In this document: positions 1-37,010 of the stretch, piece after piece
How the letters are laid out: each line of letters starts with the position of its first letter
Numbering within the stretch: position 1 is the stretch's first letter
DNA from: a virus
Direction: 5' to 3' (one strand)
DNA length: 37,010 nucleotides
Virus record (IMG/VR): IMGVR_UViG_3300046462_000163
Location: 1-37,010 of that record
Notes under the pieces: generated by a model
What the model saw: only the letters and a program-made list of their open reading frames with translations
Database searches by the model: none
Told to the model about the DNA's origin: nothing
Position numbers and translations under genes: made by a program

Positions 1-1
1 C

Positions 2-415
2 TCCGGCGATGCGCAGGTCTACGGCGATGCGCGGGTCTCCGGCGATGCGCGGGTCTCCGGCGATGCGCGGGTCTCCGGCGATGCGCAGGTCTACGGCGAT
101 GCGCGGGTCTCCGGCAATGCGCAGGTCTACGGCGATGCGCAGGTCTACGGCGATGCGTCGATCATCTGGTTCACCAAAGTCGGTAGCGATAACGGGACCT
201 TGACCGTCTTCCGCTCGGCAACCGGCCTGCTTGCCACTCGTGGCTGCTTCATCGGCACTGACGAACAGTTCCTTGATGCCGTCGACCAGAAGCACGGGGC
301 TTCGAAAATTGGTCACGAATACCGACTTTTGATCGAAGTTGCGCGTTCGCGGATCGATGTTTCTAAGCCGGTTCCTGAATCTGCTGCATCGCCAACTAAT
401 TCTAAGGAGATGTGA
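2..415 (+). CDS. Hexapeptide-repeat protein, C-terminal part (continues from window end)
   Basis: This is the 3' part of the gene that starts at 36537 and is cut by the window ends. The frame opens inside V-[YS]-G-[DN]-A-[QR] hexapeptides, the pattern of a left-handed beta-helix, and ends in a unit VYGDAS. A non-repeat C-terminal domain of about 85 residues follows, containing the stretches FTKVGSDNGTLTVF and ATRGCFIGTDEQFLDAV. Proteins with this plan (short N-terminus, hexapeptide helix, conserved TRGCF-type tail) are common in phage early regions, but I know of no established function. The stop TGA (413-415) overlaps the next start (TGATG), so the two genes are probably translationally coupled. 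Joined over the terminal overlap, the whole protein is 254 residues with 20 hexapeptides. Confidence 0.85.
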   Translation, partial: SGDAQVYGDARVSGDARVSGDARVSGDAQVYGDARVSGNAQVYGDAQVYGDASIIWFTKVGSDNGTLTVFRSATGLLATRGCFIGTDEQFLDAVDQKHGASKIGHEYRLLIEVARSRIDVSKPVPESAASPTNSKEM

Positions 416-609
416 TGGCTAACCGATACGAAATCAGAGAAGACGGCACAAACAAGGTTCTGATGTGCGCCGGCGGCAATCTGGCTGCAGATGCGTTCTT
501 CGATCAGCATAGCCGCACCTATATCGAGGTGCGCACCGTACGCAACGCGCGCCAAGACGAGGACTTCAATAATGTTCATGTCATCTACGTAGCTGAGGCT
601 GCAGCATGA
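415..609 (+). CDS. Small hypothetical protein, 64 aa
   Basis: I do not recognise this protein. It starts at ATG 415, which overlaps the stop of the hexapeptide-repeat gene. A good AAGGAG ribosome site at 404-409 supports this start over the GTG three bases upstream. The product begins MANRYEIREDGTNKV and is soluble, mixed alpha/beta, with no membrane segment. Its stop overlaps the next start by four bases (606-609), so it belongs to the tightly packed plus-strand early operon. Confidence 0.75.
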   Translation: MANRYEIREDGTNKVLMCAGGNLAADAFFDQHSRTYIEVRTVRNARQDEDFNNVHVIYVAEAAA

Positions 610-833
610 GCCTCCGCGACTGCCTCCAAGCCTTGGCCGTGGTTCTCGTCCTCGGCGTGGCCCAAGCGGCCTGCACCGATGCCGGCGACTACGCCGCACC
701 GACCAAGGCCGACATCGAGCGCGACATCCAGACCCAGCGCGCGCACCTGTGCGAGGCCGACGGCTGGGCGAAGGACAACAAGATCGCCTTCGAGCGCGCT
801 TGCAAGGGCGAGCTGCTGAGGAAGTCGACATGA
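606..833 (+). CDS. Small exported or membrane-anchored protein, 75 aa
   Basis: The N-terminus MSLRDC is followed by a hydrophobic run (LQALAVVLVLGVAQAAC, residues 8-24) that looks like a signal peptide. The stretch AQAAC could be a signal-peptidase I site or a poor lipobox, since the -3 residue is Gln rather than the usual Leu/Val. The mature part is about 50 residues, charged, with two further Cys that could form a disulfide in the periplasm. It sits between small early genes and overlaps both neighbours by four bases. Exported early proteins in temperate phages sometimes act in exclusion or as morons, but nothing here shows that. The function is unknown. Confidence 0.7.
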   Translation: MSLRDCLQALAVVLVLGVAQAACTDAGDYAAPTKADIERDIQTQRAHLCEADGWAKDNKIAFERACKGELLRKST

Positions 834-1630
834 GAGAGATTACCGTCCGCGCCTCTTCCTGGGGCTCGCTGTTCGACTGCGCACACCGTTGGGAAGGTGA
901 GCACCTGCTCGGCATGAGAAAGCCCAGCGGCCTGCGCGCCCAACTCGGGACAGCCATTCATGCCAGTACCGCTGCGTTTGACTTGGCGCACCTGGCCGGC
1001 GCCGATATCTCGCCTGACGCCGCCGCCGACACTTTCATCGAGACCCTACGCAAGCCACAGAACGACGTGGATTACTCGCAGGACGACCTGACGGTCAAGG
1101 ACGCGGAAAAAATCGGCCTGGTGCTGCACACCAAATACTGCACCGAAATTGCGCCGAACATGAATTACCAGTCGGTAGAAATGCCGCTGGAGCCAATGAT
1201 TATTGACTGCGGCCAGGGAGTCAACGTGCGCCTGACCGGCACGATGGACCGCGCCCGTGTGGTAAAAGCCGTCGACGGCAAAGTCATCAATGACGTCAAG
1301 ACCGGCGCGCGCGTGATTTCCAAGGGCATCGTCAATGTGCAAGGTCGCTCTGCCCAGCTCGGCACCTACCAGCTCATGTCTGAGCATACCGACGGCGAGC
1401 CCACGGTCGGCGCGCAAATCACTGGACTGCAAACCACTGCCGCGGCGCCGGTCGGCGTGAGCCATATTTTCGATGCCAAGAAAATCATGCTCGGCACGGA
1501 AAACGAAAAGGGCTTGATCGAGTACGCCGCGATCATGTTCAAGACCGGCCTGTTTCCTCCCAATCCCCAATCGCAACTTTGCAGCCCCAAGTACTGCGCC
1601 CGCTGGGCTAAGTGCATGTATCACGAATGA
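830..1630 (+). CDS. PD-(D/E)XK nuclease, Cas4/RecB-like, with probable Fe-S cluster
   Basis: This is probably the 5'-3' exonuclease partner of the RecT-like protein encoded next. The 266-residue product (start ATG 830, overlapping the previous stop) shows the family's landmarks: GTAIH (His44), LTGTMD with Asp140, DVK with Asp155 and Lys157, and QLGTYQL (Gln176, Tyr180). Cys17 at the N-terminus, with Cys251, Cys256 and Cys262 at the C-terminus, has the split spacing of the 4Fe-4S cluster in Cas4 and AddB nucleases. Expected role: resecting double-stranded DNA ends to single strands for annealing during phage recombination or replication. A plain PD-(D/E)XK domain is near certain. The Fe-S cluster is inferred from Cys placement. 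Confidence 0.85.
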   Translation: MREITVRASSWGSLFDCAHRWEGEHLLGMRKPSGLRAQLGTAIHASTAAFDLAHLAGADISPDAAADTFIETLRKPQNDVDYSQDDLTVKDAEKIGLVLHTKYCTEIAPNMNYQSVEMPLEPMIIDCGQGVNVRLTGTMDRARVVKAVDGKVINDVKTGARVISKGIVNVQGRSAQLGTYQLMSEHTDGEPTVGAQITGLQTTAAAPVGVSHIFDAKKIMLGTENEKGLIEYAAIMFKTGLFPPNPQSQLCSPKYCARWAKCMYHE

Positions 1631-1652
1631 CCATTTAACCCCGGAGAAGATC

Positions 1653-2654
1653 ATGAACGACGAAACAAAAACAACCGCCATTTCCCATTTAAAGAATCCA
1701 CCACCGCGGGAGGCATCGCTGCCAGCCGTGCGCGCCGGCTTCTTCGATCTGCAAGGGTTCGAGCTGCTGCAACGCGTTTCTAAGGCATTCGCCAGCTCCA
1801 GCCTGGTGCCCAAGCAATACCAGGGCGACGTCGCAAACTGCATGATCGCCCTGAATCTGGCGCGGCGCCTGCAGGCCGACGAGCTGATGGTCATGCAAAA
1901 CCTGTATGTCGTCCACGGTAGCCCAGGATGGTCCAGCAAGTTCCTGATTGCCTCGGTGAATACCTGCGGCCGCTACAGCACCATGCGCTACGAATGGCGC
2001 GGCAAGGCAGGTGCGGAAGATTTCGGTTGCCGTGCCTGGGCTATCGAGCTGAAAACAAACGACCGCCTGGACGGCATTTGGGTGGACTGGAAGATGGTGC
2101 GCGCCGAGGGCTGGGACAGCAAGAACGGCTCCAAGTGGAAGACGATGCCGGACCAGATGTTTATCTACCGTGCGGCCGCATTCTGGCAGCGCGCCTATGC
2201 CCCGGAAATCAGTATGGGCATGAACACCGTAGAGGAACTGATCGACGTCATCGACGTGAGCGCCGACGGCTCTTACACGATTACCACCGAAGAACTGCGT
2301 GCCGGCACCTCGCGCCCTGCCGAAGTCATCGACCAGGATACCGGCGAAGTAGGAAAAAAGAACTCCCCCGATGAAGCCAGCACCGCGTCCGCTGGGCCTG
2401 CGAGTGAAACCAGCTCGCAGGCAGAAACTGCGTCCGACAGCGGCCTGACCTTCGCCAAGGTCGCCGATTCCCTGAACAAGGCCAAAGACCTGGAGGTGTT
2501 GGATGTGGCCGCCGACTTGATCAGTGCAATCGAGGATCCCCAGCAGCAAGACGAGCTGCGCGGTATCTACAAGGATTGCAAAAAGCGCCTGACCAACGCC
2601 GCAAAGCCAGCACGCGGCGCCGCCAAGCCTGACCCAGGCGTCAGCCTGGAATAA
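1653..2654 (+). CDS. RecT-family single-strand annealing protein
   Basis: The gene is 333 codons, starting at ATG 1653 behind a GGAGAAG ribosome site. The N-terminal two thirds look like a RecT-type annealing protein: a helical stretch with NLARRLQADELMVMQNLYVV (residues about 68-87), then SSKFLIASVN and KWKTMPDQMFIYRAAAFWQR before an acidic region. RecT proteins bind single-stranded DNA and anneal complementary strands, usually beside a dedicated exonuclease, as here. The C-terminal third (about 215-333) is Ala/Ser-rich and probably flexible. Membership is judged by eye. A more distant annealing family such as Erf is less likely. Confidence 0.75.
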   Translation: MNDETKTTAISHLKNPPPREASLPAVRAGFFDLQGFELLQRVSKAFASSSLVPKQYQGDVANCMIALNLARRLQADELMVMQNLYVVHGSPGWSSKFLIASVNTCGRYSTMRYEWRGKAGAEDFGCRAWAIELKTNDRLDGIWVDWKMVRAEGWDSKNGSKWKTMPDQMFIYRAAAFWQRAYAPEISMGMNTVEELIDVIDVSADGSYTITTEELRAGTSRPAEVIDQDTGEVGKKNSPDEASTASAGPASETSSQAETASDSGLTFAKVADSLNKAKDLEVLDVAADLISAIEDPQQQDELRGIYKDCKKRLTNAAKPARGAAKPDPGVSLE

Positions 2655-2690
2655 CCAGCACCACCACCTCGACCACTCTTAGGAGCATTC

Positions 2691-3371
2691 ATGTTTCAAC
2701 TCGATAAACAAACCGTCAAGCTGTCCAACTTCAATGCGCGCTCGGAGCTGAACGGCGAGACGCGCAAACCGGCAGCAGATATTTCATGCAGTGCCCAGCT
2801 GCCGAACTCCATCCTCGATAGCTTCGACGCTGCCCTGCGCCAGTTCCTGTATATGCCGCCGGCCAATCCTGACTTGGCTGAGCAAGCCAATCCAGACGCG
2901 GCTACAGCGCTGCGCCTGCCGTTGCTCGGCCTGCCGCTGGACTGGTCGCTGGTGCTGGAAAACCGCAAGCTGACCATCGACTACGGCCTCGGCGACGAGA
3001 AAAGCAATATCGTCCTGGTCGAGTGCAAGGTCCACAAGTTCAAGATCACGCCCCAGAACGGCGGTTCCGTGCTGGTGGCCTGGCAGATCAGCGCCCATCC
3101 TGACGCCGCTACCGCTGGCTGGCTGTATGACCACCAGCAGCAGGAGATCGTGATCAGCATCGAAGACGCGGCACCCCAAGACGATGCCCAGGCGGCCATC
3201 CCCGGCACCAAGTCCAAGAAGCAGAAGAATGCCGAGGCCAAGGAAAAGCTGAACGAACTGTTCGTTAAAGGCGAGCCGGGCGACGCTGGAACACCTGTCG
3301 ACATGACAGAGCCAGGTGCTGCCGCCAGTACCGACGACGAGACGGACGGCATCAGCATCAACATCGAATAA
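2691..3371 (+). CDS. Hypothetical protein in recombination cluster, acidic C-terminus, 226 aa
   Basis: The start ATG 2691 follows a TTAGGAGC ribosome site. Residues 1-165 look folded and beta-rich. Residues 165-226 are a charged tail ending in STDDETDGISINIE. An acidic, flexible tail beside an annealing protein and nucleases recalls SSB-type proteins, whose acidic tips recruit partners, but the folded part shows no OB-fold signature I can defend. It lies between the RecT-like gene and the DnaQ-like exonuclease, so a role in handling single-stranded DNA is an inference from position only. Confidence 0.7.
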   Translation: MFQLDKQTVKLSNFNARSELNGETRKPAADISCSAQLPNSILDSFDAALRQFLYMPPANPDLAEQANPDAATALRLPLLGLPLDWSLVLENRKLTIDYGLGDEKSNIVLVECKVHKFKITPQNGGSVLVAWQISAHPDAATAGWLYDHQQQEIVISIEDAAPQDDAQAAIPGTKSKKQKNAEAKEKLNELFVKGEPGDAGTPVDMTEPGAAASTDDETDGISINIE

Positions 3372-3404
3372 CAAAAACCACAACCAAGCATCAGGAGAAA
3401 AACC

Positions 3405-4025
3405 ATGACATACGAACTCTTTTACGACACCGAAACCACCGGCCTGCCGAATTGGTCCGCTCCATCCGAAGACCCGAGCCAGCCGCGGGTAACCCAGCTG
3501 GCCGCCCAGCTGGTGAATACCGAGACTCAGATCGTCATCGCTTCCATGGATTTCATCATCCGGCCGGACGGCTGGACTATTCCGGAAGAGCTGCAAGAGC
3601 TGACCGGCATCACCATGGAGCTGGCAAACGATGTCGGCGTGTCGATGCGCATGGTCTTGCCCTGCTTCCTGGATCTGTGGATGTCCAGCACCCGCCGCGT
3701 CGGACACAATGAATCATTCGACATGCGCATGCTTCGCATCGAGCTCATGCGCAACAGCGCCTATATGGAAATGGCAGACGAATGGAAGGCTGGCGCCTCT
3801 TTCTGCACCCAATCCAACAGCATCAAGATCGTCAATCTGCCGCCGACTGCGAAGATGGTTGCTGCCAAGCGCACTGGGCCTAAGCCGCCGACCCTGGGCG
3901 AAGCCTACGAGTTTTTCACCGGCGAGAAGCTGGACGGTGCGCACAACGCCATGGTCGACGTGAACGGTTGCAAGGCCGTCTATTTCGGTATCCGCGACTA
4001 CGCGCCGGCATCGCTGGCGCTGTAA
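3405..4025 (+). CDS. DnaQ-like 3'-5' exonuclease (DEDDh)
   Basis: The 206-residue protein carries all metal-binding residues of a DEDDh exonuclease: Asp8 and Glu10 in FYDTETTG, Asp106 in GHNESFDMRM, and His180 and Asp185 in GAHNAMVD. Proteins of this class (epsilon subunit, ExoI, ExoX) remove nucleotides from 3' ends. As a free-standing gene in a recombination cluster, its likely role is trimming single-stranded 3' tails rather than proofreading, since the phage carries no recognisable DNA polymerase. An AGGAG ribosome site precedes ATG 3405. Confidence 0.88.
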   Translation: MTYELFYDTETTGLPNWSAPSEDPSQPRVTQLAAQLVNTETQIVIASMDFIIRPDGWTIPEELQELTGITMELANDVGVSMRMVLPCFLDLWMSSTRRVGHNESFDMRMLRIELMRNSAYMEMADEWKAGASFCTQSNSIKIVNLPPTAKMVAAKRTGPKPPTLGEAYEFFTGEKLDGAHNAMVDVNGCKAVYFGIRDYAPASLAL

Positions 4026-4121
4026 CTCTCAACGCTGGCGCACGCATTAGCGGGCATGCAACGTACTACCGCTGGAGATGAGACTCGCACCAGCCGCCAG
4101 CACCCAATACAAGGAACGATC

Positions 4122-5891
4122 ATGAAACTTTCACGAATCCAGGTTGATAACTTCCTCGGCGCGCATCAGATCGATGTCAAGCTGACGACTCCCGTTACTC
4201 TGTTCGCCGGCCCGAACGGCGCCGCCAAGTCCAGCATCGGCGAAGCCGTGCGCATGGCGATGACCGGCGACGTGGTGCGCGTGAAGTTGAAAAAGGAATA
4301 TTCCCAGCTGGTGACCGACGGCGCTAAAGCCGGCGGCGGCCTGATCACCACCGACAACGAAAGCACCTACGCATTCAACGTGCCAGGCGGTGAAGTCAAG
4401 GCCGACGACGGCCTGCCGACTGGCGACACCGTTGGCGTGGCACTGAACGGCCAGTACTTCACAGCTATGACCGACGACGAGCGCCGCACCTTCCTGTTCA
4501 GGCTGACAGGGATCAAGATCAAAACCGACGACATCAAGGCCAGGATGACTGCGCGCGCCTGCGACCCCGCTAAGATCGAGGCGACCTTGCCGTTGCTGCG
4601 TACTGGTTTTCCCGACGCCTGCGACTTCGCTAAGACCAAGGCGACCGAATCCAAGGGCGCATGGCGCATCACCACCAGCGAGACTTACGGCGCGAAGAAA
4701 GCCGATATATGGAAGGCCGAGAAGCCGGCGCCGATGGCGGCCGATGATCAACCGACAGCGGAAACACTGGCTGCCTTCGATACCGACATCGCCGAATTGA
4801 ATCAGAAAATCGGACAGATCACTGCCGAGAGCAACACCCGCACCGCGAACGCCGGCAAGCGCGCTGCGCTGGCAACCCGCGCCGGCAATGTCGACCGGGT
4901 GCGCGAGAATCTGGGACATGCAAAGGGTGAGCTGGCCGCCTACGAGCCGCAGGTAGTAGCACTGCGCGAGCGCGCCGCCGGCACTATCCGGATCGGCCTT
5001 GTCCATGACATGGCGGCTTTCCTGTTCAGTTTCACGCCTGAAAATGGCGAAGACCGCGTTGCGTCCGACAAGTTGCTGGACCGCTACGAGGAAGAACACG
5101 GCGAGATTTCCGAGGTCGGCACCGTCGACCAGGATGCAAAAAACTCCCTGCCGGAATATGAGCGCGGCCTGGAAGTCATGCAGAACGCTGTCAAAAATCT
5201 GGAGCGTGACCTGGCCAGTGCCATCGCTGCCAAGGCTGAATTCGACGCCCTGGCGCCAGCCGAGAAGGAAGCGCCATTGCCTGACCTGGCGCAGCTGCAA
5301 AACGATCTTGCCCAGCTAAAGACTGACAGCGCCATCACTCAGGGCCAGGTCAATGCCGCGGCGAACTATGACAGCCTAGTCGAAGCATCGAAGAAAAAGA
5401 CCGCTGACGCTGCTAAACATCACGCCGATGTGTTGGCCTGGACCGTAGTGGCCGACGCCCTGGCACCCGATGGCATCCCCGGCGATCTGCTGGTCGAAGC
5501 CCTGGCGCCGGTCAACGAATCGCTGGCAGTGGAAGCCACGATGACGAGCTGGATGCAAGTTTGTATCTCGCCGGATATGCAAATCACCGCCGGCGGCCGC
5601 ACCTATAACCTGCTGTCCGAGTCGGAAAAATGGCGCACCGACGCGATGATCGCCGTCACGGTGGCGCGCCTGTCCGGACTCAAGATCCTGATGCTCGATC
5701 GCGTCGACGTGCTGGACCTGCCGGGCCGCTCGACGTTGCTCAGCTGGCTGAACGCTCTGGTGATCGATGGCGATATCGAAACCGGCCTGCTGTTCGCTAC
5801 CCTCAAGACGCTGCCGGCCAAGATGTACCCGACCATGACAGCGCACTGGATCGAGGGCGGTGCTGTCGTCAAGTTTAAGGAGGCTGCATAA
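4122..5891 (+). CDS. SMC/RecF-like AAA ATPase, 589 aa
   Basis: Start ATG 4122 (after AAGGAA) gives MKLSRIQVDNFLG, the usual opening of RecF/SbcC-type ATPases. An in-frame upstream ATG at 4056 lacks a ribosome site. Walker A is GPNGAAKSS (residues 30-38). A central helical region (about 230-460) could form a short coiled coil, without an obvious Rad50-type CxxC zinc hook. The signature-like LLSESEKWR and Walker B ILMLDRVDVLD (Asp526) lie at the C-terminus. Position 527, normally the catalytic Glu of ABC-type ATPases, is Arg. Expected role: DNA-end processing with the neighbouring nucleases. It overlaps the next gene by one base (TAATG). Confidence 0.82.
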   Translation: MKLSRIQVDNFLGAHQIDVKLTTPVTLFAGPNGAAKSSIGEAVRMAMTGDVVRVKLKKEYSQLVTDGAKAGGGLITTDNESTYAFNVPGGEVKADDGLPTGDTVGVALNGQYFTAMTDDERRTFLFRLTGIKIKTDDIKARMTARACDPAKIEATLPLLRTGFPDACDFAKTKATESKGAWRITTSETYGAKKADIWKAEKPAPMAADDQPTAETLAAFDTDIAELNQKIGQITAESNTRTANAGKRAALATRAGNVDRVRENLGHAKGELAAYEPQVVALRERAAGTIRIGLVHDMAAFLFSFTPENGEDRVASDKLLDRYEEEHGEISEVGTVDQDAKNSLPEYERGLEVMQNAVKNLERDLASAIAAKAEFDALAPAEKEAPLPDLAQLQNDLAQLKTDSAITQGQVNAAANYDSLVEASKKKTADAAKHHADVLAWTVVADALAPDGIPGDLLVEALAPVNESLAVEATMTSWMQVCISPDMQITAGGRTYNLLSESEKWRTDAMIAVTVARLSGLKILMLDRVDVLDLPGRSTLLSWLNALVIDGDIETGLLFATLKTLPAKMYPTMTAHWIEGGAVVKFKEAA

Positions 5892-6331
5892 TGTCGCGCC
5901 AGATTGCATGGAAGCTATCAGCAGCTCAGGCAAAAAAGGTGTTGAACCCGTTGCCAGTGCCTACCGAATGCCCGTATTGCAAGGGCAAGGTTTCCGTGGT
6001 CGACAACAAAACGATCTACGGCCGGCAATATGGCAAGTGGCCGTTCGCTTACAAGTGCGAAAGCACCGAATGCGACAGCTACGTCGGCATCCACCCAAAG
6101 ACAGAAATCCCCCTCGGCACCTTGGCGAATAAGGCCACGCGCTCCGCTCGCAAGATGGCGAAGGCTGTCTTCGCACCGAAGTGGGAAGGCGGCGAGATGA
6201 CCAAGGACGAAGCCTATGCATGGCTGGCCGGCGAGCTGGGCATCGCCGATATAAATCACTGCCATGTCGGCTGGTTCGATATTGCGATGTGCAACCGGGT
6301 GATCGAAGTCTGCACCAGGAGGCCAACATGA
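5891..6331 (+). CDS. Zinc-finger protein (DUF3268-like), 146 aa
   Basis: The N-terminal half holds Cys27-Pro-Tyr-Cys30 and a second pair Cys56 and Cys61 (in CESTECDSYVGIH), a four-Cys zinc ribbon. The C-terminal half is helical, with TKDEAYAWLAGELGI and a final CNRVIEV. Phage proteins with this arrangement are usually listed as zinc-finger-containing proteins of unknown role and often lie next to the SMC-like ATPase, as here. The one-base overlap with the ATPase stop suggests coupled translation and perhaps a physical complex, which is inference. DNA binding is plausible but not shown. Confidence 0.75.
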   Translation: MSRQIAWKLSAAQAKKVLNPLPVPTECPYCKGKVSVVDNKTIYGRQYGKWPFAYKCESTECDSYVGIHPKTEIPLGTLANKATRSARKMAKAVFAPKWEGGEMTKDEAYAWLAGELGIADINHCHVGWFDIAMCNRVIEVCTRRPT

Positions 6332-6519
6332 ACGATCTGACAAAAGAAGATTGGTTAGAGCGTTGCAAGGCTGAACTGATCCGGCTTGGTCCTGATTTTA
6401 CCGATCTCGAAGCATCCGATCTGGCGCAAATTCTATTCGATATCGAAGGCGAGTCATGCATGCCATCAGATACACCAGAAGAAGCGGCCGCCAGCGAATT
6501 AGATGCTTGGGGTGAATAG
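6328..6519 (+). CDS. Small acidic hypothetical protein, 63 aa
   Basis: ATG 6328 follows an AGGAGG ribosome site inside the end of the zinc-finger gene and overlaps its stop by four bases. The product begins MNDLTKEDWLERC, is strongly acidic and mostly helical, and ends SELDAWGE. It has no membrane segment and no known motif. Small acidic early proteins often bind host enzymes or nucleases, but nothing in this sequence points to a target. Confidence 0.65.
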   Translation: MNDLTKEDWLERCKAELIRLGPDFTDLEASDLAQILFDIEGESCMPSDTPEEAAASELDAWGE

Positions 6520-6521
6520 AC

Positions 6522-6614
6522 ATGACCCACCGCCTAACCACCGCCCTGCTCTACGCCACCTGCGCGCTGGCCTTCGCCGACCTTTTAATGCAAGCACTGA
6601 TGGAGAAATTATGA
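6522..6614 (+). CDS. Very small single-pass membrane protein, 30 aa
   Basis: This short frame begins two bases after the previous stop (ATG 6522). It encodes a peptide starting MTHRLTTALLYATC and ending MQALMEKL, with one hydrophobic segment covering most of its length. The stop TGA (6612-6614) overlaps the next start (ATG 6611) in an ATGA junction, the same junction used by the real genes around it. That junction is the main support for the call. Function unknown. Confidence 0.5.
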   Translation: MTHRLTTALLYATCALAFADLLMQALMEKL

Positions 6615-7045
6615 GCATCGATATTGAAGCAGAGCGGAAGCTGTTTGAGCCAGCACTGAAAAAACTATGCGCGCCGCTTTCTACGCCTGATTTGCGGCGT
6701 TGTGCCGATGGCGTCTATGGAAGCACTTGGACGCAAACTAACTTTGATGTTTGGCTGGAGCGCGCCGCACTGGCTGCACCGCAGCAGGAGCCGGTTGCTC
6801 TCCGCTGGCCTGGGCCATATGGTCATTATTTGTATTGCTCCACCCATGATACGGTGCCCACAGAAAGATTGGATGCTGCAGAACAACTTTTCACTGCTGC
6901 ACCTCCAGCAGCTCCGGTGCTGAGTGATGAGGAAATAGAAGAAATCGCTTTGCGCAGTGAATTCTGGGACAAGCATTTCGGATTTGAGAATTTCTATTGG
7001 CTGCCATTCGCCCGCGCCCTACTCGCCAAGGTAGAAAACAAATGA
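6611..7045 (+). CDS. Hypothetical protein, 144 aa
   Basis: ATG 6611 lies behind GGAGAAATT and overlaps the preceding small gene. The protein begins MSIDIEAERKLFEPALKKLC and has an aromatic-rich middle (WPGPYGHYLYC) and a helical end. The arrangement of a short helical head, a low-complexity AAPQQEPVALRW linker and a display-like WPGPYGHY segment is seen in many unannotated beta-proteobacterial phage proteins, but I can give no function. Its stop overlaps the HNH gene start (ATGA). Confidence 0.7.
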   Translation: MSIDIEAERKLFEPALKKLCAPLSTPDLRRCADGVYGSTWTQTNFDVWLERAALAAPQQEPVALRWPGPYGHYLYCSTHDTVPTERLDAAEQLFTAAPPAAPVLSDEEIEEIALRSEFWDKHFGFENFYWLPFARALLAKVENK

Positions 7046-7470
7046 AACCGATTCCCGGATTTGATGGATATTTTGCCGAAAGCGATGGGCGCATTTTTTC
7101 TGGACCGAAATCCCCGATTCATGGAAAAAACCATAGTGGAATGTACTTGACTCAGGGAAGACATACCAAGGGATATATGTGCGTCAAAATTCGGACGAAT
7201 AATATTTCAAAGACCCAATTCGTTCATCGTTTGGTTGCTCTTGCATGGATCCAAAATCCAGAAGGAAAAAAACAGGTGAATCATATTAATGGGGAGAAAT
7301 CGGATAACCGTGTAGAAAATTTGGAGTGGTGCACGGCGCAAGAGAATATCAGGCATGCGATCGAGACTGGCGCGACTAATACTAGGGCGCCCAACAAGCT
7401 TGCGGCAGCAGCAAGGAACGCTATTTTAGCGCGAGAATCCCTTAAAAATATACGGGGCAACAGGCCATGA
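7042..7470 (+). CDS. HNH homing-type endonuclease (NUMOD4 plus HNH)
   Basis: The 142-residue protein opens with MKPIPGFDGYFAESDGRIFS, the NUMOD4 start of many intron-less homing endonucleases. The nuclease part follows: FVHRLVALAWI (His62), QVNHINGEKSDN (Asn80-His81) and VENLEWCTAQEN, the expected HNH order. The gene is visibly richer in A/T than the genes on either side, which fits recent arrival. Yet it meets both neighbours in four-base ATGA overlaps, so it is integrated into the operon. It may cut DNA of related phages that lack it. It could be only a selfish element. Confidence 0.85.
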   Translation: MKPIPGFDGYFAESDGRIFSGPKSPIHGKNHSGMYLTQGRHTKGYMCVKIRTNNISKTQFVHRLVALAWIQNPEGKKQVNHINGEKSDNRVENLEWCTAQENIRHAIETGATNTRAPNKLAAAARNAILARESLKNIRGNRP

Positions 7471-7685
7471 CCACCGGCAGCTACACCAGCGGCCGCGGCT
7501 ACCCGCCGCACCTGACACCAGGCAATCTAAATTGCCACACCTGGCGCGGGCAGGAGCAGATCGGCCGCTCTACAACCTGCCTCATCTGCGGCATCCAGAG
7601 CAACACGCGCAACCGGAACGGCGACGCGCGGTTCATCCGCGCCCATCGGCGCTGCGGGTTGTTTTTGAAGGGGAACAGGCCATGA
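7467..7685 (+). CDS. Small Cys/Arg-rich hypothetical protein, 72 aa
   Basis: The start ATG 7467 overlaps the HNH stop. The protein is basic, with CLICG and two further Cys (in NCHTW and RRCGLF), a possible small zinc site. The final RAHRRCGLFLKGNRP repeats the GNRP ending of the HNH protein. Both genes also end in nearly the same nucleotide stretch (GGCAACAGGCCATGA at 7456-7470 and GGGAACAGGCCATGA at 7671-7685), a possible remnant of duplication or of the HNH insertion. Function unknown. Confidence 0.6.
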   Translation: MTTGSYTSGRGYPPHLTPGNLNCHTWRGQEQIGRSTTCLICGIQSNTRNRNGDARFIRAHRRCGLFLKGNRP

Positions 7686-7933
7686 CAGTAAAAACCCAAA
7701 ATGCCACTGTCTACCACGGCGGTAATCGCCGCTGGTTCACGCTGAACGCAGCATGCCGCGCCGAGGCCAAGAAGGCAATCAAGATGCGCTGCGAGTGCCA
7801 ACGTGGAGACTGGAATGGCAGTCAAGGAACGCCAGGTGAAATCTGCTTCTATCACGATCCGGCCAATTACCCGCGTCTGGTTCGCCGACTTGCCAGGATG
7901 CACAGAATCGCATACTTGGGAAATCTGCCATGA
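7682..7933 (+). CDS. Small basic hypothetical protein, 83 aa
   Basis: ATG 7682 overlaps the previous stop by four bases. The product begins MTVKTQNATVYHGGNRRWF and is rich in Arg and Cys, with CECQRGDW and CFYHDP segments, so it might bind metal or nucleic acid. No family is recognised. It is one of a run of five genes (7042-8948) joined only by ATGA or GTGA overlaps. Confidence 0.6.
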   Translation: MTVKTQNATVYHGGNRRWFTLNAACRAEAKKAIKMRCECQRGDWNGSQGTPGEICFYHDPANYPRLVRRLARMHRIAYLGNLP

Positions 7934-8328
7934 AAGCCGAACTACTCACCGGTGAAATAGTGACTCTGGAAAAGGGTTGCAATTGCATTACCCACAATGA
8001 GCCGCACTGGGTTCACATGGACACAGCCTGGCGCGAGAGCAATCGGAAGATGCTAGACCCAACCGGTAAGGACGCCATGCAGCAATATTTTGGCGCGATG
8101 GGGATCGCGGTGGAAGATTTGGCCCGACTCGACCAAAAGCTGCGCATGATGAAATCGCTCGGCATAAACCGGCTGATTCCGGAGGCGAGCGACGAATTGA
8201 CCGATATTCAGCGCCAAAAGATGCTGAACCATTTCGAAGACCTGCGGCCGCCAGAGCCAAAACAAACACCAGCAGAATACCTGGACACTAAAACACAAGT
8301 GCGAATCGAAGCGAAGGAAAGACTGTGA
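7930..8328 (+). CDS. Hypothetical protein, 132 aa
   Basis: ATG 7930 overlaps the preceding stop. The protein starts MKAELLTGEIVTLEKGCNC, followed by amphipathic helices that end in a charged tail (TQVRIEAKERL). There is no signal peptide or membrane segment and no motif I can name. Its stop overlaps the GTG start of the ASCH-like gene at 8325. Confidence 0.65.
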   Translation: MKAELLTGEIVTLEKGCNCITHNEPHWVHMDTAWRESNRKMLDPTGKDAMQQYFGAMGIAVEDLARLDQKLRMMKSLGINRLIPEASDELTDIQRQKMLNHFEDLRPPEPKQTPAEYLDTKTQVRIEAKERL

Positions 8329-8948
8329 AAGAACGACCAATCCTCTTTACCGGCGCCATGGTGCGCGCCCTGCTCTCCGGCGACAAAACGCAGACGCGCC
8401 GGATCGTGAAGCCACAGCCGGCAGTATCCGATGCCGGCAATCTTATGGGTGAATGGCTGCGCCGGCCACTTGATGGGCTGCTGCTGCCAAAGTTACAGGA
8501 CATCGCGATTCACTGCCCGTTCGGCCAGCCTGGTGATCGCCTCTGGGTGCGCGAATCTTTTTGGGGCTGCGACCTGCCGGGCTTCGGCGATCAACCATGC
8601 GTGGTCTACGACGACGAGTGGGTAGGCAAGGAATATCAGCCGGCAGCGGCTCGGCCATGGGCGCGCAAGTTTGGGCGAATCCCGTCAATCCACATGCCGC
8701 GCGATTGCAGCCGGATCCTTCTGGAGATTACCGCCATGCGCGTCGAGCGACTGCAGGACATTAGCGAGGCAGACGCAGCCGCCGAGGGTTGGCAGCGCCG
8801 TCCGGAATTATCGGACGACCCGACTGTTCACGCCGACGCCGCCCGCGACTGGTATAGCGACCTGTGGGAATCAATCAATGGTGCCGGCAGCTGGGCAGCG
8901 AATCCTTGGATCTGGGTAATTGAATTTAAGCGCATCGACGGAGAGTAA
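8325..8948 (+). CDS. ASCH/PUA-like phage protein, 207 aa
   Basis: The start is GTG 8325 (GTGA overlap with the stop before it), giving MKERPILFTGAMVRALLSG followed by KTQTRRIVKPQP. That opening, with CPFGQPGDRLWVRE (around residue 63) and a late WIWVIEFKRI, is typical of a widespread prophage protein family related to ASCH/PUA-like domains. Such folds bind RNA or modified nucleotides. No catalytic residues can be assigned with confidence. It lies near the end of the plus-strand early operon. The substrate is unknown. Confidence 0.7.
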   Translation: MKERPILFTGAMVRALLSGDKTQTRRIVKPQPAVSDAGNLMGEWLRRPLDGLLLPKLQDIAIHCPFGQPGDRLWVRESFWGCDLPGFGDQPCVVYDDEWVGKEYQPAAARPWARKFGRIPSIHMPRDCSRILLEITAMRVERLQDISEADAAAEGWQRRPELSDDPTVHADAARDWYSDLWESINGAGSWAANPWIWVIEFKRIDGE

Positions 8949-8949
8949 A

Positions 8950-9171
8950 ATGACCGACCAACAAACCTTGATAGAATGCGCTGCAAAGGCTGTGCAGATA
9001 TTCGCCGAGCAGCATCCACGGCCGTCCCAGGTCACGCAGGCCCAGGCGGCGCAGATGCTCGGTGTGAGCGCCCAGACCGTGGGCCGTATGGTGCGCGCCG
9101 GCCGGCTGCCGCTGAACAAGCTCGGGTATATCCCGATTTCGGTGATTGACCAAGCGCTGTTGGTTAAATAG
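8950..9171 (+). CDS. Helix-turn-helix protein, excisionase-like, 73 aa
   Basis: This short protein has one clear helix-turn-helix: QAAQMLGVSAQTVGRMVRAG (residues about 34-53) followed by RLPLNKLGYIPIS, the wing of excisionase/MerR-type DNA-binding domains. It sits two genes upstream of the candidate attP and integrase, and excisionase (Xis) genes commonly lie next to int. I therefore read it as a likely recombination directionality factor or regulator. The start is ATG 8950, one base after the preceding stop. A role as a transcription factor instead of Xis cannot be excluded. Confidence 0.65.
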   Translation: MTDQQTLIECAAKAVQIFAEQHPRPSQVTQAQAAQMLGVSAQTVGRMVRAGRLPLNKLGYIPISVIDQALLVK

Positions 9172-9179
9172 GAGAAGTC

Positions 9180-9365
9180 ATGAATGTACAAATTGAATTT
9201 TTGATGACGCATGACAGCGACGTTTACGATATTGGTCGCATTCCTTGCATTGGGGAGCATGTAGCCATTGGATTTAATGGATCTAGCCATGAGGTGAAAT
9301 CGGTGATTCATATTCTTGATGCAGACCCAGTTACGCAGGTACAAGCGATTGTGAGGGTGAAATGA
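9180..9365 (+). CDS. Small hypothetical protein, 61 aa
   Basis: AGGAGAAG precedes ATG 9180. The product begins MNVQIEFLMTHDSDVYDIG and is mostly beta-strand, resembling a compact SH3-like or barrel fold, but no family is recognised. It overlaps the NinX-like gene by four bases (9362-9365). Confidence 0.6.
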   Translation: MNVQIEFLMTHDSDVYDIGRIPCIGEHVAIGFNGSSHEVKSVIHILDADPVTQVQAIVRVK

Positions 9366-9733
9366 CAAAAACTAGCGAACTGACCGGCGCGCTGCTGGAT
9401 TATTGGGTAGCGAAGGCTAATGGCTATCCGCTTTGCGGTGACGCAATGCAAATAGATTACATCCTGATCGGGACCGGAGAAGGCGATCTTCAACGATTTT
9501 CTCCCTCCACCGATTGGTCAAAGGGCGGCAAGATCATCGAGCGCGAGCGCATTCACATTGCCTATATGCCGAGTGATGTACAACCAGAAGTGCCGCGTTG
9601 GTATGCCAACCTACACTCACGGCTCAATGCTAATGGTAGCCGCTCTCAAGTTGGGCCTACGGCATTGATTGCTGCCATGCGCTGCTACGTCGCTATCAAG
9701 TTCGGTGATGAAGTGCCGGATGTCCCGGCATAG
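9362..9733 (+). CDS. NinX-like protein (DUF2591), 123 aa
   Basis: The sequence begins MTKTSELTGALLDYWVAKAN, then SPSTDWSKGGKIIERERI, and ends GPTALIAAMRCYVAIKFGDE. These are the three conserved blocks of the DUF2591 or NinX family found in lambdoid phage nin regions. The biochemical function of the family is not known. It is the last gene of the plus-strand early operon, just before the candidate attP and the integrase. Confidence 0.8.
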   Translation: MTKTSELTGALLDYWVAKANGYPLCGDAMQIDYILIGTGEGDLQRFSPSTDWSKGGKIIERERIHIAYMPSDVQPEVPRWYANLHSRLNANGSRSQVGPTALIAAMRCYVAIKFGDEVPDVPA

Positions 9734-9954
9734 AGTTGCCACACCTTCATTACACCTTTTGCCCGCAGAGCCGCATAAACACTCACTTCGAGTTTCCGGC
9801 CTCGGGCACCACTATGCCGAATGGAATGTAATTCACCAACTGACATTTCCATTCAAATCAATGAGTTAGAAAAAAGTGCTGGAAGAATATATCGCTGACA
9901 TCGATATTAAATTACACTTCACTCCACTTTTTCTACACTTCAAACTACACCTCA
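9734..9954 (+). other. Candidate attP with integrase arm-site repeats
   Basis: This 221-base gap before the integrase holds no gene I can support. It contains five copies of the motif [TC]ACAC[CT]T[CT]A or a close variant: 9740-9749, 9751-9759, 9913-9921, 9934-9942 and 9946-9954. Two groups of short direct repeats flanking an interval beside int is how arm-type sites bracket an attP core. The interval includes TTCGAG (9787) and CTCGGGCACCA (9801-9811), which faintly resemble a tRNA 3' end. The other side of int has no free space. The location is inferred; the core is not proven. Confidence 0.45.
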
Positions 9955-10962
9955 ATGGCAAGTATCCAGAAAGTCGGCGCGAGCTGGAAGGCTCAGATTG
10001 CCATCCTCGGCCGCCGCGAGAGCAGATCGTTCAAGACGAAGCGCGAGGCTGAGGCATGGGCCGGCCGTCGGGAAACTGAGATCAGGGATGCCAAGAACCT
10101 GCATCCTGGCGAGCGCCACACGCTGCTGGATGCGCTGCGCAAGTATGCTGAGGAAGTATCCCCTACCAAACGTGGGGAGCGCTGGGAGACGCTGCGGCTC
10201 AATGCCTTCGAACAGCATGCGCTGCCGCTGACAAAGCCGATCGGGAAGATTGTGCCAGAAGACTTGGCAACCTGGCGTGACAGCCGGGCCAAGATTGTGC
10301 AGCCGGGCACCATCCTGCGGGAAATCAGCCTGCTATCGGCGGTCCTAGAATCGGCCCGGCGCGAATGGCGCTGGATCGACCAGAACCCGCTGCGGGACAT
10401 GCGCAAGCCGAAAGAGCCGAAGCACCGCAAGACGCTCATCAGCCGGCCGCAGCTCAAGCGCATGCTGCGCCAGCTGGGATATGTCAAAGGGAAGGTTCGG
10501 ACGATCACTCAGGCGGTGGCCTGCTGCCTGCTACTGGCTCTGCGCTCAGGAATGCGCGCCGGCGAGCTATGCGAGTTGACCTGGGACCGGGTGCACACCG
10601 GCTACTGCCAGCTGGTAAAAACGAAGAATGGCACCGAGCGCGATGTGCCGCTGACGCCCAAGGCGCGGGCAATCATCGAGCAGATGCGGGGATTTGACGA
10701 GGAACTGGTGTTCGGATTGAAAGCACAGACATTGGATGCCCTCTTCCGGCGCGCGCGAGAACGGGCTGGGCTATCGGGATTCACCTTCCACGATTCGCGC
10801 CATACGGCCGCTACATGGATCGCCGGCCGCATGCAGTCAAACGGCATAGCCGCCCAGCAAGCTGTCTTCGACCTCTGCAAGATGTTCGGCTGGACCAAAC
10901 TCGACCAAGCGCTGGTCTACTACAACGCCAGCGCTGCCGACATCGCCAAGCGGATTCTCTGA
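9955..10962 (+). CDS. int: Tyrosine integrase, 335 aa
   Basis: The catalytic set of a tyrosine recombinase is present: Arg in SGMRAGELCELTW (about residue 201), HDSRHTAATW (His and Arg about 279-283) and the nucleophile Tyr in ALVYYN near the C-terminus. The N-terminal 50 residues resemble the arm-binding domain (MASIQKVGASWKAQI), and residues 60-160 form the core-binding domain. It would insert the phage genome into the host chromosome. Start ATG 9955 lacks a clear ribosome site and abuts the candidate arm sites, so bound integrase could limit its own expression, which is inference. The gene ends one base before the convergent Rz gene. Confidence 0.93.
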   Translation: MASIQKVGASWKAQIAILGRRESRSFKTKREAEAWAGRRETEIRDAKNLHPGERHTLLDALRKYAEEVSPTKRGERWETLRLNAFEQHALPLTKPIGKIVPEDLATWRDSRAKIVQPGTILREISLLSAVLESARREWRWIDQNPLRDMRKPKEPKHRKTLISRPQLKRMLRQLGYVKGKVRTITQAVACCLLLALRSGMRAGELCELTWDRVHTGYCQLVKTKNGTERDVPLTPKARAIIEQMRGFDEELVFGLKAQTLDALFRRARERAGLSGFTFHDSRHTAATWIAGRMQSNGIAAQQAVFDLCKMFGWTKLDQALVYYNASAADIAKRIL

Positions 10963-11487
10963 TTATTGAAGCTTGACCGCTATTTTCTTTATTTCGTCTC
11001 TGACGGCGTTGTAGTCGTCGACGCAGGTGTTGAGGTCGCGCACCGATCCATCAGCGTCTGTGGCGATTGAGACAAGAGAGTCAGCAAACGCAGGCAATAG
11101 TTCGGTTCTTGTTTCTTGACTGTCGCCGGCAACGGTGGTATTTCCGGTATCGGCGTTTTGACGAGCCGCGCGGGTGGCGACTGACAAGCGCACAGCACCG
11201 CTGCGGATATCAGCGCGCAAACTATCGATTGTGACTTTTGCATCGTAATTCTCCTTTTGGTGATTCTGCTCGTTGACATCCAGGCGCTTCGCCAGGGTGC
11301 GCTCGCCGGTAGCCACTATCGTCGTGGCTTCCGTTTTTGCTTCGGCTACTGCTGCATCGGCCTTGGCAACTTTAAGCGCGGCCGCCTTCGATTCAGACCG
11401 ATGCCCATGGAAGTCGCCGGCGCCGAAGGCCAGACCGATGCTCAGGAGAACGGCCAGCCACAGACGAGGATCGAGTATCGTGATCAT
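10963..11487 (-). CDS. Rz: Rz i-spanin
   Basis: The 174-residue protein has one N-terminal membrane segment (LWLAVLLSIGLAFGAG, residues 9-24) and a long charged helical periplasmic part, the design of inner-membrane spanins. With Rz1 it would join inner and outer membranes and fuse them in the last step of lysis. It follows the endolysin with a four-base ATGA overlap and contains the Rz1 gene in another frame. It stops immediately against the stop of int on the opposite strand, with no spacer. Confidence 0.9.
   Translation of the reverse strand: MITILDPRLWLAVLLSIGLAFGAGDFHGHRSESKAAALKVAKADAAVAEAKTEATTIVATGERTLAKRLDVNEQNHQKENYDAKVTIDSLRADIRSGAVRLSVATRAARQNADTGNTTVAGDSQETRTELLPAFADSLVSIATDADGSVRDLNTCVDDYNAVRDEIKKIAVKLQ
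10989..11243 (-). CDS. Rz1: Rz1 outer-membrane lipoprotein spanin, nested in Rz
   Basis: This 84-residue frame lies wholly inside Rz in a different frame, as in lambda. ATG 11243 has a strong AGGAG site seven bases upstream, inside the Rz coding sequence. The signal peptide MQKSQSIVCALISAAVLCAC ends in the lipobox LCAC, and the mature protein is rich in proline (PPARLVKTPIPEIPPLPA), both classic Rz1 traits. It is expected in the outer membrane, contacting Rz across the periplasm. It is somewhat longer than lambda Rz1. Confidence 0.9.
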   Translation of the reverse strand: MQKSQSIVCALISAAVLCACQSPPARLVKTPIPEIPPLPATVKKQEPNYCLRLLTLLSQSPQTLMDRCATSTPASTTTTPSETK

Positions 11488-11996
11488 GGCAAATCCTTTT
11501 CACATAGTGCGCGCTCGGCAGAGCGACGTTTGACAAGGCCAGGAAGTATCTTGCCGCCAGCGTAGACCCACTGCGGTCGACCGCTATCGCTTTCATTCAT
11601 CGCGCGACAGGCGCCGCGGAAGTCGCCGTCATTGAAGCGGCGGGCCGTGGTGCTGTCGCAATAAGCGCTGGTGCCGATGTTGTAAGCCCAGGACACAGCG
11701 GCCGCCAGCTGGTAGGTGCGCCCTTTGAGCACTGGTGTGCATTTCAGCACTGGCTCGGCGTGGCCGACCAGCCCATTTTCAAGAGATTCCTGACACTCGG
11801 CTTTGCTGTAGGCTTGGCCGACAACGACATTCTTGGTATCGCCGCTGCATTTTGTGGCTATGCCGATCGGATCCCGATAGCCCTTAAAAATCGTGCCTTC
11901 GAAGTTCGGCACGATCACCAGCAGGATCGCCGCAGCGCCAGCGCCGACAATGCTGACCAACGTTTTCTTGCCTGGAGCTTTTGGTTGATCAGCCAT
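11484..11996 (-). CDS. SAR endolysin, GH24 lysozyme (P21 R-like), 170 aa
   Basis: Start ATG 11996 gives MADQPKAPGKK followed by a weakly hydrophobic Gly/Ala-rich segment (TLVSIVGAGAAAILLVIVP, residues 12-30), the signal-arrest-release type. The catalytic triad spacing matches T4-type lysozyme: Glu33, Asp42 (nine later) and Thr48 (six later). The enzyme would be secreted by the host Sec system, held in the membrane, and released to cut peptidoglycan when the holin depolarises the cell. An in-frame GTG upstream would add 13 residues but lies inside the holin gene. It overlaps holin and Rz. Confidence 0.9.
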   Translation of the reverse strand: MADQPKAPGKKTLVSIVGAGAAAILLVIVPNFEGTIFKGYRDPIGIATKCSGDTKNVVVGQAYSKAECQESLENGLVGHAEPVLKCTPVLKGRTYQLAAAVSWAYNIGTSAYCDSTTARRFNDGDFRGACRAMNESDSGRPQWVYAGGKILPGLVKRRSAERALCEKDLP

Positions 11997-12207
11997 TACC
12001 GTCACCACGTTTTTTTTGGTCGATGACACGACCAATCATTCCCAGAAAAATCAGGGCCACCGTGAGGCCCTGCACGATACCAACGGGGATGCTGGCCTTC
12101 ATATCCTCCGGGATATACATCCAGGCCCCTTGAATCGAACCAGCGAGCGTCATGCACCACATGGATATCCACTTCCAGCACTCTTTAGCGTCATCGACAA
12201 GTTTCAT
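11989..12207 (-). CDS. Holin, two membrane segments (DUF7940-like), 72 aa
   Basis: The small protein has hydrophobic stretches at residues about 14-31 (ISMWCMTLAGSIQGAWMY) and 42-62 (VGIVQGLTVALIFLGMIGRV), followed by a charged C-terminus DQKKRGDGNG. It is the first gene of the holin-endolysin-spanin cassette, and its stop overlaps the endolysin start by eight bases. With a SAR endolysin, a pinholin-type small hole is the expected mechanism, since only depolarisation is needed. That is inference. ATG 12207 has a GGGGTG site upstream. Confidence 0.82.
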   Translation of the reverse strand: MKLVDDAKECWKWISMWCMTLAGSIQGAWMYIPEDMKASIPVGIVQGLTVALIFLGMIGRVIDQKKRGDGNG

Positions 12208-12266
12208 TTTTCACCCCAAATAATTTCCGATTTGCATTAAAAAATCTATATTTCCATCTGAACATA

Positions 12267-12272
12267 TATAAT
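12267..12272 (+). promoter_or_regulatory. Candidate -10 box for the PhyH-type gene
   Basis: A perfect TATAAT lies 42 bases upstream of the GTG start on the plus strand, in the very AT-rich gap 12208-12313 between the holin and this gene. The -35 at the right distance (12244-12249) matches poorly, so the call rests on the -10 and on the need for a separate promoter, because every adjacent gene runs the other way. Confidence 0.4.
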
Positions 12273-12313
12273 TAACATCATGTTTCAAAACCGATTAACG
12301 ATTGGAGACTGCT

Positions 12314-13168
12314 GTGTTAAAGCAAATTTTTAAGCGCTTCTCGAATGCGCTACAAACCGACAGCGTCATAAAAGCAAAAAATCAGATAGAAACGGACGGC
12401 TTTTGTGTGCTAAAAAACGTTCTCTCATCGGAAGAATGCGACGCCATCACAGCAAGTTTCGATGATTATGTTTTGCAAAATCAGGCTGAGGCCGATCAAT
12501 TCACACTCACCACCAAGCGGCATTCTCGTTTATGCAATATGCACCTGGTGAGCGAGCCGGCAAGGACTGCCATTTCCAAGGAAAAGGTAATGGCCGTCCT
12601 CGATGAATTCTTCGGCGATCGCGCTTATGTTGCGACCTCTCTTTTCTTTGAACAATCTAGCGAACAGGGTATTCACCGCGATACCCCTTTTTTCCACACG
12701 ACTCCGAAAATGATTTTCTGCGGAATCTGGTTTGCCTTAGAAGACGTTCACCCAGACGCCGGCCCACTTCGTTATTTCCCTGGCGGCCATCGCATCAAAA
12801 TCACCCCGCCGAAAGTAGATTCGCCTGATCAAATTGGCGAAGCATTTTCCAACTACTGCAAAGACATCGTGAATCAAGTAAGTGCAGCCGGAATTCAAGA
12901 ACAGTTGGCCTTTATAAAAAAGGGTGACTGCTTCATTTGGCATCCAGAGCTTCCACATGGCGGATCTCCGATCCTTTCTCCTGGCATGACGCGTAAAAGC
13001 ATGGTGTTTCATTGCGCGCCCGAATCAACAGTCATGCACGGCCCGGAACAATTTTTCGGAGTTACGCCCTTCTCAACGAGTGCCCCACATACTGCCCATC
13101 TGATCCCGCTTAAAGAGGGCCGGAAGATGATGGATCACGGCACTCCTATATTTGCAACCAACGGATAA
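12314..13168 (+). CDS. PhyH-family Fe(II)/2-oxoglutarate dioxygenase, 284 aa
   Basis: The protein shows the iron-binding triad of phytanoyl-CoA dioxygenase-like enzymes: His121 and Asp123 in GIHRDTPFF and His215 in LPHGGSP. Arg227 in GMTRKSMVFHC is placed to bind 2-oxoglutarate. Substrate is unknown; family members hydroxylate small molecules, lipids or natural products. GTG 12314 is preferred because GGAG (12304-12307) lies six bases upstream; the TTG at 12302 would overlap that site. It is the only plus-strand gene inside the late block, AT-rich, and convergent with the next gene with a two-base gap. That fits a lysogenic-conversion (moron) gene. Confidence 0.82.
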   Translation: MLKQIFKRFSNALQTDSVIKAKNQIETDGFCVLKNVLSSEECDAITASFDDYVLQNQAEADQFTLTTKRHSRLCNMHLVSEPARTAISKEKVMAVLDEFFGDRAYVATSLFFEQSSEQGIHRDTPFFHTTPKMIFCGIWFALEDVHPDAGPLRYFPGGHRIKITPPKVDSPDQIGEAFSNYCKDIVNQVSAAGIQEQLAFIKKGDCFIWHPELPHGGSPILSPGMTRKSMVFHCAPESTVMHGPEQFFGVTPFSTSAPHTAHLIPLKEGRKMMDHGTPIFATNG

Positions 13169-13170
13169 TT

Positions 13171-13470
13171 TCATTTTCTGCTGCCAGTTATTTGCATCCT
13201 AGCGATGCGCTCCAGCGAGTCGATGCGTAAATCCTGTTTGTCATCGGTTCGCTGGATATCTGAAATGACAGCTCGCAAATGGTCAAATTGACCGTCACGA
13301 TTGTCCTGTCGCTTGTCAGCCTTTTCCTGCCAGATGAGCATCTGATCGATTTTGTTGCTCATCAACGCCCCATTCCAGCTCAAGCCACAAAGAAAACTGA
13401 TGGTGATGCCGGCGATCCCGATCAACCACATGAGAGAAATTTTTGTGTCGAGGATTTTGTGATCGGTCAT
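13171..13470 (-). CDS. Small membrane protein with coiled coil, 99 aa
   Basis: ATG 13470 follows AAGGGA. The product begins MTDHKILDTKISLM, has one membrane segment (residues about 13-36, WLIGIAGITISFLCGLSW) and then a charged coiled coil ending in LERIARMQITGSRK. It lies between the tailspike group and the lysis cassette in the late operon. Possible roles include accessory lysis regulator or envelope protein, but I recognise no family. An anti-holin is conceivable only from position. Confidence 0.65.
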   Translation of the reverse strand: MTDHKILDTKISLMWLIGIAGITISFLCGLSWNGALMSNKIDQMLIWQEKADKRQDNRDGQFDHLRAVISDIQRTDDKQDLRIDSLERIARMQITGSRK

Positions 13471-13491
13471 TTTATTTCCCTTCAAGCTTTA

Positions 13492-13644
13492 TCATGCTTG
13501 GTCAGCATTGTTCTGCGGCGCTTCACTTGGCGCCGGCTTCAATGCCTGTATATGGCTGATCAAGCCCGCAACTTCCGCATATGGTTTGGTCGAAAGGTAA
13601 TCGCCGATCGCCTGCAAAAGTTCTTTAGGAATGAGAAAGTTCAT
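13492..13644 (-). CDS. Small hypothetical protein after the tailspike, 50 aa
   Basis: ATG 13644 overlaps the tailspike stop in a TCAT/ATGA junction. The 50 codons read MNFLIPKELLQAIGDYLSTK and end NNADQA, with two amphipathic helices and a Pro/Ala linker. Similar short proteins follow structural genes in other podoviruses, but no function is known to me. The overlap with a real gene and the good codon use are the support for the call. Confidence 0.6.
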   Translation of the reverse strand: MNFLIPKELLQAIGDYLSTKPYAEVAGLISHIQALKPAPSEAPQNNADQA

Positions 13645-15086
13645 GTCGTGGAATCCGTGAAAAGGCCAATGGCAGATAAGGCCGTCATCAAGGAAGCGAG
13701 AGCAGCATTGCCGCCCTTTGATCCGGATATGACCTGCTTGCCTACTGGCGCTTGATTATAAAATCCGATAGCGGCACCATTCAATTTAAGCACTTGTGAA
13801 CCATTGCTTTGAAATACCAGCAATCCTGCTGTTGGCGTATCAAAAATAATATTCCCGGAACCATCGCCAGAGATCGTCAAGCACCTGGTACGCACATTTG
13901 AGCCATTGCGATAAAAGCCGTTAATAGGCTGCATCCCAGTACTAGCCGTTAATGCAGCCGTGCCAATTTCTAAGGCTGTAAAAGCACATCCGTCATCAGA
14001 AAGGAAAGCTCGCTGCCATTTTTTGGGGGGGGAAGAAAAGGCCCCAAGCGCACCGCACCAAAAGCCGATGGAATTTGACGGTTCTACCGTCGAACCTCCG
14101 ACGACATTTACACCGATAGGGACACTGTTTACATTGGTGACATTTATATCGAATTCACCGCCCCAAACGGTAGTGGCGAAACCATTATCGATAGACCTTG
14201 AATTGAAACCCCACACCAAGGAATTGGTTGCCTCGCAATTAGCCTCCCCATATACGGCCACGCCGTTTGTTCCAGCGCCGCCAGTCGGCGCTGCATTTTT
14301 CACATATCCAGCAATGCCGATGCCGTTACCAGAATTGGCTGCAGTAGCTGGAATATTGACAGAGCCGGTGATGCCGATAATATTGGGATGCGTGCCAAAT
14401 TGACGGACACCGTAACTACCAAGATCAACACTGAGACCTTCATAATTTTGCGCTGCCGTTGTGGTCCAGTTAGATAAACCGGAAGGATTGTTGAGATAGC
14501 CAATATCTACACCGGAATTCACTAATGTTCCTGAACCGCTATTGGTGATCAAGGCGGAATTCCGAATGATCCCTTTGGTTAGCGGAATGGTGACTGGTGT
14601 AGTCGTATTGACTGGTGATCCTGGTGAAATTTCTACCAGAGGAAATGCGGTAATTGCAGCAGCCAAAGAGCCGCCAAAATCAGTTCCAAAATCTTGCACA
14701 TTGACTATATCGCGTAATTTTGATTGAACTGTCCGAGCAACAGCTCCCGTTCCAGCCTGCAAGAATCCAACCAAAGACGACCCGGATGGCGCCGCCAAAT
14801 TAACTGCTAATCCAGTTGAAGAAGTATCGGAAATAACCTGATCCCAAATCAAATTACCGAGACTATCCTGTAAAACTTGCCGATAATCACCGGAACCCCA
14901 AATAACTGCTTGGCCACGCGCATCTAAAGGGATTGGATTCGCATTTGCAATCGTCAATGCCTTATCCTGATAAGTGGTTTTCGGAGTGCTGGTTCCTGGT
15001 ATATAGTGATAAACATTTCCACCATTGAGTGGCAGACCAGAGCCATCGATGAATTGTTGCTTACCGTTTGGCAGTTGTGAGGACAT
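13641..15086 (-). CDS. Tailspike/tail fibre with P22-type head-binding domain, 481 aa
   Basis: Residues about 1-95 match the P22 tailspike N-terminal domain that docks on the tail hub: FIDGSGLPLNGGNVYHYIPG, ALTIANANPIPLDARGQ and DSLGNLIWDQ. The rest is Gly/Ser/Asn-rich beta structure, presumably a trimeric shaft with the receptor-binding part. No polysaccharide-cleaving motif is visible, and the protein is shorter than P22 gp9 (667 residues), so it may bind rather than degrade its receptor. A run of eight C and six A on the coding strand (around 14019-14032) lies within SSPPKKW. Specificity cannot be told from sequence. Confidence 0.85.
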   Translation of the reverse strand: MSSQLPNGKQQFIDGSGLPLNGGNVYHYIPGTSTPKTTYQDKALTIANANPIPLDARGQAVIWGSGDYRQVLQDSLGNLIWDQVISDTSSTGLAVNLAAPSGSSLVGFLQAGTGAVARTVQSKLRDIVNVQDFGTDFGGSLAAAITAFPLVEISPGSPVNTTTPVTIPLTKGIIRNSALITNSGSGTLVNSGVDIGYLNNPSGLSNWTTTAAQNYEGLSVDLGSYGVRQFGTHPNIIGITGSVNIPATAANSGNGIGIAGYVKNAAPTGGAGTNGVAVYGEANCEATNSLVWGFNSRSIDNGFATTVWGGEFDINVTNVNSVPIGVNVVGGSTVEPSNSIGFWCGALGAFSSPPKKWQRAFLSDDGCAFTALEIGTAALTASTGMQPINGFYRNGSNVRTRCLTISGDGSGNIIFDTPTAGLLVFQSNGSQVLKLNGAAIGFYNQAPVGKQVISGSKGGNAALASLMTALSAIGLFTDSTT

Positions 15087-15181
15087 GATTTTCTTTCAAA
15101 ATGTTGACACTATTTTTAATAAAACTTGCTCTGAAAATCGGTGCCGTAGTCTTCATCGGCGCTTTTTCTGCCATTGATGAT
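15087..15181. other. Intergenic gap between ejection protein and tailspike
   Basis: This 95-base, AT-rich gap holds no convincing gene. A weak GCCG-N10-CGGC stem followed by CTTTTT reads as a terminator only on the plus strand, where nothing needs ending. A TTGACA on the plus strand (around 15102) has no matching -10. It may simply be a 5' leader for the tailspike mRNA. Confidence 0.4.
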
Positions 15182-17863
15182 TTAGTTTGTCGCTGCTTTC
15201 GAGCCTGCCGCGGTCGCTGGCGCGGTGAGTCGAAGTAAATCGTTTGCCCTACTGATCGGGATCACATTCGGCGCTTGTACTTGTGGTGCTTGCAAAATCT
15301 GCTGGAGCTTGTTTGCAGCGGCCATGTCGGCGGCACCGGCCACCTTCCGCGACAAAGCATTTCCAGCCATTGAGCCGGCCGTAGCGCCTGGCAATCCCCC
15401 AACGACATGACCAATTGCAGCACCGGCCGCCGCCGGTGCCAGGATCATCCCGCGCTGCAATAAGTTGTGCGTCTGTACCGCGGCGCCTGGATATGCCGAT
15501 GGCGCTTGCAGGATATGACCAGCACTATTGAGCGTCTGGAAATTTTGCAATTCCTCGGGCGTGAACAAGATCCCGAGTTTCGAGCGGTTCGCGTTCAGCG
15601 CTTTGGTCACGCCGGCCGCATTCCAGACAGAAGGGCCGTTTTGTGTGCCTCCGCTATCGCCGGCCTTGTAAATCTGCTGAGCAAGCGCGCCTTTGACCTC
15701 TGCGAGCGCCTGTTGACCCTGTGGCTGCAGTTCTTGCGGCAAACCATTGATGGTGTCGACGATATGTTTGAACTGCTGTGTAGGCATGTTCAACAGCTTC
15801 TGCGGCACAGCTTCATCGGAAATCTTCTTGTTGATGCCGCCCGGCCCGCTTTCTGAGAGCAGCGCAGAAATCCCGTTCGGATTGTCGAGCGTGTTTTTCC
15901 GTTCTGCATGCAGTGCGCGCGCGGCTTTATAGACGTCGGCGCCGCCGACTTTGGCGACATCTTCATCCAGCGCCTGCTTGATCTGACCGATGGCGGCGCT
16001 ATTCTCTGGCGTCCATGTCTTGTTGAGCCACTGCCGGAAACTTTCAGCGCGCCCGACCGTATTCGGCGCCGCCGTATCTGCGCTGTCGGTAATCAGCCCC
16101 TGGAAGCGTTGAAGCTGCCGGTCAACCGATCCAAGCAAGCCCTGCTGATTCTGAGCCAGCAGCGTTTCCTTGAAATCAGGATTCGCAAGCAATTTCGTCA
16201 GATTTGCAGGCTGCACCACTGGCGCGCCGCCGGCGACCTGATCCGCAGCTTGATAAAGCTGGCCGATCTGCGTGTCGTAATGGTCGGAAAGCGATTGCAG
16301 CGGCGCCCGGATGACCTGGCCAGCCTGTTCTGGCGATGCCGCGCCGGCGCCGGTCTTTTGAACCAGGTTGTCGGCATAGGTCTTGATGGCATTTTGTTCC
16401 TGGGCAAGCTGGTCGCGAATTACCTGCGCGGCTGGAGTATTCAGCTTGCTTTGCTGGAAATCTGTGCCCGCAGTGAATTTATCGCCAGTAATCGCGCTTG
16501 GGCGTTGAGTTTCCAGGCCGATCTGCTTCATGATGTCGATGCGCGCTTGTTGATCCGGCGCCGGCAAGGAAGTTTTCGGTGTCGGACTGGCTGGCGCGGT
16601 GAACTGCGGCACTTGCGCGGCCGGCGCTGGGGCAGCGACTGGCGCGACCGGCGATGTGCTTCCATCGGTATTGAGTTTGATGCGCGGCTTTGCTACTTGC
16701 GCGGCGTCGCCGGCGGCTGTCGTCAATGCATTTGCAGATGGTGCTGCTTCTGTCGGCGACAATGCCGCGCGCAGCCGATTCACGCCCGATCCAACAGCGT
16801 CAGAGGCCGCGCCGATAAGTTTCCCTGCCCCACCTATCATCGGCGCCAGCAATGCGCCGCCGAGCGCGCCAGCGCCGGCCTGCTGCAACATTGATCCTGC
16901 TGTGGGGGCACTTCCATCACTCGGCTGCTGCATGGCGCCATTGACGCCACCGACGAGCGCGCCTCGCGCCATGGTTTGCCCGACGCCCTTGGCTGCCGCC
17001 ATATATCCACCGCCAAGCGCATTCAAGGGATTGGCAATCGCCGAACCTATGGCCTGCACACCCTGTTGCACGGCGCCGGTAGGTTCTGGCGTCACTTTAT
17101 CCACCAAGTTATTGATGACGGCCCCGGGATTTTGAAAATTTGATCCGGTTACAGTATTTATCGCCAAATTCAGCGGATTCCCAATCATGCCTACGGCATC
17201 GCCGACGCCATGGCCGATCATCCGCGCTGTCAGTCCGAGCTGTTTTCCAATATCAGCAGCGCTTCCTGGAGCTGGACCAGATGCTTGCGCAGGAGCTTGC
17301 GGTTGCGCGGCCGGCGCTGCTTGTTTAGCCGCTGATGGCGCAAATGCCGCAGAGAATGCATCGTTTCCTTGGGATTGAACTGCTGCATTTCCTTTGCCTC
17401 CCCCGAATGCTGCTGAAAATGGATCATCGCCGCCGGCAGATGCTGGTGCTGCTACCGGGATGCCAGGCATTGTTTGCGCGGCCGCCGGCGCCTGCTGCTT
17501 CTGATAGTTCGCAGTGACCTTTTGCAGGTAGTCCTGCGTCTTTGGCCCCCAATTCGCCTGATCAGTGCCTCCGTGATAGGCCAGGATTGCCTGCTCGGCA
17601 TTGCCATAGCGGGTCAAGTTCTCATTGAGCAGCTTTGCGGCGCCGAAAATAGCCTGTTTCGGATCGCTGGTATCAGTGACGCCCAGCGCTTTGGCAGTCT
17701 GCGGCAGCATCTGCGTCAGGCCGGTGGCTGTGCCATATTTGGTCGTCGGCCCGACGGCATTCGGATTCCCGCTGCTTTCAGTCTGGATCAGCGCGCCGAT
17801 CAGCTTAGGATCGACGTTGTACTGCTGCGCCGCGGCTTGGATGAGATCGCTGTAATCAGCCAT
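15182..17863 (-). CDS. Ejection (internal virion) protein with lytic transglycosylase domain, 893 aa
   Basis: Residues about 1-125 form an SLT-type transglycosylase: DPKLIGALIQTESSGNPNAV (catalytic Glu29), GTATGLTQMLP and AILAYHGG. The remainder is long, rich in Ala, Gln and Pro and helical, as in proteins carried inside the head and injected with the DNA. By position (third after the 278- and 515-residue proteins) it corresponds to P22 gp16, which lacks such a domain. Here the enzyme would open peptidoglycan during DNA entry, as in T7 gp16. ATG 17863 overlaps the previous stop (TGATG); the GTG three bases earlier is less likely. Confidence 0.85.
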   Translation of the reverse strand: MADYSDLIQAAAQQYNVDPKLIGALIQTESSGNPNAVGPTTKYGTATGLTQMLPQTAKALGVTDTSDPKQAIFGAAKLLNENLTRYGNAEQAILAYHGGTDQANWGPKTQDYLQKVTANYQKQQAPAAAQTMPGIPVAAPASAGGDDPFSAAFGGGKGNAAVQSQGNDAFSAAFAPSAAKQAAPAAQPQAPAQASGPAPGSAADIGKQLGLTARMIGHGVGDAVGMIGNPLNLAINTVTGSNFQNPGAVINNLVDKVTPEPTGAVQQGVQAIGSAIANPLNALGGGYMAAAKGVGQTMARGALVGGVNGAMQQPSDGSAPTAGSMLQQAGAGALGGALLAPMIGGAGKLIGAASDAVGSGVNRLRAALSPTEAAPSANALTTAAGDAAQVAKPRIKLNTDGSTSPVAPVAAPAPAAQVPQFTAPASPTPKTSLPAPDQQARIDIMKQIGLETQRPSAITGDKFTAGTDFQQSKLNTPAAQVIRDQLAQEQNAIKTYADNLVQKTGAGAASPEQAGQVIRAPLQSLSDHYDTQIGQLYQAADQVAGGAPVVQPANLTKLLANPDFKETLLAQNQQGLLGSVDRQLQRFQGLITDSADTAAPNTVGRAESFRQWLNKTWTPENSAAIGQIKQALDEDVAKVGGADVYKAARALHAERKNTLDNPNGISALLSESGPGGINKKISDEAVPQKLLNMPTQQFKHIVDTINGLPQELQPQGQQALAEVKGALAQQIYKAGDSGGTQNGPSVWNAAGVTKALNANRSKLGILFTPEELQNFQTLNSAGHILQAPSAYPGAAVQTHNLLQRGMILAPAAAGAAIGHVVGGLPGATAGSMAGNALSRKVAGAADMAAANKLQQILQAPQVQAPNVIPISRANDLLRLTAPATAAGSKAATN

Positions 17864-19410
17864 CACTGCCCCCCGCGAGGATCAGGGATCAAGCCGGACT
17901 GCACCGCGGCGTTGTATTGTCCACGGAAGTTGCTGAGCTGCTGCGGCGTCATCTTGGCAGCCATATCCTGGCGCTGCTGTGGCGTCAGCTGGTCCGAGAT
18001 GAAAACCCGGGGGTCAACCGCCTTATTCCATTGTGCCGACCACTTTGCATATTGCTCAGGCGGCAGGCCGGCGGCATCGAATGCGGCGGTTTGTGCCTGC
18101 TTCATGCGTTCCAGGCCGATATTGGCCTTTACGACATCCTGGGCGGCCAGGTTGGAGATAGTGGTGCTGGCATTCCCGGAAAGTGTGGCGGCGAGCTTAC
18201 TATCGGTGCCGGAACCCATCGAGCCTGCCTGGCTGACAGCATATTGCGTCAGATATTTGTTGGCTTCATCGTAGTTTTTGACAGAATTCGGATCGATACC
18301 GAGCTTTTGGCCGATGCCGGAAGTGGTCAGATACGATTTGACCAGGTTCAGGTTTTCCGATCCCTTGCCAGTGGTCGTGTTTTGCAGGCCGGCCAGCGCC
18401 TGCTGCAGCTGGTAGACGCGCTGGGCTGAGCTTCCCGCAGCTTGATGGTCAGTGCCCCACTGATCGGATGACAGCGCGGCCGCCTTGTCAGCGCCGGTTG
18501 TGGCGCCAAGTGCCGGCGCCGCTTGCAGGCCGGGCGCGGCAGGCGCTTGCGACGCAGGCTGAGTTAAGCGGCCCGAACCCAAGCCGCCCGCTTGTGGCTG
18601 GCCGCCGGGCGCCGCGCCGCCGGCAGGCATCGCTCCAGTTGCCGGATTTCCGCCCTGCATAGCCAACTGCTGAGCCTTGGTAATGGTACGCATGGTGCCG
18701 GTGCCAGGATCGAAGACATTCACATTAGCTGTCGATTCGCCTGGCGTCAGCGTGTTCTGAATTACAGTCGGTGCGCCTTGAATCTGGCCGGTCATTGGCG
18801 ACATCGGCAAGATTGAGGTTGCGCCGCCGTTGTTGATGGTCATCATGTTCGGCTGCATGGCCTTGAGCTGGGCCTCGCCGCTGAGCGCGGAAGTATAGTG
18901 CTGCGCCACCCACGCGCGCAGTTTGCCCGGGTCAGATGGCATCGTTGCAAGCTCCTGGCTTGCAATCTCAGGCGTCAGCACACCATTATTCACCGCGGAT
19001 GCCGCAACCTGAACTACATCATTCGGCGATAAGTCATCCTTCATCATCAGCGAGCCGAGTTGAGTGCGGAAGCCGTTTTGATTCTTCAGCGCCAGGTCGT
19101 ATTTCTTGCTTTGTAGATCCTGCTGCTGGTTCTGCTGCGTGGCAATTTGACCTTGAATTGCGGGCAGGTTATATGCGCCACGCGGATCCTGCGACAGGAC
19201 GCCGGCAAACTTGTTGTAATCAACCTTCCCGGTAGCTGGATCGAAAGACTGCTGCATGGCCTGCGACGCGGCCTGATTAGCGCCGATCTGTTGACCTAGC
19301 GCCTGCTGTTGCAGCATATTCCCAGAAAGCTGAGTGACCTGTGTAAGCGCCTGCAATGGGTTGAACTGCTGCGAGTTCCCGCCGAGCGGGATTGTAGGAT
19401 CGATCGACAT
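17863..19410 (-). CDS. Ejection protein, P22 gp20-like, 515 aa
   Basis: The protein is Gln/Ala-rich and helical, beginning MSIDPTIPLGGNSQQFNPLQ, with a long low-complexity Gly/Ala/Pro region (about 230-300) and helical C-terminal half. Its length, composition and place between the gp7-like and gp16-like genes match P22 gp20 (471 residues), a pilot protein injected into the cell with the DNA. Sequence alone would not name it; gene order does. ATG 19410 has an AAGGA site. Confidence 0.7.
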   Translation of the reverse strand: MSIDPTIPLGGNSQQFNPLQALTQVTQLSGNMLQQQALGQQIGANQAASQAMQQSFDPATGKVDYNKFAGVLSQDPRGAYNLPAIQGQIATQQNQQQDLQSKKYDLALKNQNGFRTQLGSLMMKDDLSPNDVVQVAASAVNNGVLTPEIASQELATMPSDPGKLRAWVAQHYTSALSGEAQLKAMQPNMMTINNGGATSILPMSPMTGQIQGAPTVIQNTLTPGESTANVNVFDPGTGTMRTITKAQQLAMQGGNPATGAMPAGGAAPGGQPQAGGLGSGRLTQPASQAPAAPGLQAAPALGATTGADKAAALSSDQWGTDHQAAGSSAQRVYQLQQALAGLQNTTTGKGSENLNLVKSYLTTSGIGQKLGIDPNSVKNYDEANKYLTQYAVSQAGSMGSGTDSKLAATLSGNASTTISNLAAQDVVKANIGLERMKQAQTAAFDAAGLPPEQYAKWSAQWNKAVDPRVFISDQLTPQQRQDMAAKMTPQQLSNFRGQYNAAVQSGLIPDPRGGQ

Positions 19411-19419
19411 GATTTTCCT

Positions 19420-20256
19420 TTAAGCCATTCCGAAGCCGCTGGCGGCCTGCGAGCCATCGGCATTCCCGTAAATCGTGGTATTGCCGCTGACGCCTGTGCC
19501 GCCGGTGAGCCGGTTCAAATAGCTGTTTGTGAGATAGCCGCTCGCCGCCGAGTTGATACCGCCAGAAAGCGCGTTGGCTGAGCCAATAGTGCCGGCCGCT
19601 GATGCATTCGCGCCTTGGGTAAGCAAGTTTCCTTGATTGGCCGCGCCGGTCATACCCATGCTTCCGACCTGGGCCGCGCTGTTTTGGCCCTGCTGCACAA
19701 TGCCAGCAAGCCTGTTTGCATTGTTCGCCGCTGTGTTGTAGTTCGTGTTGTAGGTGTTCAGCGCATTGTTGTATTGCGAATTGTAGGTCTGGTCAGCCAG
19801 GCCGGTCGCATAGGTGCTGGCGCCCTTCAATTGCGCACCGGATAGGCCCAGTCCCCGCGATGCAGCACTATTTGATACAGATTTCAGCCCCTGCTGTAAT
19901 GCAAATTGATAGCCCGGTGTATTGGAAAGATCACTAGGATTGAAACTAAATTTCTGCTGCAACGGAGAATTTGAATTCACCGAAAAATCGCTGTTGTAAC
20001 CCATGGCGGCAAGCAAAGGGTTGATCGCGCTCTGGCCGAGTTGGTTATAAGGTGCAAGATCGCCTCGCGCGCGCGCTGCGGCGTCTGCTTGCATCTGAGC
20101 AGCATCACGCGCTGCGCCCGCCTGGGTATCAGCAGCACTTTTTGAGGCTTGCGAGCCAATCACTGCGCTACCAATACCGGCCCCAACAACTGCAGCCGCA
20201 ACATTCATCTGGAAGTAGGCTGGAAACAGCCAATCCATCAATTTGAAGAGTTTCAT
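19420..20256 (-). CDS. Ejection protein, P22 gp7-like, 278 aa
   Basis: Start ATG 20256 is chosen because GGGAG lies six bases upstream and it overlaps the acetyltransferase stop (TGATG). The product has an N-terminal hydrophobic Gly/Ala stretch (VAAAVVGAGIGSAVIGSQAS, residues about 19-38) followed by alanine- and asparagine-rich helices. P22 gp7 (229 residues) has a comparable small, membrane-active character and the same place at the head of the ejection genes. It is expected inside the virion and is ejected with the DNA. Function assigned by order and composition. Confidence 0.68.
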   Translation of the reverse strand: MKLFKLMDWLFPAYFQMNVAAAVVGAGIGSAVIGSQASKSAADTQAGAARDAAQMQADAAARARGDLAPYNQLGQSAINPLLAAMGYNSDFSVNSNSPLQQKFSFNPSDLSNTPGYQFALQQGLKSVSNSAASRGLGLSGAQLKGASTYATGLADQTYNSQYNNALNTYNTNYNTAANNANRLAGIVQQGQNSAAQVGSMGMTGAANQGNLLTQGANASAAGTIGSANALSGGINSAASGYLTNSYLNRLTGGTGVSGNTTIYGNADGSQAASGFGMA

Positions 20257-20714
20257 CAGTCGCTCCCGAGCCATTTGCTGTAATACGTTTCCACCGGCGC
20301 GGCACCGATGCGCTTAAATAGAGCGCTGGCATCCGCATGCACCTTTGAACCCATGAACCAGCGCTGCACACCTCGGCGCTTCAATTCAGCTTCGACAAAA
20401 CGAAACAGCCGAACGCCGCCGCTGCCGGTGCGCTTGTCTTTGCGCAAATAGAAAATATCCATCGTGCAGGTAAGACAGGTCTGGTAATGCAGTCCTGGCG
20501 CAATGAAGCCGATGAAGTAGCCGACCAGCTCGCCAGCATCGCGCAGCGTCACAAACAGGACGGCGCCGGCGGCGTCACGCTCGCGATAGACTTCATATTG
20601 TGGATCGAGCGGCACCTTGTCCTTATTGAGCGCCAGCTCTTCGTAATGCAGCGGCAGCAGATACATCAGCTCAGGCAGATGCTCGGTCAGACTCTCGACG
20701 TGGCAGGTAATCAT
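20256..20714 (-). CDS. GNAT-family acetyltransferase, 152 aa
   Basis: The GNAT acetyl-CoA site is visible in YLRKDKRTGSGGVRLFRFVE (residues about 92-111), with the R/K-x-x-G-x-G pattern at the start of a helix, followed by LKRRGV and a final FKRIGAAPVETYYSKWL typical of GNAT ends. The substrate cannot be read from sequence; targets in this family include protein N-termini, lysines and small molecules. It sits between the hydroxylase and the gp7-like gene with four-base and one-base overlaps, so it is made late with virion proteins. A role in modifying a virion or host envelope component is inference. Confidence 0.82.
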   Translation of the reverse strand: MITCHVESLTEHLPELMYLLPLHYEELALNKDKVPLDPQYEVYRERDAAGAVLFVTLRDAGELVGYFIGFIAPGLHYQTCLTCTMDIFYLRKDKRTGSGGVRLFRFVEAELKRRGVQRWFMGSKVHADASALFKRIGAAPVETYYSKWLGSD

Positions 20715-21280
20715 CGCGATGTCCTCACATCAAAAACAAGATGAATACGGTCATCGGCGCTGTTGTTGATGACTTCATGTTCCTGCTTGTTGTCGAACCA
20801 CCAAAGCTCACCAGTGGCCATATATGCGTGCTCGTCGCCGGCGCGGAAAACGACGCCAGGCTGGCTTTGCAGCACCAAATGAAAACGGGTGTAGTACTCG
20901 GCATGCACAGGCGTATCGGCATGCGGGAAGATACGACCACCGGGCGCGATCTTGTTGATCATGGCGCGCCCCAGGCGCTCGCCGGCGACATAGGTAAATG
21001 CGTTCATCAGCAGCGGGCGAGCTTCCGGCAACAGTTTGTATGCTGGTTGATCGATGTTTTCATGCATGTCGTAACGGCTGAGGTGGTCCTTGACCTCTTC
21101 CTCAGTGGCGAAGACGCCCTTTTCTGGGAACCGCAACATGATTGATTCGATTTCGCCGAACGGCCCCTGGGGATAGTCGCGCAAGTAGGTATCTTCACGC
21201 CACAATTCAGGCCGGCGCTTGATCGCCACCAACAGCGGCATGACATCAATACCAGCAGCGATTCGTTGAAAGTTCTTCAT
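20711..21280 (-). CDS. Aspartyl/asparaginyl beta-hydroxylase-like dioxygenase, 189 aa
   Basis: The Fe(II)/2-oxoglutarate residues of the Asp/Asn beta-hydroxylase family are present: His120 and Asp122 in FPHADTPVH, His168 in KQEHEVINNS and Arg178 in DDRIHLVFD. GELWWFDN before the distal His is also characteristic. The family hydroxylates Asp or Asn side chains in proteins or peptides. Here it lies within the virion operon with ATGA overlaps on both sides and is followed by a GNAT enzyme, so it may modify a phage structural protein during assembly. That is inference, as is any link between the two enzymes. Confidence 0.82.
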   Translation of the reverse strand: MKNFQRIAAGIDVMPLLVAIKRRPELWREDTYLRDYPQGPFGEIESIMLRFPEKGVFATEEEVKDHLSRYDMHENIDQPAYKLLPEARPLLMNAFTYVAGERLGRAMINKIAPGGRIFPHADTPVHAEYYTRFHLVLQSQPGVVFRAGDEHAYMATGELWWFDNKQEHEVINNSADDRIHLVFDVRTSR

Positions 21281-21615
21281 GCGAAAAGTGACCCGGAAAT
21301 CATGCTGGCTGTGATGGATGTTGCAGCACTCGCAAGGGCCTGCAAAAAAGAACCCGCAGGCATTATCGGGATATCCACATCAAGATAATCATTTGCAGCA
21401 ACTACTTTTGCCGATGCAAATGCGTTACCGGCAGCAGCGGTGCCAGCCAGCGGCACCGCATAAAGCGTCACCGATACTGCGTTAGCGCTCGTATTTGTAA
21501 GGCGTATTCTTCCGCCACGAAGAAGGGTTGTTGATAATGCTGGCACTGTATAAAGTGTTCCAGCAGTTACCCCCAATACAGTCGGAGCAAAGAAGTTTGA
21601 ATAAGAAATAGTCAT
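21277..21615 (-). CDS. Small beta-rich virion-associated protein, 112 aa
   Basis: The protein is Ala/Ser/Thr-rich, almost all beta-strand, with a Gly-rich head (FFAPTVLGVTAGTLYTVP) and no charged surface. It resembles short structural or decoration proteins of podoviruses. It overlaps both neighbours by four bases. I do not recognise the family, and the structural role is inferred from composition and location among tail genes. Confidence 0.6.
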   Translation of the reverse strand: MTISYSNFFAPTVLGVTAGTLYTVPALSTTLLRGGRIRLTNTSANAVSVTLYAVPLAGTAAAGNAFASAKVVAANDYLDVDIPIMPAGSFLQALASAATSITASMISGSLFA

Positions 21616-22337
21616 TTTGAAGCCCTAAAAGTCATGCCATCCAAACTTACAAAAGTGTTGTTGCCAGCCTGGAATTGAACGTCTCCAGTCGTCAGAACAT
21701 CCACTCGCCCGAAAGCATTATTTGCGGTTACGGAAAACATCTCCTGATTAGCAGGAAGATAGCCAGAAGGAAGTCTAAAAATTATGTAGGGTGGTGCGCC
21801 GGTTTGAACAACCCCGCGTAGATGCACAATTCCAAAAGGGTCTTTATAAAACCCCGCAGGGTTATATCCACCACCGAAATTTGTCCACGAATTTAATAGC
21901 GTTGGAGCGATAAATTGCTCCAGAGTTGGGAATATGGGAAGTGGTCTAAATGCTGCAATAAAAGATTCGAGATCATCGATTTTTGATCTCAAATCGGATA
22001 TATTTCTCAGCCCATTAAAACTCAAAATTAATTCGTCATAGGCTCGGCGCAGTTCTTGTCCATCTGTTCTTGCAAATGCAATTTCATTTCGCAATTCATC
22101 AATTGGACGAGATACATCTATTGGAAGCGGGAAATTAATTTGTTCTGCTTCGAGAAATTGAATGCGAATACCTTGTGCATTGACCGTAATTATCAGATCA
22201 GCTATATCGCCACCGGCTGTTCCCCCAGTGCGATTAAATATTGTCACAAGAAAGCGCCACCAAATCTCATTTATGCGCCCTGTGGCGTCGATAAATGGGA
22301 TTGTGTAATCAGGAATGTTTGATTTGACGTTACTCAT
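21612..22337 (-). CDS. Tail needle or fibre-like protein, 241 aa
   Basis: The opening IPDYTIPFIDATGRINEIWW followed by RFLVTIFNRTGG is a conserved N-terminal attachment motif of many short-tailed phage needle or fibre proteins. Residues about 45-135 form a coiled coil with regular Ile/Leu spacing (QELRRAYDELILSFNGL, ISDLRSKIDDLESFIAAF). The C-terminal 100 residues are a beta-rich tip containing GIVHLRGVVQTGAPP and RLPSGYLPA. It lies where P22 has its gp26 tail needle, and the length is similar (233 residues), but the sequence does not otherwise look like gp26. A separate short fibre is the alternative. Confidence 0.62.
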   Translation of the reverse strand: MSNVKSNIPDYTIPFIDATGRINEIWWRFLVTIFNRTGGTAGGDIADLIITVNAQGIRIQFLEAEQINFPLPIDVSRPIDELRNEIAFARTDGQELRRAYDELILSFNGLRNISDLRSKIDDLESFIAAFRPLPIFPTLEQFIAPTLLNSWTNFGGGYNPAGFYKDPFGIVHLRGVVQTGAPPYIIFRLPSGYLPANQEMFSVTANNAFGRVDVLTTGDVQFQAGNNTFVSLDGMTFRASK

Positions 22338-23748
22338 TTGCTTGTTTTACATCCAAAAATGCACCATTCAATGCCGTTTTGCACTTCGCCGACCAGGACA
22401 ATTCGAAGACGCGATCACGCGCATAGCCGAGCCGCTGAAACTGGATGCAACGCAGATATTCGCCGGTAGCGCCGATGCCACCAGATATTGGATTTCCCCA
22501 GCTCCGTCCCTTCGTATCGCTCCAGCGCAGCAGGACTTCGGGATCGGTGAAGGTGCCGTCGATGCCATCGCCGATTTCCATGTCTGCGATGAACTGGCGG
22601 TACATGATCCGGTTGCCATCATCGACAACGTGCGGGAATGATCGGATATGGATTTGCGGGACACCATCATCGTCAAAGGCTTCCGGCGTCAGATTGTAGA
22701 GCTTGCCATTTTCCCAATCGCCTACCAATGGCATACCATTGAAGAAAGTGAAGCATCCCGCGCGATGACGATGGAATTGGCCGTCGGTATCGATCCATAC
22801 ACGCTCATGCCATTGCTGCGTCGCCATGTCGAAGCACCAGGTTTTATCCTGCGTTGGGAAGGTCAGAACATAGAAATAATGGCCGCCCTCTTGATGCGTG
22901 AATCCCTGGGCGTCATCGAGGCGCGAATAGGTCTGGAATTCATTTTCAAGAGCATGCGTCGAGATACGCAGGCCGTCAAAATTGGCGGTCCGCATTACGA
23001 TGGCATGACCTTGCGGGTCTTGTGAAAGAAAAAACACTTGACCATCCATTACCGCTGGCGAACTCACAGCAGCACATCCGTGCTGAATGAAAGCGCCTGG
23101 CATACGCGCGAAAGTGAAATCAGTATCGCCCTCGTTATACCAAATCTCACATGTCTGTTGGCCAAGCAAATAAACATAGCGCTTGGCTACAACTGCGCAG
23201 ACCAGAAGATCTGAATATCCGGTCTTGCCAGCAAAATCAAGTGCGTCGAAATCGTCGCTGAGAAAAAGCGAGATATACCATTGGTTCGTGCCAGGTCGAT
23301 TGAAAACGAAGTAGCCATCAACAACATCGACTCGGTTCGAACCATAAAATGCGGGGTCGACAATAAGGGCTAAAGCATCAGTATTTAAATCAATTGCATA
23401 TCCTGCGGTAGTACCGTCGACAATCACCAAAGTAGCGCCATTGTCGTTCATCGAAACTGGGGTAATATTTAATGCAATTGCCCCCAAAGAAACATACGTA
23501 AAATCTTGCATAACGCGATAAATCGATGCTCCTACAACTGCATACATTTTTCCGTTTGTCGCCGTATAAGCGCCGCGCCAGCCGATTGTCGGTGCCGTTG
23601 ACTTGGTTACTAAACCAGATGTGCAGTAATGCGTCGTCGGGAACGGGGAATCTGATGGATTCTGTTCTGGATATAGGTTCACGCACCGCTGTGCGCTGGC
23701 GATAATGCTGCGCGCCTCGTAAGCGCCGACGGTGAGAGGCAGTTTCAT
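22330..23748 (-). CDS. Packaged-DNA stabilisation protein, P22 gp10-like, 472 aa
   Basis: The protein is 472 residues, the exact length of P22 gp10, and is predicted to be beta-propeller-like with repeated WYI, YVY and FVF strands. It begins MKLPLTVGAYEARS. Gp10 forms the lower ring of the head-tail connector and stops packaged DNA leaking out. It follows the gp4-like gene with an ATGA overlap, exactly as in P22, and its end overlaps the needle-like gene by eight bases. The assignment combines length, gene order and an R-CVNLYPEQNP segment common to this group. Confidence 0.8.
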   Translation of the reverse strand: MKLPLTVGAYEARSIIASAQRCVNLYPEQNPSDSPFPTTHYCTSGLVTKSTAPTIGWRGAYTATNGKMYAVVGASIYRVMQDFTYVSLGAIALNITPVSMNDNGATLVIVDGTTAGYAIDLNTDALALIVDPAFYGSNRVDVVDGYFVFNRPGTNQWYISLFLSDDFDALDFAGKTGYSDLLVCAVVAKRYVYLLGQQTCEIWYNEGDTDFTFARMPGAFIQHGCAAVSSPAVMDGQVFFLSQDPQGHAIVMRTANFDGLRISTHALENEFQTYSRLDDAQGFTHQEGGHYFYVLTFPTQDKTWCFDMATQQWHERVWIDTDGQFHRHRAGCFTFFNGMPLVGDWENGKLYNLTPEAFDDDGVPQIHIRSFPHVVDDGNRIMYRQFIADMEIGDGIDGTFTDPEVLLRWSDTKGRSWGNPISGGIGATGEYLRCIQFQRLGYARDRVFELSWSAKCKTALNGAFLDVKQANE

Positions 23749-24461
23749 CGGAACACATCCCCGAAAATGTTGTAGCCACCGCCGCGAATGATCCCAATCG
23801 GCATGCGCAGACGCGGGATTTGGGTATTTGCGGCTTCTAGGATGTTCAGCGCTACGCTGGCGGCCTTCACCACTACCGGATTGGGCGGCAGCCCGTACAT
23901 GGCATAGAGACGCAACGCCAGATTGTACATAATGGCTTCCTCATATTCTGGGGGCAGCACTATCACAGTGTTGATGTTTGGAAGCGCCTGCAACTGTTCC
24001 ATGACCGTGATATGCACCTCATAGGTGCCGTTCGGGATCGGCCATACATACAGGTTTCCCATCGGGAAAGCCGAGTCATAGAAGACATATTGCGGAAATG
24101 ATTGCAGTTGCTTGAGCAGGATGCGGTCATAATCCTCACGTGCCTGCAGGATGCTCAGCGGATAGTCTGGCTGGTTCGGCTGCGGAGTGGTGACCTGCCG
24201 GAAGAACGCCGACTCGATCTTCGCCGGCCGCGGCACATTCAAGTTGCCGCCCGGGCCGATGGTATAGAACTGCGCGCCAGTCGCCGGGATCGAGTAATTG
24301 ACCAGGTGATAGACCAGATACCGGCGCCGCTGCCATTGCGCCAACATCATCTGCATCAGTTTGAAAGCATCGTTCATGTCTTCCGCAGACGCAGTTTGCC
24401 CGACGCCGAGAACGTTCGACATCTTGAGCGCCAGGTTGATCAAATCTGCGGGCGTAGTCAT
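23745..24461 (-). CDS. Tail accessory/head-closure factor, P22 gp4-like, 238 aa
   Basis: The N-terminus TTPADLINLALKMSNVLGVG followed by DAFKLMQMMLAQWQRRRYLV is the helical block conserved in the P22 tail accessory factor gp4. The protein binds under the portal and begins tail assembly. The middle part is beta-rich (LPPEYEEAIMYNLALRLYAM). It is longer than P22 gp4 (166 residues). It lies between the 87-residue protein and the gp10-like gene. Confidence 0.8.
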   Translation of the reverse strand: MTTPADLINLALKMSNVLGVGQTASAEDMNDAFKLMQMMLAQWQRRRYLVYHLVNYSIPATGAQFYTIGPGGNLNVPRPAKIESAFFRQVTTPQPNQPDYPLSILQAREDYDRILLKQLQSFPQYVFYDSAFPMGNLYVWPIPNGTYEVHITVMEQLQALPNINTVIVLPPEYEEAIMYNLALRLYAMYGLPPNPVVVKAASVALNILEAANTQIPRLRMPIGIIRGGGYNIFGDVFR

Positions 24462-24464
24462 GAT

Positions 24465-24728
24465 TTAGACCTGCGGGTCTTTGTTGACCGATTCCAGCAG
24501 CTTCGCGTCAATGGCCGACTGAATCTTTGCGATGCCAAGGCGTTTATCCAGCACCAGGCCAATCTCTGCGGCCTTCGCCAGCAGGCTTTCCTTGTCCGGC
24601 GTATCGGCAGCCTCTGCGGCCTCTGTGGGCGAGTCGTACCAATCGCCGACCAGCGCTTCTTCGTCTTCCGGCGTATCGACAATCAGCGCTTCCTTGCCGC
24701 TGTATTTCCAACGTGGGTATTGGGACAT
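24465..24728 (-). CDS. Small hypothetical protein after the coat gene, 87 aa
   Basis: I prefer ATG 24728, which has GGAG nine bases upstream and gives MSQYPRWKYSGKEALIV. The frame is open to 24824, but the extra residues run through the hairpin at 24798-24817. The product is acidic, helical and rich in Ala/Glu, ending LESVNKDPQV. A late small protein between coat and gp4-like gene could be a head decoration or assembly factor, but no family is recognised. Confidence 0.6.
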   Translation of the reverse strand: MSQYPRWKYSGKEALIVDTPEDEEALVGDWYDSPTEAAEAADTPDKESLLAKAAEIGLVLDKRLGIAKIQSAIDAKLLESVNKDPQV

Positions 24729-24797
24729 TTTCAAAGCCTCCATCATGGCGAGAACGATCGTTCCGCAGCAGCCTTCGTACATTTCGCTCTCCAAATT

Positions 24798-24817
24798 GGG
24801 AGGGCCGAAGCCCTCCC
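24798..24817 (-). terminator. Perfect UUCG-capped hairpin downstream of coat gene
   Basis: Read on the minus strand, GGGAGGGC-TTCG-GCCCTCCC forms an eight-base-pair, GC-rich stem with the exceptionally stable C(UUCG)G loop. It lies 24 to 43 bases after the coat stop. The sequence after the stem is AATTTGG, not a proper T-run, so it is a weak or partial terminator, or a 3' end stabiliser, giving high coat and lower downstream expression. Confidence 0.65.
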
Positions 24818-24840
24818 GGTTCATCGTCTATCGCTGCCGA

Positions 24841-26058
24841 TTACAGGATGTCCGGCACGCAGACAATCCATTCAGGCCGGATCGCTGCATAGCCGTACAG
24901 AATGTCCAGGCGGGTGATGAAGTCATCGTTGATGACATCCCACTGTTGAGCCAGACGCATCGAGACATCGCTATCGGAGATGCGTTCTGCCATTTGGACG
25001 TTCTTTGGCAATTCCAGATCGGCGGTTGCCATGGTTACGGCTTGCTGGCCCAGTGCGAAGTTCTTGCGATAGGTCAGATTTGCGCCGCCCAGCAGAGTGA
25101 TCACCGCGGCATTCGCAGGAGCTGCAACAACCGTTTGATAGGCCACCGCTGCACCAGCATTGCTTGGAATCATTGCTGGATAGATCGGGATCGCAGTACC
25201 GCCGGAGTTCACGGTTGCAGTCACGACGAATTGCTGCAGTTCACCAGTTGATGCCTTGGTGACACGGTTGACCGCGAAACAGCCGGCAAAGGTGATGATG
25301 TCGCCCTTGTTAAGGCTGCCTGTGATCGCATTCACGGCGATGGTGCTGCCGGATTGCGAACCAGCATTCACAGTACCGGCCGTAAAGGAACCGTTGGTGT
25401 GCTTGATGACGGTCTGATCCTTGAACCAGTCGAAGCCGAGCGTATCGGTCGACATCTGACCGGTACGGTACTGCTCGGAAATCTGCTTCTGCGGATTCAG
25501 CAAGCCGGCCAGGCTGGTAACAGTACGTGCTTGCGAAAGAGGATCGAGGAAAACCTTGCGATCAATCGAAAGACAGGAGTTGTTATCCAGTTTGGCGCCA
25601 GCAAGCAGCCAAGTTCCAGCGTCAGGCGAGAGCAGATTGCCCGAACCGTCAGTCTTTGCCACGTAATTACAGGCGTTTTCAATGGATGACATCACATCCA
25701 TCGCCACATTACCGGCAAGAACGTTTACAGCTGGAAGAATGATTCGCTTGGAAAAATCATCCAGTGACAATGCCATTTCAGCAGAGCCGAAAGACATCGG
25801 GACGTTTTTCTGTGTTGCCACTACCAGAGCGACGTTTTGCTCATTGGTGTTTTGCACAGTGATGGTTTTTCCGGTGCCGGCGACATAGTCGTTTGGCAGG
25901 CGAATGCGCAATGTGGAGCCGATCTTTGCGCCTTTTTGGGCGAAACTATCGTCATATTGCTTTTCGATTTCACGAAGAAATGCATTCGTGTTCTTGTACA
26001 CCCGGAGAATCTCGCGGGTGATCATGTTGATCGTTAAGAGACCATTGGTAGCGGACAT
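24841..26058 (-). CDS. Major coat protein, P22 gp5-like, 405 aa
   Basis: The protein is close in length to P22 gp5 (430 residues). The N-terminus (MSATNGLLTINMITREILRV) and the stretch FLREIEKQYDDSFAQKGAKI match the N-arm/E-loop part of P22-type HK97-fold coats. The variable middle (about 210-290) corresponds to the inserted I-domain of gp5. LGGANLTYRKNFALGQQAVT and QWDVINDDFITRLDILYGYA near the end are also family-like. It builds the capsid around the scaffold protein encoded just before it. It is followed by the UUCG hairpin, fitting a need for abundant, stable mRNA. Confidence 0.88.
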   Translation of the reverse strand: MSATNGLLTINMITREILRVYKNTNAFLREIEKQYDDSFAQKGAKIGSTLRIRLPNDYVAGTGKTITVQNTNEQNVALVVATQKNVPMSFGSAEMALSLDDFSKRIILPAVNVLAGNVAMDVMSSIENACNYVAKTDGSGNLLSPDAGTWLLAGAKLDNNSCLSIDRKVFLDPLSQARTVTSLAGLLNPQKQISEQYRTGQMSTDTLGFDWFKDQTVIKHTNGSFTAGTVNAGSQSGSTIAVNAITGSLNKGDIITFAGCFAVNRVTKASTGELQQFVVTATVNSGGTAIPIYPAMIPSNAGAAVAYQTVVAAPANAAVITLLGGANLTYRKNFALGQQAVTMATADLELPKNVQMAERISDSDVSMRLAQQWDVINDDFITRLDILYGYAAIRPEWIVCVPDIL

Positions 26059-26067
26059 TTGAGCACC

Positions 26068-26790
26068 TTAGAAGTTGACTTTTTTCGTCTTATTCCGCCA
26101 GGCTTCCCATTCTTTTTGACTCATCTTTTCCGGGTCAACTTCGACTCGGGCAGATGGATCAATCGTCTTGATCGGCGCTGGCACCTTGGACACAGCTTGG
26201 CCAGGAGCGCGCGCAGACATCAATTTCGCGAGTTCCACAGCCATTGGGACAGGTTGAAGACCGAGGATGCGTGACGCTTCTTCCGGGTTCTGGCCGAGCT
26301 TGTAAAGCACCTTGTGGCCATCTTCCATCTGCGTCGCAGCTTCAAGGAATGAGGGAGGCAAGCCGCCCAGCAATTTGAAGTTGGCAAGCGATTCATCAAA
26401 GTCAGGAAACTCAGTCTTCCCGGCGTTGTAGACCGCATTGCATGCATCATCGAATCTGCGTTGGCTGACAATCTGCTGTGCCCTGGCTTCCACATCGCCG
26501 GCATTGTTGGGTTGTGCCGATTCTGTGTTGACCGGAGCCGCAGCCTGTTGCTGGCGCAGTTCCGCAATTACCCTGTCCTTCTCGTACTTCTCCGCGGTCA
26601 ACTGGTCGATGCGCTTCTGAACCCAGGCCGGCGTCTTCTCCGGTTTAGGCTCATCCGTGGTTGTTTCAGTCGGTTGAGCTGCGGTTTGTTCTGTGCCCTC
26701 GACAGAACCTTCAATTACGGGCGCTACCGTCGGTTCCACTTGCGTGTCGGGTGACGTTTCCGATTGCTGCAATTCGTTATTCGTATCCAT
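26068..26790 (-). CDS. Scaffold protein, P22 gp8-like, 240 aa
   Basis: It is acidic and low-complexity at the N-terminus (ETSPDTQVEPTVAPVIEG), then helical, with a basic, aromatic C-terminus (EKMSQKEWEAWRNKTKKVNF). A C-terminal basic helix-turn-helix that contacts coat protein is the known active part of P22 gp8. It lies just upstream of the coat gene as in P22. Start ATG 26790 is chosen over the TTG at 26802. It is expected to leave the capsid intact when DNA enters. Confidence 0.8.
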   Translation of the reverse strand: MDTNNELQQSETSPDTQVEPTVAPVIEGSVEGTEQTAAQPTETTTDEPKPEKTPAWVQKRIDQLTAEKYEKDRVIAELRQQQAAAPVNTESAQPNNAGDVEARAQQIVSQRRFDDACNAVYNAGKTEFPDFDESLANFKLLGGLPPSFLEAATQMEDGHKVLYKLGQNPEEASRILGLQPVPMAVELAKLMSARAPGQAVSKVPAPIKTIDPSARVEVDPEKMSQKEWEAWRNKTKKVNF

Positions 26791-26841
26791 GGTTTTATCC
26801 AAGTAGTGAGCAGGGTGATCGCACCGAGACGTTTTTAAGAG

Positions 26842-27363
26842 TTACAGAGCACCTGAACCGATAGAGGTCATGGTGATGGTCGCAGCGCCGGTCACACGCA
26901 CCGAGAAATCGCGTGTGCTGGATGCCGCAAGGGTGTTCGTGCCGGTGATCGTCACGCCTGTGCCGCCGGTCAGCGTTTCGATGAAAGCAACGGTATTGAC
27001 GATGCGCAGCAAATAAGTGAAGCCGACTGGAATAGCGGCGCCGGCGGATGTCGCAATCGCGGCAATAATGGCGGCCGCTGTATCGGTGGTGTCGGCATAG
27101 GCACCAGTCGGCCCAGTGCGCAATAAATTGACCTGCTCGGCGCCAGAAATCTGTGCGGCGGTCAGCGTTCCATTGCCGGCCGTCGCATTTGAGTTTGCAG
27201 AAGTGATATTCGGCAGAATCGGCTGACCGCCAATAACCGCAGATGTGGAAGTGACAGAAGTTGCAGTAACTGCGCCTGTAGCGACAGAGCCGCTTGTGAT
27301 GGCGCCAGAGACTGCTGCTGATGCGGCCTGGATTGCGTCTGTTGCTACTCCGAGATAGTTCAC
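26842..27363 (-). CDS. Ala/Thr/Ser-rich structural or decoration protein, 173 aa
   Basis: The protein is almost entirely small residues (SGAITSGSVATGAVTATSVT) and beta-rich in its second half (GTGVTITGTNTLAASSTRDF). It sits between portal and scaffold, overlapping the portal stop by four bases. Compositions like this are usual for capsid or tail decoration proteins, but P22 has no gene at this point, and I recognise no family. A structural role is inferred. Confidence 0.6.
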   Translation of the reverse strand: MNYLGVATDAIQAASAAVSGAITSGSVATGAVTATSVTSTSAVIGGQPILPNITSANSNATAGNGTLTAAQISGAEQVNLLRTGPTGAYADTTDTAAAIIAAIATSAGAAIPVGFTYLLRIVNTVAFIETLTGGTGVTITGTNTLAASSTRDFSVRVTGAATITMTSIGSGAL

Positions 27364-29492
27364 GATGCGGCTCCTTGTGGTTGTGGTTGACCACCTTGAG
27401 GCGGCAACATTGCGGTTTGTGCTGCTGGGGGTTGTGGGACTGCTGTTAAATCGGTCTGCATGGCGTTTTGCAGGAGCTGCGCAGCCATTTCGCCGGCCAT
27501 CTGCGTGATCATTTCCGGCGGCACTTTGTCCTGGATGACCTTCATACGATCGGTTTCGGCCTCATATTTCTTGACCTGGATTTCCTCTTGCTTGTAGACG
27601 GCCTCGCCGGTCTTGTCGGCCAGCTGCGTGACCAGGTGCTGCATGTTCTGGCCCATCTGCTGCATTTGGCCCTGCATCTGCTCGATCTCAGGCGGCGGCG
27701 CGTCACCCAACACGTTCGATGGAATCGTGCGTTTCAGACGCTCGGCCAGCTCGTCGGCCATTGGGAAGTCGGCAGCCTTAAACATCAGGTCGCCGGCCAC
27801 TTTCATCAGGTCCGGGTTCTGCTGCATGAGCTGGCTGAATGCGTTGAAGGCTTCGAGGCGGCGCGTTGCATAGGCTGGGCCGACATCGGAAACTACGTCA
27901 TAAATGCCGACGCTGGGATTGAAAATCTTTTTGACCTGGTTGGTCTGGTCGATCTTCTCTTCCTCGTATGCTTTCTTGGCCTCGGGGTTGAGCATCACGC
28001 TGTCGTCGCTGCCATCCTCACCAAGAATGCGGATCACCCGCGGCGTGTCATAGACCTTCGGAATCAGCTCGATGAGTTGCTTGCCGGTGAAGCGAATAGC
28101 GCGGGCCAGATTGTCGATGAACTGGTAAGTTGCGCGGTCACCCTGGCGCTGGCGCCCTTGGATCGCCACGCCGGATGTCTCATTGCTCGGCGCGCCCATC
28201 AGCGCATCGTATTGCCCGCTGACCATCTTCATTTCTTCGGCAGCGTTCTGCATACCCTGGATGTAGCCCTGCGCCATCACAGGCGGCATTTGGCGCTCAG
28301 GTTTGGCAATCTGGTTGCCGTTCTCATCCATGCCGTTATAAGGCAAATAGGCGTGATTGACGGTATTGGCTGTGGCGTAATAGTTCTCGAAGCCCTCGAT
28401 TGCCTCGACCGGCGCCACCCATGGCTGCTTACCCTGCAGCGCGACGAACTCGACCGCCGAGCTGGTCCAATAATTGTACATACGCTGCGGGTCTTTGAGC
28501 GCGCGCGTATGGCCCTTGCGGTCGAGCTTTCCCTCGATGATGATTTCCTCGCCGATTACGCGCACGATGGGGATATAGGTGCCGATCCACTCGTTGCGGT
28601 CGATGATGCAGTCGCCGCCGATCATGTACCACATGACCTTGTGGCTTTCGACTTCGCGCTTCTGGATGGTGTCATTGTCCTCAACGATCTTGGCGGCGGC
28701 CGGGTCGGCGTCGCGGATTTCGGACAACTTCTTCATGACTACGCCGCTGCCGTCCTGCATTGGCAGCGCCACCAGCGTTTCCATTTTGATTTCGCGGGCG
28801 TAGTATTCGCAGACGCGCACATGGTCCTCGGTAATCCAGTCCTGGCCGATGCCCAACGGTGCACCAGTGCCGATAACATCCTTGTATTCGGGATATTTGA
28901 GGTTGAAATCCTCACGCTTCATGTCGTCGAAGATGAAGCCGAACTTCGCATCGGAGCCATCCGCTTCCTTGATGTCGGGATCCAGATAGACGCCGAGCGG
29001 GTCTTTCACGCGCCGGATGAAGATTTCCTGATCAAATGACTCGTTGTTCGCGTAGTCGGTCACGATGCGCCAGTAGCCCAGGCCGGCCATCACCTGGAAC
29101 TCGGTGGCGGTGTCATAAGCGATTTGGGCGTTGCTAACGTACTCGATATGACGAATGACGCCTTCAAATATCTGCGATGCCTCATATGTCGCGCCGTTGC
29201 CGACCGGATGGACAGTGACAGCCGGCTTGTTCTGCTTGGCGTCGTTGATGATCTGCAGGTTGTGCTGGCGCGTTTTGTTGATGGTCAGCGTCGGCCGCTG
29301 CTCAAGCGTGCGCGTCGACATCATCTGATCTGGCCATTGATAGCCGTTGTCCGAGTCAGCATTGGCGAACTTGAGATCATCCACGAACAGGCGCCGGAAC
29401 GTCGCTTCCCATTCCTCGCATTGCTTGAAGCGGGTCTTTGCGGCAACGATGATCTTTTCGTCGGCCTTGGTGTCTTTTTTCTTGGTGGCCAT
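27360..29492 (-). CDS. Portal protein, P22 gp1-like, 710 aa
   Basis: The length is near that of P22 gp1 (725 residues), and the family's segments are present: KFANADSDNGYQWPDQM, RPTLTINKTRQHNLQIINDA, GLGYWRIVTDY and ETSGVAIQGRQRQGDRATYQ. The C-terminus is a long Gln/Met-rich helix (MQGQMQQMGQNMQHLVTQLA), like the barrel of P22 portal that extends into the head. Twelve copies form the DNA channel. ATG 29492 overlaps the TerL stop (TAATG) behind AAGGA; an upstream in-frame start is less likely. Confidence 0.9.
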   Translation of the reverse strand: MATKKKDTKADEKIIVAAKTRFKQCEEWEATFRRLFVDDLKFANADSDNGYQWPDQMMSTRTLEQRPTLTINKTRQHNLQIINDAKQNKPAVTVHPVGNGATYEASQIFEGVIRHIEYVSNAQIAYDTATEFQVMAGLGYWRIVTDYANNESFDQEIFIRRVKDPLGVYLDPDIKEADGSDAKFGFIFDDMKREDFNLKYPEYKDVIGTGAPLGIGQDWITEDHVRVCEYYAREIKMETLVALPMQDGSGVVMKKLSEIRDADPAAAKIVEDNDTIQKREVESHKVMWYMIGGDCIIDRNEWIGTYIPIVRVIGEEIIIEGKLDRKGHTRALKDPQRMYNYWTSSAVEFVALQGKQPWVAPVEAIEGFENYYATANTVNHAYLPYNGMDENGNQIAKPERQMPPVMAQGYIQGMQNAAEEMKMVSGQYDALMGAPSNETSGVAIQGRQRQGDRATYQFIDNLARAIRFTGKQLIELIPKVYDTPRVIRILGEDGSDDSVMLNPEAKKAYEEEKIDQTNQVKKIFNPSVGIYDVVSDVGPAYATRRLEAFNAFSQLMQQNPDLMKVAGDLMFKAADFPMADELAERLKRTIPSNVLGDAPPPEIEQMQGQMQQMGQNMQHLVTQLADKTGEAVYKQEEIQVKKYEAETDRMKVIQDKVPPEMITQMAGEMAAQLLQNAMQTDLTAVPQPPAAQTAMLPPQGGQPQPQGAAS

Positions 29493-30748
29493 TACGACAT
29501 CCATCCTTGAGCTTGGGCTGCTTGTGGTGGACGACGATCAGGCAGCACGATAGTGCGCTTGGTCTTCATGGCGCGGCGCGCACCTTCACATGCATAACGC
29601 AGGGCGTCGATGACATGGTTCTTCTTGTCGGAGAGGATCGGCAGCACACGGCTGTCATCCAGCGGATCGGTCTTGTATTTGTAGAGGGTCAGCTCGTCAA
29701 TCGTGTGAACACAGCGCGGATGCACCACGATCTCAAACGATTTCAGGAACTCGACGCCCTCTTCCAAGGATTTCGGCCCCTTGAGCGCGGCCATGATCTT
29801 CGGAAAGCCATGGCTGCGCATGTGGCTGATCGTCTCGGGCCGCGCAGAATCAGCGGTGATCGGCCATTTTTCGGATTCCGGTACTGACATGAACAGTTCG
29901 GGCAGGTTCACGATCTCGCAGCCGACCATGTAGGCCTCGTAGTCGATGTAGAGGCGGTTTGCTTCGATGTCGCAGCGCACCAGCACGGAAGGGTCGACCG
30001 AGAAGCCCCAATCGGCGCCCAGGCGGTGAATCGTCCCGGCCGGCCGCTCGAATTCCTCGATGGTCCAGTTCGTGAAGACGCGCGCGCGGCTGTGGGTTTC
30101 GTAGCCACCAAGCCAGATGTGTTCGTACTTGTCAGGATCGCGCCGGCGGTCATATTCCATCTCGTCGCGCATGACATCCGTGAGCCATGGGTTATCCATG
30201 TAGTTCGCCTCGACGCAAATCACATCCTTCGGACGCTCCTTGCCGCGGAAAAGCATGTCGATAGGGTCGGTGGCGAACCGCGGGTTCCAGGCCGCCCATA
30301 TCTCGCTGCCAGGTTCGCGGATAGTCGGGCGCAACAGCTCAAGGCTGCGCTGGCTGATGGTTTGTCCCTCTTCGATTAGGCAGCGTTTAAAGCCGCTCAG
30401 GGACTTGATCGACTCGGCTGTGTGGTCTTGCATACCGTTGAAGATGATGACGCCGCTACCGCCCGATGCGGGTCTGCATTTGATCTGTTGCTCCTGCACT
30501 TCGAAGTAATAGCCGGCGTTCATCGACTCAATCTTCGATTCCAGAAGCTTTTTAACGGAAAACTTGAGGGATTTCTGTGTTTCACGAATGCAGACAGCAT
30601 CCAGCGGCTCGCGCAGGCAATCCTCGATCAGCAGCCCAGCGAAGAAATGGGACTTTGCCGAAGCCCGGCCGCCGTGGGCGCCCTTGTAGCGCGCCGGCGT
30701 AAGCAATGGCTCGAAGACTGCAGCAGTTTCGATGCGAAGCTCGCTCAT
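29492..30748 (-). CDS. terL: Terminase large subunit (Terminase_3 type), 418 aa
   Basis: An ATPase half has an atypical Walker A GAHGGRASAKS (residues 23-33), Walker B CLIEEGQ (Glu126-Glu127) and a motor-coupling WAAWNP. The nuclease half has GADWGFSVDPSV (Asp), ITADSARPETI and DKKNHVIDALRY, the three metal-binding positions. It cuts and pumps DNA into the procapsid through the portal. PBSX/P22-like headful packaging is the usual mode for this group, consistent with a circularly permuted genome. It overlaps TerS by four bases. Confidence 0.93.
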   Translation of the reverse strand: MSELRIETAAVFEPLLTPARYKGAHGGRASAKSHFFAGLLIEDCLREPLDAVCIRETQKSLKFSVKKLLESKIESMNAGYYFEVQEQQIKCRPASGGSGVIIFNGMQDHTAESIKSLSGFKRCLIEEGQTISQRSLELLRPTIREPGSEIWAAWNPRFATDPIDMLFRGKERPKDVICVEANYMDNPWLTDVMRDEMEYDRRRDPDKYEHIWLGGYETHSRARVFTNWTIEEFERPAGTIHRLGADWGFSVDPSVLVRCDIEANRLYIDYEAYMVGCEIVNLPELFMSVPESEKWPITADSARPETISHMRSHGFPKIMAALKGPKSLEEGVEFLKSFEIVVHPRCVHTIDELTLYKYKTDPLDDSRVLPILSDKKNHVIDALRYACEGARRAMKTKRTIVLPDRRPPQAAQAQGWMS

Positions 30749-31383
30749 GACGGCCTCACAATCTCGCGCACCAGCTTGGTGATCGTCTGTGGCGTCTCGC
30801 CTTCGTTGCTGTTTTGGATGCCCCAGGCTTCGCGTTCGACCAAAACAAGGGTGCGCAAGGTATCAGCCAGCTTCTTCATGCTATCAATGCGGGAGGCACT
30901 GCTGATGATCTTGCTGAAGGCTTCTAAACGCTTTTCGTGGACATCTCGCTGCCCTTTCGTTGCATCTTCGCCGATATCTGTAACCAGGTCGGCAAGTGTT
31001 TCCAGAATATCGATATTGTCCGTTTGCAATTCCAATTCGCGCAAAAGTGTCATAGCAAGATGGCGGGATTTGGCGATATCGTTGCGATGGGAAAGACGCA
31101 CATTCGCAACTGCCTGTGCATTTACCTCGACGATGGTGCGATCTGTAACAGCGCGCTTTTCTGTTTCTTCTGCTGTTACAGCCTGCTTTGTTACAAGCTC
31201 ATCAGCCTTGGCCTGGATGCGCGCTGAAAGATCGCGTGTCCAGCCTTCTTTCTTGGCCCGGCGAGCGATGGCGACATGGTTGGCGCCAGCGGTGTTTGCT
31301 GCAATTTCTCGGAGTGAAAGTATTCCGGCCCGGTAATCGGCCTCAATGCGTTCCCAATCAACAGTTGAATTTGGCTTGGTCAC
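30745..31383 (-). CDS. terS: Terminase small subunit, 212 aa
   Basis: The N-terminus (DWERIEADYRAGILSLREIA) followed by ANTAGANHVAIARRAKKEGW is a DNA-binding helix-turn-helix typical of TerS, and the middle is a coiled coil that forms the oligomer ring. The C-terminus (TPQTITKLVREIVRPS) is the part that usually meets TerL. It recognises the pac site, which often lies within this gene. ATG 31383 lies inside the end of the preceding gene (26-base overlap). Confidence 0.85.
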   Translation of the reverse strand: MTKPNSTVDWERIEADYRAGILSLREIAANTAGANHVAIARRAKKEGWTRDLSARIQAKADELVTKQAVTAEETEKRAVTDRTIVEVNAQAVANVRLSHRNDIAKSRHLAMTLLRELELQTDNIDILETLADLVTDIGEDATKGQRDVHEKRLEAFSKIISSASRIDSMKKLADTLRTLVLVEREAWGIQNSNEGETPQTITKLVREIVRPS

Positions 31384-31687
31384 TTGGATACATTTCGTTG
31401 CCTTCGATGAGGGTCAACTGTATCCAGGTCGTGCGACGGAATCCTGTGGGTTTTCTGGGTCTAAGTGTGGTTGGAAGTTCGCTGCGTTCCAGCCGCGTGG
31501 CATTGCACCACAGGATGACCAGACGTTCGCCGCTTTCATAATGGGGTTCGGCATCGGCATTGCGCCAACCGCCCACGGTCGTAGGTGGAACTGCGATACT
31601 AGCCGCAATCGACGCGACTGTGAACCCGCGTTGCACCAAATCTGCAATCACGCGGGACCAGTCAATCGGGTCGTGTTTTACGGGCAT
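31358..31687 (-). CDS. Helix-turn-helix protein, 109 aa
   Basis: Residues about 11-35 (DLVQRGFTVASIAASIAVPP followed by TTVGGWRNA) form a helix-turn-helix; the rest is helical and basic with an ERSELPTTLRPRKPTGFRRT segment. Start ATG 31687 is the first after the previous stop, with only a poor ribosome site. Coming just before terS, where lambdoid phages often have a late antiterminator (Q), it is a candidate late regulator. It shows no recognisable Q motif, so DNA binding is all I can support. Confidence 0.6.
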   Translation of the reverse strand: MPVKHDPIDWSRVIADLVQRGFTVASIAASIAVPPTTVGGWRNADAEPHYESGERLVILWCNATRLERSELPTTLRPRKPTGFRRTTWIQLTLIEGNEMYPSDQAKFNC

Positions 31688-31695
31688 CAGCAAGG

Positions 31696-31992
31696 TTAGA
31701 AATCTCCCGAAACGCCACCAAGTTGGATTATTCCGGTTAGGAGAGGAGCAAGAACAGCCCATGTCGTGGTCGTGTAAATAAGCTCTGCGATTGCCGAATT
31801 CTTGTGTGTGTATTTCCAACCTTCAACCCAATCCAACGGCAGCGTAGTGTTTTGCATCGGGTGTGTGCAGTCGTCGACGCGAAACGTGTCCATATAGTCG
31901 CGCTTGCCATGCCGTACTTGCCCGCGGATGAATGCCTCGACCGAGATGCCATAGGGCGGCAAGCCGAATTCCCAATCGGTTTCGGTAATCAA
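31696..31992 (-). CDS. Hypothetical protein with C-terminal hydrophobic segment, 98 aa
   Basis: ATG 31992 overlaps the RuvC-like stop by four bases. The protein begins MITETDWEFGLPPYGISVEA and ends in a hydrophobic stretch (WAVLAPLLTGIIQLGGVSG, residues about 78-96) that could be a membrane anchor. No family is recognised. It lies at the end of the minus-strand early operon. Confidence 0.6.
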   Translation of the reverse strand: MITETDWEFGLPPYGISVEAFIRGQVRHGKRDYMDTFRVDDCTHPMQNTTLPLDWVEGWKYTHKNSAIAELIYTTTTWAVLAPLLTGIIQLGGVSGDF

Positions 31993-32510
31993 AACGCCCC
32001 CTCAGTCTGTGGCCACAGCGCCGGGCATGCGGTGGTGATGTCCGGTGCTTGCTCTTGCTCCAGCACTAGGGCGAGCGCCAGAATAGCGAGCGCGTCGGCC
32101 TCGTTATCGTCGATCGGATTGAAGCCCTTGGCCTTGGCCACTGCAATCATGGTCGCCTTATCCGAGTTGCCTTTGCCGGTCCAGTTCTTCTTGATAGCGC
32201 CGAAGCCGACGCCGATCAATTGGATCTTGTGCAGCTCGCACCAGGTTTCGAGATGTGCCAGGAAGCCGCCGTAGACGTGTGCGGCGAGCGTGCCCTTGTG
32301 CATCTTGATGTCCTCGAAGTACACGGCCTGCAACTCGCCGGTAGCGCCGTTGAACTCAGAGAGCATGGCGCGGAAGCGTAACCAGCGCTGGCCGCGCCCT
32401 TCCCCAGGTTTTGGCGCGCATGGTGTGCTACCGCTGCGGATCTGGCCGTCGCTGGTCTTAAGCGCCCAGCCGGTGGTCGTGCCGAGGTCAATTGCGAGAA
32501 TGTTCATCAT
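31989..32510 (-). CDS. RuvC-like Holliday-junction endonuclease, 173 aa
   Basis: RuvC-fold catalytic residues are visible: Asp8 in ILAIDLGTTTGWA, Glu66 in AVYFEDIKMHKGT, and Asp135/Asp139 in DDNEADALAILAL. GKGNSDKATMIAVAKAKG before the last acidic pair is also typical. It would resolve branched DNA before packaging. ATG 32510 overlaps the stop of the small gene before it; ATG 32507 is also possible. Confidence 0.85.
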   Translation of the reverse strand: MMNILAIDLGTTTGWALKTSDGQIRSGSTPCAPKPGEGRGQRWLRFRAMLSEFNGATGELQAVYFEDIKMHKGTLAAHVYGGFLAHLETWCELHKIQLIGVGFGAIKKNWTGKGNSDKATMIAVAKAKGFNPIDDNEADALAILALALVLEQEQAPDITTACPALWPQTEGAF

Positions 32511-32620
32511 CAAAACCGCCAAATGATCAAAGGTATGAAACCAAACAGGAACCACCCTGAGCACTGAAGTACGCGCAAACCACCATCTTTTCGGGCTGTC
32601 CAAACTTTGTAGATAAGCAT
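32510..32620 (-). CDS. Very small membrane-prone protein, 36 aa
   Basis: GGAG six bases before ATG 32620 is one of the better ribosome sites in the window. The product starts MLIYKVWTARKDGG and ends in a hydrophobic, aromatic stretch (GWFLFGFIPLIIWRF), so it probably sits in the inner membrane. Its stop overlaps the RuvC-like start by one base. No function can be named. Confidence 0.55.
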   Translation of the reverse strand: MLIYKVWTARKDGGLRVLQCSGWFLFGFIPLIIWRF

Positions 32621-32644
32621 TGTTTTCTCCTGGCTAAAAATCGG

Positions 32645-33388
32645 TCACACGTGCTGGCCATCGTGCTCTTGACGCGCCAGCTCCTGTTTGCGCGCGACAA
32701 TCGCGGCGGCTTCCTGGCGCAGCTCTTCCTCTCGGCGTTGGGCAGCCTTCACCGATGGCGGCACCAGCGTTTTCATCATTTCCTTGAGCCGGGCCAGCCC
32801 TTCGGGGCAGCGCTCTTGCGCGCTGACTTGCATCGGCAGGAACAAGCTCGCCTGCGGCGCAGCGATGCGCCCCAGCTTCGCAGCATGCTGCACAGCGATC
32901 TGCCGCTTGGCCTGGTCATGCCCGGCAGAAAGTTCCCATCGGGCCGGCCGCGCGGCGCGTTTTGCCTCATGCACGAGCCTGGCATAGGCATCCTTGAACG
33001 CCATGCGGGCGCCAACATTATCGAAGGCCTCGAGCAGCGGCCGGCAGATGGCAAACGCATCCCGCATTTCCTCGGTCCATACCACCGTTTCCAGCTCGCT
33101 TACGGCTGGGAATGACAGCGCCCAAGCTTCCTCGACACCAGGCCGCCCATCGCCACCGTTCGCCGCTTCGATGTGGGCGACGATATCGGCCGGCATCGGC
33201 TGAAACGAACCGCGTTTCGGATCGCGAATGTGTGCGGTGAATGCCTGGCGCACGGCCTGCAACGAGTACGGCTCCAGGGCTTTGAAAAACAGCGCCTTGG
33301 CGCCGGCTTCTAGGCGCGGCCAGCGCGGGTTGAGCAGGAAAACGCTGTCCAGCACTTGGCCGAACTCGGGGAAGTCATGTTCGAACAT
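32645..33388 (-). CDS. Replication loader-like protein (lambda P/DnaT position), 247 aa
   Basis: Start ATG 33388 follows a strong GGAGG six bases upstream and overlaps the initiator gene by 14 bases. The N-terminal third (FPEFGQVLDSVFLLNPRWPR, then FQPMPADIVAHIEA) resembles the small helical domain that phage P-type loaders share with primosome proteins. The C-terminus (AIVARKQELARQEHDG) is a charged helix. Placed directly after the initiator, it is the likely helicase loader. The family is not certain; a general replication accessory protein is the alternative. Confidence 0.6.
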   Translation of the reverse strand: MFEHDFPEFGQVLDSVFLLNPRWPRLEAGAKALFFKALEPYSLQAVRQAFTAHIRDPKRGSFQPMPADIVAHIEAANGGDGRPGVEEAWALSFPAVSELETVVWTEEMRDAFAICRPLLEAFDNVGARMAFKDAYARLVHEAKRAARPARWELSAGHDQAKRQIAVQHAAKLGRIAAPQASLFLPMQVSAQERCPEGLARLKEMMKTLVPPSVKAAQRREEELRQEAAAIVARKQELARQEHDGQHV

Positions 33389-34310
33389 CGATAGCCTCCA
33401 TGGGGTTGCCAAAAAGCATTTGCCGCGCTTGCTCGTTCACGGCGTCGAGCTGGGCCTGTCCATTCGGCAGCGCATCCCGCGCTTGGCCGTTCTGCGTCCA
33501 TTCGGCCTTGAAGCCGGTCCAACCGCGCATGCACGACATCTGCAGGGCGCTTTGCAGGGATAGTCCGGCCTTGGATGCTTCCCTGGCCGTCAGATCGATG
33601 ACGGTCTGCGTGACTGCGGCCTTTTTCGCTTTGCGGTGTGCAATCCAGTCCTTGGCGGTCTGGTCATCGACCCCGAGTTTTTCGAGTTCTGCAGACGCCG
33701 AGAATTTCGGCAGCTCTTGTTTTTCTAATCCCTCTCTCTTTCCCTGTCCACTGTCCCTATCCCTGTCCACTATCCCTATCAGAGTGTTTTCCGTTGGAAT
33801 TTCACCATTTGTCCGCAGGACATTTTCATTGTGTCCAGCGGACAGATTATTGGTGTCCTGTGGATTTCCTTGTTCCATGCGAGCGTCTTCCTGTGCCTTT
33901 TGAGCGGCCCGAATCGCTGCTTTGCGCAACCGATCGGCTTCTTTTTTGTCGCGGTAATCAAGGCGCCCTTGCCACGCTTCGTTAGCTTTTTCACTCACAA
34001 CAGGGTGATAAAGGCGGCCGTCAGAGCATTTGATCCAGCCGCGCAAAGCGCCCTCGCGAACCTTTTTCCATTCCTTCACCACGAAGCCGAAACCGGCCAA
34101 TTTGGCGAGGGAAATATCGTCATCCGGTAAAGATGCCGCAGGCACTTGATGCCAAGAAGCGCACCAAAGCAAAACTGCGCTCCGAAATTCATTTCCAGTA
34201 GAAAGTCCGGCAAGATCGCTATCACGCAACCGCAAAACATCCAGCGGCATGAAAGAAAAGTCACGCAAATTGCAATCGGCTGATGTCAGCGGGGTCGGTA
34301 AGTCTGTCAT
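33375..34310 (-). CDS. DUF1376-type replication initiator, 311 aa
   Basis: Residues about 11-95 (NLRDFSFMPLDVLRLRDSDL, NEFRSAVLLWCASWHQVPAA, SLPDDDISLAKLAGF, CSDGRLYHPVVSEKANEAWQ) match DUF1376, an N-terminal winged-helix domain of phage and prophage initiators. A long basic, low-complexity linker follows (residues about 115-195), then a small helical C-terminal domain (SASAELEKLGVDDQTAKDWI). The linker is encoded by the iteron array. As with lambda O, the protein probably binds its own coding sequence to open the origin and recruit the loader encoded next. ATG 34310 overlaps the methylase stop. Confidence 0.78.
   Translation of the reverse strand: MTDLPTPLTSADCNLRDFSFMPLDVLRLRDSDLAGLSTGNEFRSAVLLWCASWHQVPAASLPDDDISLAKLAGFGFVVKEWKKVREGALRGWIKCSDGRLYHPVVSEKANEAWQGRLDYRDKKEADRLRKAAIRAAQKAQEDARMEQGNPQDTNNLSAGHNENVLRTNGEIPTENTLIGIVDRDRDSGQGKREGLEKQELPKFSASAELEKLGVDDQTAKDWIAHRKAKKAAVTQTVIDLTAREASKAGLSLQSALQMSCMRGWTGFKAEWTQNGQARDALPNGQAQLDAVNEQARQMLFGNPMEAIDVRT
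33742..33779. repeat. Two tandem 19-bp repeats beside the iterons
   Basis: CCCTGTCCACTGTCCCTAT at 33742-33760 is followed directly by a second copy with one mismatch at 33761-33779. Each holds TGTCC boxes like those in the iterons next to it. Because 19 is not a multiple of three, the copies are read in different frames, so the repeat serves the DNA rather than the protein. It is pyrimidine-rich on the plus strand. Confidence 0.7.
33788..33875. repeat. Candidate replication origin: four 22-bp iterons
   Basis: Imperfect palindromes T[GT]TCC-N3-GGA begin at 33788, 33810, 33832 and 33854, each exactly 22 bases apart. The central two are perfect (TGTCC-GCA-GGACA and TGTCC-AGC-GGACA); the outer two are weaker. 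They lie in the linker of the initiator gene, and the block is richer in A/T than its surroundings. Iterons inside an initiator gene beside an easily melted region is the lambda ori plan. Origin activity is inferred. Confidence 0.65.
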
Positions 34311-35161
34311 GCGAACATCCCCATTTGGTCGGTTTCAGCTACCAGGGCATCGGCGCAAGCTGGATTGATCCACACGCACTCTGTCCGCAAGCCAGTGCCA
34401 CGGCCGGCACTGATACGTGCGCTGGTGGTGGACTTCTGCCAATGCGCCAGCCTGGTTTCGTAGAGGGGTGATGCATAGCCGGACAGGACAACAAATCCTT
34501 CTAGCTCGAGCACGACATCCAGCAATTCGGCATGGTCGGCATCGGTCATTTCATGGCGGTAATAGCTGCGCGAGGCATCCATTACGCGGGTTTCGTGCAT
34601 GTAAGGCGGGTCGACAAAGTGCAGTGTGGTAGGAGCATCGTGCTGGCGCATGACATCGATGGCCGGCCGGTTCTCAATCACGACACCGGTTAGCCGCTGT
34701 CCAGCGGCAGATACAGCGGCCGGATAGTGCGTCCATAGGTGCTGAGCGGTGCCGTATTCGCGCTTGGTGTCGATGCGAAAGCCAGTGCTGCCCTTCGTCG
34801 CGCCGGCAGAACCAAAGCCCATCTGCGCACGTATGGCGAGCCGGCGCGCCTCTTCGATTGGGTCATCGGTATGCGTCCAGGCCGCCTCGAATTCGGTACG
34901 AGCGTAAGGCGTCAGCACCAGGCTCTCAATAAGCTGGCCACGGAGAACGGGATCCCGAAGGATGCGGAAGTAATTAGCGACTGTGCCGTCCAGGTCGTTA
35001 TAGACCTCGGCATAGGAACGGGGCTTTTGCAGCATGACGCCGGCGGCACCGCCGAACGGTTCCACATAGCACCGATGCTCAGGAAAAAAGGTCATGATCC
35101 AGGGCGCCAGGCGAAATTTAGCGCCGTGATACCGCAGAACTGGGCTTGTAATTTCGCTCAC
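34307..35161 (-). CDS. DNA adenine methylase, D12/Dam class, 284 aa
   Basis: Motif I is CYVEPFGGAAGVM (residues 31-43), and the catalytic motif IV is DPPY (Asp184-Tyr187 in LHFVDPPYMHE). N-terminal RYHGAKFRLAPWI is the usual Dam start. It transfers methyl groups from S-adenosylmethionine to adenine in DNA and may protect phage DNA from restriction or affect replication. GTG 35161 overlaps the preceding stop (GTGA); an ATG at 35191 would extend it by ten residues. Both candidate starts are separated by an eight-G run (35166-35173) on the coding strand. The target sequence cannot be told. Confidence 0.88.
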   Translation of the reverse strand: MSEITSPVLRYHGAKFRLAPWIMTFFPEHRCYVEPFGGAAGVMLQKPRSYAEVYNDLDGTVANYFRILRDPVLRGQLIESLVLTPYARTEFEAAWTHTDDPIEEARRLAIRAQMGFGSAGATKGSTGFRIDTKREYGTAQHLWTHYPAAVSAAGQRLTGVVIENRPAIDVMRQHDAPTTLHFVDPPYMHETRVMDASRSYYRHEMTDADHAELLDVVLELEGFVVLSGYASPLYETRLAHWQKSTTSARISAGRGTGLRTECVWINPACADALVAETDQMGMFA

Positions 35162-35580
35162 ACAGCCCCCCCCAGCACGTCGACGCACCACTCAATCGGA
35201 GTCCTGCGGCCGGCGGTGAACAATCCAGCCGCAGCCGGCACGGTCCGCTGCTTCACCGGCATGAGTTCCTTCTTGCTTTCCAGCGGCGGCGCGATGATCT
35301 TCCGCGTTCGGTATTTCACATGCTCAGGTTCCGGCGGTTCGACTGCGGCGCCGGCCAGAAAATAGATGTTGCGGGAATTGGAGCGATCGACGGCCAGCGC
35401 CTTCCCCTGCATTTTGAAAACCTGGCCTTTGACCTGGTCGTAGGTGGCATTTGGCTGCATGGCATAGACGTTCTGCGTCAATTCCCTCAGCCCCAGCCCG
35501 TTCGGCGATACCAACAGGACGGATTTAATGGCGGCACGGATTTCACGCATTTCGCTGCGCTTCCCAAGTGGCGCTGTCAT
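35158..35580 (-). CDS. Winged-helix-like small protein, 140 aa
   Basis: Residues about 11-80 (EMREIRAAIKSVLLVSPNGL, GLRELTQNVYAMQPNATYDQ, then KGQVFKMQGKALAV) look like a compact winged helix. A proline-rich tail follows. The gene ends in LGGAV, coded by the eight-G run, and its TGA overlaps the methylase GTG. A regulator or DNA-binding role is possible but unproven. Confidence 0.62.
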   Translation of the reverse strand: MTAPLGKRSEMREIRAAIKSVLLVSPNGLGLRELTQNVYAMQPNATYDQVKGQVFKMQGKALAVDRSNSRNIYFLAGAAVEPPEPEHVKYRTRKIIAPPLESKKELMPVKQRTVPAAAGLFTAGRRTPIEWCVDVLGGAV

Positions 35581-35582
35581 GG

Positions 35583-35675
35583 CTATTTCCTAGATTGACT
35601 GGCCATCGCCCAGATCATCAGGCAGACGATAGCGATGATGACGAGCGGGAAGATGAGGCATTCGTCGTTAGACAT
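35583..35675 (-). CDS. Very small membrane protein, 30 aa
   Basis: ATG 35675 is preceded by GGAG five bases away, partly inside the stop region of the 59-residue gene. The product MSNDECLIFPLVIIAIVCLM followed by IWAMASQSRK is a single membrane segment with short ends. It lies in a close-packed operon, two bases before the next start. Function unknown. Confidence 0.55.
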   Translation of the reverse strand: MSNDECLIFPLVIIAIVCLMIWAMASQSRK

Positions 35676-35677
35676 GG

Positions 35678-35857
35678 CTACTCCGGAATCAGTGAGATCG
35701 TCGATGGCGCATTGAAATGCTGCCGCGCCAGCGCCGCTATCGCGCGCATGCGCTGGGCGTCCGAACAGATCGGCGGGAAGTCGATCGGGCGGTAAAAATC
35801 TGCCTGGCGCCCTGCTTCGGCGGCCGGCGGCGCGCCATGTTGGATGGTGGTGTTCAT
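35678..35857 (-). CDS. Small hypothetical protein, 59 aa
   Basis: ATG 35857 follows GGGGAT. The product begins MNTTIQHGAPPAAEAG, continues DFYRPIDFPPICSDAQRMRA and ends in a helix. It has no membrane segment and no known motif. It is the first small gene after the Cro-like regulator on the minus strand, the position of many phage early genes of unknown function. The 57 bases before it contain overlapping TCGG/CCGA and GGTC/GACC stems but no clear terminator. Confidence 0.6.
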   Translation of the reverse strand: MNTTIQHGAPPAAEAGRQADFYRPIDFPPICSDAQRMRAIAALARQHFNAPSTISLIPE

Positions 35858-35914
35858 GAAATCCCCTTAAATGTCGTTTTAGGTCGGCCTGACCGATAAT
35901 TTAAATCTGAATGG

Positions 35915-36238
35915 TTATGATAAAACTTGAGGATCCGCCGGTTGTCGATAGCCTAGATCGACGCTGCGGCGATCTTCCTCCAAAGCTTCGATTGGATGTG
36001 CGCCAGCGAGATTCGTGACATGTTGCGGCTCTGAGATTTTGGGGCCATCTGCAGTAATTTCTGTAACGAATAAATCCGGCCTAGCAAGCTTTAGAAACAT
36101 CAAGCGGGCTTTGGGAATACCGGTCGTCTTCCATTCAGTAACTGAAGGCGGCTTAACTTCGCAAAATATGGCAGTTGCGGAAGTTCCACCAAGAGCTTCA
36201 ATGATTGAACAGGCTAAGGGGTCGAGATTTTTATCCAT
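35915..36238 (-). CDS. Cro-like helix-turn-helix regulator, 107 aa
   Basis: Residues about 8-50 (ACSIIEALGGTSATAIFCEV followed by KPPSVTEWKTTGIPKARL) form a Cro/YdaS-type helix-turn-helix, with VKPPSVTEW as recognition helix. The C-terminal half is longer than Cro and of unclear fold, with no Ser/Lys peptidase residues, so it is not a self-cleaving CI repressor. As first gene of the minus-strand early operon, facing three palindromic operators, it probably represses one or both early promoters. Whether it also sets up lysogeny cannot be read from the sequence. ATG 36238 has only a weak AAAGTAAGG site. Confidence 0.8.
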   Translation of the reverse strand: MDKNLDPLACSIIEALGGTSATAIFCEVKPPSVTEWKTTGIPKARLMFLKLARPDLFVTEITADGPKISEPQHVTNLAGAHPIEALEEDRRSVDLGYRQPADPQVLS

Positions 36239-36245
36239 GCCTTAC

Positions 36246-36261
36246 TTTAGCAATTCCTAAA
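36246..36261. promoter_or_regulatory. Operator 1, TTTAG-N6-CTAAA
   Basis: Perfect five-base inverted repeat TTTAG-CAATTC-CTAAA, eight bases before the Cro-like start and downstream of the minus promoter. Binding here would block reading into the Cro-like gene. Confidence 0.65.
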
Positions 36262-36294
36262 TCTAATGGCAAGGGTTATTTTAACTTTAAAAAT

Positions 36295-36323
36295 ATTTTA
36301 GATATTCCTAAATATTTTATTGA
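36295..36323 (-). promoter_or_regulatory. Candidate minus-strand early promoter
   Basis: On the minus strand TCAATA (36323-36318) and TAAAAT (36300-36295) are 17 bases apart. The -35 is poor (three of six), but the -10 overlaps operator 2 in the same register as the plus promoter's -10 overlaps operator 3. The start would be near 36288, about 50 bases before the Cro-like gene. Confidence 0.5.
36297..36312. promoter_or_regulatory. Operator 2, TTTAG-N6-CTAAA
   Basis: Perfect five-base inverted repeat TTTAG-ATATTC-CTAAA, 51 bases from operator 1. It lies over the -10 of the minus-strand promoter. Confidence 0.65.
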
Positions 36324-36348
36324 CTTAATTTTTAGGTAGTACTAATAT
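36320..36348 (+). promoter_or_regulatory. Strong plus-strand early promoter
   Basis: TTGACT (36320-36325), a 17-base spacer and TAATAT (36343-36348) give a near-consensus sigma-70 promoter. It would start near 36355 and drive the operon beginning with the hexapeptide-repeat gene. Its -35 overlaps the minus-strand -35, so the two promoters share bases. Confidence 0.75.
36331..36346. promoter_or_regulatory. Operator 3, TTTAG-N6-CTAAT
   Basis: Same palindrome as operators 1 and 2 with one change in the last base, 34 bases from operator 2. It covers the spacer and part of the -10 of the plus-strand promoter, so binding should repress it. Confidence 0.6.
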
Positions 36349-36536
36349 CTAGTCATCGGCTCAGCAAACAACCGCAGGGCCGAATCGGATACCCGCCGAG
36401 CAATGCGAGCTAAACGCGGTGACGACAGGAAGCACCACCTAACCGAGCGAGGCCGCGACCCAATGACCACCTAACGGGCGCCGCAATAGATCGGGAGCGG
36501 GATAGGGACCCGGAACTAATTCAACCAGGAGAGAAC
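36349..36536 (+). other. GC-rich early mRNA leader, possibly structured
   Basis: About 180 transcribed bases lie before the first plus-strand gene, in contrast to a very AT-rich promoter. ACCGC (36371-36375) can pair with GCGGT (36416-36420), enclosing GGG/CCC and CCG/CGG stems. ACCACCTAAC occurs twice (36434-36443 and 36466-36475), 32 bases apart. A long structured leader with a repeat fits an antitermination or attenuation element such as nut or put, but no boxA is clear. No credible gene is present. Confidence 0.4.
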
Positions 36537-37010
36537 GTGGCTAACCAAAAATACGAACTGCTGCAAGACGACACGAAAGAATATTTCGGCCGGAAGATGT
36601 ACCGCATTAAAGCGCTGGTTGCTGTCGGCTTATTTGTGGCTGCTGGTGATCTTGGTGGCTACGTTGAGTCGGAGGCCAATCTGCAGGTCTACGGCAATGC
36701 GTGGGTCTACGGCGATGCGCAGGTCTACGGCGATGCGCAGGTCTACGGCGATGCGCGGGTCTCCGGCGATGCGCGGGTCTCCGGCGATGCGCGGGTCTCC
36801 GGCGATGCGCAGGTCTACGGCGATGCGCAGGTCTCCGGCAATGCGCAGGTCTACGGCGATGCGCAGGTCTACGGCGATGCGCGGGTCTCCGGCGATGCGC
36901 AGGTCTACGGCGATGCGCGGGTCTCCGGCGATGCGCGGGTCTCCGGCGATGCGCGGGTCTCCGGCGATGCGCAGGTCTACGGCGATGCGCGGGTCTCCGG
37001 CCATGCGCAG
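36537..37010 (+). CDS. Hexapeptide-repeat protein, N-terminal part (continues at window start)
   Basis: GTG 36537 has AGGAGAG five bases upstream and opens VANQKYELLQDDTKEYFGRK. After about 48 non-repeat residues, units of V-[YS]-G-[DNH]-A-[QRW] follow to the window end. Fixed Val, Gly and Ala alternate with variable positions that would face outward from a left-handed beta-helix. It is the first gene of the plus-strand early operon. The frame continues at base 2 of the window once the 124-base terminal overlap is removed. Such proteins may be scaffolds or binding surfaces; no enzymatic residues are visible. Confidence 0.85.
   Translation, partial: MANQKYELLQDDTKEYFGRKMYRIKALVAVGLFVAAGDLGGYVESEANLQVYGNAWVYGDAQVYGDAQVYGDARVSGDARVSGDARVSGDAQVYGDAQVSGNAQVYGDAQVYGDARVSGDAQVYGDARVSGDARVSGDARVSGDAQVYGDARVSGHAQ
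36673..37010 (+). repeat. 18-bp tandem repeats encoding hexapeptides
   Basis: Near-identical 18-base units (GTC-T[AC]C-GGC-[GAC]AT-GCG-[CT][AG]G) run to the window end and resume at 1-165. On the circle there are 20 units. Units 4-7, 9 and 10 are identical to units 13-16, 18 and 19, showing a 162-base higher-order duplication. No synonymous difference is seen: all changes are in the three outward-facing codons. Confidence 0.9.

Follow-up and report, generated by a model that had tools for sequence, protein, structure and literature searches.

The window analysed here is the whole of a 37,010-nt stretch of viral DNA (IMG/VR virus record IMGVR_UViG_3300046462_000163, positions 1 to 37,010; one strand, 5′ to 3′), and the locus under study lies within a gene for a putative replication initiator, whose features are collected in Table 1. 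The N-terminal part of the initiator is matched by Pfam DUF1376 (E = 3.2e-9, 37.5 bits vs. a cut-off of 30.1), and the protein also matches two PHROGs, that is, 'replication protein' over residues 4–144 (1.5e-52) and 'replication initiation O-like' over residues 146–290 (5.2e-21). In the AlphaFold model, the predicted protein is composed of a winged-helix-type N-domain (residues ~20–146, high pLDDT) ending with a long helix, a linker of low pLDDT that is predicted to be disordered (residues ~150–204), and a small helical C-domain (residues 205–262, high pLDDT) situated within the O-like/primosomal PHROG match. The array DNA described below is the coding sequence of exactly this predicted disordered linker. 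When the model was compared with the PDB by Foldseek, the top five hits were DNA-binding domains of plasmid-type initiators (4PTA, 5KBJ, 4PQL), none of them significant (E 0.39–1.8); a PDB sequence search with the initiator gave no match, and neither did NCBIfam.

Directly upstream of the initiator gene, and overlapping it by 4 bases, lies a D12-class adenine DNA methyltransferase gene (34307–35191, minus strand). The gene in the lambda P position is not recognisable as one for a helicase loader, and the structure model of its product is of low confidence and gave no meaningful fold match. Elsewhere in the window there is a recombination module, in which exonuclease-like, RecT-like annealing and SbcC-like proteins are encoded at 749–1630, 1653–2654 and 4056–5891 (all plus strand; PHROG matches). 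A phage integrase gene is located at 9955–10962 (plus strand), so the phage is probably temperate.

Table 1. Features of the candidate origin region and the genes around it
Feature	Position	Strand	Sequence or basis
Initiator gene, 311 aa	33375..34310	-	Pfam DUF1376, PHROG matches and AlphaFold model
Iteron 1 (gene order)	33854..33866	.	half-degenerate dyad, coding-strand sequence AATCC-ACA-GGACA; position kept across the 22-bp family
Iteron 2	33832..33844	.	perfect dyad TGTCC-N3-GGACA
Iteron 3	33810..33822	.	perfect dyad TGTCC-N3-GGACA
Iteron 4	33788..33800	.	degenerate dyad TTCC-N3-GGAA
Hexamer/heptamer array	33739..33776	-	coding strand GGGATA-GTGGACA-GGGATA-GGGACA-GTGGACA-GGGAAA
Purine/A-rich stretch, candidate melting region	33714..33738	-	GAGAGAGGGATTAGAAAAACAAGAG; similar to GGGATTAAAGATCAAGAG, which follows the array in phage phi297 (L089)
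Hairpin	33697..33711	-	GCCGA-AATTC-TCGGC directly behind the A-rich stretch; sequence and RNA fold
Gene in lambda P position	32645..33388	-	overlaps the end of the initiator gene; phrog_6028; ORF opens TTG 33412, ATG 33388

Four dyads of the form T[GT]TCC-N3-GGA are found within the initiator gene (34310–33375, minus strand), namely TTTCC-GTT-GGA at 33788, TGTCC-GCA-GGACA at 33810, TGTCC-AGC-GGACA at 33832 and TGTCC-TGT-GGA at 33854, with spacings of exactly 22, 22 and 22 bp; positions, spacing and sequences are all as the preliminary description of this DNA had given them. The perfect form TGTCC-N3-GGACA occurs just twice in the 37,010 bases, at 33810 and 33832, and the box of iteron 4 (33788) is degenerate in relatives too (AATCCGGCGGAAAA). 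When the whole window was dinucleotide-shuffled 300 times, not one shuffle had even two TGTCC-N3-GGACA boxes at a constant spacing of 10–40. A motif-agnostic scan of the whole window for four dyads with any gap of 0–6 and a constant spacing of 16–30 returned the same array as the top locus of the 37 kb (gap 3 and spacing 22, with 17 of 20 positions paired), a score that was matched by none of 300 synonymous-codon permutations of the initiator gene. The four boxes lie in three codon phases and encode PQDT, LSAGH, VLRT and PTEN, so the 22-bp period belongs to the DNA level, and the earlier claim that the pattern is not a by-product of protein repeats is borne out. As for other landmarks, GC-skew has no clear switch at the array, no DnaA box lies near it (three in the window sit elsewhere, a chance-level number), and no Rfam element was found.

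It had been proposed that related phages be examined for periodic TGTCC-N3-GGACA sites, and the origin idea survived this check, as the same 22-bp array was found in nine related distinct genes. When IMG/VR was scanned for pairs of TGTCC-N3-GGACA boxes lying 0–30 apart, 37 stretches were obtained, in which the commonest spacing was 22 (17 of 56 pairs), followed by 21 (9 pairs), and the 22-bp pairs were mostly located in the linker of this DUF1376 initiator gene family (LSxGQ..V.RT..N/SPxENAL). Across the nine genes, the third codon bases are 97% conserved in the boxes vs. 72% in the spacers, 69% in N3 and 67% in the N-domain. Conserved amino acids with four- or six-fold degenerate codons have an invariant third base in 6 of 6 cases in the boxes, whereas for the N-domain the figure is 5 of 50 (taken from 6 of the 9 genes), and the Fisher value of 1.4e-5 is indicative only, since the nine genes are kin and do not amount to nine independent confirmations.

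Next to the dyads lies the second array. The preliminary description had placed two 19-bp repeats here as further carriers of the TGTCC box; the repeats are indeed present (33732–33750 and 33751–33769), but they are not extra iteron copies; each is made of units of 7 + 6 + 6 bp from a separate GGACA-unit array that is much more widely conserved. In the window this array consists of GGACA/GGATA units with a spacing of 7-6-6-7; because of this spacing, its lag-6 periodicity is not significant against synonymous permutation (p 0.06), and the array is recognised through comparison, not by itself. Close kin carry mixtures of units or (GTGGACA)n, whose period of 7 runs through each of the three frames in turn; more distant DUF1376 genes carry plain (GGGACA)n. 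Judged from this comparison, the 7-6-6-7 array of the window is a degenerate version of the (GGGACA)n array of DUF1376-type initiator genes. Copy numbers range between 2 and 15 units.

Two or more tandem units stand at the equivalent place in 19 of 23 relatives picked by protein similarity alone, several of which are near-identical to one another, and in these 19 the array is read as Gly-Thr (9), Gly-Gln (9) or Asp-Arg (1). On the coding strand, a GGGACA-type array is found in 85 of 92 DUF1376-type genes and on the other strand in 0 of 92, a set that was partly fetched by the hexamer and is thus biased upward. In a quickly built tree of 38 N-domains, at least seven changes in the reading frame of the array are counted among the 31 labelled genes. 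Among the IMG/VR matches listed for (GGGACA)3, 67 of 120 lie behind a DUF1376-type signature, as compared with 0 of 120 for each of the composition-matched controls, (GGAGCA)3 and (GGCAGA)3; the comparison concerns the fraction in DUF1376 genes, each motif having at least 120 matches whose totals are not comparable. In addition, Pfam DUF1376 was detected in 34 of 64 hexamer-bearing ORFs outside those already classed by the earlier signature filter. One relative (L015) has the C-domain of the window without DUF1376 and without the GGGACA array, so in this one comparison the array goes with the N-domain. No description of the GGGACA element was found in the open-licence literature, where an older subscription paper could be missed, and it is apparently an undescribed part of such origins.

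In gene order, the dyads, the hexamer array, the A-rich stretch and the hairpin follow one another in a fixed order. The iterons ahead of the array vary by group (TGTCC-N3-GGACA at 22, TGTCCC..GGGACA at 22–23, AACGTGACG at 12, GAAACG at 12, CGTCTACG at 12, TGTAACA at 12, CCTGTCAC..GTGACAGG, and CCCGAATCGGG), and many of their spacings are 11–12, 22–24, 33–34 or 45, that is, near multiples of the helical turn. While the type of iteron changes between groups, the downstream hexamer array persists. The array is followed by an A-rich stretch, such as GGGATTAAAGATCAAGAG in phi297 and GGGATTAGAAAAACAAGAG in the window, and a hairpin is often present as well. The bounds of the proposed origin should therefore reach to about 33697, so that the A-rich stretch and the hairpin are included. 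The candidate melting region reaches an overall A+T content of only ~0.6 over 30 nt, which counts against the reading as an origin.

The resemblance to lambda ori within gene O, already remarked upon in the first account of the locus, was upheld for the layout, with iterons in the middle of the gene and an A-rich stretch and a hairpin alongside, although no similarity between the initiator itself and lambda O could be detected. The layout of the lambda/Stx origin has been described, and lambda ori needs transcriptional activation (PMC7466680). In the lambda sequence fetched for comparison, four iterons spaced 20, 24 and 23 are followed by GGGGGACACAAAAGACAC and A-rich DNA and then by a hairpin, GTCAGAG...CTCTGAC, at the place equivalent to that of the window hairpin; a gene overlaps downstream in both phages, a second replication gene in lambda and the gene in the P position in the window, and the C-terminal part of the window initiator matches the PHROG named O-like (residues 146–290). 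However, BLASTP gave no similarity of the window initiator to O (E 8) or of the next gene to P, the N-domain belongs to the DUF1376 family, the iteron sequence is another one and its spacing is exactly 22 bp instead of 20/24/23, a GGACA-unit array stands between the iterons and the A-rich stretch, and the A+T content is weaker than in lambda.

A similar use of linker DNA is known from plasmids. It has been reported for pSK41 Rep that the winged-helix N-domain binds four boxes central in rep, the ori DNA encoding a dispensable linker that is followed by a separate C-domain (PMC5703833). Such RepA_N initiators share with the window the arrangement that ori DNA encodes the linker between a predicted winged helix and a C-domain, but the window initiator has no RepA_N Pfam match, the structural similarity is not significant (best E 0.39), and RepA_N belongs to Gram-positive plasmids, not phages. 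Having neither lambda O homology nor a RepA_N domain, the putative origin of the window is thus not filed under either of them. The DUF1376 replication proteins of phi297, Magia and vB_PaeS-D14L share the N-domain family (tblastn), and most have iterons or repeats and then a GGGACA-type array; they differ in that the iteron sequences are mostly others, the proteins are annotated merely as replication, phage or hypothetical protein, and no origin features are annotated in the stretches viewed. For MD8-like Pseudomonas phages, repeats within the O-like gene were taken as support for a lambda-like origin, and in the passages concerned (PMC8508860) these repeats are not further described. Two relatives (L015 and L094) combine the C-domain of the window initiator with another N-domain and lack the GGGACA array; their own dyads, CCGAAAACGG, are reminiscent of lambda iterons.

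Taken from sequence and structure prediction, the locus is very probably the replication origin of a temperate phage, lying inside its own initiator gene. This reading is favoured because the array is beyond chance, the protein belongs to initiator families, the domain order fits, the third bases are conserved, and the order of the parts is lambda-like; the candidate origin put forward at the outset thus continues to be the best-supported reading, the domain families, the predicted winged helix and disordered linker over the array, the third-codon conservation and the nine related genes being in agreement. Against it stand the lack of a clear GC-skew switch and of a nearby DnaA box, the modest A+T content, a neighbouring gene that is not recognisable as encoding a helicase loader, and Foldseek hits that fall short of significance. 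If the dyads were instead operator sites, through which the initiator or another phage regulator controls its own operon or immunity while replication begins elsewhere, palindromic boxes at a 22-bp spacing would be expected, as they are typical of cooperative dimer binding generally; we regard this as very unlikely, as the boxes are deep in the coding region and not at a promoter, they adjoin an A-rich stretch and a hairpin in the order of lambda ori, and the change of iteron types with a persisting downstream hexamer array is a better fit to an origin. That selection at the protein level for a flexible Gly/Gln/Thr linker made the repeats, with the dyads as by-products, would agree with the predicted disorder of the linker, but its probability is close to negligible: neither 22 nor 7 is divisible by 3, third bases in the boxes are conserved above those of the folded domain, and GGGACA stays the same although the peptide it encodes may be Gly-Thr, Gly-Gln or Asp-Arg. 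The codon phases, the third-base conservation and the synonymous permutations, which never reproduced the dyad array, already contradict it.

For the origin reading, we infer a mechanism as follows. The DUF1376 winged-helix N-domain would bind the four dyads as dimers and wrap the DNA; being two helical turns apart, the dyads would all lie on one DNA face. Strand separation would then start in the neighbouring GGACA-unit array and the A-rich stretch; here the initiator may fold back from the iterons and hold one strand of the repeated GGACA units, and the C-domain together with the product of the next gene would recruit the host helicase. That initiators bound to iterons can capture a strand is established in the case of plasmid Rep and of RctB (PMC10797057), and on weighing the alternatives we tentatively favour strand capture as the role of the GGACA/GGGACA array over those of a recombination joint or an R-loop or G-quadruplex former, while holding it to be somewhat less than an even prospect.

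Outside any origin mechanism, the array could be a recombination joint, or a slippage-prone tract, at which N-domain and iterons are swapped against different C-domains. Three relatives (L093, L139 and L207) are 99–100% identical behind the array as against a background of 0.63 before it, the identity between L093 and L207 begins inside the hexamer array, and the variable copy number of the units points the same way; from this pattern, the N-domain of the initiator and the iterons behave as a cassette that can be exchanged, with the array as its junction. Nevertheless, the swaps are seen in only a few pairs, a joint could itself arise as a side effect of an origin element that is conserved, and slippage alone accounts neither for the same hexamer in three frames, on one strand only and across divergent N-domains, nor for the 7-6-7 form in the clade of the window, so we consider this explanation unlikely. 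Rather less likely still is that the array forms a G-quadruplex or R-loop on the non-template strand and opens the origin during transcription. This would suit the constant placement on the coding strand (85 vs. 0), the fit of (GGGACA)4 to the G-quadruplex rule and the transcriptional activation needed at lambda ori (PMC7466680), but the strict motif occurs in only 13 of 29 relatives and is absent from the window and the relative L016, whereas the GGACA units persist. The strict G-quadruplex is accordingly rejected as a conserved property.

More broadly, a large set of phages with DUF1376 initiators may share an origin written in two codes, in which exchangeable, phage-specific iterons are combined with one invariant, strand-oriented (GGGACA)n that is read differently by the same protein family (for example, as single strand during melting) and has been kept through repeated frame changes; we offer this as a possibility to which we give a little under half of our belief. 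If true, this would make it a class of origin element new to the viruses of bacteria. The observations themselves provide a rule, based on sequence, by which origins can be located in a widespread phage group annotated mostly as 'hypothetical' or 'replication protein', and they show one DNA element that stays conserved while the protein reads it in three frames. What an initiator needs beyond iterons becomes a question that simple synonymous mutations can address in Pseudomonas and Burkholderia phages amenable to culture.

Two further groups were met among the sequences collected. Three very long proteins (1100–1900 aa; L173, L183 and L213) consist largely of Gly-Thr repeats and are not initiators, and further arrays of TGTCC-N3-GGACA dyads, with spacings of 20–33 bp, are found in other genes or ORFs (L107, L110, L119, L124, L133 and L134).
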